Below are positions 1 to 64,000 of a DNA stretch of 64,000 nt, in pieces (within the stretch, counting starts at the first letter, position 1; each line of letters opens with the position of its first letter). The stretch comes from an uncultured Bacteroides sp. (lineage in GTDB: Bacteria > Bacteroidota > Bacteroidia > Bacteroidales > Bacteroidaceae). The DNA lies in the NCBI GenBank assembly GCA_959606905.1, contig CAUHML010000004.1:1-64000 (forward strand), read 5' to 3'. A model generated the notes under the pieces. It had not been told where the DNA came from. It saw only the letters and a program-made list of their open reading frames with translations, and did no database searches. A program made the position numbers and the translations under genes.

Positions 1-54
1 TTGGCGTATACACGCTTTCCAGGCGTGCCTCTTCAACCACTCGAGCATCTCTCC
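1..54 (-). tRNA. tRNA-Ser (anticodon GGA), 3' part cut off by window edge
   Basis: Read on the minus strand, the sequence starts with the acceptor arm GGAGAGA followed by TG, then a D arm. A 5-bp anticodon stem CACGC/GCGTG (27-23 and 15-11) encloses the loop CTGGAAA (22-16), giving anticodon GGA at 20-18, which reads UCC/UCU serine codons. The bases at positions 10-1 begin the long variable arm typical of class II serine tRNAs. The rest of the variable arm and the T arm lie outside the window. Confidence 0.9.
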
Positions 55-80
55 CAATGGGTTTCCCGCATTTTCAGCTA

Positions 81-88
81 CAAATGTA
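81..88 (-). promoter_or_regulatory. -7 box of the tRNA-Ser promoter
   Basis: The minus strand reads TACATTTG, a match to the Bacteroidetes -7 consensus TAnnTTTG, 26 bp upstream of the tRNA 5' end. The -33 region is only weakly conserved (TTTATG near 105-110). Confidence 0.55.
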
Positions 89-174
89 TCCTTTTTTTTC
101 TTTTCATAAAGCATTATCCGTTTTTTATCTTGAATAAATACTGCAAATTAATATAATTTAAAACCTTTCGGAGC

Positions 175-951
175 TTATTTGCGGATTACAAACACTTTTA
201 GCGCGTTTTCGGTAGTGACTTGTGCAACGTACTCCGGATTCATCTGATAAATCTCAGCTATTTTCAGAAAGGTGTCCCGCACATTGGCGCTCTCATTCCT
301 TTTTCCGCGATTCGGGACGGGAGTCAGATAGGGGGAATCGGTTTCGAGCACAATACGCTCCAAGGGAACTGTCCGCAAAGTGTCCGGCAAAGTTGACTTT
401 TTAAAAGTGACCACTCCGTTAATACCCAGCATAAACCCTTCAAACTCCAACAACTTCGCCGCCTCATCGGGCGTCCCGGTGAAACTATGAAAAATACCGG
501 TCAATGGGGTGTTTTTATAGGTTTTCATTACCTTATATATATAATCGAACGCCTCCCTGGAATGAATAACAATAGGAAAATTATATTCAAGCGCCCACTC
601 GATCTGCTTTTCAAGGACAAACAGTTGCTCGTTCAGGAAGGTTTTATCCCAATAAAGGTCCAGTCCTATTTCGCCGATTGCCACGAAGTTGTTCGGGGCC
701 GACAGACGTTCACGTACAATTGCCAGTTCCCGCTCGTACGTCTCGTTGACCGAAGTCGGATGCAGACCGATCATCGGATAACAAAGGTCCGGATAATCGG
801 CGCAGACAGACAACATTGGTTCGATTGTCATACTGTCAATATTGGGCATGAAAATACGGGAAACGCCTGCTTTCCGTGCACGTTCCATTACCTGTGGCAA
901 ATCTTCGGAAAATTCTTCTAAAAAAAGATGAGAATGGGTATCTATCAGCAT
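175..951 (-). CDS. TatD family metal-dependent hydrolase
   Basis: A TatD-type TIM-barrel hydrolase of 258 aa, normal for the family. The metal ligands are visible: HxH at residues 6 and 8, Glu94 in a GEIGLD motif, His130, His155 in FHSFTG, and Asp205 in ETDSPYLTP. Characterised members are cytoplasmic DNases/exonucleases; the substrate of this paralogue cannot be told from sequence. It is the last gene of a unit with the hypothetical gene (7-bp overlap at 945-951) and the polyprenyl synthase upstream, so translation is probably coupled to the preceding gene. Confidence 0.93.
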   Translation of the reverse strand: MLIDTHSHLFLEEFSEDLPQVMERARKAGVSRIFMPNIDSMTIEPMLSVCADYPDLCYPMIGLHPTSVNETYERELAIVRERLSAPNNFVAIGEIGLDLYWDKTFLNEQLFVLEKQIEWALEYNFPIVIHSREAFDYIYKVMKTYKNTPLTGIFHSFTGTPDEAAKLLEFEGFMLGINGVVTFKKSTLPDTLRTVPLERIVLETDSPYLTPVPNRGKRNESANVRDTFLKIAEIYQMNPEYVAQVTTENALKVFVIRK

Positions 952-1670
952 GTCAGTTCGTTTTCTTCTTTTACTTTTTCGCTGGAACGGTAATAATAGA
1001 TCAATCCGTAATCACGGCATTTATCCAGTCGGACTTCATTCGGAGTGACGTCCTGATATTTAGTTTCCACCTGATTCCAGATGTCCAGAATTAATTCGTC
1101 GGCACGACCACGCATGGAAGCGAGTTCTTCCAAGCTGCGATTGGTTAGTGCCTGAAGGTTTTTCTGCCGTTCATAGCTGTCAAGGAAGATGTCGTAATGC
1201 ACTTTCACGCGCGCAATGGTCGGATTGTAAATGGGTATGCCACCTTGGGCAGTCCGTTGCTGTTCGCCTTCGATTATTTTCTTTCCCCACTCCACCAAAG
1301 CGGCTTCGCTCAAGAGGTCGGGCACTACATTCGCTTCGGGCAACCCGTACATATTTTTATGCGATGTTTTAATTTCATCCCGCAGTACAGCCAGGTTGAG
1401 TACCTGAATAAAGTGGGAAATATACAGACGGGCCGTTTTTACATTAGCCTGATGTTTGCGGCTGGCCTTCGCCTGATTGTCATAACACTGTGTATAGTAA
1501 ATCTGCGCCGCTTCAAACCTTTGCAGGAAATTGCGTGCTTCGAACAATGTTTTCAATGAAATAGCCAAATCACGGACACTATACAAATCGCCCTTTTCGA
1601 CCGCTGCTTTCAGCGCCCGAACTCTGGCTTGGTCTGTATTTGGTAGTCTTCTATATGGCATATTATTCAA
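945..1670 (-). CDS. conserved hypothetical protein (Bacteroidales)
   Basis: A 241-residue soluble protein that I cannot assign to a named family. It has no signal peptide or membrane segment. It is rich in charged and helical residues, with stretches reminiscent of helical repeat proteins, and opens with a basic N-terminus. It sits 8 bp downstream of the polyprenyl synthase and overlaps tatD by 7 bp, so the three are likely co-transcribed. Position alone does not show a role in isoprenoid or DNA metabolism. Confidence 0.8.
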   Translation of the reverse strand: MNNMPYRRLPNTDQARVRALKAAVEKGDLYSVRDLAISLKTLFEARNFLQRFEAAQIYYTQCYDNQAKASRKHQANVKTARLYISHFIQVLNLAVLRDEIKTSHKNMYGLPEANVVPDLLSEAALVEWGKKIIEGEQQRTAQGGIPIYNPTIARVKVHYDIFLDSYERQKNLQALTNRSLEELASMRGRADELILDIWNQVETKYQDVTPNEVRLDKCRDYGLIYYYRSSEKVKEENELTC

Positions 1671-1678
1671 GAACTTAG

Positions 1679-2653
1679 CTACATTTCACGGTACATCAAC
1701 AGCTTCACCAGGTTCTTTAATTCTTTTTTCCGTTCCTCGGCTACGGCAACTGCTGCCAGACTTTCCATAGCACTTGTGTAGTATTCACGCATTTTATTTT
1801 CGCAAACATTACGTATATCCAACTGATTATACAGTCCGGTCACCGCTTCTATTTTTTCGGCAGGCTGACAATCGTCCGCATTCAGCCAACGGTCCAATTC
1901 TTCCCGTTGCTTTTCGTCCGCGCGGTTCAAAGCTTTTATCAACATATACGTCTTTTTGTTGCAAAGAATATCTCCGCCTATTTTCTTCCCGAACACTTCC
2001 GGGTCACCATAGACATCAAGCAAATCATCCTGCAACTGGAATGCAACTCCTATCTGCATACCAAAATTATATAGATTTTCAGCATCTTCGGCAGTCGCTC
2101 CTGCCAGAATTGCACCAATCTTCAAACTGCCGGCAAGCAACACGGCCGTTTTGAGGCGTATCATTTCGATATATTCGTCTTCCGTGACGTTATCACGAGA
2201 CTCAAATTCCATATCCAGCTGTTGCCCCTCACAAATCTCCAATGTAGTCAGACCGAATAATTCCATGACCTCCTTCAAGTGCTCCGACGGAGCAGCCGTC
2301 ATCAGGCGGAATGCCAGAATAAGCATGGCGTCTCCCGACAGAATAGCGGTATTATCATTCCATACTTTATGCACGGTCGGTTTTCCCCGGCGCATATCTG
2401 AGCGGTCCATTAAATCATCATGTAACAAAGTGTGATTATGATATACTTCAATGGCAGCGGCAGGGTCATATATAGAAGCAACATCCTCCCGATACAGGTT
2501 ATATGCCATCAACATTAATACTGGTCGTATCCGCTTCCCTCCCAGTGAAAGGATGTATTCAATCGGTTCATAAAGTCCTTTCGGTTCCCGGGTAAACTGA
2601 ATTTCAGAAATATAATTATTTATCTTATCGAGTAGTTGAGAAGCTGTAAACAT
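1679..2653 (-). CDS. Polyprenyl synthetase family protein (trans-prenyl diphosphate synthase)
   Basis: Condenses isopentenyl diphosphate with allylic diphosphates to make linear prenyl diphosphates for quinone or cell-wall carriers. The 324-aa protein has the GGKRIRP diphosphate-binding motif (38-44) and both aspartate-rich motifs, DDLMD at 79-83 followed by RRGKPTVH, and DDLLD at 209-213. Chain length (C15, C20 or longer) cannot be assigned from these motifs. ispH, which supplies its substrates, is 1.7 kb away on the other strand. No clear -7 box lies between this gene and tonB, so it may depend partly on read-through past the tonB terminator. Confidence 0.92.
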   Translation of the reverse strand: MFTASQLLDKINNYISEIQFTREPKGLYEPIEYILSLGGKRIRPVLMLMAYNLYREDVASIYDPAAAIEVYHNHTLLHDDLMDRSDMRRGKPTVHKVWNDNTAILSGDAMLILAFRLMTAAPSEHLKEVMELFGLTTLEICEGQQLDMEFESRDNVTEDEYIEMIRLKTAVLLAGSLKIGAILAGATAEDAENLYNFGMQIGVAFQLQDDLLDVYGDPEVFGKKIGGDILCNKKTYMLIKALNRADEKQREELDRWLNADDCQPAEKIEAVTGLYNQLDIRNVCENKMREYYTSAMESLAAVAVAEERKKELKNLVKLLMYREM

Positions 2654-2680
2654 GATGAATTAGAAAGATTAATGAATAAA

Positions 2681-2705
2681 AAGAGGCTGCCGAAAGCAGC
2701 CTCTT
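2681..2705 (-). terminator. Intrinsic terminator after tonB
   Basis: Perfect 10-bp stem AAGAGGCTGC/GCAGCCTCTT around a 5-nt loop. On the minus strand the stem is followed by a run of five T and then ATT, as expected for rho-independent termination of tonB. Confidence 0.85.
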
Positions 2706-2724
2706 AATTTATAGTGTATACAAA

Positions 2725-3408
2725 TTACTGCAATCTGAACATTACAGGAACCGTAAATTTAACACGTACCGGTTTTCCACGCTGCATACCAGGTTTCCAT
2801 TTCGGCATGGTGTTAATCACGCGGAGAGCTTCTTTATCCAGATACGGGTCAACGCTACGTACCACTTTCGCATCTACGATACTACCGTCTCTGTTGACAA
2901 CGAACTGTACGATTACACGTCCTTGAGTTCCGTTTTCCTGTGCGATAGTAGGATATTTGATGTTCTTAGCCAAATACTGCATCAAAGCTGCTTGTCCGCC
3001 AGGGAAGTCCGGCATGTTCTCTACAACTTCAAAGATAGTCTGTTCTTCCGGCTCTTCTTCAACAACCTGTACCGGTACATATTTTACTTCTACCGGAGCA
3101 GCATTATCTTCATTGATAATGGTTGTTGTTTCATCAATTTCGGCTTTATCGTCGACGATCTCCAGCAATTCAGCCACTTTCGGAGCTTCAGGTGGTGGTG
3201 GAGCCTGTTGTTCAGGAGTTTCGGTAATAGGAATGATTTCCTCTTCAAACACAAGGTCAGCTACTGCCTGGCTTGTATCAATCTTCACGTCACGCTGGGT
3301 CCATTCGAACGCCACGAACATGAAAGCTAATACTACCACGTAACCAACGAGCAACCATGTAGACTTTCTGCCTTCCAGGTCGGCTTTGGGTGATTTTTTA
3401 ACTTCCAT
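2725..3408 (-). CDS. tonB: Energy transducer TonB
   Basis: Transmits proton-motive force from the ExbBD motor to outer-membrane TonB-dependent receptors. The 227-aa protein has a cytoplasmic N-terminus, one membrane segment at about 18-36, a Pro/Glu-rich periplasmic spacer (PPPPEAP region) and a C-terminal TonB_C domain that includes NIKYPTIAQENGTQGRVIV and the WKPG motif. No exbB/exbD genes are adjacent. It may serve any of the receptors in this window. It has its own -7 box upstream and a terminator downstream, so it looks monocistronic. Confidence 0.94.
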   Translation of the reverse strand: MEVKKSPKADLEGRKSTWLLVGYVVVLAFMFVAFEWTQRDVKIDTSQAVADLVFEEEIIPITETPEQQAPPPPEAPKVAELLEIVDDKAEIDETTTIINEDNAAPVEVKYVPVQVVEEEPEEQTIFEVVENMPDFPGGQAALMQYLAKNIKYPTIAQENGTQGRVIVQFVVNRDGSIVDAKVVRSVDPYLDKEALRVINTMPKWKPGMQRGKPVRVKFTVPVMFRLQ

Positions 3409-3463
3409 AAAAATAATTAATATAATGATTAATAAAAAAAGTGTCTATCTATGTGTCTCTGGG

Positions 3464-3471
3464 CAAATATA
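3464..3471 (-). promoter_or_regulatory. tonB promoter -7 box
   Basis: The minus strand reads TATATTTG (TAnnTTTG), 56 bp upstream of the tonB start. No convincing -33 TTTG is seen. Confidence 0.6.
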
Positions 3472-3597
3472 GTACATTTTCAGATAACCCTTCTTCTCTC
3501 CTCCTCTTTTTATCCGACTTTTTAACTTTTTTAATTCTTTCAGACTTATTCCACTGCTTTTATAGGGGAAACGCATGGCTGATTTTCAAAATAAACG

Positions 3598-3605
3598 TAT
3601 CTTTG
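3598..3605 (+). promoter_or_regulatory. cmk promoter -7 box
   Basis: TATCTTTG matches TAnnTTTG and lies 25 bp before the ATG at 3630. It argues that the longer in-frame extension back to 3441 is not translated. Confidence 0.65.
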
Positions 3606-3629
3606 GCGGACAAATCAGATGAACTGAAT

Positions 3630-4313
3630 ATGAAAAAGATAACAATAGCAATTGACGGCTTTTCCTCTTGCGGGAAAAGTACTATGGCAAAGGATTTAGC
3701 GCGTGAAGTGGGGTATATTTACATTGACAGCGGGGCCATGTATCGCGCGGTTACCTTATACAGCATAGAGAATGGTATTTTCGACGGCGACATCATCGAT
3801 ACGGAGAAACTGAAAAAAGAAATCGGGAATATTCATATCTCTTTCCGACTGAACAAGGAAGGACGCCCCGAAACCTATCTCAACGATGTTAATGTGGAAG
3901 ATAAGATACGCTCGATGAGCGTGTCTTCCAAGGTCAGTCCGATCAGTGCACTCGACTTTGTACGCAAAGAAATGGTAGCCCAACAGCAGTCTATGGGAGC
4001 TAAAAAAGGAATTGTAATGGACGGACGCGATATCGGAACAACAGTTTTCCCAAATGCCGAACTGAAAATATTCGTGACAGCTACGCCGGAAATCCGTGCC
4101 CGGCGCCGCTATGACGAACTGAAAGCGAAAGGACAGGAAGCCAGTTTCGACGAAATTCTGGAGAATGTGAAACAACGGGATTACATCGACCAGCACCGTG
4201 ATGTCAGTCCGTTACGCAAAGCGGATGACGCCTTGCTGCTGGATAATACGAATCTGACCATTGCACAACAGAAAGAATGGCTGTTTGATCAATTTAATAA
4301 AGTTACCAACTAG
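3630..4313 (+). CDS. cmk: Cytidylate kinase
   Basis: Phosphorylates CMP/dCMP to the diphosphate with ATP. The product is 227 aa, the usual length. It has a P-loop GFSSCGKST (10-18), the [10 protein letters not shown] motif, [10 protein letters not shown] and the RRRYDEL lid region. The reading frame is open back to 3441, but the -7 box at 3598-3605 and the homologous N-terminus ([10 protein letters not shown]) place the start at 3630. ispH follows 41 bp downstream with no promoter between them, so the two probably form one operon. Confidence 0.95.
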
Positions 4314-4354
4314 TTTTCAGTAGGAAGCCCCTTATCACTCTCAAATAAAATTTT

Positions 4355-5221
4355 ATGATTAAAGTAGAAATAGACGAAGGTTCCGGATTCTGTTTCGGTG
4401 TGGTGACGGCCATTCACAAAGCAGAGGAGGAACTGGCAAAGGGTGAAACGCTCTATTGCCTTGGAGATATCGTACACAACAGCCGGGAGGTAGACAGGCT
4501 GAAAACAATGGGACTAATCACTATTAACCGCGAGGAATTCAAAAAGTTACGGAATGCCAAGGTGTTGCTTCGCGCACATGGGGAACCGCCGGAGACTTAC
4601 ATTATTGCCCGCGAAAACAATATAGAAATTATTGATGCAACTTGCCCGGTAGTGCTCAGATTACAGAAACGGATCAAACAGGAATTTCTGGAAAACGAAC
4701 ATCCGGAGAAACAAATCGTCATATACGGCAAAACGGGTCATGCCGAAGTGTTGGGGCTGGTAGGACAGACGGACGGAAAAGCGATCGTCATCGAAAAAGC
4801 GGAAGAAGCGAAAAAACTGGATTTGAGTAAGAGTATCCGGCTTTTTTCCCAGACCACGAAGTCATTGGATGAGTTTCAGGAAATTGTAGAATACATCAAA
4901 CAGAACATTTCGCCGGAAGCCACTTTTGAATATTATGACACGATCTGTCGCCAGGTTGCCAACCGTATGCCCAAGCTACGGGAGTTTGCAGCGTCGCACG
5001 ATTTGATATTTTTCGTCAGTGGCAAGAAAAGTTCGAACGGAAAAATGCTGTTTGAAGAATGTTTGAAGGTAAACCCCAACTCTCATCTGATAGATAATGA
5101 GGAGGAGATTGATCCTTCGCTCATTCAAAATGTAACATCTATCGGGGTGTGTGGAGCAACTTCTACTCCCAAATGGTTAATGGAGAAAATATACAAACAC
5201 ATTCAAGCATTAATATCTTAG
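4355..5221 (+). CDS. ispH: 4-hydroxy-3-methylbut-2-enyl diphosphate reductase
   Basis: Last step of the MEP isoprenoid pathway, giving IPP and DMAPP. The 288-aa protein carries the three iron-sulfur cysteines expected: Cys13 (GFCFGV), Cys96 (DATCPVV) and Cys197 (DTICRQVANR). The RAHGEPP and GKTGHAE motifs are also present. Probably co-transcribed with cmk. The product feeds the prenyl synthase encoded on the opposite strand. Confidence 0.96.
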   Translation: MIKVEIDEGSGFCFGVVTAIHKAEEELAKGETLYCLGDIVHNSREVDRLKTMGLITINREEFKKLRNAKVLLRAHGEPPETYIIARENNIEIIDATCPVVLRLQKRIKQEFLENEHPEKQIVIYGKTGHAEVLGLVGQTDGKAIVIEKAEEAKKLDLSKSIRLFSQTTKSLDEFQEIVEYIKQNISPEATFEYYDTICRQVANRMPKLREFAASHDLIFFVSGKKSSNGKMLFEECLKVNPNSHLIDNEEEIDPSLIQNVTSIGVCGATSTPKWLMEKIYKHIQALIS

Positions 5222-5399
5222 TTTTTAATCAGAAGCAATCCGAAGAAGAAGATTTTAGAGAGCGACAATGTGTCAATATTCTTACAGTTTTCTTGCCACA
5301 AAAGAATAAAAAGAAAGTAAGAAAGACCAATTTGAGTATTTTTAATGTTTTCTTCACATGAAAAAGAACTTCCGGAACATCGCTTTCAACTTTTTATTG

Positions 5400-5407
5400 T
5401 ACATTTG
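5400..5407 (+). promoter_or_regulatory. pfkA promoter -7 box
   Basis: TACATTTG matches TAnnTTTG, 24 bp before the pfkA ATG. The -33 element is not obvious. Confidence 0.6.
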
Positions 5408-5431
5408 CCACGTCAAACAAATATTTAAGTT

Positions 5432-6412
5432 ATGGGAACAGTTAAGTGTATCGGTATTTTGACTTCCGGAGGTGATGCTCCGGGGATGAACGCAGCTATC
5501 CGCGCAGTGACACGAGCAGCTATTTATAATGGATTACAAGTTAAAGGTATATACAGAGGATACAAAGGTCTGGTAACAGGCGAAATCAAAGAGTTCAAAA
5601 GTCAGAATGTAAGTAATATCATCCAACTGGGTGGAACGATTCTGAAAACAGCTCGTTGTAAGGAGTTTACTACTCCGGAAGGCCGCCAGTTGGCTTACGA
5701 TAATATGAAAAGAGAGGGCATCGATGCCTTGGTTATCATCGGTGGTGACGGTTCGCTGACAGGTGCCCGTATCTTTGCACAGGAATTTGATGTTCCGTGT
5801 ATCGGACTTCCGGGAACTATTGACAACGACCTCTACGGTACAGATACGACCATCGGATATGATACCGCATTGAATACGATTCTGGATGCAGTGGACAAAA
5901 TTCGCGACACAGCCACTTCACATGAGCGCCTGTTCTTCGTCGAAGTCATGGGACGTGATGCAGGTTTCCTCGCCTTGAACGGAGCAATTGCTTCAGGAGC
6001 AGAAGCTGCCATTATTCCGGAATTCAGTACGGAAGTAGACCAACTGGAAGAATTTATCAAGAACGGATTCCGCAAATCAAAGAACAGCAGTATCGTATTA
6101 GTGGCCGAAAGTGAACTGACCGGAGGTGCCATGCATTATGCTGAACGTGTAAAGAATGAATATCCGCAATACGATGTGCGCGTAACTATCTTGGGACACT
6201 TGCAGCGTGGTGGTAGCCCTACGGCTCATGACCGTATTCTGGCAAGCCGTCTGGGTGCGGCAGCGATCGACGCAATCATGGAGGACCAGCGCAACGTTAT
6301 GATCGGAATCGAACATGATGAAATCGTTTACGTGCCGTTCAGCAAGGCTATCAAGAACGACAAGCCTATTAAGAGAGATCTTGTCAATGTATTGAAAGAG
6401 CTTTCTATCTAA
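5432..6412 (+). CDS. pfkA: ATP-dependent 6-phosphofructokinase
   Basis: Phosphorylates fructose 6-phosphate in glycolysis. The 326-aa protein has the family signature GGDAPGMN (13-20), the GGDGSLTGA nucleotide site, the catalytic TIDND stretch, the MGRDAGF substrate motif and the [10 protein letters not shown] region. The Gly after GGDGS (rather than Lys) suits the ATP-dependent rather than the pyrophosphate-dependent type. It is monocistronic, with its own -7 box and a strong terminator shared with the convergent PepSY gene. Confidence 0.95.
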
Positions 6413-6455
6413 CTCATTCTTCTTAAAAATTCTTTTTTATATTAGTATAAGATAG

Positions 6456-6500
6456 AGAGCGGTGGACAATTGGTTTTTCCAATTCATCCACCGCTCTTTT
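6456..6500. terminator. Bidirectional terminator between pfkA and the PepSY gene
   Basis: Stem AGAGCGGTGGA/TCCACCGCTCT (6456-6466 and 6487-6497), extended inward by AATTGG/CCAATT with a short bulge. A T run follows on the plus strand; the minus side is A/T-rich. It separates convergent transcription units. Confidence 0.8.
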
Positions 6501-6535
6501 TATCATTCAATATCCAGACTTTTCGTATGGCCACT

Positions 6536-7768
6536 TTATGCTATTTTTCTCGCCTCAACGGAAGATAAAGAAATAGCTTTCTCACGTTTTCTCTTATTCA
6601 TAAGTTTTTTTACCCATAAATAATAACCGGTCAACGGCAATGAGGCACCAATCAAAGCAGCAATAAAGGTAAGAATCCGAGTCAACATTCCTCCCCAGTT
6701 GCCAACATGTACAGAGTAAATCCAACCACGAATTTTTCCTGATTTATCCTGATGTTGATAAAGATTTGTTTCTGTAAATTCACCATTATCAGTGTTGAAA
6801 GAATAACGGTCAGCTGCACGCTGATTTCCGAAACGGTTGAAAGAGACGCTCGCCGTACCGGAAGCAACACTGATTTGTTTATATTCCGGATTCTGGCGGC
6901 TTAGCTTATCGTAAACTTCTTGCCAATAGACGAAAGGTGAAGTGACAGAGTGTATATAATTGTGACCGTTTTCCGAATGTTCCTTATTCCCTTCTTTTCT
7001 TCCATCACGCAAAGCCAGCTCGGTATCTCCCTTTTGAGAACCACCTTTCCGCTCCTGCCCATAAGCAGCCCGTTGTTGCACTTCCACACCGAACACTTTA
7101 TAGAAAGCGGCCCGATACCACGGGAAAGACCATGTCAGCCCCGTCAACGACATAGCTAAAAGAAAGATTAAGGAATACATTCCTCCCGCTACGTGCAGAT
7201 CATACCAGAACCTCTTCCAACCTTTTTTTGTTGATATTTTCAGACTGTTCTTCAGTGTCTTACGTGTACGTGGCCACCAGATAGCAATTCCTGAAATCAG
7301 CACAAAAACGAATAATAGCGTGCTGACACCCACAATCATCTTTCCCCAAAAGATCCCTTCATTACCCGGATTCATACTATCCAGCAACCAACGGTGCATC
7401 CGAAACATAAACATAAAAAAGCCGCTACGCTCACTTTTCCCTTTTACTTCACCCGTATATTGGTCTACATATAATGACGCACGACGTGGTTTGGAAAGGT
7501 TAACCTGATAAGCACGCTCGGAATCGGAAGAAATGCTGACACTAGTCACAGAAACACTGTCGGGCAATGTAGCTGTCACCTTTTCAAGCAACTGTTCGAT
7601 AGGGAGTGGGACTTCTCCCACTGTTTCCACATAATAAAGTTCGTGGCGGAACAACTCATTCACCTCATCCTCGAATACCAACATAGCACCGGAAAAACAA
7701 ATAAGGGTGATTATCAATCCGAAAGGGACAGAAAGCCACAAATGTATCTTTTCAAATATTTTTTTCAT
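6536..7768 (-). CDS. xusC: PepSY-associated membrane protein, XusC-like
   Basis: Inner-membrane protein of 410 aa with the PepSY-TM architecture: an N-terminal membrane segment (about 10-35), a periplasmic PepSY region, a second segment near 165-190, a third near 220-245 with conserved His/Trp surroundings (SLTGLTWSFPWYRA), and a last segment near 370-392. In the B. thetaiotaomicron Xus system the equivalent protein is thought to reduce or release siderophore-bound iron. It is the third gene of the receptor/DUF4374/PepSY unit, but a hairpin lies between it and xusB, so its expression may be lower. The gene symbol rests on remembered synteny and family match. Confidence 0.85.
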   Translation of the reverse strand: MKKIFEKIHLWLSVPFGLIITLICFSGAMLVFEDEVNELFRHELYYVETVGEVPLPIEQLLEKVTATLPDSVSVTSVSISSDSERAYQVNLSKPRRASLYVDQYTGEVKGKSERSGFFMFMFRMHRWLLDSMNPGNEGIFWGKMIVGVSTLLFVFVLISGIAIWWPRTRKTLKNSLKISTKKGWKRFWYDLHVAGGMYSLIFLLAMSLTGLTWSFPWYRAAFYKVFGVEVQQRAAYGQERKGGSQKGDTELALRDGRKEGNKEHSENGHNYIHSVTSPFVYWQEVYDKLSRQNPEYKQISVASGTASVSFNRFGNQRAADRYSFNTDNGEFTETNLYQHQDKSGKIRGWIYSVHVGNWGGMLTRILTFIAALIGASLPLTGYYLWVKKLMNKRKREKAISLSSVEARKIA

Positions 7769-7797
7769 AATCTATTTATTACTACTATTTCTTGAAA

Positions 7798-7830
7798 AAG
7801 CCTGCAAAGCTTTCCGCTCGGCAGGCTTTC
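7798..7830 (-). terminator. Hairpin terminator between xusB and xusC
   Basis: Stem AAAGCCTGC/GCAGGCTTT (7798-7806 and 7822-7830). On the minus strand it is followed by TTTTTC. It lies after the xusB stop and before the xusC start, so it would end or attenuate transcription inside the apparent operon. Confidence 0.75.
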
Positions 7831-7867
7831 ATCTAAAAAGAACTATTTTCTATTTAACAGGTATTTG

Positions 7868-9277
<1,410 letters not shown>

Positions 9278-9299
9278 TTATACTAAAAACTTAATCTTA

Positions 9300-11714
9300 T
9301 TATCTACCGAAAAACACTCTGAACTTTCCATAAAATGCACGTCCAGCCTTTTGTAGGCTGAAATTGTCAAACAGTTGCGCATCCGTGAAATTCTGACATT
9401 CAAATGATACGTTATAGCGCCCGTTCTTCATTGTATAGGACAAGGATAAATTATGAGAAAACTGTTCCGGCACCATGTTTTTTGAATCTTTATCGCCGAT
9501 ATTCTCCCAATAAAGAGGGAAATCGTGTTGCCAGTAGCTATCATAGCCTATCGTCAGTACATTTCCCTTAATAAACAGGTCATTCCAATGGAAATTAGCA
9601 TTTATATTGGCGTAACGATAAGGGAGATTCGGCATACGCACCTTGTAATGCATACTTTCCTGCAAAGAGGTGCCTGCCAGGTACTTTTCATAGTCACGGG
9701 TATCAATACAATTAAATGTACCGCCTACATCGAACCAATGCGAGAAGCTATAAAGCAGCGATAAATTATATCCTTTAGTCCTCACATGCCCATGATTCTC
9801 ATAGTATCCGTAACTTGTTCCCCCCAATACATCCAATCCTCTTTTTATGTAATCTTTCGTATCCCGATATATCAAGCCGGCCTCGGCATACACCCCGTGT
9901 TTGCCAAACTGATAATTATAGCTGAAACTCAGATTCAGATTATCACTTTTCTCCGGCTTCAGATTTACTTTACCGGCTTCCAAGTCTTCATCACCAAACA
10001 GTTCGTCTGTCGTAGGAAGCCGAAAAGCCTTTTCATAAGAAAGTTTCACCTGAAAATCTTTCCATAAAAAATATGTACCCGCAGCACCGTATCCGAAAGC
10101 ACTTACCGTATTGGATAAATTTATATAATTACCTATGCCATCCGTATTCTGTGACACCGGACCTTTGTTGTATTGCCGGTAATGTTTGGCAAATGCCGAA
10201 ATATTCCATTTGTCCGACGGCATCAGGCGATAAGAAAGACCGCTGACATTCTTACGCGTAATTTTAGGAATACTAAAATCCGTAAATTTGGAAGAAGCAC
10301 CTATGATAGAGCGGCTTGTACGTTCAAAATCACTTACCACATGGCTAAAAGTAAACGTATGCGCCTCTCCGATATGATAATTCATCCTCAGTGTTCCATT
10401 CCAGTTCTTGTTTTTAGATTCACTATTCTGATAAGACTGTTCTCCCCGGCTGCCCCTTTCGTAAAACTCACCACGCCAGTTGTAAGCCCGTGAAGCGGTA
10501 TCGACATTATTAGTGAGGTTATGGTTATAATTGGCAGTCAGCAGTAAATCCAAATTCTTCACGAATAAGTTCTTTTTGTAGTATTCCAACGAAGGGGCCA
10601 ATGAATGTCCTTTGCGGAATTTTTCACCGAACACGACATCTTGATAAACACCAGTTTGTATCTCTTTATAGAAATAGGAATAATTGAAGCTCAGAGCCAA
10701 TCTGTCCGCCCATTTTTTTCCAACCACACCGATTTTTCCAATCACAGCTTCATTATGGTATTGGTCATTGAAACGTTTCAGATGGTAAATCTTACTTTTG
10801 TCGAGTGGCGGAAAACGCACACTTCCATCTTCTCTGATTTCAAAGTCACGTACATACGTATCTACATAATAATCATTATCCGAAAAATTCTGAAAAGCGT
10901 TCACTTCATACATAAAACCATTCTTGAATATTTGTCCGAAACGTACGTATGACTTATGAGTGTTAAATGAACCGTAAGAATAAGAAGCATCCAGAAACCA
11001 CTTCCCGGGTTGTTTGTTAGTGACAATATTAACCACTCCCCCAATAGCATCCGTACCGAATCCTACGGGAACCACACCTTTGTACACCTCTATGCGATCT
11101 GCATAATTAATAGGAACATTATTCAAATCGAATGCAGCACCGGCCCCTTCTTGCGGTATTCCGTCAATAAAGATTTTCACATGCCGCCCGCTAAAACCGT
11201 CAATATACAACTGCATATCCGATCCTACTCCGCCTGACTCACGGAGTTTTACCCCCGGCACCTTAGTCAGTGCGCCGGCTAAAGTCTGTGTACTGTTATG
11301 CAACTTCTTCGCGTCAACGGCTACCGCATTAAAGGCTGACTTATTTACCCGGCCAACTCCGGAGGTTGTTACTACGACCTCTCCCAACTCTTTCACTTTC
11401 GGTGCAATGGTGACATTGACCTGTATCCTTTCTCCTTTAGCTAATTTAACCTTCTTTTCTACTGTTTGATAACCTACAGCCGAAACGACAAGTATATATT
11501 CACCTTCCACAGTTTTCAAGTGATAAATTCCCTTTTCGTTCGTATAACTGCCATAGTTCGTTCCTTTCAGATAGACCGTCGCAAAATCTACGACCTCCTT
11601 TTCTGTAGATATCACTCTGCCCGAAATCATACTAGTATAATGACGCTCGTGCTGTGAATATGCTGATACAGAAAATAAGAATACTAGAAAAACCAAAAAA
11701 CATTTATTAATCAT
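9300..11714 (-). CDS. xusA: TonB-dependent siderophore receptor, XusA-like
   Basis: Outer-membrane receptor of 804 aa: signal peptide (cleavage near SAYSQ), a CarboxypepD_reg-like domain at about 25-110, a plug domain at about 120-235 (VVVTTSGVGR, IDGIPQ, GTDAIGGVVNIVT) and a 22-stranded barrel ending in FRVFFGR with a C-terminal aromatic-rich strand. It heads the xusA-xusB-xusC unit, with a -7 box 44 bp upstream. Iron dependence of expression is expected from the family, but I did not recognise an unambiguous Fur site. Confidence 0.9.
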   Translation of the reverse strand: MINKCFLVFLVFLFSVSAYSQHERHYTSMISGRVISTEKEVVDFATVYLKGTNYGSYTNEKGIYHLKTVEGEYILVVSAVGYQTVEKKVKLAKGERIQVNVTIAPKVKELGEVVVTTSGVGRVNKSAFNAVAVDAKKLHNSTQTLAGALTKVPGVKLRESGGVGSDMQLYIDGFSGRHVKIFIDGIPQEGAGAAFDLNNVPINYADRIEVYKGVVPVGFGTDAIGGVVNIVTNKQPGKWFLDASYSYGSFNTHKSYVRFGQIFKNGFMYEVNAFQNFSDNDYYVDTYVRDFEIREDGSVRFPPLDKSKIYHLKRFNDQYHNEAVIGKIGVVGKKWADRLALSFNYSYFYKEIQTGVYQDVVFGEKFRKGHSLAPSLEYYKKNLFVKNLDLLLTANYNHNLTNNVDTASRAYNWRGEFYERGSRGEQSYQNSESKNKNWNGTLRMNYHIGEAHTFTFSHVVSDFERTSRSIIGASSKFTDFSIPKITRKNVSGLSYRLMPSDKWNISAFAKHYRQYNKGPVSQNTDGIGNYINLSNTVSAFGYGAAGTYFLWKDFQVKLSYEKAFRLPTTDELFGDEDLEAGKVNLKPEKSDNLNLSFSYNYQFGKHGVYAEAGLIYRDTKDYIKRGLDVLGGTSYGYYENHGHVRTKGYNLSLLYSFSHWFDVGGTFNCIDTRDYEKYLAGTSLQESMHYKVRMPNLPYRYANINANFHWNDLFIKGNVLTIGYDSYWQHDFPLYWENIGDKDSKNMVPEQFSHNLSLSYTMKNGRYNVSFECQNFTDAQLFDNFSLQKAGRAFYGKFRVFFGR

Positions 11715-11757
11715 CTCCTTTTTACTTTATACCTATTCATTTACTTTAAAAGCGATG

Positions 11758-11765
11758 CAAAGGTA
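11758..11765 (-). promoter_or_regulatory. xusA promoter -7 box
   Basis: The minus strand reads TACCTTTG. A TTTG-like -33 element (TTTTGC, 11781-11786) lies about 16 bp upstream, slightly close for the 19-21 bp norm. Confidence 0.6.
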
Positions 11766-11897
11766 AGTAGAAACAGGAGTGCAAAACAATCCCTATCTAT
11801 TGGTAAAAATTAGACAACAAAAACTAAACATATAGATATACACAATACCTATATATAAGTAATTACTAGATAAATTAAATAAAAAGAGAAAAAAATC

Positions 11898-12749
11898 CTA
11901 CTCCAACCATTGCGCCAGCAAACGCTCCGTTATTTCCCACAACTGCTCTTTCTGTACATGGTTCACATACTTATCGGATAAGCTTTTCCGGTGATTATTG
12001 ACATAGAGTTGCCCTGTCACACCGGCTTCTTTTTTGTCCAGCAACAGACCAATTGCCGTAGAAGCTCCTTTCTTCGGCTTACGAATAAAAGGACGGAAGA
12101 ATATATCTGTCAGAGGGTCGAACCACTTATGCATCGTGATGATATCAGTAGAGACAATTCCCGGATCGGCAGCATTGACGGTGATTCCTTTCTCCCGAAG
12201 TTGCTCGGATAGTTCGAAAGTAAATAATAACAAAGCCAATTTTGTGTTACTATAAACAGGTATTCTCCAAAAGTTTCCCGTTTTCCCCCTGTGAAAGAAA
12301 TCAGGAAAATCAAGACGGCCGATTGCATACGTACACGAAACCATATTTACAATACGTGCTCCGGATGCCATAGTCGGAACTAATTTACGAGTCAGCAGGT
12401 AAGGACCAACATAATTTACACTGACCGTCCGTTCAAATCCATCGTTCGTAATAGAAAATCCGGTTTCCATTGTCCCGGCATTATTCATCAACAAGGAAAT
12501 GGAAAGTTTACGTTCCAAAATCCGATCAGTAAAAGAGGCTACGGAGTGCATCGAAGACAGATCAATAGCGAGTACTTCCAAATTCGGATTTCCGGTTTCT
12601 TTCATTAAACGTTGGCACACGTTTTCCGCTTTTTGCGGGTTATAACAAGCCATTATGACATGATAGCCGGCTGTGGCCACGGCACGGGTTATCTCCGTTC
12701 CCATGCCTCCGTCAGCTCCGGTAATGATCGCCCATTTCACTTCATTCAT
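11898..12749 (-). CDS. Short-chain dehydrogenase/reductase, candidate hydroxysteroid dehydrogenase
   Basis: NAD(P)-dependent oxidoreductase of 283 aa. It shows the Rossmann motif TGADGGMG (10-17), NNAG (89-92), catalytic Ser138 and YSNTK (Tyr166, Lys170). Residues near 175-230 form a longer substrate loop, as in retinol/steroid-type SDRs. Its start overlaps the stop of the upstream flavin reductase by 4 bp (ATGA), so they are translationally coupled. With the next two genes it matches the reported Bacteroidetes cluster of 5-alpha-reductase, 5-beta-reductase and 3-beta-HSDH for bile acids; the exact activity is inferred. Confidence 0.85.
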   Translation of the reverse strand: MNEVKWAIITGADGGMGTEITRAVATAGYHVIMACYNPQKAENVCQRLMKETGNPNLEVLAIDLSSMHSVASFTDRILERKLSISLLMNNAGTMETGFSITNDGFERTVSVNYVGPYLLTRKLVPTMASGARIVNMVSCTYAIGRLDFPDFFHRGKTGNFWRIPVYSNTKLALLLFTFELSEQLREKGITVNAADPGIVSTDIITMHKWFDPLTDIFFRPFIRKPKKGASTAIGLLLDKKEAGVTGQLYVNNHRKSLSDKYVNHVQKEQLWEITERLLAQWLE

Positions 12750-13969
12750 TGTTTTTCCAATTTTTCAATCTCCTTTTGCAGACAAGGAGGCAGTTCTTCA
12801 TTCAAATGTTTATGACAAGCCATTTCGATCGTGTACATACGGCCAATGCAATAATTGCTATGCCCGCAATTACAACGTGCACGGTCTTCACGTGCCATAC
12901 GGTTCACAAATCCCGGTTCATTCAGCAGGGCACGTGCCATTTGAACAGCATCAAAGCCGGCATCCAGCACTTCATCAATTTTCTCACGAGAAACAAGGCC
13001 GCCTACATAAATTAACGGAGCACCCGGAAGGGCCTCACGGAACTTCAGCGCATCTTCGAGAAAATATGCCTCTTTGAAAGGAACAGTCGGAATCATCCAT
13101 TTTCCGAACATCCGAATGCCATATTTCAGCCACCAGCAATTCATATAATAAGCCATAGAACGGATAGGCATCGCCCCTCGCATCACATACATCGGCGCAC
13201 GACTGACGAAACCACCGCTCAATACCAGCCCGTGAGCACCCAGTTCGAGCAGGCGTCGGGCTACTTGTATCGTTTCCTCCGACTCCATTCCACCTTTGAA
13301 ACCGTCGCGCATATTCATTTTCACAAGAACCGCCATATCGCTACCGGCAGCTTTCATCACTTCTTTCATCACTATATCCATAAAACGCATCCGGTTTTCC
13401 AACGAACCTCCGTATTCATCCTTCCGGTGATTCGTGTAAGGGGAAAGGAACTGGCTAATCAGATATCCATGTCCGGCGTGAACCTCAACAGCGTCGAAAC
13501 CAGCTTCTCTAGCCAGATTGACAGCCTTTCCATAAGCACGCGCCATTTCAGGAAGTTCTTCTTTCCTCATTCCGCGCACAAAGGTCGGAGAGTAAAGATT
13601 GAAACCGGAAGAAGCAGAGATAGGAGTTACTCCACAAATGTTCTTGTGGGACATATTACCGCAATGACCGATTTGTATACCTGCTGCGGCACCCTCATCG
13701 TGTATGGCGTCGGTCACTTCGCGTAAACCGGGAATTATGGAAGATCGTAACCATAATTGGCGGTCAAAAGAAAGCCCGCTTTGTGTCACGGCAGCATAAG
13801 CAACCGTCGTCATGCCAACCCCGCCTGCGGCTACCGAACGGTGATAATCCAACAACATTTGTGAAGGGGCGTTTCCCGGACACATACTTTCAAAAGCTGC
13901 CGAACGAATGGTCCGGTTGCGAAGTGTCAAAGGTCCAAAAGTGACCGGGGTAAATAACTTTGATTTCAT
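12746..13969 (-). CDS. Old Yellow Enzyme family NADH:flavin oxidoreductase, candidate steroid 5-beta-reductase
   Basis: FMN-dependent ene-reductase of 407 aa. The TIM-barrel carries the HAGHGYLISQFLSPYTN active-site stretch, then RKDEYGGSLENR and the phosphate-binding GG/ARALL elements near the C-terminus. It lacks the extra flavodoxin-like and NAD-binding domains of BaiCD-like proteins of about 640 aa, yet keeps a C-terminal cysteine group (366, 368, 374, 385) that could bind an iron-sulfur cluster. Its place between a 5-alpha-reductase homologue and an SDR suggests reduction of a 3-oxo-delta4 steroid A ring. Confidence 0.85.
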   Translation of the reverse strand: MKSKLFTPVTFGPLTLRNRTIRSAAFESMCPGNAPSQMLLDYHRSVAAGGVGMTTVAYAAVTQSGLSFDRQLWLRSSIIPGLREVTDAIHDEGAAAGIQIGHCGNMSHKNICGVTPISASSGFNLYSPTFVRGMRKEELPEMARAYGKAVNLAREAGFDAVEVHAGHGYLISQFLSPYTNHRKDEYGGSLENRMRFMDIVMKEVMKAAGSDMAVLVKMNMRDGFKGGMESEETIQVARRLLELGAHGLVLSGGFVSRAPMYVMRGAMPIRSMAYYMNCWWLKYGIRMFGKWMIPTVPFKEAYFLEDALKFREALPGAPLIYVGGLVSREKIDEVLDAGFDAVQMARALLNEPGFVNRMAREDRARCNCGHSNYCIGRMYTIEMACHKHLNEELPPCLQKEIEKLEKQ

Positions 13970-14001
13970 AGTAGTATGATATATTTTGTCAAAAGATAGC
14001 C

Positions 14002-14763
14002 TTAATACAGAAAAGGGAATACACGTTTCCTATTTCCCACCTCATCACCGAATTCCTCGCGGTAACGGTGCCAGATTGCGTTGGCACGCGGGACAAGGTT
14101 AGCGATCGTCCACCAAAGAAACACAAGTCCGGAAAGTGAACAGGTGAGTATCGCCCAGCCTGCCCACTCTACTATTTCGCCGAAGTAATTGGCGGAAGTA
14201 ACGTAGCGGTACATCCCTTTTTGAGGCAGATAGTGGCGGGTATCTCCCGGCTTTCGCAAATGCCGGATGATATAATCCGAGTGCCAGTTCACCAGCATAC
14301 CAGTAAAAAAAAGCAGAGTTCCGAGAATAAACCATGGTGACATAAACCAATCAATGCCGTACATTCCTTCAGGCGCAAGATGAAATATCCATTGTCCTTG
14401 CATATATCCGTTCAACAAATTAAAAAGAATGCCCATTGACATAATAGCTAACGGCATTTTACTCTTTCCGGTCAGCAATAGAGGAAAAACGAATGCACGC
14501 TGGAAATAATGAATCTGGAAGAATATGAAGAACATCAGTATGACGGGATCAAAACGGCGTTCCGAATGCACCCACATCCAACACATAACTAAAAATACAG
14601 GGGCCTCCATTAATATCCAAGCCAACTTATTGGAAATAGCCACACCCCACGAAGCGGTACGAAAAATACCATATCCGGCTTTCACAAAGTAAAGGGCAAT
14701 AAAAACAATCAGAGCGATCAGGCTCATTATGCCCAAAAACAGATTAAATGCATTCATAGTCAT
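14002..14763 (-). CDS. Steroid 5-alpha-reductase family membrane protein
   Basis: A 253-aa polytopic protein (about six or seven membrane segments) with the C-terminal signature of 3-oxo-5-alpha-steroid 4-dehydrogenases: NYFGEIVEWAGWA followed by RYREEFGD and the terminal FPFLY. Family members reduce the C4-C5 double bond of 3-oxo-delta4 steroids with NADPH. It is the first gene of the operon, with a good -33/-7 promoter 23 bp upstream, and is followed after 32 bp by the flavin reductase. Activity on bile acids or host steroids is inferred from family and cluster. Confidence 0.87.
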   Translation of the reverse strand: MTMNAFNLFLGIMSLIALIVFIALYFVKAGYGIFRTASWGVAISNKLAWILMEAPVFLVMCWMWVHSERRFDPVILMFFIFFQIHYFQRAFVFPLLLTGKSKMPLAIMSMGILFNLLNGYMQGQWIFHLAPEGMYGIDWFMSPWFILGTLLFFTGMLVNWHSDYIIRHLRKPGDTRHYLPQKGMYRYVTSANYFGEIVEWAGWAILTCSLSGLVFLWWTIANLVPRANAIWHRYREEFGDEVGNRKRVFPFLY

Positions 14764-14785
14764 ACAGATATTCTTTTACAATGTG

Positions 14786-14815
14786 CAAAAGTAACAAAAA
14801 AGAGGAAAATTGCAA
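14786..14815 (-). promoter_or_regulatory. Promoter of the steroid-reductase operon
   Basis: The minus strand has TTG (14815-14813), a 19-bp spacer and TACTTTTG (14793-14786), a good Bacteroidetes -33/-7 pair. It lies 23 bp upstream of the 5-alpha-reductase start. Confidence 0.65.
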
Positions 14816-14876
14816 CGCAAAACTCCTTAAATAAAAACTCGATGACACACAGAAAGTTTTCTCTAAAAAACACTTA

Positions 14877-14921
14877 TCCCCAGGCATACCTCCGGAAATG
14901 ATCGGAATATACACCTGGGGA
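14877..14921 (-). terminator. Hairpin after the citrate-synthase operon
   Basis: TCCCCAGG/CCTGGGGA (14877-14884 and 14914-14921) with a further inner TCCG/CGGA pairing. On the minus strand a run of six T follows about 5 nt after the stem. Confidence 0.6.
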
Positions 14922-14957
14922 CTACACTTATCTATTCAATAAAAGGATTGTTTCCTG

Positions 14958-16301
14958 TCAGCGTTTCTTTATTGGGATATAAGCCAGATCATCAAGCACG
15001 TTCTTATAAGCCGGACGGATAATACGTTTGCCTTCGAAGTTCAATTCTTCATTGCGGTGGGCACACCAGCCTACGATACGTGCCATTGCAAACAAAGGAG
15101 TGAAGATTTCCTGCGGCAATCCGATCATTTCATACACAAAGCCCGAATAGAAGTCAATGTTGCTCGATACTGTCTTGCCGTTATTCTTGATGCGTCCGAA
15201 AGTCGCGATCGCCCGTTCTTCCAAAAGTTCGAGGAAGGCAAACTCACGTTCCTTGCCTTTTTCACGTGCCAGATCACGTGCCAATTCTTTTAGTAAAAGT
15301 GCACGCGGGTCGGAAATCGTGTAAACGGCATGACCAATACCATAAATCAATCCGGTCTTATTATAAACCTCTTTATTCAGCATACGAGTAAAGTAGGTGT
15401 CAATCTCATCAACATTTGTCCAGTCCTTGATGTTCTCCTGCAAATGATGGAACATATCAGCAACCTGAATATTTGCACCTCCGTGAAGCGGGCCTTTCAG
15501 AGAACCGATACCTGCGGCAATGGCCGAGTAAGTATCTGTTCCGGTAGAAGAAGTGACACGGACAGTAAAAGTCGAGTTATTACCACCACCGTGTTCTGCC
15601 TGAAGAATCAGAAGCAGGTCAAGAGTACGTGCATCCAGTTCGGTATAGTCTTTTTTCAGCATATACAGGAAGTTTTCAGCGATAGAGAGTTTCTCCTGCG
15701 GATGTCGGATATGCAGCGAACGTCCGAAAGTAGCATGACGCAGCATATTATAAGCATAAGCAATAATGGTAGGGAATTTTGAAATAAGGTCGATACTTTG
15801 ACGCATCAGGTTATCACGAGAAGTGTCGTCCGCATCCGGATCGAAGCGATACATTTCGAGTACGCTGCGTGCAAGGATGTTCATAATGTTGTTACCTTCC
15901 AACTCGATGATATTCATCTTCGTTTTCTGCTCCAGTGCCATATTATCATTAATCAGTTCGCAGAATGAAGCTAGTTCCTCCTTGTCCGGCAGACGACCGG
16001 AAAGTAACAGGTACGCCACTTCCTCAAAACCGAAACGTTTCTCTTTGATGATTGCATGAGAAATATCTTCCACATCATAACCGCGATAGAACAGTTTGCC
16101 GGGAATCGGTTTCAGTCCGCCGCCCGGAATACGTTCGTAGCCTACTACATTACCAATTCTGGTCAGACCTACCAGTACACCTGTGCCATCTTCATTACGT
16201 AGCCCGCGTTTCACGTCGAACTTGGGGAACAATGCTGTATCAATCCGGGTAGCTTCCTTCATTTCTTCGGACAGCTTGTAAATCAGGTACTCTTTCTTCA
16301 T
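14958..16301 (-). CDS. gltA: Citrate synthase
   Basis: Condenses acetyl-CoA and oxaloacetate. The 447-aa protein has the active-site regions LHGGANIQV, GIGHAVYTISDPRA and NIDFYSGFVYEMIG. It is the third gene of acn-icd-gltA, 25 bp after icd. In an anaerobe lacking a full cycle this unit makes 2-oxoglutarate for glutamate synthesis. Confidence 0.95.
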   Translation of the reverse strand: MKKEYLIYKLSEEMKEATRIDTALFPKFDVKRGLRNEDGTGVLVGLTRIGNVVGYERIPGGGLKPIPGKLFYRGYDVEDISHAIIKEKRFGFEEVAYLLLSGRLPDKEELASFCELINDNMALEQKTKMNIIELEGNNIMNILARSVLEMYRFDPDADDTSRDNLMRQSIDLISKFPTIIAYAYNMLRHATFGRSLHIRHPQEKLSIAENFLYMLKKDYTELDARTLDLLLILQAEHGGGNNSTFTVRVTSSTGTDTYSAIAAGIGSLKGPLHGGANIQVADMFHHLQENIKDWTNVDEIDTYFTRMLNKEVYNKTGLIYGIGHAVYTISDPRALLLKELARDLAREKGKEREFAFLELLEERAIATFGRIKNNGKTVSSNIDFYSGFVYEMIGLPQEIFTPLFAMARIVGWCAHRNEELNFEGKRIIRPAYKNVLDDLAYIPIKKR

Positions 16302-16326
16302 ATTCGTATGTTTTTAATCATTATTC

Positions 16327-17517
16327 TTATTTTTCGATTCTTTCCACTATTTCACGGGTGAAATCTGTGGTTGAGAGAGAGGTTCCATTCGGCATAAAAC
16401 GGGCAAGATCATGAGTGGCACGGGCTTCCAGAAAACTATTTTCAAGAGCTTTTTCGATAAGAGCGGCAGCTTCCGTCCAACCGAAATATCCGAGCATCAT
16501 CACTGCCGAAAGAATGATCGAACAAGGATTCACAACGTTTTTACCTGCAATGTTAGGAGCAGTCCCATGCGTTGCCTCAAAGATAGCATGGCCGGTTTTA
16601 TAATTGATATTTGCTCCCGGAGCAATGCCTATGCCACCTACCATTGCAGCCAACTGGTCAGAAACATAATCTCCGTTCAGGTTCAAAGTGGCTATTACCG
16701 AATATTCTTCGGGAATGAGCAGTGTATTTTGCAAAAATGCGTCGGCAATGCAGTCCTTTATCACTAGCCTACCATCCGCCAAAGCGTCACCAAACTCACG
16801 TTGCGCCAACTCATAACCCCACTTTTTGAATCCTCCTTCAGTATATTTCATAATGTTTCCCTTATGTACCAATGTCACGGAAGGCAGATGATGATCGAGC
16901 GCATATTGACATGCAGCACGCACAAGACGTTCCGTACCTTCGCGTGAAACAGGTTTCACACCGAAAGAAGACGTTTCGGGAAAACGGACTTTCGTCACAC
17001 CCATTTCATCTTTCAAAAACTTATAAAACTTCTTTGCCTCCGGAGTACCTGCTTCCCACTCAATACCTGCATAAATATCTTCCGTATTCTCACGAAACAC
17101 ACACATATTCACCTTCTCGGGAGCTTTCACCGGAGACTGTACTCCCTGATACCAACGAACAGGACGAAGGCAGACATATAAATCAAGTGTCTGTCGCAAA
17201 GCAACATTCAACGAACGGATTCCACCGCCAACAGGTGTAGTCAACGGACCTTTGATTCCTACCAGATATTCCTGAAATGCCTGCATCGTTTCTTCCGGAA
17301 GCCACGAACCTGTTTCATTGAAAGCACGTTCTCCAGCCGGCACTTCCAGCCATTCAATATGACGTTTACCCCCATAAGCTTTCCGAACGGCTGCATCTAC
17401 TATAATCTGCATAGAAGGAGTCACCTCAGCCCCTACCCCGTCTCCTGTAATGTAAGGTACGGTAGGCACATCAGGCACTAATAGCGTACTATCTTTTTGT
17501 ATGGTTATTTTGCTCAT
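16327..17517 (-). CDS. icd: Isocitrate dehydrogenase (probably NADP-dependent)
   Basis: Oxidative decarboxylation of isocitrate to 2-oxoglutarate. The 396-aa protein has the dimeric prokaryotic isocitrate/isopropylmalate-type fold: [13 protein letters not shown] at the N-terminus, a substrate site with [13 protein letters not shown], then [11 protein letters not shown], and [10 protein letters not shown]. The order relative to its neighbours (acn before, gltA after, with short gaps) supports isocitrate rather than isopropylmalate as substrate. NADP preference is a family-based guess. Confidence 0.93.
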
Positions 17518-17564
17518 TTCTTTTTTCTTTATAAATAACAGTTTTAAAAAGATTTACTTCAATT

Positions 17565-19808
17565 TTATCTCGCATTCAAGGCGGAACCAGCACGGAACCA
17601 ACCTATCTGTTGTTCGTTGTATGTATGTTGCACTTCAAAACTTTCTTTTGTTCCGTCTTCGTGGTGAAGAACGACTGTCAGATTATGTCCCGGCATAAAG
17701 TCTACCAAACCAGTGACGGAAAGCATATCGTGTTCCTGAATTTTATCATAATCCGCCTTGTCAACAAAAGTAATGGCAAGCATTCCTTGCTTCTTCAGAT
17801 TCGTTTCGTGAATACGGGCGAAACTCTTGGCTAGGATCACACGGACATTCAGAAAGCGCGGCTCCATTGCTGCGTGTTCACGACTGGAACCTTCTCCATA
17901 GTTTTCTTCAGCGACTACAATAGAAGAAATCCCTTCGGACTTATACATCTTTGCCGTTCCGGAGACTGTTCCATAAGTATTTGTAGAACGGTTCCAGACC
18001 TTGTTCGTTTCGCCATTGAAGACATTGACAGCTCCCATTAACATATTATCCGAGATATTTTCCAAATGACCACGGAAACGGAGCCATGGTCCCGCCATAG
18101 AAATATGGTCGGTTGTACATTTACCCTGGGCTTTTATCAACAGAGGCATATTAAGCAAATCAGTCCCGTCCCAAGCGGGAAAAGGTGTTAAAAGTTGCAG
18201 GCGCTGTGAGTCCGACTTCACCTTGATTTCCGTTTTAGCTCCACCCGGCGCGATATATCCGACATTACCCGGCGTAAATCCTCTCATCGGGAGTTCGTCT
18301 CCCACAGGTTCGGATAGTTTCACTTTCTCACCGTCATGATTGACTAATCTGTCCTTCAAAGGGTTGAAACAGAGGTCGCCGGCAATAGTCAGTGCCATTG
18401 TCAATTCAGGAGAAGCAACAAAGGCATAAGTATTCGGATTACCATCCGCACGCTTGGCAAAGTTACGGTTAAAGGAAGTCACGATTGAATTTTTCCGTGT
18501 CGGGTCATCGGTATGACGTTTCCACTGACCAATGCAAGGACCACAGGCATTTGCCATAATCGTTGCACCGATCTGTTCAAAAGTCTCAATCATTCCGTCT
18601 CTTTCGGCGGTAGCGCGAATCTGTTCTGAGCCCGGATTTACAATCAACGGAGAAGCAACACTCAGTTTTTTTTCCGCTACCTGTTTTGCCAAAGAAGCAG
18701 CACGACTCAAATCCTGATAAGAGGAGTTAGTACACGAACCAATCAGTCCGACTTCCATTTTACGAGGATAACCGTTCAACAATACTTTTTCCGCAAACTC
18801 GGAAATAGGAGTAGCCGCATCCGGCGTGAAAGGTCCATTAATATAAGGTTCAAGTTCGGACAGGTCGATTTCAATGACACGGTCGTAATATTTTAAAGGT
18901 TCATCCGTCACAACTTCGTCGGCACGGAGATCAGCTTCCACAGACTCTGCCAAATCGACAATACGATCTCTTCCGGTAGCTCGTAAATAAGTCGCCATAC
19001 GCCCGTCGAAAGGGAAAAGTGAAGTAGTAGCTCCTACTTCCGCTCCCATATTACAGATAGTAGCTTTTCCGGTAGCGGAAAGTGATTCGGTTCCCGGACC
19101 GAAATATTCAATGATTGCATTAGTACCTCCCTTTACGGTCAATATTCCTGCCAGCTTCAAAATAACATCTTTCGGAGATGTCCATCCGTTTAGTTTTCCG
19201 ATCAGACGAACACCTATAATTTTCGGCATTTTCAATTCCCACTCCATACCTGTCATTACGTCTACGGCATCTGCACCGCCTACACCGATAGCCACCATAC
19301 CCAAACCACCGGCATTAGGTGTATGTGAGTCTGTTCCTACCATCATGCCGCCAGGAAAAGCATAGTTCTCGAGTACTACCTGGTGAATGATACCCGCTCC
19401 CGGTTTCCAAAAACCAATGCCATAACGGGAGGATACGTCGCGGAGGAAATCATACACTTCTTCGTTTGTTTTAGTCGCAGTAAGTATATCCTCTTTTGCG
19501 CCCTTATAGGCCTGTATCAAGTGGTCACAGTGTACGGTAGAAGGCACAGCCACCTTTTCCTTGCCCGCATTCATAAATTGGAGCAAAGCCATTTGGGCAG
19601 TTGCATCCTGCATAGCCACGCGGTCAGGACGAAAGTTTACGTAGTCTTCTCCCCTCTTGTAGTCTTTCACATCGGCGGCATCATAAAGATGCGCATACAG
19701 AATTTTCTCGGCTAACGTCAGGGGGCGTTTCAAGATCCCCCGCACATGCTCTACTTTCCCTTTATAGGCTCTGTAAAATGCTTCTAGCATAGTCATATCA
19801 TATACCAT
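17565..19808 (-). CDS. acn: Aconitate hydratase
   Basis: Isomerises citrate and isocitrate through a [4Fe-4S] cluster. The 747-aa protein is of the mitochondrial type, with [11 protein letters not shown], cluster cysteines in GSCTNSS and NACGPCIG, the HISMAGPW region and the swivel domain with [18 protein letters not shown]. It is first in the acn-icd-gltA operon. No TAnnTTTG box is visible immediately upstream on the minus strand; a 13-bp dyad at 19846-19858 lies in the leader. Confidence 0.95.
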
Positions 19809-19845
19809 ATTACTTTTTGTTTTTTTAGTCTATCTATTAAAATAA

Positions 19846-19858
19846 CGAACGGCGTTCG
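19846..19858. promoter_or_regulatory. Dyad symmetry in the acn/helicase divergent region
   Basis: CGAAC-GGC-GTTCG, a palindrome with 5-bp arms between the divergent acn and helicase genes. It could be an operator, but one small dyad is weak evidence. Confidence 0.25.
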
Positions 19859-19909
19859 AGGATTGTTTAACAAAATGAAATATTTTTTCTATCCAAAAAG
19901 AAGATTCGT

Positions 19910-19917
19910 TACCTTTG
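19910..19917 (+). promoter_or_regulatory. -7 box directly before the helicase gene
   Basis: TACCTTTG matches TAnnTTTG and is followed by CAC. Only 8 bp separate it from the ATG at 19926, predicting a leader of a few bases at most. Confidence 0.6.
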
Positions 19918-19925
19918 CACTTATT

Positions 19926-21818
19926 ATGAATAATAATTCGAAAAGCCCGGTCTCCGACCTTCAGTACCAGCAACTCCTGCTACGCATGGAGTATGAATAC
20001 GAGAAAGAGGAATTCAAGCGACAAACCGAAACAATGGGTATTGCCCGTAAAGTGAAACGCGGTCTGTGCTGGTATCCCGTCTCTCCCGGTCGAAGCTACT
20101 ACAATTCTCTGAATCAACTTGTAATAGATATTACACGGACCGAAAATAAAGAGATAGAACACTCTTTCGAGTTTGGTCGCCCCGTCTGTTTTTTCCACCA
20201 GTCTTTCGATGGAAAAGTGAAATATATGAATTTTATTGCTACCGTCAGTTACGCAGACGAAGAAAGAATAGTAGTGGTTTTACCTGGTGCAGGGGCAGTT
20301 ATAGAGTTACAAGCGGACAGTTCATTAGGTATACAACTTTATTTTGATGAAACATCCTACCGGACAATGTTCGAAGCATTAGAAGATGCAATCCGCGCCA
20401 AAGGTAACCGCCTCTCAGAACTGCGTGATATCTTGCTGGGAACGCAAAATCCCGGATTCCGTGAATTATACCCTGTCCGTTTTCCATGGCTGAACAGTAC
20501 ACAGGAGACAGCCGTCAACAAAGTATTATGCACGCGTGATGTCGCCATTGTCCACGGCCCTCCGGGAACAGGAAAAACAACCACGCTCGTCGAAGCGATT
20601 TATGAAACGCTGCACCGGGAACCGCAAGTACTTGTCTGCGCTCAAAGCAACACTGCTGTAGACTGGATAAGTGAAAAACTGGTAGACCGTGGCGTACCAG
20701 TTCTCCGCATCGGCAACCCTACACGAGTAAATGATAAAATGTTATCATTTACTTACGAGCGCCGTTTCGAAAGTCATCCCGCCTATCCCGAGCTTTGGGG
20801 AATCCGAAAATCAATCCGTGAAACGGGCAGCCGGATGCGCAAAGGTAGTTATTCCGAACGGGAGGGTATGCGCAGCCGCATGAGCCGCCTCCGTGACCGT
20901 GCTACTGAACTGGAAATACAAATTAACACCGACCTTTTCGACAGTGCCCGTGTAATTGCTTCAACATTGGTCAGTAGTAACCACCGCCTACTCAACGGCC
21001 GACGTTTCCCTACCCTGTTTATAGATGAAGCTGCCCAAGCACTCGAAGCAGCCTGCTGGATTGCCATTCGCAAAGCTGACCGAGTGATTCTTGCCGGAGA
21101 CCACTGTCAACTCCCTCCTACTATCAAATGTATCGAAGCCGCCCGTAGCGGACTGGATCACACACTAATGGAGAAAGTGGTACATAAGAAACCTTCTGCT
21201 GTCTCACTGCTCAAAATGCAATACCGAATGCACGAATCAATCATGCGTTTTCCATCCGAATGGTTTTACCACGGAGAATTGGAAGCTGCACCGGAAGTGC
21301 GTTACCGGAGCATTCTCGATTTCGACACGCCTATGAACTGGATAGATACCTCTGAAATGGATTTTCACGAGGAATTTGTAGGTGAGAGTTTCGGACGCAT
21401 CAATAAACAGGAAGCCAACCTGCTTCTCCAGGAATTGGAGGCATATATCAACCGGATCGGAAAAGCAAGAATATTGGACGAAAAGATTGATTTCGGATTG
21501 ATTTCGCCTTATAAAGCACAAGTACAATATCTAAGGAGTAAAATTAAAGTAAGCAGCTTTCTACGTCCTTTCCGTAGCCTTATCACGGTCAACACAGTAG
21601 ACGGCTTTCAAGGACAAGAACGGGATGTTATCTTTATCAGCCTTGTTCGTGCAAACGAGGACGGACAAATAGGATTTCTGAACGACCTGAGGAGGATGAA
21701 CGTGGCTATCACCCGTGCCCGTATGAAACTGGTCATTCTCGGAGATGCCGTCACACTTACCAAGCATCCTTTTTATAAGAGATTGATGTCATTCATAAAA
21801 AAAGAGGATTATGAGTAA
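19926..21818 (+). CDS. Upf1/IGHMBP2-like superfamily 1 helicase (AAA domain)
   Basis: Predicted DNA/RNA helicase of 630 aa. Motif I is GPPGTGKTTT, motif II is DEAA (FIDEAAQALEA), motif III is GDHCQLPPT, then QYRMH, motif V is TVDGFQGQERDVI and motif VI is NVAITRAR. The frame is open from 19863, but the promoter at 19910 lies inside that extension, so 19926 is preferred. An internal ATG near 19986 is the alternative if a normal leader is required. The N-terminal 180 residues form the beta-barrel region usual for this group. The substrate is unknown. A terminator hairpin overlaps the stop codon. Confidence 0.9.
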   Translation: MNNNSKSPVSDLQYQQLLLRMEYEYEKEEFKRQTETMGIARKVKRGLCWYPVSPGRSYYNSLNQLVIDITRTENKEIEHSFEFGRPVCFFHQSFDGKVKYMNFIATVSYADEERIVVVLPGAGAVIELQADSSLGIQLYFDETSYRTMFEALEDAIRAKGNRLSELRDILLGTQNPGFRELYPVRFPWLNSTQETAVNKVLCTRDVAIVHGPPGTGKTTTLVEAIYETLHREPQVLVCAQSNTAVDWISEKLVDRGVPVLRIGNPTRVNDKMLSFTYERRFESHPAYPELWGIRKSIRETGSRMRKGSYSEREGMRSRMSRLRDRATELEIQINTDLFDSARVIASTLVSSNHRLLNGRRFPTLFIDEAAQALEAACWIAIRKADRVILAGDHCQLPPTIKCIEAARSGLDHTLMEKVVHKKPSAVSLLKMQYRMHESIMRFPSEWFYHGELEAAPEVRYRSILDFDTPMNWIDTSEMDFHEEFVGESFGRINKQEANLLLQELEAYINRIGKARILDEKIDFGLISPYKAQVQYLRSKIKVSSFLRPFRSLITVNTVDGFQGQERDVIFISLVRANEDGQIGFLNDLRRMNVAITRARMKLVILGDAVTLTKHPFYKRLMSFIKKEDYE

Positions 21819-21828
21819 TCCTCTTTTT
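21799..21828. terminator. Terminator overlapping the helicase stop codon
   Basis: Perfect 13-bp stem AAAAAGAGGATTA/TAATCCTCTTTTT with loop TGAG. The TAA stop (21816-21818) forms the base of the 3' arm next to the loop. T runs on both strands make it usable in both directions. Confidence 0.85.
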
Positions 21829-22121
21829 ATCAAAGCCCCTTTTCTCACGAGAAAGAACTTTTTTAACACAAACAAAACAAACAATGTTTTCTGTCTTATA
21901 TACCCTTTTTATCTTTCGCCACATCAGACTCAAGTCTTGGAATTAAAAATTCGAGATATTCTATCAATCGGCTTTTTCTTACCAGCAAAGGACTGTTGGT
22001 CTAACAGACACTTATAAACAGATATTGGGATATAGGAAATATATATATTTTACGTTCTTATTCCGGTATTTCATTTTTATAGTAGTTCTTCATTATTACA
22101 ACTTGTTTTATTTTGTTGCCA
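21829..22121 (-). ncRNA. Candidate small transcript in the helicase-ilvC gap
   Basis: This 400-bp gap holds no sizeable gene. A -7 box at 22122-22129 points leftwards after the ilvC terminator, and a strong hairpin closes the far side at 21799-21828. A transcript of roughly 290-320 nt is therefore possible. The only open frame found near its 5' end is an 11-codon one at 22058-22093. I recognise no known RNA family. Confidence 0.3.
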
Positions 22122-22129
22122 CAAAGATA
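22122..22129 (-). promoter_or_regulatory. Orphan -7 box
   Basis: The minus strand reads TATCTTTG, an exact TAnnTTTG match, with no annotated gene downstream before the bidirectional terminator. No clear -33 element is seen. Confidence 0.45.
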
Positions 22130-22175
22130 ACAACAAACTTGCATTATTTCTCTATAAAGACGGGGATATTTTGAA

Positions 22176-22210
22176 AAAAAGACGGAAAGAGTGTTTCTTC
22201 CCGTCTTTTT
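22176..22210 (-). terminator. ilvC terminator
   Basis: AAAAAGACGG/CCGTCTTTTT with an inner AAGA/TCTT pairing, followed on the minus strand by a T run. It lies 23 bp after the ilvC stop and closes the ilv operon. Confidence 0.85.
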
Positions 22211-22232
22211 ACGACATATATATTCAATCTGA

Positions 22233-23276
22233 TTAGTTATTTTCAGGGCGAAGTTTGCGTACTGTTACAGCAGTCTGCCACATCTCGCTTTCGCGCAATG
22301 CTTTCAGTTCCACTTCCAGTTTCTCACGATAATCCGGTTTAGAGTTGGAATCAATAGAAATCTGTGCTTCGTTACCAGTCTTAACACTGTGATACAACTT
22401 TTCAACTACCGGTTTGATAGCATCGTGGAAGGGCCCCATCCAGTCGAGGGCACCACGTTGAGCAGTAGTAGAGCAATTAGCGTACATCCAGTCCATACCG
22501 TTCTTTGCAAACAACGGCATCAAGGACTGAGTCAGTTCTTCCACTGTTTCGTTGAATGCTTCAGAAGGAGTGTGACCGTTTTCACGTAATACTTCGTATT
22601 GTGCCAACAGCAAACCTTGGATTGCACCCATTAGCGAACCACGTTCACCTGTCAAATCGGAAGTAGCTTCTCGTTGGAAAGTTGTTTCGAACAGATAACC
22701 AGAACCGATACCAATGCCCAAAGCGATTGTCTTTTCATAAGCTTTGCCCGTAGCATCCTGATAGATAGCGTAAGAAGAGTTCAGGCCACGACCTTCGAGA
22801 AACATAGTACGCAATGAAGTTCCTGATCCTTTAGGTGCGACCATGATTACATCGATATCAGCAGGAGGAACTACACCTGTACGATCGTTCCAAGTGATAG
22901 CAAAACCATGAGAGAAATAAAGAGCTTTTCCTGCAGTCAGATAAGGCTTGATAGTAGGCCATACAGACATTACTGCTGCGTCAGACAACAGACACATTAC
23001 GATAGTACCTTTCTCGCAAGCTTCTTCAATGCCGAACAAAGTCTCTCCCGGAACCCAGCCGTCTGCTACTGCTTTATCATATGTTTTTCCCGGACGTTGA
23101 CCAACGATAACATTGAAACCGTTATCACGCAGGTTCAATGCCTGACCGGGACCTTGTACACCATAACCGATTACAGCGATTGTTTCATCTTTCAATACTT
23201 CACGAGCCTTTTCCAAAGGAAATTCGTCACGGATTACTACATTTTCAATAGTACCGCCAAAATTCAACTGTGCCAT
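22233..23276 (-). CDS. ilvC: Ketol-acid reductoisomerase
   Basis: Second common step of valine/isoleucine synthesis (NAD(P)H- and Mg-dependent). The 347-aa protein has GYGVQGPGQALNLRDNG as nucleotide-binding motif, the VAPKGSGTSLR region, and the acidic metal site around ETTFQREATSDLTGERG. It is the last gene of the ilv operon, 65 bp after the thioesterase. No separate promoter is evident. Confidence 0.95.
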   Translation of the reverse strand: MAQLNFGGTIENVVIRDEFPLEKAREVLKDETIAVIGYGVQGPGQALNLRDNGFNVIVGQRPGKTYDKAVADGWVPGETLFGIEEACEKGTIVMCLLSDAAVMSVWPTIKPYLTAGKALYFSHGFAITWNDRTGVVPPADIDVIMVAPKGSGTSLRTMFLEGRGLNSSYAIYQDATGKAYEKTIALGIGIGSGYLFETTFQREATSDLTGERGSLMGAIQGLLLAQYEVLRENGHTPSEAFNETVEELTQSLMPLFAKNGMDWMYANCSTTAQRGALDWMGPFHDAIKPVVEKLYHSVKTGNEAQISIDSNSKPDYREKLEVELKALRESEMWQTAVTVRKLRPENN

Positions 23277-23341
23277 TTTCTTTTTTGTTTTTAGTTTTGG
23301 GGACTTACGCCACCCGTTATTAATTGATTTTATATTCTATG

Positions 23342-24085
23342 TTATTCAAATATCACTTTCGAACGACAAACGACTTCACTACCGTTTTTCTTCACTTCTA
23401 CATGAAACTCGTTTGAATTAGCCTCGTCGCAGAAAAAAGAGAGTTCATCACCGAAATAACTTTCGGCTACGTATGCCATTTCAAAGCGGCGGATTCGTTT
23501 CGTCTTGTACAAGTCAATCGGAAACAAATCGAGGATATGCTCGATATAGCGGATACTATTTACATGACCGTTAATGTCAATGTCACTGTACTTTGCCGTC
23601 AGGGTAGCTACCGGTCGGTCGCTCGTCACTTTGATGCGCGAAGGTTTTTCAATAGGGCAAGGTTCGTCACATACGTAGTCTACGATACTTCCTCCGTGTA
23701 AGGTCAGCAAATCTGCCGGTTTGCGGGTATTGAGACTAATCATTGCCCATACGGAACGTGCGTATCCGATCTTTTTCCCATCTTTATCAATAATAGCGAA
23801 ATTACGGTCAGTAAACAGACGATAGACATTTTCCACCCATGTCTGAACCGAGAAGTTCTCGTATTGATAAGGCATTTCGTCTAATTCTACAGCCAGGCGC
23901 GAGAGCACCCATGTGTAGTTATCTTCGTTCAGTGTCGCAATACCAAAGCCACGGTCACTTGCATGAAAACCTGCACAATTCAGTAGATGATTTCCCAACA
24001 CCCCCATAGTCAGGCGACCGTTAAAGTCTACATGGAAAGGTTCCGCCACAAACTGATAAGTTCCTATTTTATTTTCTTCACTCAT
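23342..24085 (-). CDS. Acyl-ACP thioesterase
   Basis: Releases fatty acids from acyl carrier protein. The 247-aa protein is a tandem hot-dog fold of the FatA/FatB-like family (PF01643 type), with N-terminal catalytic-loop residues near NHLLNCAGFHASDRG and the second-domain motif SDIDINGHVNSIRYIE, where Asn and His are the expected active-site residues. It overlaps ilvN by one base and is embedded in the ilv operon between ilvN and ilvC. A link between branched-chain keto acids and branched fatty acids is an attractive inference from that position. Confidence 0.92.
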   Translation of the reverse strand: MSEENKIGTYQFVAEPFHVDFNGRLTMGVLGNHLLNCAGFHASDRGFGIATLNEDNYTWVLSRLAVELDEMPYQYENFSVQTWVENVYRLFTDRNFAIIDKDGKKIGYARSVWAMISLNTRKPADLLTLHGGSIVDYVCDEPCPIEKPSRIKVTSDRPVATLTAKYSDIDINGHVNSIRYIEHILDLFPIDLYKTKRIRRFEMAYVAESYFGDELSFFCDEANSNEFHVEVKKNGSEVVCRSKVIFE

Positions 24086-24648
24086 TATTCCTGCAGGTTT
24101 TTACTTTCGTTATATTTTGCCTCCCGTCCGTCGAGGAACTCATTCACCCGTTCAAAACAACTGGTGGTAATCGCCACACGCCCCGAACGAACAAACTGCA
24201 AAACACAATTCAATACCCGGAGTTCACCGTAAAGCGAGGTTATATCTTCACTCATCCCGTTCTTCTCAACAATGGAAAACACCGGGTTTACTTCCACTAT
24301 ACGAGCATTGTATCGACGGATTAACTTGGACGCTTCCGGATTCTCCTGAAAAGCAGGAGTAGACACCTTATATAATGCGATTTCATGGAAATATATTTCA
24401 TCTTCCGTGAAGTAATGCGCCTGAATCACGTCGATTTTCTTCTCTATCTGTTTCACTACCTTCTCAATAGTGTCCTTATCTGTCCAAGCTGTGATTGTAT
24501 ATTTATGCACACCTTTGATAGATGAAGCAGAAACATTCAAACTTTCGATATTGATCTGCCGACGGGTAAATACAGCCGTCACCTGATTCAGCAATCCGGC
24601 AATATTCTCAGAATGAACAATGATTGTATATAATGTTTTATCACTCAT
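24085..24648 (-). CDS. ilvN: Acetolactate synthase small (regulatory) subunit
   Basis: Regulatory partner of IlvB, with an N-terminal ACT domain (TLYTIIVHSENIAGLLNQVTA region) for end-product feedback and a C-terminal domain to about residue 187. The frame is open upstream to 24690, overlapping the ilvB end, but homologues start at MSDKTLYTI, so 24648 is chosen (187 aa). It follows ilvB closely, as the two subunits are needed together. Confidence 0.92.
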   Translation of the reverse strand: MSDKTLYTIIVHSENIAGLLNQVTAVFTRRQINIESLNVSASSIKGVHKYTITAWTDKDTIEKVVKQIEKKIDVIQAHYFTEDEIYFHEIALYKVSTPAFQENPEASKLIRRYNARIVEVNPVFSIVEKNGMSEDITSLYGELRVLNCVLQFVRSGRVAITTSCFERVNEFLDGREAKYNESKNLQE

Positions 24649-24683
24649 AACTTTAAATTTTAAATACGAACTCTCAACTTCCC

Positions 24684-26381
24684 CTAACATTCCAACAACA
24701 TTTGATTCACCGAACCGCCCGGAGGAGTCATCGGCAATACGTTGCCTTCTTCTATTACGCAGGCTTCAAGCAGGAACGGTCCGTCCGTTGCCAGCATTTC
24801 ATCGATAGCCACTTTCAATTCTTCACGGGAATAGACACGTTTGGAAGGAATGTCATATGCGGAAGCTATTTTCATGTAGTCCGGATTCAACATCGGAGTA
24901 AATGAATAACGGCGGTTGAAGAACATAGCCTGCCACTGGCGCACGTTTCCGAGGAAGTTATTATTCAGGCAGATGATTTTCACCGGAGCTTTCTGTTCCA
25001 TGATAGTTCCGAGTTCCTGGATATTCATTTGAAGTCCGCCGTCTCCCATAAACACGCAGACGGTACGCTCCGGTGCACCGAAAGTGGCTCCGATAGCTGC
25101 GGGAAGTCCGAACCCCATTGTTCCAAGCCCTCCGGAAGTAATAATACTGCGTTCTTTCGAATATTTAAAGTAACGAGCAGATATCATCTGGTTCTGACCG
25201 ACATCCGTCACCAATACTGCTTCATGGTGGGTTGCCTCACTTACGGCACGTGCTACTTCGCCCATGGTCAGTGAATCCGTAGCCGGATAAAGTTCGGGAC
25301 GAATTACTTTTTCTTCCTCCACCTTCTCATATTCTTTAAAACTATCGTTCCATTCGGTATGCTTGTTCTCTTTTAGTAATCCGGTTACGGCAGCTAATGT
25401 ATTTTTGCAATCTCCCAGAACAGCGATATCTACTTTCACGTTTTTATTTACTTCCGCAGGATCTATATCAAAATGGATTACTTTTGCCTGTTTGGCATAA
25501 GTAGCCAGATTACCTGTCACGCGATCATCAAAACGCATACCGACAGCAATCAGGACATCACATTTGTTGGTATTGATGTTCGGACCTAAATTACCATGCA
25601 TTCCCAGCATACCTTTATTCAAAGGATGATCGGTAGGCAAAGCGGAAAGTCCGAGCAATGTACATCCGGCAGGCATATCAGCTTTTTCAATAAAGGCTCT
25701 CAGTTCACTTTGTGCATTTCCGAGTTCTACCCCCTGTCCTACCAATACAAGCGGACGTTCGGCATTATTTATCAGTTCGGCGGCTTCCTTCACAGAATCT
25801 TCATCGGTATCAGGCACCGGAACATAACTACGTATAAAATCCAGCTTCGCCGGCTCGTATTTTGTCTTTGCATTCTGTGCATCTTTGGCGAAGTCCAATA
25901 CTACCGGACCGGGACGACCGCTACGGGCAATATAGAATGCACGTGCCACCGCCCAAGCTACATCTTCTGCACGGCGAATCTGATAACTCCATTTAGCGAT
26001 AGGCTGGGTGATACCTACCAAGTCGACTTCCTGAAAAGCGTCTGTTCCGAGAAAACCCGTCCCTACCTGTCCGGCAATAACTACGATAGGTGTACTGTCT
26101 ATCATTGCATCGGCAATACCGGTGATTGTATTCGTTGCTCCGGGACCGCTTGTCACCAGACAAACACCTACCTCACCCGATACGCGGGCAAAACCTTGCG
26201 CTGCATGAGCAGCTCCCTGTTCGTGGCGAACCAAGATATGGTTCAATGTATTTTGATGATCGTACAAAGCATCGAATACCGGCATGATAGAACCTCCGGG
26301 ATAACCGAAGATAGTAGTCACTCCCTGATGTTCCAAGGAACGCATCAATGCTTCCGCACCTGTTATTAAGTCTTTACTCAT
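24684..26381 (-). CDS. ilvB: Acetolactate synthase large (catalytic) subunit
   Basis: Thiamine-diphosphate enzyme forming acetolactate or acetohydroxybutyrate. The 565-aa protein has the catalytic Glu in VRHEQGAAHAAQGFAR, the central FAD-binding region, and the ThDP motif GDGGLQMN ending in NN (ICLNNN). It is the second gene of the ilv operon, 25 bp after ilvD. Confidence 0.96.
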   Translation of the reverse strand: MSKDLITGAEALMRSLEHQGVTTIFGYPGGSIMPVFDALYDHQNTLNHILVRHEQGAAHAAQGFARVSGEVGVCLVTSGPGATNTITGIADAMIDSTPIVVIAGQVGTGFLGTDAFQEVDLVGITQPIAKWSYQIRRAEDVAWAVARAFYIARSGRPGPVVLDFAKDAQNAKTKYEPAKLDFIRSYVPVPDTDEDSVKEAAELINNAERPLVLVGQGVELGNAQSELRAFIEKADMPAGCTLLGLSALPTDHPLNKGMLGMHGNLGPNINTNKCDVLIAVGMRFDDRVTGNLATYAKQAKVIHFDIDPAEVNKNVKVDIAVLGDCKNTLAAVTGLLKENKHTEWNDSFKEYEKVEEEKVIRPELYPATDSLTMGEVARAVSEATHHEAVLVTDVGQNQMISARYFKYSKERSIITSGGLGTMGFGLPAAIGATFGAPERTVCVFMGDGGLQMNIQELGTIMEQKAPVKIICLNNNFLGNVRQWQAMFFNRRYSFTPMLNPDYMKIASAYDIPSKRVYSREELKVAIDEMLATDGPFLLEACVIEEGNVLPMTPPGGSVNQMLLEC

Positions 26382-26406
26382 TCTTTATTTATATTGAAGA
26401 TGAATA

Positions 26407-28209
26407 TCAGTCGATGATTCTCACTGCTCCCTTATCGGCGGAACTTACCATGCTGGCGTATGCTTTCAGACTCTTTGGCACGTAACGGTCGCGAGTGACG
26501 GGAGTCATCGGGCGTGCAACCAGTTCTTCATCTGTTAGTCGCACGTTAATCGTCCGGGCGGGAATGTCAATTTCGATAATATCTCCGTCTACAATTTTTC
26601 CGATATTACCTCCGGCAGCCGCTTCGGGAGATATATGTCCGATACTCAATCCGGAAGTTCCACCACTGAAACGTCCATCGGTAATCAAAGCACATTCTTT
26701 GCCGAGGTGACGAGATTTTATATAAGAGGTAGGATACAACATTTCCTGCATACCGGGGCCACCCTTCGGACCTTCGTGCGTAATGACGACAACATCGCCA
26801 CTGACGACTCGGCCCCCAAGGATACCTTCACAGGCTGCTTCTTGCGAATCAAAGACTTTGGCAGGTCCGGTGAATTTCCAGATACTTTCGTCCACACCTG
26901 CTGTTTTTACTACGCAACCATCTTGTGCTATGTTTCCTTTCAATACCGCCAGTCCGCCATCTTTGCTATAAGCGTGTTCGAAATCACGGATACACCCATT
27001 AGTGCGGTCTGTATCCAACTCTTTATAGTACATACCTTGCGAACCGAGTACAAGATTAAATTTATTTGCAGCTGCACTCGAATATTTCCTGATTGCTTTT
27101 TCGCTCACATTCGGGCTGGTGATTGAATATTCGTCGATAGCTTCCCCCAGCGTCATTCCATCTACCCGGCGAACGGAAGTATCCACCAAACCGGCTTTCG
27201 CCAGTTCATCCATAATAGCGATGATACCACCGGCACGGTTTACATCCTGAATATGATATTTCTGTGTATTCGGAGCTACTTTGCAGAGACAGGGAGTTTT
27301 GCGTGAAAGCATATCTATATCATCCATTTTAAAATCAACTTCCGCTTCGTGAGCTACCGCCAACAGGTGAAGAACTGTATTGGTGGAACCTCCCATTGCT
27401 ATATCCAATGTCATAGCGTTCAGGAATGCCTGCCGGGTGGCAATGCTACGGGGAAGTATACTCTCGTCTCCTTCTTCATAGTATTTCATAGCGTTTTCTA
27501 CAATCAGTTTGGCTGCATCTTTGAAAAGCTGTGTACGGTTTTCGTGAGTAGCTACAATAGTTCCGTTGCCCGGCAACGCCAAACCGATTGCTTCATTGAG
27601 ACAGTTCATAGAGTTAGCAGTAAACATGCCGGAACAACATCCGCAAGTAGGACAAGCATTTTGTTCGATATTCGCTACTTCCTGATCGCTTACGCTTTCA
27701 TCGGCCGATTTAATCATCGCATCAATCAGATCGAGGTGCTGACCGTTCCATTCGCCAGCTTCCATTGGCCCGCCTGATACGAACACGGTAGGAATATTCA
27801 GACGCATAGCCGCCATTAACATACCCGGAGTGATTTTATCACAGTTGCTGATACATACCATTGCATCCGCCTTATGTGCATTGACCATATATTCCACGCT
27901 GTCTGCAATGATGTCACGTGAAGGAAGTGAATAAAGCATTCCGTCATGCCCCATAGCAATACCATCATCGATAGCTATTGTATTAAACTCCGCAGCGAAG
28001 CATCCCAGCTTTTCAATTTCCGCCTTCACCTGCTGACCGATTTCATGTAGATGTACATGCCCCGGAACAAACTGTGTGAATGAATTTACGATCGCTATAA
28101 TGGGTTTTCCCATCTGACTCTTCTTCATACCGTTGGCTGCCCACAATGCACGGGCTCCCGCCATCCGACGGCCTTGCGTACTAAACGAACTGCGTAATTG
28201 CTTTTTCAT
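26407..28209 (-). CDS. ilvD: Dihydroxy-acid dehydratase
   Basis: Iron-sulfur enzyme of valine/isoleucine synthesis. The 600-aa protein contains the cluster cysteines in [11 protein letters not shown] and in [18 protein letters not shown], and the C-terminal GRFSGGTSG motif. It is the first structural gene of the operon, downstream of a 25-codon leader peptide and attenuator (28231-28387). Confidence 0.96.
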
Positions 28210-28230
28210 TTCAATCTATCTTTTAATTAA

Positions 28231-28262
28231 AGAGCCTTTCTCACATCAGTGAGAAAGGCTCT
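28231..28262 (-). terminator. ilv attenuator terminator hairpin
   Basis: A perfect 14-bp stem AGAGCCTTTCTCAC/GTGAGAAAGGCTCT with a 4-nt loop, 22 bp before ilvD. On the minus strand a T/A-rich stretch (TTAATT) follows instead of a long T run. Its upstream arm can pair alternatively with 28304-28313, where the ten bases GTGAGAAAGG of the 3' arm are repeated. Confidence 0.85.
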
Positions 28263-28303
28263 AAATTCTATCTTTTATGGTACGAACACATACAACACAA
28301 AAA

Positions 28304-28317
28304 CCTTTCTCACGCTC
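28304..28317 (-). promoter_or_regulatory. Antiterminator arm overlapping the leader stop codon
   Basis: The minus strand reads GAGCGTGAGAAAGG. Ten bases (GTGAGAAAGG) duplicate the 3' arm of the terminator and can pair with its 5' arm. The leader peptide's TGA stop lies within this element, so a ribosome finishing the leader would cover it. Confidence 0.7.
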
Positions 28318-28387
28318 TTGATGGGACCACCACGACGCGAATAATATGCAGGACTGCTAGGTTAATAGATGTATGTAACATATTCAT
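28310..28387 (-). CDS. ilv operon leader peptide
   Basis: A 25-codon open frame too short for standard gene calling. It reads MNMLHTSINLAV, then LHIIRVVVV, then PSRA and stop. Isoleucine (3), leucine (3) and valine (5) make up 11 of 25 codons, with an Ile-Ile-Arg-Val4 block just before the stop. It resembles the enterobacterial ilvG leader in design. It starts 27 bp after the -7 box, and the stop codon lies in the antiterminator arm, the geometry expected for ribosome-mediated attenuation by branched-chain amino-acid supply. Confidence 0.8.
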   Translation of the reverse strand: MNMLHTSINLAVLHIIRVVVVPSRA

Positions 28388-28413
28388 ATCTTCTTTTCTT
28401 TATTTTCGTGCTG

Positions 28414-28444
28414 CAAAGGTAAGGGCTTTTTTATTATCTCCAAA
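28414..28444 (-). promoter_or_regulatory. ilv operon promoter
   Basis: On the minus strand, TTTG (28444-28441), a 19-bp spacer and TACCTTTG (28421-28414): an ideal Bacteroidetes -33/-7 promoter, followed by the leader peptide. Confidence 0.85.
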
Positions 28445-28635
28445 CAAATCGAAGAAAAAAATCACTCAAAAACTAAAAATTGTAAGATAAGAGCGGCATT
28501 ATTTCTCTATTTTATCACTTAACAGTTGAATTTGCAACTATTATCCAACCGTACACTTCTTCCCGTCTTTCTGACAAAAGCACTTAATAATCTGAAATTT
28601 ACCTTCCCCATACCGGAGAGCAAGCAAATAATTCG

Positions 28636-28643
28636 TATCTTTG
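28636..28643 (+). promoter_or_regulatory. slyD promoter -7 box
   Basis: TATCTTTG (TAnnTTTG) 48 bp before the slyD ATG. Confidence 0.6.
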
Positions 28644-28691
28644 CCCACCTATCTTTTTAGGAATTTATTAATTTAGAAATAAAAATATCAA

Positions 28692-29285
28692 ATGGAAACA
28701 GCAGAAAACAAGTACATTACCGTTGCATACAAACTATATACAATGGAAGATGGAGAAAAAGAATTGTTCGAAGAAGCAAAAGCTGAACATCCTTTTCAAT
28801 TCATTTCAGGCTTAGGTACAACTCTCGAAGACTTCGAAAACCAGATAACTTCTCTTGCCAAAGGTGATAAATTCGATTTTACCATTCCGGCAGATAAAGC
28901 ATACGGACAATATGACGAACAACACGTTATCGACCTTCCGAAACATATCTTCGAAATTGACGGTAAATTCGATAGCGAACACATCAAAGAAGGTAACATC
29001 GTACCTTTGCAGACTGGCGATGGCCAGCGTGTGAACGCCAGCGTAGTGGAAATCAAACCGGACGTTGTAGTAGTTGACCTCAATCACCCGTTGGCCGGTG
29101 CCGACCTGATTTTTGAAGGTGAAATCATCGAAAGCCGTCCTGCTACTAACGAAGAAATTCAGGAACTGATTAAATTGATGAGTGGCGAAGGCTGCGGTTG
29201 CGGATGCGACAGTTGCGGTGGCGGCTGTGGTGACAATGAATGTGGCGACGACTGTGGCTGCGAAGGCGGCCACTGCCATAAGTAA
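28692..29285 (+). CDS. slyD: FKBP-type peptidyl-prolyl isomerase, SlyD-like
   Basis: Cytoplasmic chaperone/prolyl isomerase of 197 aa. The FKBP domain (GLGTTLEDFE, then FTIPADKAYGQYDE) is interrupted by the insert-in-flap domain (about 70-130), and FEGEIIESRPAT ends the fold. The tail from about 165 has nine cysteines and two histidines among glycines and acids, a metal-binding tail typical of SlyD and linked to nickel handling in other bacteria. It has its own promoter and terminator. Confidence 0.92.
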   Translation: METAENKYITVAYKLYTMEDGEKELFEEAKAEHPFQFISGLGTTLEDFENQITSLAKGDKFDFTIPADKAYGQYDEQHVIDLPKHIFEIDGKFDSEHIKEGNIVPLQTGDGQRVNASVVEIKPDVVVVDLNHPLAGADLIFEGEIIESRPATNEEIQELIKLMSGEGCGCGCDSCGGGCGDNECGDDCGCEGGHCHK

Positions 29286-29321
29286 GAATTCACCGCCATT
29301 ACCCAATGGTAAATAAATAAG

Positions 29322-29359
29322 AAATGGAGAATGAACTCATACAGTTTCATTCTCCATTT
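29322..29359. terminator. Bidirectional terminator, slyD and cysteine desulfidase gene
   Basis: AAATGGAGAATGAA paired with TTCATTCTCCATTT (14 bp). T-rich tracts lie on both sides, and the hairpin sits between two convergent genes. Confidence 0.85.
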
Positions 29360-29386
29360 TTCTTTTCTAATGATCTAATTTTCCAT

Positions 29387-30673
29387 TCAACATCCCTTAT
29401 GCGTCATGATATCCAACACCATTTTATCCGTCTCATTCATGGCTTGCGAACCGATTCTTGTTAGATTACGGATACTCTGATCTACATCTTCGTCGATAAT
29501 TCCTTCAACGGAAGTCACGCAACGGTCTTCCATTGCCATAATTGCTGATAATACGGCTGTTGAAACTCCTGTGGTTACTTTCAGAGCGCAGCTTGGCTTC
29601 GCCCCGTCACAAATCATTCCTGTCAGATTGGCAATCATATTTTGGACAGCGAAAGCTACTTGGTTGTAGTTTCCTCCCATCAGCCACGTAATCCCGCAAC
29701 TGGAGCCGGTGGCAGCTACCACACAACCGCACAGGGCAGAAAGACGTCCCAAACTTTGTTTGATATAAATTACGGTGAGGTGACTTAACATTAAAGCACG
29801 AATAAGTTCTTCTTCTGTCTTACCATTCTCCTCGGCAAAGACAACAACGGGAAGTGTGGCGGATATTCCCTGATTGCCACTGCCTGAGTTACTCATTACA
29901 GGGATCATTGCACCTGCCATACGTGCATCACAAGCAGCCGAAGTATAAGAAAGAATATGGGAGAAAACACTGTCACCCATGACTTTATGTTCATAAGTTC
30001 CACGCAGCATCTTTCCGAGGGAGTGTCCGTAGTTGCCTTTAAAAGCTTGTTCGGCTGCCGCTTTATTGAGGCGGGCTGTATCGAGGATAAAGCGTATTTC
30101 ATCCAGAGGAGCTGTCAGGGCAAAATCATAAACTTTGCGAAGATTCAGTTCGGGAGAGGTTTCTTCTTCCTCCTCGGCGGTAGCCTGCTGCTTGTCGAGC
30201 AGTACATTTTCGTTCATCGCTATATATATAAAGGTAGTATGTCCGCCGGAAATCACGGCTTTCGCAGTTTTGTCACCGGACTTACAAATTACTTCGATAT
30301 ACAGTTTTTCCGTAATATCTTCCTTTAAAGAAATACGAATTCTTTTTTCTGCAATAAATTGTTTACCCTGTTCCACCGCTTCCGGAGTACAGTCTCTCAA
30401 CACCTCCAGTTGATAAGCTGACCGACCGATCAATGCACCCAAAGCAACGGCAATAGGAAGTCCCACCATGCCTGTGCCGGGAATACCTACTCCCATTGCA
30501 TTTTTTAAGATATTGGCACTCAATAACACTTCAATTTTTTCGGGCTTCACGCCCAATGTCTCTGCTGCTTTGGCTACACAAAGTGCCACAGCAATAGGTT
30601 CCGTACACCCAATAGCCGGAATTACTTCTTTTTTTATCAGCTCTATAATTTGCTGTCTTTCAGATTCAATCAT
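29387..30673 (-). CDS. UPF0597 / CyuA-type L-cysteine desulfidase family protein
   Basis: Belongs to the serine-dehydratase-alpha-like UPF0597 family, whose E. coli member CyuA (YhaM) degrades L-cysteine with an Fe-S cluster. The start at 30673 gives 428 aa beginning MIESERQQI. Cys in AIGCTEPIA near residue 22, GIPGTGMVG and the C-terminal GMICDGAKPSCALK are the conserved stretches. The frame is open to 30727, but a -7 box at 30697-30704 lies inside that extension. Substrate (cysteine or serine) is not proven here. Confidence 0.88.
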   Translation of the reverse strand: MIESERQQIIELIKKEVIPAIGCTEPIAVALCVAKAAETLGVKPEKIEVLLSANILKNAMGVGIPGTGMVGLPIAVALGALIGRSAYQLEVLRDCTPEAVEQGKQFIAEKRIRISLKEDITEKLYIEVICKSGDKTAKAVISGGHTTFIYIAMNENVLLDKQQATAEEEEETSPELNLRKVYDFALTAPLDEIRFILDTARLNKAAAEQAFKGNYGHSLGKMLRGTYEHKVMGDSVFSHILSYTSAACDARMAGAMIPVMSNSGSGNQGISATLPVVVFAEENGKTEEELIRALMLSHLTVIYIKQSLGRLSALCGCVVAATGSSCGITWLMGGNYNQVAFAVQNMIANLTGMICDGAKPSCALKVTTGVSTAVLSAIMAMEDRCVTSVEGIIDEDVDQSIRNLTRIGSQAMNETDKMVLDIMTHKGC

Positions 30674-30696
30674 GCACTTCTTTAGTTTTGTTCCTA

Positions 30697-30704
30697 CAAA
30701 AATA
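30697..30704 (-). promoter_or_regulatory. Promoter -7 box of the desulfidase-like gene
   Basis: The minus strand reads TATTTTTG, 24 bp upstream of the chosen start at 30673. Confidence 0.55.
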
Positions 30705-30807
30705 GGAAATTCTTTTTTATCATACATTCAATAATGAACAAATAAATTTCCATATTGTTATTACTCCTCGTGAGAACCAAACTTTAACTGAAAGAATAAG
30801 TAGAAAA

Positions 30808-31899
30808 ATGAAAGCAAAACACGTGATTATCTATTTGCTGCTGGTTATTGTTACATCTTCTTGCATTCGCGACGAAGCTCCCAATGCAGAGGCAGACATT
30901 CTAAGTTGCCGGCTACCGGGAATAACAATGACGACTAGTCCTATCATCAATAATAATTCCGTAACCCTCTTTGTCACTCCGGGAACGAATATCTCCGCCC
31001 TTGCACCGGAATTTACACTTACTTCGGGAGCTACGATCACACCCGCCAGTGGTACAGAACGCAATTTCAATTCGCCGCAGGAATATCAAGTGACAGCCGC
31101 TGACGGAATTTGGAAAAAGACTTATGCCATATCAGTCATTGATACGGAACTTGCTACAATTTACAATTTCGAAGATACCATCAGCGGAAAGAAATACTAC
31201 ATATTTGTGGAAAGGGAAAATGATAAAGTCATCATGGAATGGGCCAGCGGCAACGCCGGTTACGCCATGACCGGAGTAGCTAAAACAGCCGACGACTACC
31301 CTACTTTCCAAATAGCAAACGGGAAAAATGGAAAATGCCTTTCGCTCGTGACACGCAGTACCGGATTTTTTGGCGGATTGGTCGGAATGCCTATTGCCGC
31401 CGGCAACTTGTTTATCGGTTCATTCGACGTGAACAATGCCATGAGCAATCCCCTGCAAGCAACGAAGTTCGGCCTTCCTTTCCGGCACGTGCCGACTTAT
31501 CTGGCAGGTTACTATAAATACAAGGCGGGAGACCAGTTCACCGAAGGCGGCAAACCTGTCGAAGGGAAACGTGATATATGCGATATATATGCTATCATGT
31601 ACGAAACGAGCGTATCCGTCCCCACTCTCGATGGGACGAATGCATTCACCAGTCCTAACCTGGTTTCTATGGCACGTATCAAAGACGCCAAGGAAACAGA
31701 CGAATGGACTTACTTTAAACTCCCGTTCACAACCCTTCCGGGAAAATTCATCGACAAGGAAAAATTGACAATGGGAAAATATAATATATCTATCGTATTT
31801 ACATCCAGTCTGGAAGGAGACCACTTCAACGGAGCTATCGGAAGCACCTTATTAATTGATGAAGCTGAATTGATTTACCGCTCGGACTTGGACCATTAA
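30808..31899 (+). CDS. PCMD domain-containing lipoprotein
   Basis: A 363-aa lipoprotein with lipobox at Cys19 (VTSSC). An Ig-like N-terminal region (about 25-110: VTLFVTPGTNISALAPEFTLTSG) is followed by a lectin-like PCMD (putative carbohydrate metabolism) domain to the C-terminus (IYNFEDT, then GNLFIGSFD, ending TLLIDEAELIY). The fold suggests binding of glycan or another surface ligand; function is not known. It is followed by an outer-membrane barrel gene after 23 bp and forms an apparent operon with it. Confidence 0.8.
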   Translation: MKAKHVIIYLLLVIVTSSCIRDEAPNAEADILSCRLPGITMTTSPIINNNSVTLFVTPGTNISALAPEFTLTSGATITPASGTERNFNSPQEYQVTAADGIWKKTYAISVIDTELATIYNFEDTISGKKYYIFVERENDKVIMEWASGNAGYAMTGVAKTADDYPTFQIANGKNGKCLSLVTRSTGFFGGLVGMPIAAGNLFIGSFDVNNAMSNPLQATKFGLPFRHVPTYLAGYYKYKAGDQFTEGGKPVEGKRDICDIYAIMYETSVSVPTLDGTNAFTSPNLVSMARIKDAKETDEWTYFKLPFTTLPGKFIDKEKLTMGKYNISIVFTSSLEGDHFNGAIGSTLLIDEAELIYRSDLDH

Positions 31900-31922
31900 A
31901 CCATAACGACTTTATACCGACA

Positions 31923-32714
31923 ATGAAGATGAAAATTTATCCATACCTATTTAGTTTGCTTGCCTGTATCGGAATAACGCTACCCGGCTATTCACAGGTC
32001 GATAGAAACAAGACCCTTATCCGTTCCGCCCTTCACGGACTGGAATACGAAATAAAAGCGGGATTCAGTATTGGCGGCACAGCTCCGTTCCCTCTTCCGG
32101 TGGAGATTCGCTCTATCAATGGTTACAATCCGACACTTGCTATCAGTATCGGAGGAGAAGTAACAAAATGGTTTGCCGTTCAGAACAAGTTAGGTGTTAT
32201 TGTAGGACTACGGCTCGAAAATAAGGCAATGACTACCAACGCCACCGTAAAGAACTACGGTATGGAAATTCTGGGACAGGGAGGCGAAAGAATCAGCGGC
32301 GTATGGACAGGAGGCGTAAAAACAAAAGTACACACTGCCGGACTCACCATTCCTCTAATGGCTACTTATAAACTGAACAATCGCTGGAATATAAAAGCCG
32401 GTCCTTATTTCTCATACATCCTTTCAAGAGAATTTTCGGGACATGTATACGACGGTTATTTACGTGAAGACAACCCGACGGGACCTAAAGTAGAGTTTAC
32501 CGACAACAAGGTTGCCACTTACGACTTTTCGAACGATTTGAGACATTTCCAATGGGGATTACAGGCAGGTGCCGGATGGAGAGCCTTCAAACACCTTAAT
32601 ATATATGCTGATCTCACCTGGGGACTGAATAATATCTTTAAAAATGATTTTCATACCATCACTTTTGCAATGTATCCGATTTACCTCAATATCGGATTCG
32701 GATATGCGTTTTAA
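31923..32714 (+). CDS. Outer-membrane beta-barrel protein (porin-family-like)
   Basis: A 263-aa secreted protein with a signal peptide ending near GYSQ. Alternating amphipathic strands, glycine/aromatic motifs and a final strand ending LNIGFGYAF fit an 8-10 stranded outer-membrane barrel of the PorT/OMP_b-brl type. It lies directly downstream of the PCMD lipoprotein, so the two may act at the surface together. Its stop overlaps the start of the small winged-helix gene by 11 bp. Confidence 0.8.
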   Translation: MKMKIYPYLFSLLACIGITLPGYSQVDRNKTLIRSALHGLEYEIKAGFSIGGTAPFPLPVEIRSINGYNPTLAISIGGEVTKWFAVQNKLGVIVGLRLENKAMTTNATVKNYGMEILGQGGERISGVWTGGVKTKVHTAGLTIPLMATYKLNNRWNIKAGPYFSYILSREFSGHVYDGYLREDNPTGPKVEFTDNKVATYDFSNDLRHFQWGLQAGAGWRAFKHLNIYADLTWGLNNIFKNDFHTITFAMYPIYLNIGFGYAF

Positions 32715-32949
32715 TAAACAAGTAACAGTTATTGCTGAATTACATTCCCAAAAGAATATATCAGAAGAAGAATGCCTGAAGTTACTACTGGATTTCCGAC
32801 GAAAGCACCTATGCATCAACCGGACTAACTATTGCAGTATCACCGGAGTAAACAAAACACATGCCATACTCCAATTGAACTCTTTCATCGAAAAAGGAAT
32901 GATCCATAGACATGGAAGCGGAAAAGCAGTAGTATATATTCAGAGATAA
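32704..32949 (+). CDS. Small winged-helix-like DNA-binding protein (predicted)
   Basis: An 81-aa basic protein whose ATG lies inside the end of the barrel gene (11-bp overlap), so it is probably translated by coupling. A helical segment (ISEEECLKLLLDFRRKH), then NYCSITGVNKTHAILQLNSFIEKGMI, looks like a recognition helix, and RHGSGKAVVYIQR like a wing. I do not recognise a named family. It could regulate its own operon. It ends 2 bp from the convergent lipoprotein stop with no terminator between. Confidence 0.6.
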   Translation: MRFNKQVTVIAELHSQKNISEEECLKLLLDFRRKHLCINRTNYCSITGVNKTHAILQLNSFIEKGMIHRHGSGKAVVYIQR

Positions 32950-32951
32950 AA

Positions 32952-33512
32952 TTAGTCGTTACCGGATTCTTCCACCTGCTTCACTCCGGAATAAGTAACC
33001 TTTACGGTCTGTTGCAATGTAGCTACTTTTACATTGATATTCATAGTGAGAGCTCCACTTTCCACTGTTCCTTCTACTGTGGTGGCACAAGTGCCGAGAG
33101 CGGCAGCATCTCCCGAAAAAGTCAAATTCTGTTGACCTGTGAAAGTCGAGGCGTCAGTCTCTTTTTTCACCGTACATTTGTCTATTACAATATCGCCGAA
33201 CTTCATGATCGTTCCGTTGAGAAACAATTCAAATTCTTTCAGTTCCATTTTTACTTCCGTATCGCTGACCTGGGAAATGGTGATAAACTTGGCTATCCCA
33301 TTGCCAATCACTGTTTCCTGATCGGAATTATCCGGCTTCATTGATATATCCAGATTACCCCAATAAGTGCCCACTACATCAGGAGCTGTAACAACTGCTT
33401 CTTCTTCAGGAGGATTATTACCACTTATATCATTATCATCATCACTGCTACAAGCTGTAAAGAGAGCGACTGAACAGATTAATGCCCATAAATACAATAG
33501 ATTCTTTTTCAT
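32952..33512 (-). CDS. Calycin-like domain lipoprotein
   Basis: A 186-aa lipoprotein (Cys21 in LFTAC, followed by SSDDDND, an acidic surface-export tag). The body is predicted all-beta, with GTYWGNLDIS at the start of the barrel and repeated TVEGTVESG-type hairpins, resembling the calycin/lipocalin-like family common in Bacteroides. The ligand is unknown. It is convergent with the PCMD/barrel/winged-helix unit. Confidence 0.75.
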   Translation of the reverse strand: MKKNLLYLWALICSVALFTACSSDDDNDISGNNPPEEEAVVTAPDVVGTYWGNLDISMKPDNSDQETVIGNGIAKFITISQVSDTEVKMELKEFELFLNGTIMKFGDIVIDKCTVKKETDASTFTGQQNLTFSGDAAALGTCATTVEGTVESGALTMNINVKVATLQQTVKVTYSGVKQVEESGND

Positions 33513-33633
33513 ACATTGTTGGTTTAGTTATTAAATAATCGTCAATTATAAACTAAAAAGGAGAAAAAAGGTTCAATTTGGTTCGTTTTTTGAAGATATT
33601 TTGAGATCGCAACATTCTTACCGAAAACTTTGT

Positions 33634-33641
33634 TATATTTG
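33634..33641 (+). promoter_or_regulatory. aroC promoter -7 box
   Basis: TATATTTG, 29 bp before the aroC ATG. Confidence 0.6.
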
Positions 33642-33670
33642 CATAGAGTAATTTTAAAAAAGCCACAACT

Positions 33671-34747
33671 ATGTTTAATTCATTTGGCAATATCTTTCGA
33701 CTCACAAGTTTCGGTGAGTCTCATGGCAAAGGAGTTGGTGGAGTAATTGACGGATTTCCCTCCGGAATTACTATCGACGAAGAATTTGTACAACAAGAGT
33801 TGAATCGCCGCCGTCCGGGACAATCTATCCTGACCACCCCACGTAAGGAGGCTGATAAAGTCGAGTTCCTTTCCGGCATTTTTGAAGGAAAATCAACCGG
33901 ATGTCCCATCGGTTTCATCGTATGGAATGAAAATCAACATTCCAACGACTATAATAATCTGAAAAACGTATACCGCCCTTCACACGCCGATTACACTTAC
34001 ACCGTAAAATACGGAATACGCGATCATCGCGGCGGCGGGCGATCATCGGCACGCGAAACGATTTCGCGTGTGGTGGCCGGTGCGCTGGCTAAACTGGCAC
34101 TTCGTCAATTAGGAGTCAGCATTACCGCTTATACCTCACAAGTAGGCGCTATCAAGTTGGAAGGCAGTTATTCAGATTACAACCTCGACCTGATAGAAAC
34201 TAACGACGTGCGTTGCCCTGACCCTGACAAAGCAAAGGAAATGGCAGACCTTATATACAAAGTAAAAGGCGAAGGTGATACAATCGGCGGTACGCTGACC
34301 TGCGTTATCAAAGGATGTCCTATCGGACTGGGGCAACCCGTTTTCGGTAAGTTGCACGCTGCACTGGGCAATGCTATGTTAAGTATCAATGCCGCCAAAG
34401 CATTCGAATATGGCGAAGGATTCAAAGGACTGAAAATGAAAGGTTCCGAACAGAACGATGTTTTCTACAATAACAACGGACGGATTGAAACACATACCAA
34501 CCACTCCGGAGGTATTCAAGGAGGACTCAGCAACGGACAGGATATCTACTTCCGTGTTGTATTCAAACCGATAGCCACTCTGCTAATGGAACAGGAAACG
34601 GTCAATATCGATGGAATCGACACAACACTGAAAGCCCGTGGACGCCATGACGCCTGCGTACTGCCCCGTGCCGTGCCTATCGTCGAAGCAATGGCCGCTA
34701 TGACTATACTTGATTATTATTTGCTGGACAAAGCCACCCAGCTTTAA
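33671..34747 (+). CDS. aroC: Chorismate synthase
   Basis: Final step of the shikimate pathway (EPSP to chorismate, using reduced FMN). The 358-aa protein shows [16 protein letters not shown] at the N-terminus, the [10 protein letters not shown] signature, NHSGGIQGG and the C-terminal [17 protein letters not shown]. An M20 peptidase gene follows 13 bp after the stop, so co-transcription is likely although no metabolic link is apparent. Confidence 0.96.
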
Positions 34748-34760
34748 TTATTATCTTTAT

Positions 34761-36125
34761 ATGAACGAAATTCAGAAATACATCGCAGCAAACGAACCTC
34801 AAATAATGGAGGACTTGTTCAGCCTCATCCGTATTCCCAGTATCAGCGCCCTGCCCGAACATCATGACGATATGCTGGCATGTGCCGAACGCTGGGCACA
34901 GTTATTACTCGAAGCGGGAGTGGATGAAGCATTGGTAATGCCCTCCCAAGGCAATCCGATTGTCTTTGCACAGAAGATTGTGGACCCAGACGCAAAAACC
35001 GTATTAGTTTACGCACACTATGACGTGATGCCTGCCGAACCACTCGAATTATGGAAAAGCCAACCATTCGAACCGGAAATACGGGACGGATATATCTGGG
35101 CACGCGGAGCAGATGATGACAAAGGACAGTCTTTCATCCAGGTGAAGGCTTTCGAATATCTCCTTAAAAACGGGTTATTGAGGAATAACGTGAAGTTTAT
35201 CTTCGAAGGAGAAGAAGAAATCGGTTCTCCCAGCCTAGAGGCATTCTGTGAAGAACATAAAGAGTTGCTGAAAGCGGACGTTATCCTTGTTTCGGATACC
35301 AGTATGTTGGGTGCCGACCTTCCGTCATTAACCACCGGCCTGCGCGGACTGGCTTATTGGGAAATCGAAGTAACAGGACCGAACCGCGACCTGCATTCCG
35401 GACACTTCGGAGGTGCGGTAGCCAATCCTATCAATGTGCTTTGCCGGATAATCAGTAAGGTGACGGATACAGACGGAAGAATCACTGTCCCCGGATTTTA
35501 CGATGACGTGGAAGAAGTACCGCAAGCTGAACGTGAAATGATAGCCCATATTCCTTTCGATGAAAAGAAGTATAAGGAAGCAATCGGCGTAAAAGAACTT
35601 TTCGGAGAGAAAGGATACAGTACACTGGAACGCAATAGCTGCCGTCCGTCTTTTGATGTATGCGGCATTTGGGGCGGGTATACGGGAGAAGGTTCAAAGA
35701 CCGTGCTCCCTTCAAAGGCTTATGCCAAAGTATCTTGCCGACTGGTTCCGCATCAGGATCATCATAAGATTTCGCAAATGTTCACTGATTACATTCTCAG
35801 TATTGCTCCAGAAACAGTTCAAGTGAAAGTAACACCGATGCACGGCGGACAAGGTTATGTCTGCCCGATTTCACTTGCAGCCTATCAGGCAGCCGAAAAA
35901 GGTTTTGAAATAGCTTTCGGGAAAAAGCCGTTGGCAGTACGCCGTGGCGGCAGCATTCCTATCATTTCTACTTTTGAACAGGTACTGGGAGTGAAAACCG
36001 TACTCATGGGATTCGGTCTGGAATCAGACGCTATCCATTCGCCGAATGAGAACTTCTCACTGGATATTTTCAGGAAAGGCATTGAAGCTGTGGCCGAATT
36101 TCATCAGGAATATGCCGGACGGTAA
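34761..36125 (+). CDS. M20 family dipeptidase/metallopeptidase
   Basis: Zinc-dependent exopeptidase of 454 aa, of the CNDP-like branch. Metal and catalytic motifs: YAHYDVMPA, then WARGADDDKGQS, and GEEEIGSPSL with the general-base Glu pair; later HSGHFGGAVANP and the C-terminal HSPNENF. The frame opens earlier at 34710, inside aroC, but MNEIQKYIA at 34761 is the family-like start. Substrate is unknown, probably dipeptides. Confidence 0.92.
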   Translation: MNEIQKYIAANEPQIMEDLFSLIRIPSISALPEHHDDMLACAERWAQLLLEAGVDEALVMPSQGNPIVFAQKIVDPDAKTVLVYAHYDVMPAEPLELWKSQPFEPEIRDGYIWARGADDDKGQSFIQVKAFEYLLKNGLLRNNVKFIFEGEEEIGSPSLEAFCEEHKELLKADVILVSDTSMLGADLPSLTTGLRGLAYWEIEVTGPNRDLHSGHFGGAVANPINVLCRIISKVTDTDGRITVPGFYDDVEEVPQAEREMIAHIPFDEKKYKEAIGVKELFGEKGYSTLERNSCRPSFDVCGIWGGYTGEGSKTVLPSKAYAKVSCRLVPHQDHHKISQMFTDYILSIAPETVQVKVTPMHGGQGYVCPISLAAYQAAEKGFEIAFGKKPLAVRRGGSIPIISTFEQVLGVKTVLMGFGLESDAIHSPNENFSLDIFRKGIEAVAEFHQEYAGR

Positions 36126-36162
36126 AGTGGACACAAGAACCATTATTATAAACGGTATAAAC

Positions 36163-36206
36163 AAAACGGCGGGCAGGCTTACAATCAAGCATCTGTCCAC
36201 CGTTTT
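36163..36206. terminator. Hairpin between M20 peptidase and bile salt hydrolase genes
   Basis: Imperfect stem AAAACGG...CCGTTTT with inner GGCAG/CTGTCC and GCTT/AAGC pairings, placed between convergent genes. Confidence 0.65.
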
Positions 36207-36229
36207 ATTTTATAGATAACAAGAAACTA

Positions 36230-37288
36230 CTACATGAGCGGAGTCTCAAAAAGGAACGTAAATGACTCACTATCTTTCAAATCCTTCACCGCATCTCCTG
36301 CATAAATCTCTCCCTTCGTCAAAGACAATTTCTTTATACCGGCTTTCGGGCTAAAGTCTATCTTTTTCAAATCAAGCCAAAACAAATTCGGCGTCAATGT
36401 GGATTCAAAATAATAGACCTTATTCTTCTGGTCGGAGACGGAACGCCAACGGGTAGAAGAAATATGAGGTTTCTCCGGAGTATTAATGCCAAATGGAACT
36501 GAAACATTACGCATCACACTCAGCACACTGGGAACAGCAATTTTTGCATCGGCAGTCTGCGGAATGGCATGAATGTAGAAAGAGGCACGGACAAAACGGT
36601 CGCTCGAACGGTTCGTTCCCGGCAACATCTGCAATCCGCCGACTTCTTTCCAGTAATCGTTGATAGCTAACTGGTATTCATACCGAGGAGAATTTGTCAT
36701 TACCTGATATTCTTTCCCTTCGTGAATGCTTAACTTTCCATCCAGATATTCCAGCACAGCCGTATTGCCTGTTTCGTCGGTGATGGCCATGTGCAAAGTA
36801 GATTCCGGTCCTCCATTCGGCATACGGGGAGCGTCAATCCGGAAAGTCTCCTTTTTCAGTTCATCAACGGCCTCACGTACAGTGGCAAAGTTATCAAGCA
36901 CGTATTGCGTCCAAATACTGATTCCCATTGCCGGACGGATATCACCGGGAAGCGAATAAATAGATTCGGGCAAGAAAAGTAGACTAGCCACCAAGCCCTT
37001 TTCATTCATACCGTCGCAAGTTCCTATATCATAACCGGTTGCAATCACACTTCCATACTTGGAAGTCCAGTTCACCGTTTTTTCCTTATTATGCCCAACA
37101 CGCTGAATGCCACGCGGGAAAACATAGATATTCGACATAATGTCTTCTTTCCAGTCCATTGTACGCCCCGTTATCACCAACTGTTCCGGGCCGAGGTAAA
37201 CGGCACGTGTACACGCCTCTACCGGCTGTATACTCATCAAAGAGAGAGCAGCCAACATCAATATAACCCCTGTCTGTTTCTTTTTCAT
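36230..37288 (-). CDS. bsh: Choloylglycine hydrolase family protein, bile salt hydrolase
   Basis: Ntn-hydrolase of 352 aa. A signal peptide (1-25, ending PVEA) would be removed to leave Cys26 as the N-terminal nucleophile (CTRAVY). The family residues Arg in GRTMDW, Asp and Asn in DGMNEKGL, Asn in MTNSPRYEYQ and the later Arg in ISSTRWRS are visible. It hydrolyses the amide of conjugated bile salts in the periplasm or outside. It corresponds by position to B. thetaiotaomicron BT_2086, a proven BSH, from memory. Confidence 0.9.
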   Translation of the reverse strand: MKKKQTGVILMLAALSLMSIQPVEACTRAVYLGPEQLVITGRTMDWKEDIMSNIYVFPRGIQRVGHNKEKTVNWTSKYGSVIATGYDIGTCDGMNEKGLVASLLFLPESIYSLPGDIRPAMGISIWTQYVLDNFATVREAVDELKKETFRIDAPRMPNGGPESTLHMAITDETGNTAVLEYLDGKLSIHEGKEYQVMTNSPRYEYQLAINDYWKEVGGLQMLPGTNRSSDRFVRASFYIHAIPQTADAKIAVPSVLSVMRNVSVPFGINTPEKPHISSTRWRSVSDQKNKVYYFESTLTPNLFWLDLKKIDFSPKAGIKKLSLTKGEIYAGDAVKDLKDSESFTFLFETPLM

Positions 37289-37330
37289 ATTCTTTTCAAA
37301 TTAAATAATTGATACTCTTATCTATAATAA

Positions 37331-37338
37331 CAAATATA
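37331..37338 (-). promoter_or_regulatory. bile salt hydrolase promoter -7 box
   Basis: The minus strand reads TATATTTG, 43 bp upstream of the start codon. Confidence 0.6.
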
Positions 37339-37487
37339 TAACGATTATTGCCGAAAATAAAGATGATTTTAATGAAAATAAGGGATTTGTCCAAAGAAGA
37401 CTCCCAAAGAGATATTAAATAAATTTAAGACTAATGATTGCAGTTATTCTCATCTTCTATCGTCAAAAAGATAAACATAGAACTATC

Positions 37488-38387
37488 ATGGAAAGAAAAC
37501 AAACTAAGCGGATTATAATATTCCTTCTTCTATTGCTGGGTATTATATTACCCAATATGGCACAGAAACAAAAGATATGGAAAGCATTTTGCGATAAATG
37601 CCGGAGAGAAAAAACCATTGTCGGTGCGCTTCCTTCGCAGTTAGAGAAAGCTCTACGCTGGTCGCCCGGCATTAGTAATGAGCAAAAAGAAGTGATACGT
37701 TACATATTATGGAATATGGTTTACGTAGAAGGAGGGACAGCCAATCTCGGAGAAAACAACGATTATCCTGTGAATGTGGGCTCTTTTTTCATCAACCGCT
37801 ATGAGGTAAGTCAGGATGAATGGTACGTCATTATGGGGGAGAATCCTTCCAACCAACACAGACGTAACTATCCCGTAGATCAAGTTAACTGGTATGACAC
37901 TCAACGATTCACCCGAAAACTCTCTCAGTTATCCGGCCTCCCCTTCCGTCTGCCGTTCGAAGCAGAATGGGAATATGCCGCACGTGGAGGCTTGAATACC
38001 CAAAACTACATTTATGCCGGTAGCGATGACCCGACACAAGTCGCTTGGTTTAAAGAAAAATACTCCAATGAAAACACATATGTATCCAACGATATAGGAA
38101 CCAAAAAACCCAACGAACTCGGACTTTATGATATGAGCGGAAACATCTACGAATGGTGCATGGACTGGTATGATAAAAAAGTTCCTTTCACCGGAAATAT
38201 TGATCCTGACCTGAAGGGGATTGATCTACATAAAGTGCTACGCGGAGGAAGTTATTATACTATCGCCAAATACTGCAAAATCACCAACCGTTATGGAGTC
38301 AATCCACTGCGTTGGGACATTGACTACGGATTACGGCTAGTAATATCCTTTCAGGATAACACGGAGGAAAAGAGAGTAGCCCAATAA
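37488..38387 (+). CDS. Formylglycine-generating-enzyme-like (SUMF1 fold) protein
   Basis: A 299-aa secreted protein with a hydrophobic N-terminal signal (about 9-26). The FGE-sulfatase domain spans about 80-290: MVYVEGGTANLGE, EVSQDEWYVIMG, FRLPFEAEWEYAARGG, GLYDMSGNIYEWCMDW and LRGGSYY. Only some members modify sulfatases; many Bacteroidetes homologues are gliding/secretion-like or unknown. No sulfatase gene is adjacent. The frame is open from 37434, but the ATG at 37488 precedes a normal signal peptide. Confidence 0.8.
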   Translation: MERKQTKRIIIFLLLLLGIILPNMAQKQKIWKAFCDKCRREKTIVGALPSQLEKALRWSPGISNEQKEVIRYILWNMVYVEGGTANLGENNDYPVNVGSFFINRYEVSQDEWYVIMGENPSNQHRRNYPVDQVNWYDTQRFTRKLSQLSGLPFRLPFEAEWEYAARGGLNTQNYIYAGSDDPTQVAWFKEKYSNENTYVSNDIGTKKPNELGLYDMSGNIYEWCMDWYDKKVPFTGNIDPDLKGIDLHKVLRGGSYYTIAKYCKITNRYGVNPLRWDIDYGLRLVISFQDNTEEKRVAQ

Positions 38388-38416
38388 AAATATTCTACAC
38401 TAATCATACACATAAA

Positions 38417-38468
38417 AAATCCCGTATACGTTGTTTTGAATACTCAAACTATCACATATACGGGATTT
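38417..38468 (-). terminator. Terminator of the SusC/SusD operon
   Basis: AAATCCCGTATA/TATACGGGATTT (12 bp) around a 28-nt loop. The minus strand continues with a run of six T. It lies 52 bp after the DUF1735 gene stop. Confidence 0.75.
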
Positions 38469-38519
38469 AAAAGAACAAGCCTTTACCTTGTTTAAACTAA
38501 TCGTTCATTATAAACAAGC

Positions 38520-39539
38520 TTAATCGTCAGTAGGAACTTTCATGTTCTCATAAACCTCAATCCATGAGTTCCATTCGGCAGGTGCGTCATTGGTCGCAGC
38601 AGTTTTCAGTGTACGATATTTATAGGAAAGATAAAAACGGGTGACTCCGTCTACGGTGATGTATCTGTTTGCCTGCTGGACAGACAATGCTTCATCATCA
38701 TCAGTTGTACCGGGTAATTGTACTACCTCTATCAATTCTGATTTATAAGGTTTTAGTATAAGAGTATTATATTTGGTACCATCGATATAAGTCAGTTCCT
38801 CCTCACCGATTTCCATGATAAGGCTCGACTTGTTTATTAATTCCTCTTCTGCTTTATTGGCACTGTTTTCAATGCCGGCATTCAATCTCACACCCCGTTT
38901 CGACAAGGGATATAGAATCTTATTCGCTGATATCTGTGTAGGCTTTGTATCATCTTCCCGCAGCTGAGTACCCCTCATAAATAATGTCAAAGGACTTTTC
39001 TGACTGGTAAAATCATTCTCAATATACACCTTATACAACACCCGCGACTTATCTTTATTCACTTCATAAGGAGTGCAACTGGCAATCCGTAAAGGAATCA
39101 GATAAGTGGAATCGGGAGACAATCCCTCGGTCCTAACTTCAATAGGCAACTTTACATAGGGGTCCTGATCGCCAACTTTCATCACCGCAGTATAACTTTT
39201 AATCGTATATCTGGAAGGATCCAGTTCTTTCGCGTACTTATCCTCATCCAAGTCAAAGTTATCATGATTATACTTATCAATCAAGTCAGGATCTTTTTCC
39301 AACGTTACGGTCACGTCCTGGTCAATAGCCCGTGTACCACCTGCGTAAATGGTTATATATCCAACGGAAACCGGAGTATTCAGCGAATGAGTGACCGGAA
39401 ACGTCAAGTCCGTTTCACTCAACACATACACCACCTTCTTGTATAGCTCACCTTCAAATATTGAATTTTCATTGCACGCTGTCAATCCCATTAACACGGC
39501 ACAATACATCATATATTTTGTTATTGATTTCATTCTCAT
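38520..39539 (-). CDS. DUF1735 (BT_3987-type) surface lipoprotein, SusE-like position
   Basis: A 339-aa lipoprotein (Cys22 in GLTAC). Residues about 30-150 match the DUF1735/BT_3987 N-terminal Ig-like domain (VVYVLSETDLTFPVTHSLN, then RYTIKSYTAVMKVGDQDPYVKLPIEV); the rest is a beta-rich DUF4361-like domain. Such proteins lie downstream of SusC/SusD pairs and probably bind the substrate at the surface. It is the last gene of the operon. Confidence 0.82.
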   Translation of the reverse strand: MRMKSITKYMMYCAVLMGLTACNENSIFEGELYKKVVYVLSETDLTFPVTHSLNTPVSVGYITIYAGGTRAIDQDVTVTLEKDPDLIDKYNHDNFDLDEDKYAKELDPSRYTIKSYTAVMKVGDQDPYVKLPIEVRTEGLSPDSTYLIPLRIASCTPYEVNKDKSRVLYKVYIENDFTSQKSPLTLFMRGTQLREDDTKPTQISANKILYPLSKRGVRLNAGIENSANKAEEELINKSSLIMEIGEEELTYIDGTKYNTLILKPYKSELIEVVQLPGTTDDDEALSVQQANRYITVDGVTRFYLSYKYRTLKTAATNDAPAEWNSWIEVYENMKVPTDD

Positions 39540-39564
39540 ATCAAATTTTAATTTATAGTTCCCG

Positions 39565-41589
39565 TTAATTATCCCAACCCGGATTCTGATCCATTAATGG
39601 CACTTTCCGCAATTCAGCACGGGGAATAGGCAAGAAGACCATTTTCTTATCGGCCACTCTGGTACGTGCAAAAAGATGATTGACCGTTGTTCTTTGGAAA
39701 AATTCATCTTCAAACCCGTCCGTATTCATACCTACAATCGGTTCTTTTTCCGTATCCAAATAAATACCCCAACGACGGACATCATAAAAACGTCTGTTCT
39801 CGTGAAGGAACTCAATCATGCGTTCTCTCACAATGATGTCAAACATTTTATCAGCAGAACTTAACTCATCGGTAGTCAAGCCCGGCAAACCCGCCCGATA
39901 GCGAACCATATTAAAGTATTTCGCCATTTCGTTCATATCGCGAGTATAAGTGCCCGTGCTTTCATCGCTGAAAGTCACCGTATGAGATCCGGTCAGATTA
40001 TTCAATGCTTCTACATACGAAAGTAATATTTCCGCATAACGGATAATGGGGAATGATTTAGGTAATACGGTTGCATCGGTACCACTCCAAGCATCATCAT
40101 TATGGACATATTTCTTCATCACATACCCGGTCACCGGATAATTGTTGGCGTCACCGGAACCTACCGCTTTATCCTTTCCGGAAGCCCCATAGCCACTCGC
40201 ACCTTTCCAATAATAGACATAGACATTTTTCTTCACAGCTTCACTTGTAGAAGCACAAGGCCAGAAACAACCGCTAAAACCAATCGATGCATAGAAGCGC
40301 GGTTCACGGTTTATATACATATTATAAACACCGCTCTTTAACTGGTATCCGGAGAAAGACTTCACTTCAGAAGTGAATCCGTCTTCCAGATATGGATATT
40401 CATCGCTCGAATTGGTACGATCTCTACCATCAACCATATAGTAAGCATCAATAAACTTCTGAGGGACAGCCATTCCATTATATCCTCCCATTAGCCCCAC
40501 CGGAAAAGCGTGCCGGGTATAACTACGAAGACTACCGGATGTTCTTCCCCATATATATTCCGGATTCTTAGTAGCGGTCGATTCGCCCGTAAACATATCG
40601 CTATAAGATTTATAGGGATCAATCCCCACAGCCCCTTCCGGGAAAGTTTTCGTATAATAGTTTACGTCTGATACATTGGTCGGCAATTCCGGCGTGTACT
40701 TGTCACTTTTTACGGTATGCAACTCATACATATCCATATCAATTACCCGTTTGGCAGCATGCGCAGCTACCGCCCAACGTTGCTCGTCATAAGTCTGGCT
40801 AACATAGGGAACATTGTCCGATTTACGTATCCAACCTCCGAAAGTCGTTTTCGCTGCACTTCCTCCATTGAACAAAGGACTTGCCTGTTGCAACCGTAAG
40901 CGAGCAATCAGCGCATACGCAGCTCCGCGTGTAGGACGCCCGAACTGAGATACCGTAACCCGCAAAGGAATATAATTTGCAGCAATTTCCAACTCGTTAC
41001 AGATATAATCTACTGATTCATCATACGTTGCTCTTTCCTTATTATAGTATGCAGGAGATTCATTGGTATTCATCGGCTCATCTCCCACAAGAACGACAGG
41101 ACCAAAGTTTTGAAGCAAATTATAATAAGCATAGCCTCTCATAAAATGTGCATAGCCCAGAATCTCGCGTTGTTCTATATTTGTAAGGTCTTTACATTCA
41201 TTGATTCTACTGAAAATAATATTAACCTTACGAATGATTTTATACATCTGTGCCCAGTTATTCATCGTTCCCAAGTTATCGGGAGTCGTGTGCCCCAAAA
41301 CAAATGTTACTCCGGGAAATTCGCCCGTGTTCCATTGCACAAAGGCTTCATCCGAACCGGTAACACCCGGTGTATAAGCACCACCCCAGATAGCGCCCTC
41401 ATCGGGGAAGAAAGCAGCCGTAGCCCATAGATATTTCTGAAGATTCATTTTATTCTGAAAAATAGAATCGTATCCCAATGTATCAGCAAAATACTCATCC
41501 ACATTCAAGTAATTGCAGGAGGACAGGCAAAAGTAGAACGCTGTACATAGCGTTATCATTAATCTTTTAAAATATTTCATATCATGCAT
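39565..41589 (-). CDS. SusD/RagB-family nutrient-binding lipoprotein
   Basis: Surface lipoprotein that caps the SusC channel and hands over substrate. It is 674 aa with lipobox LSSC (Cys25 from this start; an ATG three codons later is an equal candidate). The SusD-like N-terminal helical part has LRGYAY-type (MRGYAYYNLLQNFGPV) TPR motifs, and the C-terminal RagB region contains YAEILLSYVEALN and RRWGIYLD. It begins 2 bp after the susC stop. The ligand is unknown. Confidence 0.93.
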   Translation of the reverse strand: MHDMKYFKRLMITLCTAFYFCLSSCNYLNVDEYFADTLGYDSIFQNKMNLQKYLWATAAFFPDEGAIWGGAYTPGVTGSDEAFVQWNTGEFPGVTFVLGHTTPDNLGTMNNWAQMYKIIRKVNIIFSRINECKDLTNIEQREILGYAHFMRGYAYYNLLQNFGPVVLVGDEPMNTNESPAYYNKERATYDESVDYICNELEIAANYIPLRVTVSQFGRPTRGAAYALIARLRLQQASPLFNGGSAAKTTFGGWIRKSDNVPYVSQTYDEQRWAVAAHAAKRVIDMDMYELHTVKSDKYTPELPTNVSDVNYYTKTFPEGAVGIDPYKSYSDMFTGESTATKNPEYIWGRTSGSLRSYTRHAFPVGLMGGYNGMAVPQKFIDAYYMVDGRDRTNSSDEYPYLEDGFTSEVKSFSGYQLKSGVYNMYINREPRFYASIGFSGCFWPCASTSEAVKKNVYVYYWKGASGYGASGKDKAVGSGDANNYPVTGYVMKKYVHNDDAWSGTDATVLPKSFPIIRYAEILLSYVEALNNLTGSHTVTFSDESTGTYTRDMNEMAKYFNMVRYRAGLPGLTTDELSSADKMFDIIVRERMIEFLHENRRFYDVRRWGIYLDTEKEPIVGMNTDGFEDEFFQRTTVNHLFARTRVADKKMVFLPIPRAELRKVPLMDQNPGWDN

Positions 41590-41591
41590 AT

Positions 41592-44500
41592 TTAGAAATG
41601 GATATAGGTTTGAAATGCGTAACGGGCAGGAATAGGATAAACACGCCCCATTTTCTGTGCTTGTTCCGGATCTACTGTTTTCACACCGCTCCAGACTGCC
41701 AGATTATATCCCACCAATTGAAAGTCGAATGACTGTATACCCAGTCTTTTTACAAATCCCTTGGTCTTCAGGTTATAGGTTAAGCTAATTTCCTGTAAAC
41801 GTAAATAGCGCGCATTGTCTTTCCAGAAAGTAGATTTCTTAGTATTATTTTCATTCTTACCATAGGATAATCGAGGGAATGCTGCATTAGGGTTTTCCGT
41901 AGAGGGATCTCCTGAATACCAGGCTGGAGTCCAGCGATTTGCCTGAACGCCGGCTTCCACAGGTACATTACCTGTCTTTTCACCATGGAAAGGAACATAT
42001 CCCATTTCATATCCATTACCGACTTTAAAATAGGTTGTATTTCCCGTTCCTTTGAACAGACAAGCCAGTGTAAACGATTTGTAACGGAACTCTCCGCCGA
42101 ATCCATACATCAATAACGGATAGTTAGAGTAGGCCAACGGCACTTGGTCGTCTTCCGTTATACGTCCATCACCATTCACATCTTTATATTTAATATCACC
42201 CGGACGGACAGTTCCAAACTGCGACGGACTGCTCTCCACATCTTGGTCATCTCTGAACAATCCCAATGCTATGTAACCACGTTGCACTCCATACGGCATA
42301 CCGCTTATCTGCTGATAGGGATATTTTGGATCAGCCTGTTCCCAGTTCTGCACATCATTCTTCGAATAGGTAAAGTTTCCTCTGATCGTAAATGAGAAGT
42401 CTTTGCCTATATCCTGCGAATAAGAAATATTTCCGTCAGCTCCGTAGCTACGCATCTTTCCCACATTACCATAAGGCATGGTGATAATACCCGCGAAATC
42501 AGGAACCTGAGTTCTCTGCTGGAAAATACCATTTCGCTGGTCATTGAAATAATCGACCACTAAGGAGAGTTTTTCTTTGAAGAATTTCGCTTCAATACCC
42601 ACATCCGCTTTGGTTGATTTCTCCCAAGCCAGATTGTCAGCACCTACGATAGACTCGTTCACACCATTGGAATCGCTTCCCCAGCCCGTAGCCGCATTAG
42701 AATTAATAATAGTCAGATAAGGGAAGCGTTTATTGGAAATACGGTCGTTACCTACTTGTCCATACGAGAAACGGATTTTAAGAAAATCCAGCCAAGGCAC
42801 CGCTTTCCGCATGAAATCATAGTTTGTCGGCACCCAACCGATAGCTCCCGAAGGAAAGAAACCGAATTGCTTACCCGGCTCGAAGTTTTCGGAACCTGTA
42901 TAACCGAAGTTTGCATCAATGAAATAGGTATCTTTAAAACTATAAGTAATTCTTCCGGATACTCCCTGATAACGTTTGGGAATAGCGCTCATACTGTCAG
43001 TGATGTCTTTAGTCGCCTTCTCGTCACTCATGTAATAGTAAAGCAAGGCTGTTGTCCTGTGTTTATCATTGAATAACCTTTCGTAATTGGCAGTAAACTC
43101 GAAATGATATTTACGCCAATGATTCAATGTCTTACTGAATGTAGCTGCTTGAGCGTCAACTTTCTTTGCCAATTGAAGTTCTCCGGAAGTCGTTCGCCCG
43201 ATAGCCGAATACATCTCCGGCATTACAAAACGAGTCTCATCATAATATACGTCGCTATTCAACGCGCCCTGTACTTTTACTTTCAATCCTTTCAGAAGAA
43301 ATGACAAATCCTGGTTCAGAGCGAGAGTCACCATATTTTTGTAAGTCTCGCGGGTAGCCATTCCCGTATGATTAAGCATTACATAAGGTGAATAGGCATC
43401 ATTGACACCATAAGCCGGAAGTTGTCCTGTTGAAAACCTAGTAGGAATAGTCAACGGTGTCAACATTGACTGAGCATTCCAAAGTAAATCTGTGTTAGCC
43501 ATTCCCGGCTCTTTTTTATTGGATATAAATCCGTCCAACCCCAAATAGAGGGTGGTTGACTTAGTAACATTGATATCCAAATTGGTTCGATAATTATATG
43601 TGTTGTATCCTGTGTCTGCCTTGTAACGGCTGTCAGGGTCTTGAATATATGCTGCCGACTCTTTCGACATACCCATACTCACAAAATAACGGGCAATACT
43701 ACCACCTCCCTGTGCACTTACATAATAAGTCTGCTGGAAAGAAGTCTTATGCAGAATTTCGTCTTGCCAGTTTACATCCGGATACAAATCCGGGTCCAAT
43801 TGATATTGGATTAAATCCATTTCCATAGGAGAATAGAGTTCTTTCTCTCCTGAAACGACTCTGGCTTCATTGGCCAGCTTGGCGTAATCATAAGCTCTCA
43901 AATATTTAGGTAACCGCTTCAACTGTGAAATAGTAAAATTGGCACGGGCTGTAATTTTGAGTTTTTCTACTGTTCCCCGCTTGGTCGTTACAAGAATTAC
44001 TCCGTTAGCACCACGAACACCGTAAACCGCCGTTGCAGAAGCATCTTTTAAAACAGAAAAGCTCTCTACGTCAGCAGGATCAACCTGACTCAAATCGCCT
44101 TCCAAACCGTCAATCAACACCAAAGCCGAACTATTAGCACCAAATGTTCCTATACCGCGAACCCAAAATTCCGAGATATTTTTACCCGGTTCACCACTCG
44201 ACTGGATAGAGATAACTCCCGGCACTCTACCTCCCAAAGAGTTATTCAGTGAAGTGGCCGGAACAGCAAGGTCACCAATATCCACGCTTGTGATAGCTCC
44301 TACTACGCTCACTTTACGCTGGGTTCCCATACCCACCACTACTACTTCGTCCAAAGCAGTAGCAGAAGGAGTCATTTTAAGAACCAGGTTTGTCTGGCTA
44401 TCGGTAACGAAATACTCTATCTTATCATATCCGATATAATTAACGATCAGTACATCGCCTTTATGTGCCTGAACTTTAAATCTACCATCCAAATCGGTCG

Positions 44501-44672
44501 TTGTACCTACGCCCGGACGGTCTTTCAAGAATATATTAGCGCCGATAATCGGTTCCTTATCGGACGACTTATCGACAACTATACCCGAAATAGTCAGCGA
44601 TTTCCCCGCTTTTTGAGCCATGACGCCCAAACAGCATAAAAGTAAAATTTGAATAATATATAATTTTCTCAT
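41592..44672 (-). CDS. SusC/RagA-family TonB-linked outer-membrane transporter
   Basis: A 1026-aa receptor: signal peptide (to about MAQ), a CarboxypepD_reg-like domain at about 25-110, a plug domain at about 115-235 (VVVVGMGTQRK, then LIDGLEGDL, and ATAVYGVRGANGVILVTTK), and a large barrel ending in the C-terminal aromatic FQTYIHF. Works with the following SusD. It is the second gene of the operon after the NHL lipoprotein, 21 bp away. Confidence 0.95.
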   Translation of the reverse strand: MRKLYIIQILLLCCLGVMAQKAGKSLTISGIVVDKSSDKEPIIGANIFLKDRPGVGTTTDLDGRFKVQAHKGDVLIVNYIGYDKIEYFVTDSQTNLVLKMTPSATALDEVVVVGMGTQRKVSVVGAITSVDIGDLAVPATSLNNSLGGRVPGVISIQSSGEPGKNISEFWVRGIGTFGANSSALVLIDGLEGDLSQVDPADVESFSVLKDASATAVYGVRGANGVILVTTKRGTVEKLKITARANFTISQLKRLPKYLRAYDYAKLANEARVVSGEKELYSPMEMDLIQYQLDPDLYPDVNWQDEILHKTSFQQTYYVSAQGGGSIARYFVSMGMSKESAAYIQDPDSRYKADTGYNTYNYRTNLDINVTKSTTLYLGLDGFISNKKEPGMANTDLLWNAQSMLTPLTIPTRFSTGQLPAYGVNDAYSPYVMLNHTGMATRETYKNMVTLALNQDLSFLLKGLKVKVQGALNSDVYYDETRFVMPEMYSAIGRTTSGELQLAKKVDAQAATFSKTLNHWRKYHFEFTANYERLFNDKHRTTALLYYYMSDEKATKDITDSMSAIPKRYQGVSGRITYSFKDTYFIDANFGYTGSENFEPGKQFGFFPSGAIGWVPTNYDFMRKAVPWLDFLKIRFSYGQVGNDRISNKRFPYLTIINSNAATGWGSDSNGVNESIVGADNLAWEKSTKADVGIEAKFFKEKLSLVVDYFNDQRNGIFQQRTQVPDFAGIITMPYGNVGKMRSYGADGNISYSQDIGKDFSFTIRGNFTYSKNDVQNWEQADPKYPYQQISGMPYGVQRGYIALGLFRDDQDVESSPSQFGTVRPGDIKYKDVNGDGRITEDDQVPLAYSNYPLLMYGFGGEFRYKSFTLACLFKGTGNTTYFKVGNGYEMGYVPFHGEKTGNVPVEAGVQANRWTPAWYSGDPSTENPNAAFPRLSYGKNENNTKKSTFWKDNARYLRLQEISLTYNLKTKGFVKRLGIQSFDFQLVGYNLAVWSGVKTVDPEQAQKMGRVYPIPARYAFQTYIHF

Positions 44673-44693
44673 GTTGAATTAGTGATAAACAGG

Positions 44694-45974
44694 TTACTGA
44701 ATAGCAAGTTTTCTAATACACTTATTTTTAGTATCTGCAATGTAAATTGTACCTTCTTCATCCACAGCTACTCCCCAAGGCTCATCAAATAAAGCGTCAT
44801 CCGGCGTACCGTCTACATAGCCGGCTCTGCCCGGGACACCAATTACAGTACTTACTGCTCCTTCCCGGTCAATCGAACGAATACAATGATTACTGGAATC
44901 TGCAATATACATGATTCCGTCTAAGTCGAAACATATCTGTGAAGGGAAATTAAATCGTGCGTTCAAACGTTTTCCGTCCTCATAGCCAGGATCTTCTCTT
45001 GCTCCTGCATACAATTCATAATTTCCGGTAGAAAGTTCATAGCGATAAATACAATGCTTGCTCCGATAACAAATATAGAGCACATCCGGATCGAGACTAT
45101 CAAAACAACAGATAGCATCATAAGTCCAACCCGCATCCAGCCCCGTAGTAACTAGTTCTGCTTCCTTACTCTTAGGATCCATTTTAGCCAAGTTTCCATT
45201 TAATGCCTTTATATACACCAGTTTATCTTCCGGATTAACAGCAGCGGATATATATTGGTCTAATGTTACATTCTGTGGCTTCACCTGTTTTTTAGCCCAT
45301 TGTGTTTCCGGATCAAATTGTAACAAATTACCTCCTTGTACCCAAAGCGGTAAAAAGACTTTCTGCCCTTCTGTTTCAACCATTGGAATAAATGGAGCTG
45401 TAATATTTGTAGCTAATGTAGTTACCATATTTTGTTGCTCATTTATCTGGCGTAAACGATAACTGGACCTTTCGCAAACAAATATATTTTTCTCACGATC
45501 TACGCAAACAAAATGAGTCAATCCGAACTGAGCTGCCGCCAATGTTCCGTCAACTGCATTTACTTCCGTTCGCGGCGTTCCCGTAATCGTACTTACAGTA
45601 ACCTGTGTCTTATACGAAAACTGCTGTTCAAAACTGGCTTTATCTTTACCTACTTCTACTGTAATAGTGCAATTATCTCCCGGTTGCCGAGGAGTAATGA
45701 CATAAATTTTAGTTCCTATGGAACGTACCACTGCCGCTTGTTTTTCATTGTAGAATACTTTTATCTGCGAAAGATCAGTTCCGAAATTTTCTCCATTAAT
45801 AATAACTTTCGTTGCCATTCCCCCATTTTCAGGGTAAAAAGAGGTTAGTTTAATCGGTTGATTTGGATCATAAGGTTTGCCTGTTGTGCCACCTTCTTCT
45901 GAATCACTTTTACATGCTGAAAGAAAGGTTATCAGCATTGCAAATAAAATAGTTACCAAAGATGTTTTTCTCAT
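44694..45974 (-). CDS. IPT/TIG and NHL-repeat surface lipoprotein
   Basis: A 426-aa lipoprotein (Cys21 in LSAC followed by KSDSEEGG). An IPT/TIG Ig-like domain at about 38-125 (SFYPENGGMATKVIINGENFG) precedes a beta-propeller with NHL repeats, clearest in the last third (DLDGIMYIADSSNHCIRSID and VDEEGTIYIADTKNKCIRKL). It is first in the susC/susD operon, so it is probably a surface ligand-binding component of the same uptake system. Its 5' flank leads to the inverted-repeat promoter cassette at 46299-46651. Confidence 0.85.
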   Translation of the reverse strand: MRKTSLVTILFAMLITFLSACKSDSEEGGTTGKPYDPNQPIKLTSFYPENGGMATKVIINGENFGTDLSQIKVFYNEKQAAVVRSIGTKIYVITPRQPGDNCTITVEVGKDKASFEQQFSYKTQVTVSTITGTPRTEVNAVDGTLAAAQFGLTHFVCVDREKNIFVCERSSYRLRQINEQQNMVTTLATNITAPFIPMVETEGQKVFLPLWVQGGNLLQFDPETQWAKKQVKPQNVTLDQYISAAVNPEDKLVYIKALNGNLAKMDPKSKEAELVTTGLDAGWTYDAICCFDSLDPDVLYICYRSKHCIYRYELSTGNYELYAGAREDPGYEDGKRLNARFNFPSQICFDLDGIMYIADSSNHCIRSIDREGAVSTVIGVPGRAGYVDGTPDDALFDEPWGVAVDEEGTIYIADTKNKCIRKLAIQ

Positions 45975-46298
45975 TACTATTATTTCATTTATTAAATTAA
46001 TGATCCTATTTAATAGTTTATCAGTTTTTTATCCTATGAAAGGAAGATCAAATAAACTTTTAAACCAAGATCAAAGGTTAACGATTAATCGAAATCCATC
46101 AGTTTTTTGGGGACCTGACTGGAATCAATTTTAGAGAATAAGCCTGTTAACACTCCTTTGAAGTATCAACATGTTTGCCTTTGTTTTTGAATTTTCATTT
46201 CCAAAATTCATAATTCATAAGATAAGCGGAGGTTTTCTTTTCATAAGCATTTCTTGATTTAGTTAATAAAAAATTAGTCGAATATCCTTTGCTTGTTA
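45975..46298. other. AT-rich leader between operon start and the inverted-repeat cassette
   Basis: No open frame with gene-like features is present. The best minus-strand -7-like sequence is TAACCTTTG (46080-46072), which has three instead of two bases between TA and TTTG. The region may be a long untranslated leader when transcription starts in the neighbouring cassette. Confidence 0.4.
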
Positions 46299-46321
46299 CT
46301 AAGTTCTACTTGAACTTAGGT
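46299..46321 (+). repeat. Left inverted repeat of the promoter cassette (IR-L)
   Basis: Twenty-three bases identical, in reverse complement, to 46629-46651. The core is CTAAGTTC-TACTT-GAACTTAG, itself a dyad with 8-bp arms around a 5-bp asymmetric centre, the layout of a recombinase crossover site. Confidence 0.85.
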
Positions 46322-46473
46322 TATAAACTGAAAAAGAAAGCCCTGTGCTACTCTCACTTGAATAATACGGTAGATATATTAGATCGAAATATAGTCATGG
46401 ACTATTTTAGGCATGAAAATCACTGGCAAAGTTCACAAAAGAAAAAAAATAATAATAAAACAATTTATTATAT

Positions 46474-46503
46474 ATTGTTATATAATAAAATATTGTATAT
46501 TTG
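46474..46503 (+). promoter_or_regulatory. Promoter inside the invertible cassette
   Basis: ATTG (46474-46477), an 18-bp spacer and TATATTTG (46496-46503), followed by C. In the given orientation it fires rightwards into a gene-free stretch ended by the hairpin at 46811-46843. Confidence 0.65.
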
Positions 46504-46628
46504 CATTCGAGAATATTAAATATTTGCACAAGACACAAGAAGGCTATATAAAAATAAATACAGAGAAAGTACATTTAAACATCCAAATAATATTTAAGGT
46601 ACTTATTTTTTATTATTTATTACCTTTT

Positions 46629-46651
46629 ACCTAAGTTCAAGTAGAACTTAG
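46629..46651 (-). repeat. Right inverted repeat of the promoter cassette (IR-R)
   Basis: Perfect reverse complement of 46299-46321. The core is CTAAGTTC-AAGTA-GAACTTAG, with the central five bases inverted relative to the left copy. Confidence 0.85.
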
Positions 46652-46810
46652 GCATTTTTTAGCATTTGATTCAGTGTACTCGATCAAAGTTTCATAGAAT
46701 CGCGTTATCTTTTTGAATACCAACAATATACATTACGCGAACGTCTTAATCTTAATAATTACAAATATCAGAAATTAGTTACATTTTCCCTAAATGCTTC
46801 CACTATTATG

Positions 46811-46843
46811 AAAAAAAGTTCTCACTGTAGTGAGAACTTTTTT
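46811..46843. terminator. Bidirectional terminator between topB and the cassette
   Basis: AAAAAAGTTCTCACT paired with AGTGAGAACTTTTTT (15 bp with almost no loop, so about 14 bp usable). It ends topB transcripts and would stop rightward transcripts from the cassette promoter. Confidence 0.85.
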
Positions 46844-46960
46844 CCTTATCGCGACATTTTTTTCTTATTATGATGAAATTTACAACAACACACTATAATT
46901 TAGTAATAGTATTGGCTACAACTGAAACTCGTCTTTTACTTAAACCTTATAAGACTAAAA

Positions 46961-49135
46961 CTATTCAAATGTTTTTCGGTATGTACATCCATTTTTCCAT
47001 TCCGAACACCCGTAGGCTGTTTTTCCTTTTATGATAATTCCCTTACCACAAACCGGACAGGATTGTCCTACTAATGAGTCCGGAGTATTATTCAGAGAAG
47101 AAATAGGGGTAGCAACAGGAGACGGTGATACTTCTGTTTTTGACTCTTTTGATTCTCCTGCTTCGGAATTCTTTTTTTTCTCTTTCGGCGGCGTACTTAC
47201 TTTCCGTTCACGTTTTTTAGGTTCCTTCTTTGCCTTCTCTTCGGTCTTGGCAGCTACCGCATCTTGAATAGTGATACGACGATTGGTATTATCAGAAAGT
47301 ACACTCATTACAATTTCCGAAACCATTTGTTTCAGTTCTTCAAGAAATTGGCGAGCATCGTATGTTTTCTTTTCTATCTCACGCAACTTCTTTTCCCAAA
47401 TACCCGTCAACTCCGCTGATTTCAAAAGTTCTTCGTGGATTAGCTGCACCAATTCTACTCCTGTCGGTGTAGCGATCAGATTCTTTCTCTCCTTGCGGAT
47501 ATAATTTCGTTTGAACAGCGTTTCAATAATAGCGGCACGGGTAGATGGGCGACCGATACCATTCTCTTTCAAGGCATCGCGAAGTTCATCATTATCGACT
47601 AGTTTTCCGGCGGTTTCCATAGCCCGGAGCAAGGTCGCTTCCGTAAAAGGTCTTGGCGGCTGCGTCCATTTTTCATTCAAGTCGGGGATGTGAGGACCAC
47701 TCTCCCCTTTTGCAAAGGCAGGAAGGACATTTTCATCGTCATCGTCCTTTTCTTCAGTAGTGTCTTTCACATCTTTAGCGAATACCACACGCCAGCCTGG
47801 TTCTAAGATTTGCTTACCGGTGACTTTAAATTCTATTTTATCCACTTCACCCATCACGGTAGTAGTCGAAATCTTACAATCAGGATAGAACACTGCTATA
47901 AAACGGCGCGCTATTAAGTCATAGACACGACGTTCCATATCAGTAAGGTTTTGAGCATAAACTCCGGTAGGGATAATGGCGTGGTGGTCCGTCACTTTCG
48001 AATTATCAAATACCTTTTTTGATTTAGGCAACGTAGAACCATTCAACGGGGCAGTCAATACTTCGTAATCACGAAGCCCTTTCAGAATACCAGGACATTT
48101 CGGATAAATATCGTCGCTCAGAAAAGTGGTATCAACACGTGGATATGTAGCAACTTTCTTCTCATAAAGAGATTGGATCAGTTTCAGTGTTTCATCGGCA
48201 GAATAGGCGAATTTCTTGTTACACTCTACCTGAAGGGAAGTCAAGTCAAACAAACGCGGAGCATATTCCTTTCCGTCTTTCTTACCAACACTGGTTACCA
48301 CAAAAGGAAGGTCTTTGATACGTTGTACCAAGGCTTCACCTTCTTCACGATTGGCGATAGGATCGATACCCGGATTGTCTATTTTCTTTTTTCCACCGTT
48401 TTTTTCTTCTTCTGCCGCTATTTCTTCATCACTTTTGCGGATAAGTGCGGAGAAAGTAGTATCTCGATAGTTTGTTTTTAGTTCCCAATATTGCTTGGGT
48501 TGGAAATTGGCAATTTCCAACTGACGGTTGACAATCAATGCCAAAGTAGGTGTCTGCACACGTCCGATAGAAAGCACCTGTTTGTTTTGACCATATTTAA
48601 TAGTATATAAGCGTGTGGCGTTCATTCCCAGCAGCCAGTCACCTATTGCACGAGAAAGTCCCGCCTCATACAACGATTGGAAATCAGACTGATCTTTTAA
48701 CTTGGAAAAACCTTCACGAATAGCCTCTTCCGTCAAAGAAGAAATCCACAAACGCCTCACCGGACAGCGTGCACCCGCCTTTTGCATCACCCAGCGCTGA
48801 ATCAATTCTCCTTCCTGACCGGCATCACCGCAATTGATAATCTCATCTGCATTCTGCATCAACTGTTCGATAATATGAAACTGTTTCTCAATACCCGGGT
48901 CATGTCCAATCAGTTTGATACCGAAACGTGGGGGGATCATCGGCAAGCTACCCAAGCTCCACGATTTCCAATTGGGTGTATATTCATGCGGTTCTTTCAA
49001 GGTACAGAGATGCCCGAATGTCCAGGTCACCTGGTATCCGTTCCCTTCTATATATCCCTCTTTCCTTGTATGAGCGCCGAGTACCTCGGCTATATCGCGT
49101 GCAACAGATGGCTTTTCGGCTATGCAAACTATCAT
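46961..49135 (-). CDS. topB: DNA topoisomerase III
   Basis: Type IA topoisomerase of 724 aa. The N-terminal Toprim domain starts MIVCIAEKPSVARDIA with the DAGQEGELI acidic motif. The catalytic tyrosine is in ATYPRVDTTFL, and SIGRVQTPTLALI and NGIGRPSTRA are conserved elsewhere. A Lys/Glu-rich linker (about 620-680) leads to one C-terminal zinc finger, CPVCGKG followed by GCSEWKNGC. Its size and position suggest the chromosomal housekeeping copy rather than one on a mobile element. Confidence 0.95.
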   Translation of the reverse strand: MIVCIAEKPSVARDIAEVLGAHTRKEGYIEGNGYQVTWTFGHLCTLKEPHEYTPNWKSWSLGSLPMIPPRFGIKLIGHDPGIEKQFHIIEQLMQNADEIINCGDAGQEGELIQRWVMQKAGARCPVRRLWISSLTEEAIREGFSKLKDQSDFQSLYEAGLSRAIGDWLLGMNATRLYTIKYGQNKQVLSIGRVQTPTLALIVNRQLEIANFQPKQYWELKTNYRDTTFSALIRKSDEEIAAEEEKNGGKKKIDNPGIDPIANREEGEALVQRIKDLPFVVTSVGKKDGKEYAPRLFDLTSLQVECNKKFAYSADETLKLIQSLYEKKVATYPRVDTTFLSDDIYPKCPGILKGLRDYEVLTAPLNGSTLPKSKKVFDNSKVTDHHAIIPTGVYAQNLTDMERRVYDLIARRFIAVFYPDCKISTTTVMGEVDKIEFKVTGKQILEPGWRVVFAKDVKDTTEEKDDDDENVLPAFAKGESGPHIPDLNEKWTQPPRPFTEATLLRAMETAGKLVDNDELRDALKENGIGRPSTRAAIIETLFKRNYIRKERKNLIATPTGVELVQLIHEELLKSAELTGIWEKKLREIEKKTYDARQFLEELKQMVSEIVMSVLSDNTNRRITIQDAVAAKTEEKAKKEPKKRERKVSTPPKEKKKNSEAGESKESKTEVSPSPVATPISSLNNTPDSLVGQSCPVCGKGIIIKGKTAYGCSEWKNGCTYRKTFE

Positions 49136-49168
49136 TCTTTCTCCTCTTGTTTTTATACTATCAGTCTA

Positions 49169-49176
49169 CAAAGTTA
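49169..49176 (-). promoter_or_regulatory. topB promoter -7 box
   Basis: The minus strand reads TAACTTTG, 34 bp before the topB start. Confidence 0.55.
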
Positions 49177-49231
49177 CATGATTATTTCTCACTGACCGCA
49201 TGAAGATAAAAAAAAGTCTATCATAAGAAAA

Positions 49232-49265
49232 AAGTGATTGCCTCTATTATAAAAGACAATCACTT
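49232..49265 (-). terminator. Terminator of the mutA-mutB operon
   Basis: AAGTGATTG/CAATCACTT around a 16-nt loop. The minus strand continues with a T run. It lies 35 bp after the mutB stop. Confidence 0.8.
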
Positions 49266-49299
49266 CGTTAACGTTCTAATCTAGATATATCAACTACAA

Positions 49300-51447
49300 T
49301 TATTCTTCATCCATAAGAATTTCCAGAATTTGACAAGCAGCTTTCGCTACCGGAGTACCCGGACCGAAAATAGCGGCCACACCTGCCTTATACAAGAAGT
49401 CATAATCCTGTGCAGGGATAACGCCACCGGCAATCACTACAATGTCTTCACGTCCCAGTTTCTTCAACTCTTCGATAATCTGCGGAACCAATGTCTTGTG
49501 TCCGGCAGCCAGTGAAGAAACACCTACTACATGAACATCGTTTTCTACCGCTTCGCGAGCTGCTTCCGCAGGAGTCTGGAACAGAGGTCCCATATCCACG
49601 TCGAAACCACAGTCCGCATAACCTGTTGCTACCACTTTAGCACCACGGTCGTGACCGTCCTGTCCCATTTTGGCAACCATAATACGAGGTTGACGCCCCT
49701 CTTTCTTCGCAAACTTCTCAGCCAGTTCACAAGCACGCTTGAAGTCGCTGTCGTTTTTACTTTCTGATGAATACACGCCTGATATAGTTCTAATTATTGC
49801 TTTATAACGTCCTACTATCTGTTCGCAAGCAAATGAGATTTCACCCAATGTCGCACGAACACGAGCCGCTTCCACAGCCAGTTCCAGCAAGTTACCCTTA
49901 CCGGTCTTCACACATTCGGTAATTGCAGCCAATGCCTTGTCCACTTCAGCCTGGTTGCGTCCTTCTTTCAAACGTTTCAGGTTTTCAATCTGTTCAAGAC
50001 GAACGGCAGTATTATCAATTTCAAGAATATCAATCGGAGCTTCTTTATCCAGACGGTACTTGTTCACACCCACAATAGTCTGCTGACCACTGTCGATACG
50101 AGCCTGTGTACGTGCGGCAGCTTCTTCGATACGCATCTTCGGAATGCCGGTTTCGATAGCTTTCGCCATACCACCCAGTTTTTCGATTTCCTGAATGTGC
50201 TCCCAAGCCTTATGAGCCAATTCGTTCGTCAAAGACTCTACATAATAAGAACCGCCCCACGGGTCAACATTCTTACAAATGTAAGTTTCTTCCTGAATAT
50301 AAATCTGAGTATTACGTGCAATACGTGCGGAGAAATCTGTCGGAAGAGCGATAGCCTCATCCAATGCATTGGTATGCAGAGACTGAGTATGTCCCAAAGC
50401 GGCAGCCATAGCTTCGATACAAGTACGTCCCACGTTGTTGAACGGGTCTTGTTCGGTCAGTGACCAACCGGAAGTCTGTGAGTGAGTACGCAATGCCAGT
50501 GATTTCGGGTTCTTCGGATTGAACTGTTTCACAATCTTCGCCCACAACATACGTGCGGCACGCATCTTGGCAATTTCCATAAAGTGGTTTGTACCGATTG
50601 CCCAGAAGAAAGACAGACGCGGAGCAAACGCATCAATGTCGATGCCTGCGGCAGTTCCGGCACGAAGATATTCCAAACCGTCAGCCAATGTATAAGCCAA
50701 CTCGATATCCGCCGTAGCACCTGCTTCCTGCATGTGGTAACCGGAGATAGAGATAGAATTGAATTTCGGCATCTTCTGTGAAGTATATTCGAAGATATCG
50801 GAAATAATCTTCATAGAGAATGCAGGCGGATAAATATAGGTGTTACGCACCATAAACTCTTTCAGAATATCGTTTTGGATTGTACCTGCCATTTCTTCCA
50901 GTTTGGCACCTTGTTCCAGTCCGGCATTGATATAGAATGCCATAATAGGAAGTACCGCACCGTTCATTGTCATAGACACGGACATCTTGTTCAAAGGAAT
51001 GCCATCGAACAGGACTTTCATGTTCTCTAAGGAACAGATAGACACACCTGCCTTACCTACGTCGCCCACAACACGTTCGTGGTCGGGGTCATAACCGCGA
51101 TGAGTAGCCAAGTCGAATGCTACCGACAGACCTTTCTGACCGGAAGCCAAGTTACGGCGATAGAAAGCATTTGATTCTTCAGCAGTGGAGAATCCGGCAT
51201 ACTGGCGGATAGTCCAAGGACGAAGCGTGTACATTACTGAATACGGACCACGCAGATAGGGCGGAAGTCCGGCAGCATAGCCGAGGTGTTCCATTCCTTC
51301 GAGGTCTTCTTTTGTATAAACAGGCTTCACTTCAATGTGTTCCGGCGTTTTCCAGTCAGCGGAGATACCGTTAGCCTTTTGCCATTCAGCACCGTTAGCA
51401 GGCTGAAATGCGGCATATATATCTAAGTTTTTAAAATCTTTTCTCAT
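49300..51447 (-). CDS. mutB: Methylmalonyl-CoA mutase, large (catalytic) subunit
   Basis: Adenosylcobalamin enzyme interconverting succinyl-CoA and methylmalonyl-CoA in the succinate-propionate pathway. The 715-aa protein has the substrate barrel with [21 protein letters not shown] sequence (here [16 protein letters not shown]), the [12 protein letters not shown] and DPFNNVGRT stretches, and a C-terminal B12 domain (about 580-715) with the DGHDRGAK base-off motif and GGVIP. It starts 1 bp after the mutA stop. Confidence 0.96.
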
Positions 51448-51448
51448 C

Positions 51449-53350
51449 TTACTTCAATAGTTTGGCGTTAAACTCTTTCAAGGTATCCAGTACGTTGACA
51501 CGGACATGGATGAAGTTTTCGATACCTGCTGCTTTCAGTTCGTCCATACAAGCAGGAGCACCGGCAACGATAAACATAGCGCGGCCGTCCAATGCCTTGA
51601 ATGCAGGAATTGCATATTCCGCATATTCATCATCACTTGAACAGATTACGACAATATCAGCTTTGGCAGCCATAGCTGCTTCTACTCCAGCTTCTACCGT
51701 TTCAAATCCGAGATTATCAACCACTTCATAACCGGCACAAGCCAGGAAGTTGCAAGAATACTGTGCACGTGCCTGACGCATAGCCAGATTACCGATAGTC
51801 AGCATGAATGCTTTCGGACGTTTGCCGGATGCTTCCGTTTCGAGACGCAATGCTTCAAACTCGCTGGCAGCACGGTCGAATACCAATGTATCCACATCTT
51901 TCTCACAAGTATGGTCTTTTCCACCACAGCAGCATTTTGCTTCAACCGGTTGCTTATCTCCGGCCTTTTCATTGAAGTTCGGGAATTGGTTAGTACCCAG
52001 CAATACTTCACGACGTTGGGCCACCGCTTTATGACGGGCTTTATTACTTTCGTTGACAGCAGCCTGAACAGTCCCCGCCTTCAATGCTACATAGAAACCA
52101 CCGGCTTCTTCTACAGACAGGAACAAGTTCCATGCTTGCTGTGCAATAGAAATTGTCAGGTTTTCAATATAATAAGAGCCGGCAGCCGGGTCAATTACTT
52201 TATCGAAATGAGATTCTTCCTTCAACAATAGTTGTTGATTGCGTGCCAGACGTTCGGAGAATTCATCCGGAGTCTCGTATGTCTTGTCAAACGGAGTCAC
52301 TGTCATAGAATCCACACCACCTAATGCAGCGCTCATCGCTTCAGTTTGTGTACGGAGCAGGTTCACGTGTGCATCAAACAAAGTCAGATTGAAAGTGGAA
52401 GTTTCGGCATGAACCGCCATTTTTGCCGCGCAACGACATTCACCGTTAGCACCTTTGTTATCACAGTCGCGCAAACATTCCGGATTGTAAGAAGCTACAA
52501 TATTCGCCCACAACAGACGTGCTGCACGGAATTTAGCAATTTCAAGGAAATAGTTGGAACTGATACCGAAGTTGAATTTGATTTTTTTAGCCACTATAGC
52601 AGCAGGAACACCGGCATCGGTCAATTGGCTCATGTATTCATTACCCCAAGCCAGTGCATACCCCAATTCCTGAGAAATATAAGCTCCGGCATTGTTCAGC
52701 GATAATGCGTTCACATTCAGTACGCGGTAGAAAGGAAGCGGTTGGATAGCTTCAATCAGTGCTTTAGCAGTTTGCACCATATCACCCTTTTCCTTGCCGC
52801 GGGTCAGCATTTTGTTGAAGAAATCATAGTTGATAGAGCCTTTCAGCTTCTTCACATCATAATCCTTCTTCCGGAAATAAGCTACCAGCAGATTAGCCAG
52901 TTCAACAACGTGTCCCTGACAAGTAGAGAAGTTCAGTTCAACACACTCAGCTTGAATATCATTCAACAGAGTCTCAAGATATTCCGCATTGAGTTCTTTT
53001 GCCTTTACATGGAAAGAAAGTGAATCGACACCTTTGTTCAGGATATCCAGTGCTTTCGCATTGGCCTCTTTAGGACATTCCACTTTGATTTCCTGACGTA
53101 CCAGCCATTCATTGTTGTCCTTCTTGGTTCCTCTTAAATAAGGGAATTCTCCGGGAAGTGCGTCTGTCGTCTTCAACCCTTCCAAGTCCTCCATCCGGTA
53201 GAAAGGTTTCACTTTGAATCCTTCGTTCGTCTTCCAAACGAGCTTCTTCTCAAAATCAGCACCTTTCAAGTCGGCTGTAACCTTCTCCATCCATTGTTCG
53301 GTGGAGACAGGAGAAAAGTCTGAGAAGAGTTTTTCTTTTTTGTCTGCCAT
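51449..53350 (-). CDS. mutA: Methylmalonyl-CoA mutase, small subunit
   Basis: Non-catalytic partner of MutB, 633 aa, with the same two-domain layout. The C-terminal Rossmann-like domain lacks the DxHxxG cobalamin motif: the matching place reads [15 protein letters not shown]. That loss is normal for the small subunit. A Cys-rich insert ([13 protein letters not shown], about 475-490) sits in the linker. It is first in the operon; its leader of about 75 nt is too short for a cobalamin riboswitch. Confidence 0.95.
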
Positions 53351-53430
53351 AGTTTATCTAAAATTAAAACAAGAATTAATATTGTCTCTATTTTTATCTG
53401 TCTCTTTCCAAATGTCTGTTGTTCGACTTG

Positions 53431-53438
53431 CAAATATA
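53431..53438 (-). promoter_or_regulatory. mutA promoter -7 box
   Basis: The minus strand reads TATATTTG, 81 bp before the mutA start. Confidence 0.6.
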
Positions 53439-53547
53439 ATTAATAAGTTCAAACGAAACTTCTTTTTATAGAAAATTCGCACACCTCCACTTTGTATAGA
53501 ATCTGTATGGAAATTCTTCTTTCCCGCAATTTTTAGTTCTTCTTTTA

Positions 53548-53579
53548 TTTGATTAGCTCCAATGTTATGACTAATTTTG
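53548..53579 (+). promoter_or_regulatory. Promoter of the AspT-like transporter
   Basis: TTTG (53548-53551), a 20-bp spacer and TAATTTTG (53572-53579), a good -33/-7 pair 40 bp before the start codon. Confidence 0.75.
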
Positions 53580-53619
53580 CACCCGTTTTTAGAAAAGACA
53601 TTATAAAAACTACTAAATT

Positions 53620-55284
53620 ATGGATTGGTTACAAAGTTTATTGTGGGACCCCAGTTCCGTGGCACACATCGTGTTCCTCTACGCATTCGTAGTGGCAGCC
53701 GGCGTGTATCTCGGTAAGATAAAGATATTCGGTGTATCTTTGGGCGTCACATTTGTTTTGTTTGCCGGCATCCTAATGGGACATTTCGGCTTCACAGCCG
53801 ATACACACATCCTACATTTCATCCGTGAATTCGGATTGATCTTGTTCGTATTCTGTATCGGTCTTCAGGTGGGGCCATCGTTCTTCTCTTCTTTCAAAAA
53901 GGGGGGAATGACATTGAACCTGTTGGCTGTAGGCATCGTAGTGTTAAATATTGCTGTTGCATTGGGGCTCTATTACCTTTGGAACGGTCGTGTTGAATTG
54001 CCGATGATGGTAGGTATTCTCTACGGAGCTGTAACGAACACTCCGGGACTTGGTGCTGCCAACGAAGCACTGAACCAGTTGAGCTACAACGGCCCGCAGA
54101 TCGCATTGGGTTATGCCTGTGCTTATCCGCTCGGCGTAGTAGGTATTATCGGTTCTATCATCGCTATCCGCTACATCTTCCGTGTCAATATGGCAAAAGA
54201 AGAAGAAAGCCTGAAAATGCAGAGCGGAGATGCACACCATAAGCCGCATATGTTGAGCCTTGAGGTACGCAACGAGTCTATCAGTGGAAAGACACTGATT
54301 GAGATTAAAGAATTTCTAGGACGTCAGTTCGTTTGCTCCCGCATTCGTCACGAAGGGCACGTAAGCATTCCGAACCATGAGACTATTTTCAATGTAGGCG
54401 ACCAGCTATTTATCGTCTGCTCTGAAGAAGATGCACCCGCCATTACCGTATTCATCGGTAAGGAAGTAGATATAGACTGGGAGAAACAAGATCTCCCAAT
54501 GGTATCCCGCCGTATCCTGGTCACCAAACCGGAAATCAACGGAAAGACGCTGGGTTCTATGCACTTCCGTAGTATGTACGATGTCAATGTAACCCGTGTC
54601 AATCGTTCCGGTATGGACTTGTTTGCTGATCCCAACCTGATACTGCAAGTAGGCGACCGTGTTATGGTAGTAGGCCAGCAGGACGCAGTAGAGCGTGTAG
54701 CAGGTGTCTTGGGTAATCAATTGAAGCGTTTGGATACTCCGAATATCGTAACTATTTTCGTAGGTATTTTCCTGGGTATCCTTTTGGGTAGTCTTCCTAT
54801 CGCATTCCCCGGTATGCCGACACCATTGAAACTTGGTCTGGCAGGTGGTCCGCTGGTAGTTGCAATCCTTATCGGACGCTTCGGTCATAAACTCCACCTG
54901 GTGACTTATACCACCATGAGCGCCAACCTGATGCTTCGTGAAATCGGTATTGTGCTGTTCCTTGCCAGTGTGGGTATAGATGCCGGCGCCAACTTCGTAC
55001 AAACGGTTGTCGAGGGTGATGGATTACTTTATGTAGGTTGTGGTTTCTTAATTACCGTCATTCCGTTACTCATTATCGGTGCTATCGCCAGACTATATTA
55101 TAAAGTAAACTACTTTACCCTCATGGGATTGATTGCCGGTAGTAATACCGACCCTCCCGCATTGGCGTACGCCAATCAGACAACATCCGGAGATGCTCCG
55201 GCAGTAGGTTACTCTACTGTTTATCCATTATCTATGTTCCTCCGCATTCTAACGGGACAAATGATATTACTGGCAATGATGTAA
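53620..55284 (+). CDS. AspT/YidE-family transporter with two TrkA-C domains
   Basis: Inner-membrane protein of 554 aa. Two membrane halves of about five segments each (about 15-190 and 380-554) flank two RCK_C/TrkA-C domains (about 205-285 and 295-370), the layout of the aspartate:alanine exchanger family. [16 protein letters not shown] in the first half and [14 protein letters not shown] in the second are the duplicated signature motifs. Substrate is unknown; C4-dicarboxylates or amino acids are possible. Monocistronic. Confidence 0.9.
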
Positions 55285-55307
55285 ATCAAGCTTAGTTTAT
55301 ATAAATG

Positions 55308-55350
55308 ATAAAGCCGGCCAACTCCATAAAAGGAATAGCCGGCTTTATTT
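55308..55350 (+). terminator. Terminator after the transporter gene
   Basis: ATAAAGCCGGC/GCCGGCTTTAT (11 bp) followed by a T-rich tail. Confidence 0.85.
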
Positions 55351-55378
55351 TATTTACTACCTAGTCAGTTTCTCCGAA

Positions 55379-56014
55379 TCAAAACCTTAATTGTAACTTC
55401 TTAGCCACAAATTCTTCTACAAACCGTACTGTTTCTTCAATCCCTAAAGAAGACGAATCAATACACAGATGATAAGTAGCTGCCGCTCCCCATGTCTTAT
55501 AACTATAATAATTATAATATTCCGAACGTCTTTTATCGGCTTTCTCTATCATCTCTTCCGCCACTTCTTCATTCACATTATGAATCCGGCAAAGACGTAT
55601 GATACGGTCTTCTTTGGAAGCCGAGATAAAAACATTGGCACAACGGGGATGTTCCCTTAAAATATAGTCAGCACAGCGTCCTACAAACACACAGGATTTT
55701 TCTGCCGCCAAACGACGGATAACGTCACTCTGTACCTTGAACAGTGCATCATTACTCAAACAATTGTTACAAGGCATGGCTCCCTCACTGATAAAGGGGA
55801 AACGCATACCAAATAATCCGCCGATAATTCCCTGCGAAGCTTTCTCGTCCGCCTTCTCAAAAAACTCTTTGCATAATCCGCTCTCCTCAGATGCCAGATT
55901 AATCAGTTCTTTATCGTAAAAGTCAATGCCCAGACGAGCAGCCAGTTTCTCTCCTATTTCTTTTCCGCCGCTACCTAGTTGGCGACCGATATTAATGACA
56001 TAATTACCGTTCAT
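55379..56014 (-). CDS. Cytidylate kinase-like family protein
   Basis: A 211-aa protein of the AAK6/cytidylate-kinase-like family, distinct from the true cmk at 3630. The P-loop is INIGRQLGSGGKEIG; FVGRCADYIL and RRSEYYNYYSYKTWG are family stretches. These proteins usually sit beside transporters or antibiotic-related genes and their substrate is not known. The frame extends to 56044, but the -7 box at 56042-56049 makes 56014 (MNGNYVINI) the likely start. Confidence 0.85.
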   Translation of the reverse strand: MNGNYVINIGRQLGSGGKEIGEKLAARLGIDFYDKELINLASEESGLCKEFFEKADEKASQGIIGGLFGMRFPFISEGAMPCNNCLSNDALFKVQSDVIRRLAAEKSCVFVGRCADYILREHPRCANVFISASKEDRIIRLCRIHNVNEEVAEEMIEKADKRRSEYYNYYSYKTWGAAATYHLCIDSSSLGIEETVRFVEEFVAKKLQLRF

Positions 56015-56041
56015 AGTAAACTTAATTTTATGGTTGTGTAG

Positions 56042-56049
56042 CAAACATA
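56042..56049 (-). promoter_or_regulatory. -7 box of the cytidylate kinase-like gene
   Basis: The minus strand reads TATGTTTG, 28 bp before the start at 56014. It also lies in the 17-bp gap to the upstream receptor gene stop. Confidence 0.55.
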
Positions 56050-56066
56050 CGACTTTTTTCTAAAAC

Positions 56067-58823
56067 TCACATCATCAAACGAAAGTTATATTTAAAAGTG
56101 ACGATGAAATATCCCTTTATTTCCTGCGTACGATACTCATAAAAGCCATCAGAAGTAGCCATACGCCCATAACTTTTTTTCTTTCCCAGAATATCCGCCC
56201 AATAAGCCGACAATTCCGCTTCCTTCTTCTTCAGGAAACGCCATGTAGCACCGGCATTCCACAATATTTCATCATCTTCCCCTTTCTGAATATTCGTTCC
56301 GCTACGAAGATTATACGTAGCATCCGTGCGTAACTGCAACCCGAAAGGAAAATCAACATAACCATTCAGACCGAAATTATAATAACGCGTATAGGTATCA
56401 TTATCGTTCAAAGAATTAAGCGAGTATTGGTAATTCCAAGAAGTAGATAAGTCAATGCCTCCCCAAGAAGGTTGATAAGATGCCTGTGCCTCACAATTCA
56501 ATCCGGTATCACGGGTTGTACTCTTTTCCGGCTGTAAGCTTTTATCTTCATTAATCATACCTACACGGTTACTATGATTACCGGACATATCCAATCTTAA
56601 AGAGAAATGTCCAAAACGTTTCCACCAGCTAGCCCCTCCAAACAAATTCCAATTACCGTTTATATTGACCGGATACGTTTCGCGTCCACCGGTCTGCACG
56701 TCATATATCATGACTTGTGTAACACTGTTTTGCTCCACCTGTCCGCCTAGGTTTGCAGATATACCTTTAGGTGAGTTCTGAAAATTCAGACGTATATTAT
56801 GACTAAACATCTGCTTCAAGTCAGGATTTCCACGGGTGATATACAGCGGATTGCTATTATCCGTCAACGGCATCAAATCCGACAAAGAAGGCTGCCGGGT
56901 GTTACCGTTATAATTCAGGCTGACACGCATCTCTTTCTTCCGCCAGCTCATCCATATCATAGGTTGGAAATCAATCATATTCATGGCAGTATCCGCATAA
57001 AGTTTCCCTACTTTCCGGTCAATGGTACGCCTTTGCGGCATAACCCCCAGTGATGCGTTAAACATCCATGTGTCATCCGAATAGTTGACTCCTACATTCA
57101 GGTCGTGCCCATTACTGCGGCTGTGGCTACGGTTGCTCAAACTATCTACATACCCCGCCTCGTAACCGGAAGGTAACTCACCGTAAATATCCGAACTCGC
57201 CAGGGAAGACAATTCATAAGTATCGCGGTTACTCCGTTCATACCGGGTACTCCAGTTATATGCCACCCGCAGACGTACCTTCTTTCCGACAGGTTGAGTA
57301 AACGAAAGTCCCACCCTCCAGGAATTATTGCGCTGGGGTGACTTCAAATACTGGTTACGATAAAGTACCGAGTCATTCCCATTCTTATCCTTCAAGCGAA
57401 AATAGGTAGTCTCGGAAAGAGAGAAACTTTCATTATTTCCCCACGAATCGGAATTCTGAATATTCAGTCCCAGAGTTGTTCCTTTTTCGTTCAGGCGTCT
57501 CATCACTCCCATTGCCCAATGGTAGCGGTGGGATTCATTTTCCGACCGTGACCGATTCTCACTACGGTTCACCTTTATATCCCGGGGAACAGACTCAAAA
57601 TCACTGAACAAGTTCTCATGGTTTACGCCGGGAGGAGCGTCAAAAGAAGCACTCTGACTGTTACTTTCATTTTGATTAGGAGTATACCCGAAATTTCCAC
57701 TGAAGTTGACACGCGTGCTTTTATCTACTTTCCACTCTCCCATCAAGCTGGAATTGACCGACCGCCCTTTAGAGTTTCCTTCGTTGGCAGAGGCCGAATA
57801 TTGGTTGCCACCAGTCAAATACTGCTCCTGATACATAGAAGATATATTCCCGTTCCTGTTAAGATTATAATTCACATGGCCATTCAAAGAAAACTTTCCG
57901 CCAAATTTATGTGCCATATTCAATCCCAGCGAATTATTGATATTATCTTTGTATGTACTGTTCTGATATCTATTAGTAGAACGGGCTATAAAAGACAGGT
58001 TTTCCCCATTCTTACGGAAATAATTCACTTGTGCCTCCAGATCCTTCTTCTTATTATTGCCATACCCTACCGTCGCATTTGTCAGCCAAGTCTTATTCAG
58101 TTCATCCTTGGTTTGCAAGTCAAGCACATATTTCTTTTCTCCCGAACTGATTCCCGTAAATTCTTCCTCTTTTGATTTCTTGTCGTACACCTTTAACTTG
58201 CTAATCAAGTTTGCCGGCAGATTCTCAAGCGCGGTCTTTTTATCTCCTGAAAAGAAAGACTCCCCATTTACATTAATTTCGCTGATAGGCTGACCGTTGT
58301 AAGTCAATGAATGGTCTTTTTTGTTATACACCAGTCCGGGAATACGTTTCACCAAGTCTTCCAGATAAGCTCCTTCGGGAGTTTTGTAGGCAGAAGCATT
58401 GATAACAGTCGTATCTCCTTCCATAACCACTTCCCTCAATTTTCCGGTCACTACCACCTCATCAATCTGAAGGTCATCATCCTTCAGTACGATAGTGCCC
58501 GCATTTATAGATACGGAATCTCCCAATGCACGGTAGAAAGACTGCATTCCCATAAATGAAACCTTCAACAGATATTCTTTCTTTTTCTGTGGCTGATAAG
58601 TTAGAGTAAATCGACCGTTTTTGTCACTTGCCGTACCTTTTACAAAAGCAGAGTCCATCTTTTCCAAGACGACAATACTGGCAGAAGGCAAAGATTGTTT
58701 CCTTTCACTTCCGGTTTCCAGCATTTGTACCCTTCCCCTGACAGTCCTCACCTGTTGCGCATACACTATTGTATGCATACAAAATAACAGTAAAAGTAAT
58801 CCGCCCAGTCTGCAAATTTTCAT
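56067..58823 (-). CDS. Outer-membrane beta-barrel receptor (OMP_b-brl_3 type)
   Basis: A 918-aa outer-membrane protein: signal peptide (cleavage near VYAQ), a CarboxypepD_reg-like domain (about 25-115), a plug-like domain (about 118-225, DEVVVTGKLREVVMEGDTTV split around residue 130, then PGLVYNKKDHSLTYNGQPI) and a long Asn/Ser-rich barrel. It resembles the outer-membrane barrel family PF14905, related to TonB-dependent receptors but without a SusD partner. Substrate is unknown. Confidence 0.85.
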   Translation of the reverse strand: MKICRLGGLLLLLFCMHTIVYAQQVRTVRGRVQMLETGSERKQSLPSASIVVLEKMDSAFVKGTASDKNGRFTLTYQPQKKKEYLLKVSFMGMQSFYRALGDSVSINAGTIVLKDDDLQIDEVVVTGKLREVVMEGDTTVINASAYKTPEGAYLEDLVKRIPGLVYNKKDHSLTYNGQPISEINVNGESFFSGDKKTALENLPANLISKLKVYDKKSKEEEFTGISSGEKKYVLDLQTKDELNKTWLTNATVGYGNNKKKDLEAQVNYFRKNGENLSFIARSTNRYQNSTYKDNINNSLGLNMAHKFGGKFSLNGHVNYNLNRNGNISSMYQEQYLTGGNQYSASANEGNSKGRSVNSSLMGEWKVDKSTRVNFSGNFGYTPNQNESNSQSASFDAPPGVNHENLFSDFESVPRDIKVNRSENRSRSENESHRYHWAMGVMRRLNEKGTTLGLNIQNSDSWGNNESFSLSETTYFRLKDKNGNDSVLYRNQYLKSPQRNNSWRVGLSFTQPVGKKVRLRVAYNWSTRYERSNRDTYELSSLASSDIYGELPSGYEAGYVDSLSNRSHSRSNGHDLNVGVNYSDDTWMFNASLGVMPQRRTIDRKVGKLYADTAMNMIDFQPMIWMSWRKKEMRVSLNYNGNTRQPSLSDLMPLTDNSNPLYITRGNPDLKQMFSHNIRLNFQNSPKGISANLGGQVEQNSVTQVMIYDVQTGGRETYPVNINGNWNLFGGASWWKRFGHFSLRLDMSGNHSNRVGMINEDKSLQPEKSTTRDTGLNCEAQASYQPSWGGIDLSTSWNYQYSLNSLNDNDTYTRYYNFGLNGYVDFPFGLQLRTDATYNLRSGTNIQKGEDDEILWNAGATWRFLKKKEAELSAYWADILGKKKSYGRMATSDGFYEYRTQEIKGYFIVTFKYNFRLMM

Positions 58824-58971
58824 GTCAATAGCAGTATAAGTCTATATTTTAGTTTGAGTCTTAGTAAACAATGTAAAATTAAGGAGTTTCTTTAGAAAGC
58901 TTACTATTTTATTCATTTTATTAAAACAAATTACATTCCAATCACACAAGGTCACAATATAAACTAACAAA

Positions 58972-59038
58972 AAGACTTCCTCCACATATAAAAATATACT
59001 CTTTGAGAAGAATATCCTTTTTATAGAGGAAGAAGTCT
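58972..59038 (-). terminator. Terminator of the B12-uptake operon
   Basis: AAGACTTCCTC pairs with GAGG-AAG-AAGTCT across a long loop, with three bulged bases. On the minus strand the stem is followed by TTTTTG. Confidence 0.6.
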
Positions 59039-59074
59039 CCCTATCAACAAAAACTATCAATTAGAAACTCATAA

Positions 59075-60379
59075 TCACTTAAAATTCTCCGTAAAGAAAA
59101 CTCCTGCCGGAAAACTATTCTTATTTTTTATATCAAACTGTAAAGCCGGTGTTTTATTGAAATCAAAAATAGCAATATCATTGGTTTTATAATCTGCATA
59201 TCCTTTCAGAGTGGCAAAATAAACCTCCCCGCTCACCGGATCAACTCCCAAACTATTATAATAGATCCCTGCATCCTCCACATACTCTTTTATATCAGCA
59301 ACTTCTTCCGTCTCATTCTGAGAAAAAATATGCCGATATAGCTTAAAGCCGGCATTACTGAAATAGATAATATCATCTTTAGCAGAAAAAGCAGGGGCAA
59401 CTCCCCACCCGGCACCAATACTGACATTCAAAGTATGAGAATCAATAGTCTTATAATCAACCGGACTGACTTTTATAATACTCGCAGGCTTTGTACATGA
59501 AACCCACAAATTCCCATCATATGTTTTAGCAACACCGGATAAAGCGCTTTCAAAAGAAACAGTATGTATAACAGCCCCGTTTTGAATAACAAAAAGTTGC
59601 TTATTGCCCATCACAAAAGCTTTGTCTCCAACCACAGCCATACGATTTTTCAAAGCGCCCTTCGTCCCCTCAACAAAAGTCAGAACTTCGGTGGAAGTAT
59701 CCAGCATATAAACTCCATTATTATCACGAATATAAAGATTCTCTCCGACTACAGCCAAATTGGACGGCCAGGACAAAGTAGTATTATCATAAACCTTTTC
59801 TTTCTCCAAACTAGTAGCATTCGCAATAGTCAGCAGCCCTTCACCACCATTTTTGGCTCCATTTTGAGAAAGTATATACATCTTATTATCACTGATAAAC
59901 AGGTCTTGACAGACATTACCAAGCAAAGTTTGATTTACCCGATAATATGCACTATCTACCGCTATGCCTTTTGAATCCACAAAAGTTAAAGTTCCGGTTT
60001 CATTCCCCATATTTCCTTCATTCAAAATAAAGGCACCTTTGCCAAACCGCCCTTCCACCTTGGCTGTCATAGTCGTTTGAAGGTTTTCTCCCTTATCATC
60101 CGATACCGCCAGTCCTATAACATACTCTCCAGTCTTAGGCTGTGAAAACTTATATGTTGAAGCGGTTGAAACTTCCTTTCCGTCTACTGTCCACAAATAT
60201 CTCATCGCCCCAGACAGATTTTCAATCCGGGCATCCAGATACAATGTATCTAACTGCGCAATCACATTACTTTCCGATTCACTCCCGATCCATACAGATG
60301 AGTTCAAATTTTCCTCCTCATCACATGCTGTAAAAACCAGTCCCAAGGCAACAACTGCCAATACAAAATACCTTTTCAT
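59075..60379 (-). CDS. PKD-like plus beta-propeller (DUF5074-type) surface lipoprotein
   Basis: A 434-aa lipoprotein (Cys19 in VFTAC followed by DEEEN). Residues about 30-110 form a PKD/Ig-like domain (YLWTVDGKEV, then PKTGEYVIGLAVSD). The rest is a YncE-like propeller starting FILNEGNMGNETGTLTF, the same LNEGNMG motif that opens the propeller of the BtuG-like protein in this operon. It is the last gene of the operon. A role in corrinoid capture is plausible from context and the shared motif, not shown. Confidence 0.8.
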   Translation of the reverse strand: MKRYFVLAVVALGLVFTACDEEENLNSSVWIGSESESNVIAQLDTLYLDARIENLSGAMRYLWTVDGKEVSTASTYKFSQPKTGEYVIGLAVSDDKGENLQTTMTAKVEGRFGKGAFILNEGNMGNETGTLTFVDSKGIAVDSAYYRVNQTLLGNVCQDLFISDNKMYILSQNGAKNGGEGLLTIANATSLEKEKVYDNTTLSWPSNLAVVGENLYIRDNNGVYMLDTSTEVLTFVEGTKGALKNRMAVVGDKAFVMGNKQLFVIQNGAVIHTVSFESALSGVAKTYDGNLWVSCTKPASIIKVSPVDYKTIDSHTLNVSIGAGWGVAPAFSAKDDIIYFSNAGFKLYRHIFSQNETEEVADIKEYVEDAGIYYNSLGVDPVSGEVYFATLKGYADYKTNDIAIFDFNKTPALQFDIKNKNSFPAGVFFTENFK

Positions 60380-60410
60380 TTCAAATTCTTATTATCAATT
60401 ATTTCTTAAC

Positions 60411-61727
60411 TTATTTGCGGGTATCGATATCAACTCCTAAAACATGCAAATCCTCAACCCCTGATATCTCAGTGGAACATTCACCTAACCAACCATTTTC
60501 CTGATTGACACCGGTATATATCTTTATGAAATCAATTCCCGGCAAATGTACCTTCTGACCTTTTGAATTTACTGCCCAATCTATATCAATAGCAGACTCA
60601 TCTTTAGTGTTCACCTCATTATCAGCATAACCATAACGGAATTTATACAAAACAAAATAATTACCTTGTCCACTTTCATCAACAGCATTTTGAGGTAAAC
60701 AAGTCCCTTTAAATGTTATCTTATCTTCTTTTATCCATTCCGGAAAATAACACTGATTATGAAATGTATTTTTCACTTTATATCCCGAATTTCCTCGGTT
60801 ATCTTCCCACCGGATATATTTCTCTCTTTCTTCCGAAGTTTCCGGTTCTTTTTCCGGACGATAATAAGTGATTTCATAGTTTCGATAAGTCTCCACATCA
60901 TTTCCCGCAGCTACAGCCTTGTCATACCATAATTCCAGTGCAGCGTCTTCATGAGCACTACCGGCAATCTCATACCATTCGTCCTCATCCGGCATACCAT
61001 TCTGATTTTTATCATAAGCTACCATGATCACTCCCGGCTCACAACTTCCTCCCTCCGGTGCATCAGAGTCCGGATTGGCCGCAGAATAAAAAGCATTGCC
61101 AAGTACCCGGAAATCGCGTTTTCCGGTAACATTAGTTATTGTATGATCAAAACCTACTACGACATATCCTCCGAATCCTCCTAAAGAAATCATCCCCTTT
61201 TTATTGTTACCGATAGCTGCCAATACTTTTTCGTTCATAACCTCTTGTGTGTCTCCTTCGTCATATGCCGGCAACGCATTAGTAAATTGTCCCACGGCCG
61301 GAACAAAATCAAGAACTTTAGTGATATAAGCCGTTGCTCCTTCAGGAGCCGGTTCGATATTATCAAAAGTTACTGTGACCGCAAAAAGATAATCATAATG
61401 ATTCTCACCTTGTGACGCACGTAAAATCAGTTCGTATTCTCCTACCTCCTCAAACATATACTCCAAATCTTTTGTCCGGGCAATTTCACTGCCGTCCAGC
61501 AACCATAAATAAGAGATCCCTTCATCCGACTCACTTTCAACCCGTACCTTCAACAGTTGATCAACAACAACCGCAAAGCCACCCTCCGGTTGCGACACAC
61601 GGATGTCTTCCTTTTTCAGTAGGTAAGGCTCCGAAGCATCTTCTCCATCATTACATCCTGTGAATACAGTTCCTACAAACAAAGAAACTGCAATGACTAA
61701 TGCTAGTCTTAAAATTTTCCTGTCCAT
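60411..61727 (-). CDS. PKD-like domain surface lipoprotein of the B12 locus
   Basis: A 438-aa lipoprotein (Cys25 in FTGC followed by NDGED). The N-terminal PKD-like domain (about 45-130, ISYLWLLDGSEIART, then EEVGEYELILRAS) resembles that of the next gene. The remaining 300 residues, with GGFGGYVVVGFDHTI and a C-terminal GIDFIKIYTGVNQENGWLGE stretch, form a beta-rich domain seen in Bacteroides cell-surface proteins. It could be a BtuH-like cobalamin binder, but I cannot confirm that from sequence. Confidence 0.8.
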   Translation of the reverse strand: MDRKILRLALVIAVSLFVGTVFTGCNDGEDASEPYLLKKEDIRVSQPEGGFAVVVDQLLKVRVESESDEGISYLWLLDGSEIARTKDLEYMFEEVGEYELILRASQGENHYDYLFAVTVTFDNIEPAPEGATAYITKVLDFVPAVGQFTNALPAYDEGDTQEVMNEKVLAAIGNNKKGMISLGGFGGYVVVGFDHTITNVTGKRDFRVLGNAFYSAANPDSDAPEGGSCEPGVIMVAYDKNQNGMPDEDEWYEIAGSAHEDAALELWYDKAVAAGNDVETYRNYEITYYRPEKEPETSEEREKYIRWEDNRGNSGYKVKNTFHNQCYFPEWIKEDKITFKGTCLPQNAVDESGQGNYFVLYKFRYGYADNEVNTKDESAIDIDWAVNSKGQKVHLPGIDFIKIYTGVNQENGWLGECSTEISGVEDLHVLGVDIDTRK

Positions 61728-61743
61728 TTTTATTCATTATTAG

Positions 61744-62904
61744 TTATTGAAATGTTTTCGTTGTAAAAGCAAAATGAGCCGGTATATCCCCCGCCCTGAC
61801 TTTCCATCTTTTCTTTCCTTCAGGACTGAAACAGTAGAGATAACCGGGTACAACATAACTTTTTGCATCCGTTACAAATATTTCTTTGGTCTCGGGATTT
61901 ACAGCTATCCCATACGGAATTGTTATTTCTGTTTCAGTTCCATCAGTAATAAAATTGCGGGATACTATTTTATTTTGTTTCACGTCATAGAGGGCGTAAG
62001 TAATAGTATTACTTTCCGTCACATAACTCCATTCTACACTTGTCATGTAAATCGAATCTCCACTCAAACACATTTCACTGGCAGCAATTCCCAAATTTCC
62101 TGTCACACGATCTGTCTGAGTATCTATAATAAAAACATCCGATCCCGTTCCATAATAATCTCCTCTCGAACTCACATATATACGGCCGTATCTATCCAGT
62201 TTCATACGGTGAAGATTTATAGCTACATCAATTGTTTTAATAACTTGAAAAGTCTTCAAGTCAATCACCGATACCGTCCGGTCATAATCCGGAAAACGAT
62301 AACCGCCGGAATTGGCAACATAAAGTTTTCCATCTTTTATTACCATTTCTTCCGGTTGATAGCCGACTACCACTTCACGGGTTACAGCCAAACTTGTCGT
62401 ATCCACTTCAACCACTTTTCCCGGACGCGCATTGGGATCTATTCCGACAGGGCCTGCATAAGAACTTACATAAGCCTTTCCATCATTAAAAGTGATATAC
62501 CGGCAATTTGTCACATTTATTTGCCCCAGATGTTGTGCCGTTTCCACATCCATCACCTCTATAAAATTCGAGCAATTGATTACAGCATACAGCTTATCTC
62601 CATAAATCTGCAAATCATTTCCAACATCCCCCAGTTCTTTCACTACGGACGGATTCCGCTCGGCATAAATATTACGATGATACTTACCGGTAGTGCTGTC
62701 ATAAAAATCAAGCGTACACTTATTACTTCCCATATTTCCTTCATTGAGAAGATACATTCCTTTAATACTGACGCCCCCTAAAGGATCCTTGCCAACATCT
62801 ATCTCGTCAGAAGGTAGAACCGGAAGCTCGCCCCGACAAGCCAGTAAACAACAGCCTGTTAATATACCAAGCAAGACACGCGAAAGAATATTATTCACAA
62901 TCAT
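61744..62904 (-). CDS. BtuG-like cobalamin-binding surface lipoprotein (YncE-type propeller)
   Basis: A 386-aa lipoprotein (Cys23 in CLLAC) with a seven-bladed propeller beginning MYLLNEGNMGSNKCTLDFYD; blades are marked by YVSS, VANSGG and IDLKTFQVIKTIDV-type repeats. BtuG proteins sit on the cell surface, bind B12 very tightly and pass it to BtuB. Its start overlaps the receptor stop by 4 bp, the tight pairing seen in btuB-btuG loci. Confidence 0.88.
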   Translation of the reverse strand: MIVNNILSRVLLGILTGCCLLACRGELPVLPSDEIDVGKDPLGGVSIKGMYLLNEGNMGSNKCTLDFYDSTTGKYHRNIYAERNPSVVKELGDVGNDLQIYGDKLYAVINCSNFIEVMDVETAQHLGQINVTNCRYITFNDGKAYVSSYAGPVGIDPNARPGKVVEVDTTSLAVTREVVVGYQPEEMVIKDGKLYVANSGGYRFPDYDRTVSVIDLKTFQVIKTIDVAINLHRMKLDRYGRIYVSSRGDYYGTGSDVFIIDTQTDRVTGNLGIAASEMCLSGDSIYMTSVEWSYVTESNTITYALYDVKQNKIVSRNFITDGTETEITIPYGIAVNPETKEIFVTDAKSYVVPGYLYCFSPEGKKRWKVRAGDIPAHFAFTTKTFQ

Positions 62905-64000
62905 ATCGTTAAGTTTAAAATGAATTTAAAGTTAGTTCCGGGCATCGGATAAGACCTCACCACCTCATATTGTTGATTAAAAATATTGTTTACTTCCAAG
63001 GTCAACTTGAAATCATACTTTCTCCAACTGAATTTCTTTGCCAAAGAAAAATCACTTGTATACCAAGGAAGACGATAATTCTCCGGAGTATTAGCCGAAA
63101 CGTCATAGCGCTCTCCCGTATATATAAAGCTATAATTCAATTCCCATGATTTATATCCGGCATTTAATATAGCCGAGCCACTATGCCAGGGAATATACGA
63201 TATTTGCCCCCCATACGTATCTTTATCCGACTTATCAGTAAAATCCTGTGCCTTCTGATACGTATATGATAACCGGCTGTCAAATACCCAATCGTTACCA
63301 AACTTCCAAAGTCCTTGCAAAACGACATCCACTCCTTTTATTTTAACAAGTCCCATATTAATCATTGTCCAACGAAAGAAATTATTGGTGGGAGTAGCTA
63401 TTATTTTATTTTCCACCTCATTATAATACGCATCCAATTGCACATTCAGTGCTTGCAGCCAGGTTCCGGAAGATAATTTCTGATAAGTGAATCCTACGTT
63501 ATACTGATTAGTATACTCAGGTTTCAGCTTTATATTCCCTATAAATGTATAATACAAATCGTTCAAAGTCGGCATACGAAATATCCGTTTGTAAAAAGCA
63601 CGCAGACTTAAATCAATATTCTTGAAAGGTTTATAGGAAGTGATAACGGTAGGAGTAAATTCCATTTTATTCCCGGCCGAAGTAGTATCTGAAGCTACGT
63701 TCTCATTTACAAAAGTTCCCAAGACACTGGCCTGCAACTTAAAACGCTCAAAATGTAAAGAGGTAGCTGCCGCTACCAACGCCGTATTTCTCCGGGGATA
63801 AGGAAAATCAGTCAAATTAGCGTTCAGTTTATTCCATTGGTAGTCCGCTGAAATATTTATATCCCAAAAAGGAAAAAGAGTAACCCTGTTAGCCATTGAC
63901 AAGTAAACTTCCTGTTGGCGATATGTATTATTTACATACATGGTAGCCTCCTCCTTTTGGGGATCTGCCAGATAATGCAGATAATCATACGCGTATTTGG
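62901..64000 (-). CDS. BtuB-like TonB-dependent receptor (C-terminal part, runs off window)
   Basis: The last 366 or so residues of an outer-membrane receptor. The frame stays open without a stop to the right edge, so the methionine at 63941 is internal. The sequence is alternating barrel strands with FKNIDLSLRAFYKRIFRMPTLNDLYY divided by loops, LKPEYTNQYNVGFTY, and a C-terminal NNIFNQQYEVVRSYPMPG with final FKFILNLTI, as in BtuB/FepA-type barrels. Identity as a B12 receptor comes from the coupled BtuG-like gene; the plug and any upstream riboswitch are outside. Confidence 0.87.
   Translation of the reverse strand, partial: KYAYDYLHYLADPQKEEATMYVNNTYRQQEVYLSMANRVTLFPFWDINISADYQWNKLNANLTDFPYPRRNTALVAAATSLHFERFKLQASVLGTFVNENVASDTTSAGNKMEFTPTVITSYKPFKNIDLSLRAFYKRIFRMPTLNDLYYTFIGNIKLKPEYTNQYNVGFTYQKLSSGTWLQALNVQLDAYYNEVENKIIATPTNNFFRWTMINMGLVKIKGVDVVLQGLWKFGNDWVFDSRLSYTYQKAQDFTDKSDKDTYGGQISYIPWHSGSAILNAGYKSWELNYSFIYTGERYDVSANTPENYRLPWYTSDFSLAKKFSWRKYDFKLTLEVNNIFNQQYEVVRSYPMPGTNFKFILNLTI

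Follow-up and report, generated by a model that had tools for sequence, protein, structure and literature searches.

A candidate invertible SusC/SusD promoter of Bacteroides carrying a NanR-type operator between its inverted repeats

Phase variation is usually treated as nutrient-blind, and sugar regulators are treated as acting in every cell. Nakayama-Imaohji et al. are said to have given, in 2009, the consensus AGTYYYN4GDACT for the sites of Tsr0667, a recombinase of Bacteroides fragilis. Three SusC/SusD clusters and a further nine regions are described as the targets of Tsr0667 (PMC4747536; also PMC11852207), and the Bacteroides −7 consensus is given as TAnnTTTG (PMC4747536). Other invertible promoters of Bacteroides lie between inverted repeats and are flipped by Mpi or by local recombinases with GTTAC repeats. 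The targets of these promoters are capsule genes (PMC4747536). For sialic acid utilization, two further papers describe NanR of Bacteroides thetaiotaomicron as BT0433, a ROK-family regulator associated with sialic acid and N-acetylglucosamine (PMC3878776), and report that deletion of nanR in B. fragilis renders the aldolase constitutive (PMC3969230).

We analyzed a 64,000-nucleotide stretch of DNA from an uncultured Bacteroides sp., referred to as the window throughout. It carries a four-gene SusC/SusD operon at 38520 to 45974, entirely on the minus strand and composed of open reading frames, which reads as claimed in the first-pass annotation. Upstream of it lies the segment of interest. The features are as follows.

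38520 to 39539, minus strand: protein with BT_3987-like N-terminal and BT_3044-like C-terminal domains, 339 aa
39565 to 41589, minus strand: SusD-family protein, 674 aa
41592 to 44672, minus strand: SusC/RagA TonB-linked outer-membrane protein, 1026 aa
44694 to 45974, minus strand: TIG/NHL-repeat protein, 426 aa, first gene of the operon
45975 to 46298, minus strand: leader, from the left arm to the first gene, predicted to be transcribed when the switch is ON
46299 to 46651, no strand: candidate invertible segment, its inversion predicted from relatives
46299 to 46321, plus strand: left arm, half-site CTAAGTTC-TACTT-GAACTTAG
46453 to 46470, no strand: NanR-type operator TAATAAA-N4-TTTATTA, exact, with its center 34 bp upstream of the −7 element
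46475 to 46503, plus strand: promoter TTG-N18-TATATTTG, with the −7 element at 46496 to 46503
46629 to 46651, minus strand: right arm, with a core identical to that of the left arm on the other strand
46630 to 46662, plus strand: right arm and T-run, terminator-like, on the OFF side
46812 to 46843, no strand: second hairpin, between the switch and a topoisomerase gene

A choloylglycine-hydrolase-family gene (bile salt hydrolase-like) is located at 36230 to 37288, just past the end of the operon, and a gene with a sulfatase-modifying-factor domain (37434 to 38387) lies between the two.

The two arms are 23 nt each and 100% complementary at a spacing of 307 nt, and each is a dyad, CTAAGTTC-N5-GAACTTAG, around an asymmetric 5-bp core, which confirms both the perfect repeats and the dyad structure described in the first-pass annotation. 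They form the sole perfect inverted repeat of at least 14 bp with arms 60 to 1,500 bp apart in the whole window, and the longest inverted repeat in 40 first-order Markov versions of the window was 16 bp. When up to three mismatches are permitted, the half-site is present at two places in the window, both of them exact (shuffled versions average 0.30 matches, and two were reached in 2 of 100 shuffles). A search of viral contigs for an exact copy of 22 arm bases returned none. The promoter at 46475 to 46503 follows the Bacteroides pattern of TTG followed by TAnnTTTG; sigma-70-style promoters were found 5 times, against 6.6 in shuffles. In the sequenced orientation this plus-strand promoter is directed away from the operon and into the right arm, which together with the six T's that follow scores as a terminator, in agreement with the orientation and terminator proposed earlier. 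Transcription passing the right arm would reach the hairpin at 46812 to 46843 (−16.5 kcal/mol; z −3.8), for which Rfam gave three matches near 46809, every one under the gathering score. In silico inversion places the end of the −7 element 472 nt ahead of the operon's first start codon, in line with the leader of ∼465 nt that had been predicted. The OFF-side T-run was also considered as a general terminator of such switches and rejected, as a comparable run is found, among the segments compared, only at the window locus and at L160 and L164, two loci that are 99% alike.

The locus resembles the regions under Tsr0667 control in that a promoter is located between the arms, a SusC/SusD operon adjoins them, and AGTTCTACTTGAACT, present in both arms in inverted orientation, fits the consensus attributed to that enzyme. 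It is unlike those regions in that the segment contains a sugar-regulator operator. With the capsule switches it shares an invertible-type promoter between inverted repeats, although the repeats differ, and its target is a SusC/SusD operon. A local capsule switch of the GTTAC type was rejected, as the arms have the form CTAAGTTC-N5-GAACTTAG and the window is without a recombinase when searched by tblastn with 30 recombinases as queries, all taken from the nearest genome (G001).

G001 has 90% of sampled words in common with the window, and its copy of the locus is 99% identical and in the same orientation, the inner 307 bases differing by five substitutions. The first-pass annotation had suggested that further copies of the repeats, and a recombinase gene beside one, would be informative, and both are present in G001. 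Seven pairs of the site class have SusC-like genes adjoining in all seven cases, an eighth pair flanks a recombinase gene, and a ninth (at L266) has a fucosidase gene on one side and a SusC/SusD operon on the other, giving a total of nine segments of the class, each adjoining SusC-like genes. Among 158 genomes of the genus, the pair pattern with a gap of 300 to 330 bp is found at 11 places in nine genomes, and nowhere in the control. The core bases are matched within the pair in all 15 pairs that were picked blind to the core, with 12 different cores represented, although some of these pairs are orthologs. Strand exchange by tyrosine recombinases needs matching cores, and matched cores within pairs are thus the pattern expected of separate working switches. 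We note that one class segment, L087:9220-9659 (G001:C1:1922219-1922658), is flanked by two divergent SusC/SusD operons, and the regions upstream of these operons form long inverted repeats in their own right; this segment might choose between the two operons.

There are 33 phage-integrase family matches in G001, and the loci of 30 were examined. Ten of these recombinases are beside GTTAC...GTAAC repeats, and only one gene, coding for a 397-aa tyrosine recombinase with an open reading frame, is flanked by the window's site class, in the form of 46-bp perfect repeats that contain AGTCTTTGCAGAACT and are each located at the 5′ end of one of two divergent susC genes. This arrangement, with the recombinase gene between divergent susC genes and the site inverted on both sides, is like that of the Tsr0667 system, and the protein is a candidate Tsr0667-type recombinase by virtue of this gene context. 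Of 31 named loci encoding relatives of the 397-aa protein, 18 have the motif inverted on both sides, including those of B. fragilis and Bacteroides salyersiae; the 18 include a pair of loci from each of two genomes. Presence of the recombinase at any level of relatedness is not associated with more sites across 149 genomes (P = 0.27). At a threshold of at least 70% identity, which was our own choice, the 37 genomes with the recombinase have 151 sites (control, 29; P = 8e-7 versus genomes without it), and the same comparison among genomes at least 90% complete gives P = 5e-4. The 54 genomes with a more distant recombinase have 41 sites versus 53 in the control, and thus no excess, and those without one have 56 sites versus 29. 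An ortholog of the G001 397-aa protein is the likely invertase of the window segment. The gene for this likely invertase lies inside its own 2.5-kb invertible-looking segment (L093:12855-15392; G001:C1:92854-95391), the inversion of which would swap which of the two divergent susC genes is expressed.

Inversion at the arms is supported for this class by comparisons between species. In a sister species, G083, the NHL protein is 96% identical to that of the window, and the operon promoter is inverted such that it faces the operon. The G083 region aligns with the in silico inverted window as a single 616-bp stretch at 88.8%, whereas against the window as sequenced it aligns as two stretches on opposite strands. 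One of the G083 arms is unrecognizable and the other has changes, and the promoter looks to be locked ON. A second example is the switch in the nan cluster (L089:9366-9705; G001:C1:2761365-2761704), behind which lie nanOU-like uptake genes and a sialidase. In G083 and G092 the arms of this switch are intact. The two genomes align across its flanks at 87% and 82%, and the intervening segment, at 83% identity, runs opposite to the flanks, with the arms as breakpoints. The G001 arrangement is as in G092; the nan switch is OFF in G001, G087, and G092 and ON in G083. The two orientations of the window segment are thus seen between species (the window versus G083) rather than within one, the window and G001 both being OFF. 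The proposal that 46299 to 46651 is an invertible promoter, and that the sequence shows its OFF state, is supported by these two inversions, by the site class beside SusC genes, and by the recombinase in G001.

The promoter core of the switch led to similar stretches elsewhere, with 32 of 158 genomes having some match to the segment. Those inspected precede genes for, among others, DUF4434 proteins, MFS sugar transporters, and FAD-dependent oxidoreductase-like proteins; the oxidoreductase label was assigned from sequence without a domain scan. In five fetched regions the match is divergent from a ROK-type regulator gene coding for 403 to 404 aa, and the three of these regulators that were scanned are ROK proteins. 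The operator pattern, TAATAAA-N4-TTTATTA, was drawn by eye from promoters similar to the window's and differs in origin from the published motif; the tests at nanR consequently carry the weight. In 24 of 30 regulator loci (the subset of genome-search matches for which loci were given), the exact operator is present within 500 bp upstream of NanR, as compared with a mean of 0.0 in 100 shuffled sets.

In G001, the nan cluster is headed by the NanR ortholog, a ROK regulator, followed in order by a YhcH-type protein, an MFS transporter, an N-acetylneuraminate-lyase-like protein, a GlcNAc 2-epimerase, the nan switch (one of the seven class switches), SusC, a NanU-like SusD, and a sialidase; the NCBIfam matches for the lyase, epimerase, and NanU are under the curated cutoffs. 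The exact operator has four sites in this genome, two of them between nanR and yhcH, one in the window's switch (G001:4475606), and one in the fucosidase-side switch. In this last switch, L266:5695-5982 (G001:C1:3316695-3316982), which separates an alpha-L-fucosidase gene from a SusC/SusD operon, the −7 element is directed away from SusC. Operator and promoter at fixed spacing are found three times in G001, once at nanR and twice in invertible promoters, the window's included. The nan switch of G001, G083, G087, and G092 carries the operator with one mismatch, and that of G013 carries it exactly. The window switch, four nan switches, and the L266 switch all have the operator center 34 to 38 bp upstream of a −7 element, and the same spacing is found before yhcH, before the MFS gene, and in six promoters from other genomes; the operator ahead of the sialidase gene gave no match to this spacing. 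With the NanR (ROK) regulon of Bacteroides (PMC3878776; PMC3969230), G001 shares a ROK regulator at the head of a nan cluster and, by our own pattern, one operator common to nanR and the window promoter. It is unlike that regulon in that the operator lies inside invertible segments, and the available portions of the two papers make no mention of invertible promoters.

We consider it probable that the window segment is an invertible SusC/SusD promoter flipped by a Tsr0667-type tyrosine recombinase and placed under two-key control by a NanR operator. The recombinase, presumably an ortholog of the 397-aa G001 protein, would exchange strands between the arms and flip the segment. In the OFF state the promoter would have the operon behind it and would read into the right-arm terminator, and in the ON state it would drive the NHL-SusC-SusD operon through its leader. 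NanR, bound directly upstream of the −33 element, would presumably act as a repressor, to be relieved by sialic acid or one of its derivatives. Because the operator is within the segment at the spacing of nan promoters, expression in ON cells is expected to need NanR's permission, and would presumably occur with sialic acid or a related amino sugar; orientation would decide which cells can respond, and NanR would decide when. The parts and their spacing, the site class, and inversion between species are read directly from the sequences; from these we infer that the segment flips in this strain, which enzyme acts on it, that NanR binds, and what the inducer is.

A plain invertible SusC/SusD promoter free of any further regulator, in which the palindrome is merely AT-rich promoter sequence, would be another account, and one that we consider unlikely. 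It is consistent with the 77% AT content of the segment, and with the genome-wide counts of the palindrome by itself at one mismatch or fewer, which are hardly above control (18 versus 14 in G001; 151 versus 129 in 11 genomes). The operator is also absent from most other switches of the class: five of the eight scored in G001 (L085, L086, L087, L088, and L090; the recombinase segment is outside the eight) have none at two mismatches, and most of those scored in other genomes have none, including that of a distantly related NHL operon in G134. However, the exact site arises in the inner segment in just 10 of 20,000 shuffles, and its distance from the −7 element equals that of the nan promoters. 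The operator and −7 element at fixed spacing have 58 matches in 46 of the 158 genomes versus 0 in the control, and of the 51 that fall in genomes where nanR was located, 41 are no more than 3 kb from that gene (the other seven of the 58 are in genomes outside the nanR list). Moreover, both of the exact G001 sites away from nanR are inside invertible promoters.

The remaining alternatives concern the recombination itself. An active switch could be flipped by a different tyrosine recombinase or by a serine invertase, which is about as doubtful as the regulator-free promoter: the 33 integrase-family matches, 30 of them examined, come from a search that was tyrosine-type throughout, and genomes without the 397-aa family do show a mild excess of sites, but the site class flanks the 397-aa gene alone among those examined, and the strongest excess is found where a close ortholog is present. 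We regard as very improbable that the segment is an inactive fossil, stuck OFF in this species with arms that now serve as terminator hairpins. The single orientation of the two near-identical genomes (the window and G001), the terminator-like right arm, and the decayed arms of G083 are what a fossil would predict; against this, the 23-bp arms are perfect and their cores identical despite the five inner substitutions between the window and G001, the recombinase frame is open in G001, and the operon genes are still open reading frames.

Although the basic switch device is of an already known kind, the exact TAATAAA-N4-TTTATTA operator within an invertible segment, which the first-pass annotation does not mention, seems to be new. 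A search of titles and the starts of abstracts, with most subscription journals outside its coverage, found none joining an operator for NanR or another sugar regulator with invertible SusC/SusD promoters, which is weak evidence of novelty. We also lean toward the broader view, with rather less confidence than for the window switch, that the three G001 invertible promoters with a NanR operator form part of a sialic-acid regulon placed behind DNA switches, such that the population would be presplit; these three promoters serve the nanOU-like genes and sialidase (one mismatch), the SusC/SusD operon by the fucosidase gene (exact), and the window operon (exact). A promoter that carries its own sugar-sensor operator while flipping would join phase variation and sugar regulation. 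A clonal population would then be split beforehand into responders and nonresponders to one host sugar, the sensor having an effect in ON cells alone, and responses to sialic acid or mucin glycans would be mixed in clonal cultures. Among the regions that differ most in orientation between inflammatory bowel disease patients and controls, some are described as lying in or near SusC/SusD genes (PMC10939037), and the switch loci listed here provide a short list for reading orientation in gut metagenomes.

Among 15 segments that could be scored for orientation, 14 are OFF (L085, L086, L088, L089, L090, L092, L157, L166, L268, L269, L270, L272, L273, and L279) and one is ON (L163), although several are mutually orthologous and hence are not independent events. 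The 15 were kept from 29 by requiring that a complete promoter motif point one way and that SusC lie mainly to one side; the others lack the full motif (L087, L158, L159, L160, L161, L164, L271, L275, and L276), have SusC on both sides (L093, L162, L274, and L277), or have a single arm (L278). Of those retained, L085 has a second SusC ∼4 kb off on the opposite side, and L086, L269, and L273 have short SusC-like pieces there. Outside the count, L311 has its −7 element directed away from SusC, as does L266. In B. fragilis, one promoter is described as ∼1% ON in an inoculum and a second, acted on by the same enzyme, as ∼60% ON (PMC4747536), and it is thus plausible that OFF is the default in culture, though not generally so. 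The excess of OFF segments could also mean that inversion is rare. One further observation concerns L278:58 (G010:C156), where the contig starts 57 bases ahead of a half-site that has the nan-switch core and an adjoining SusC gene; the assembly break at this point might reflect reads of mixed orientation.
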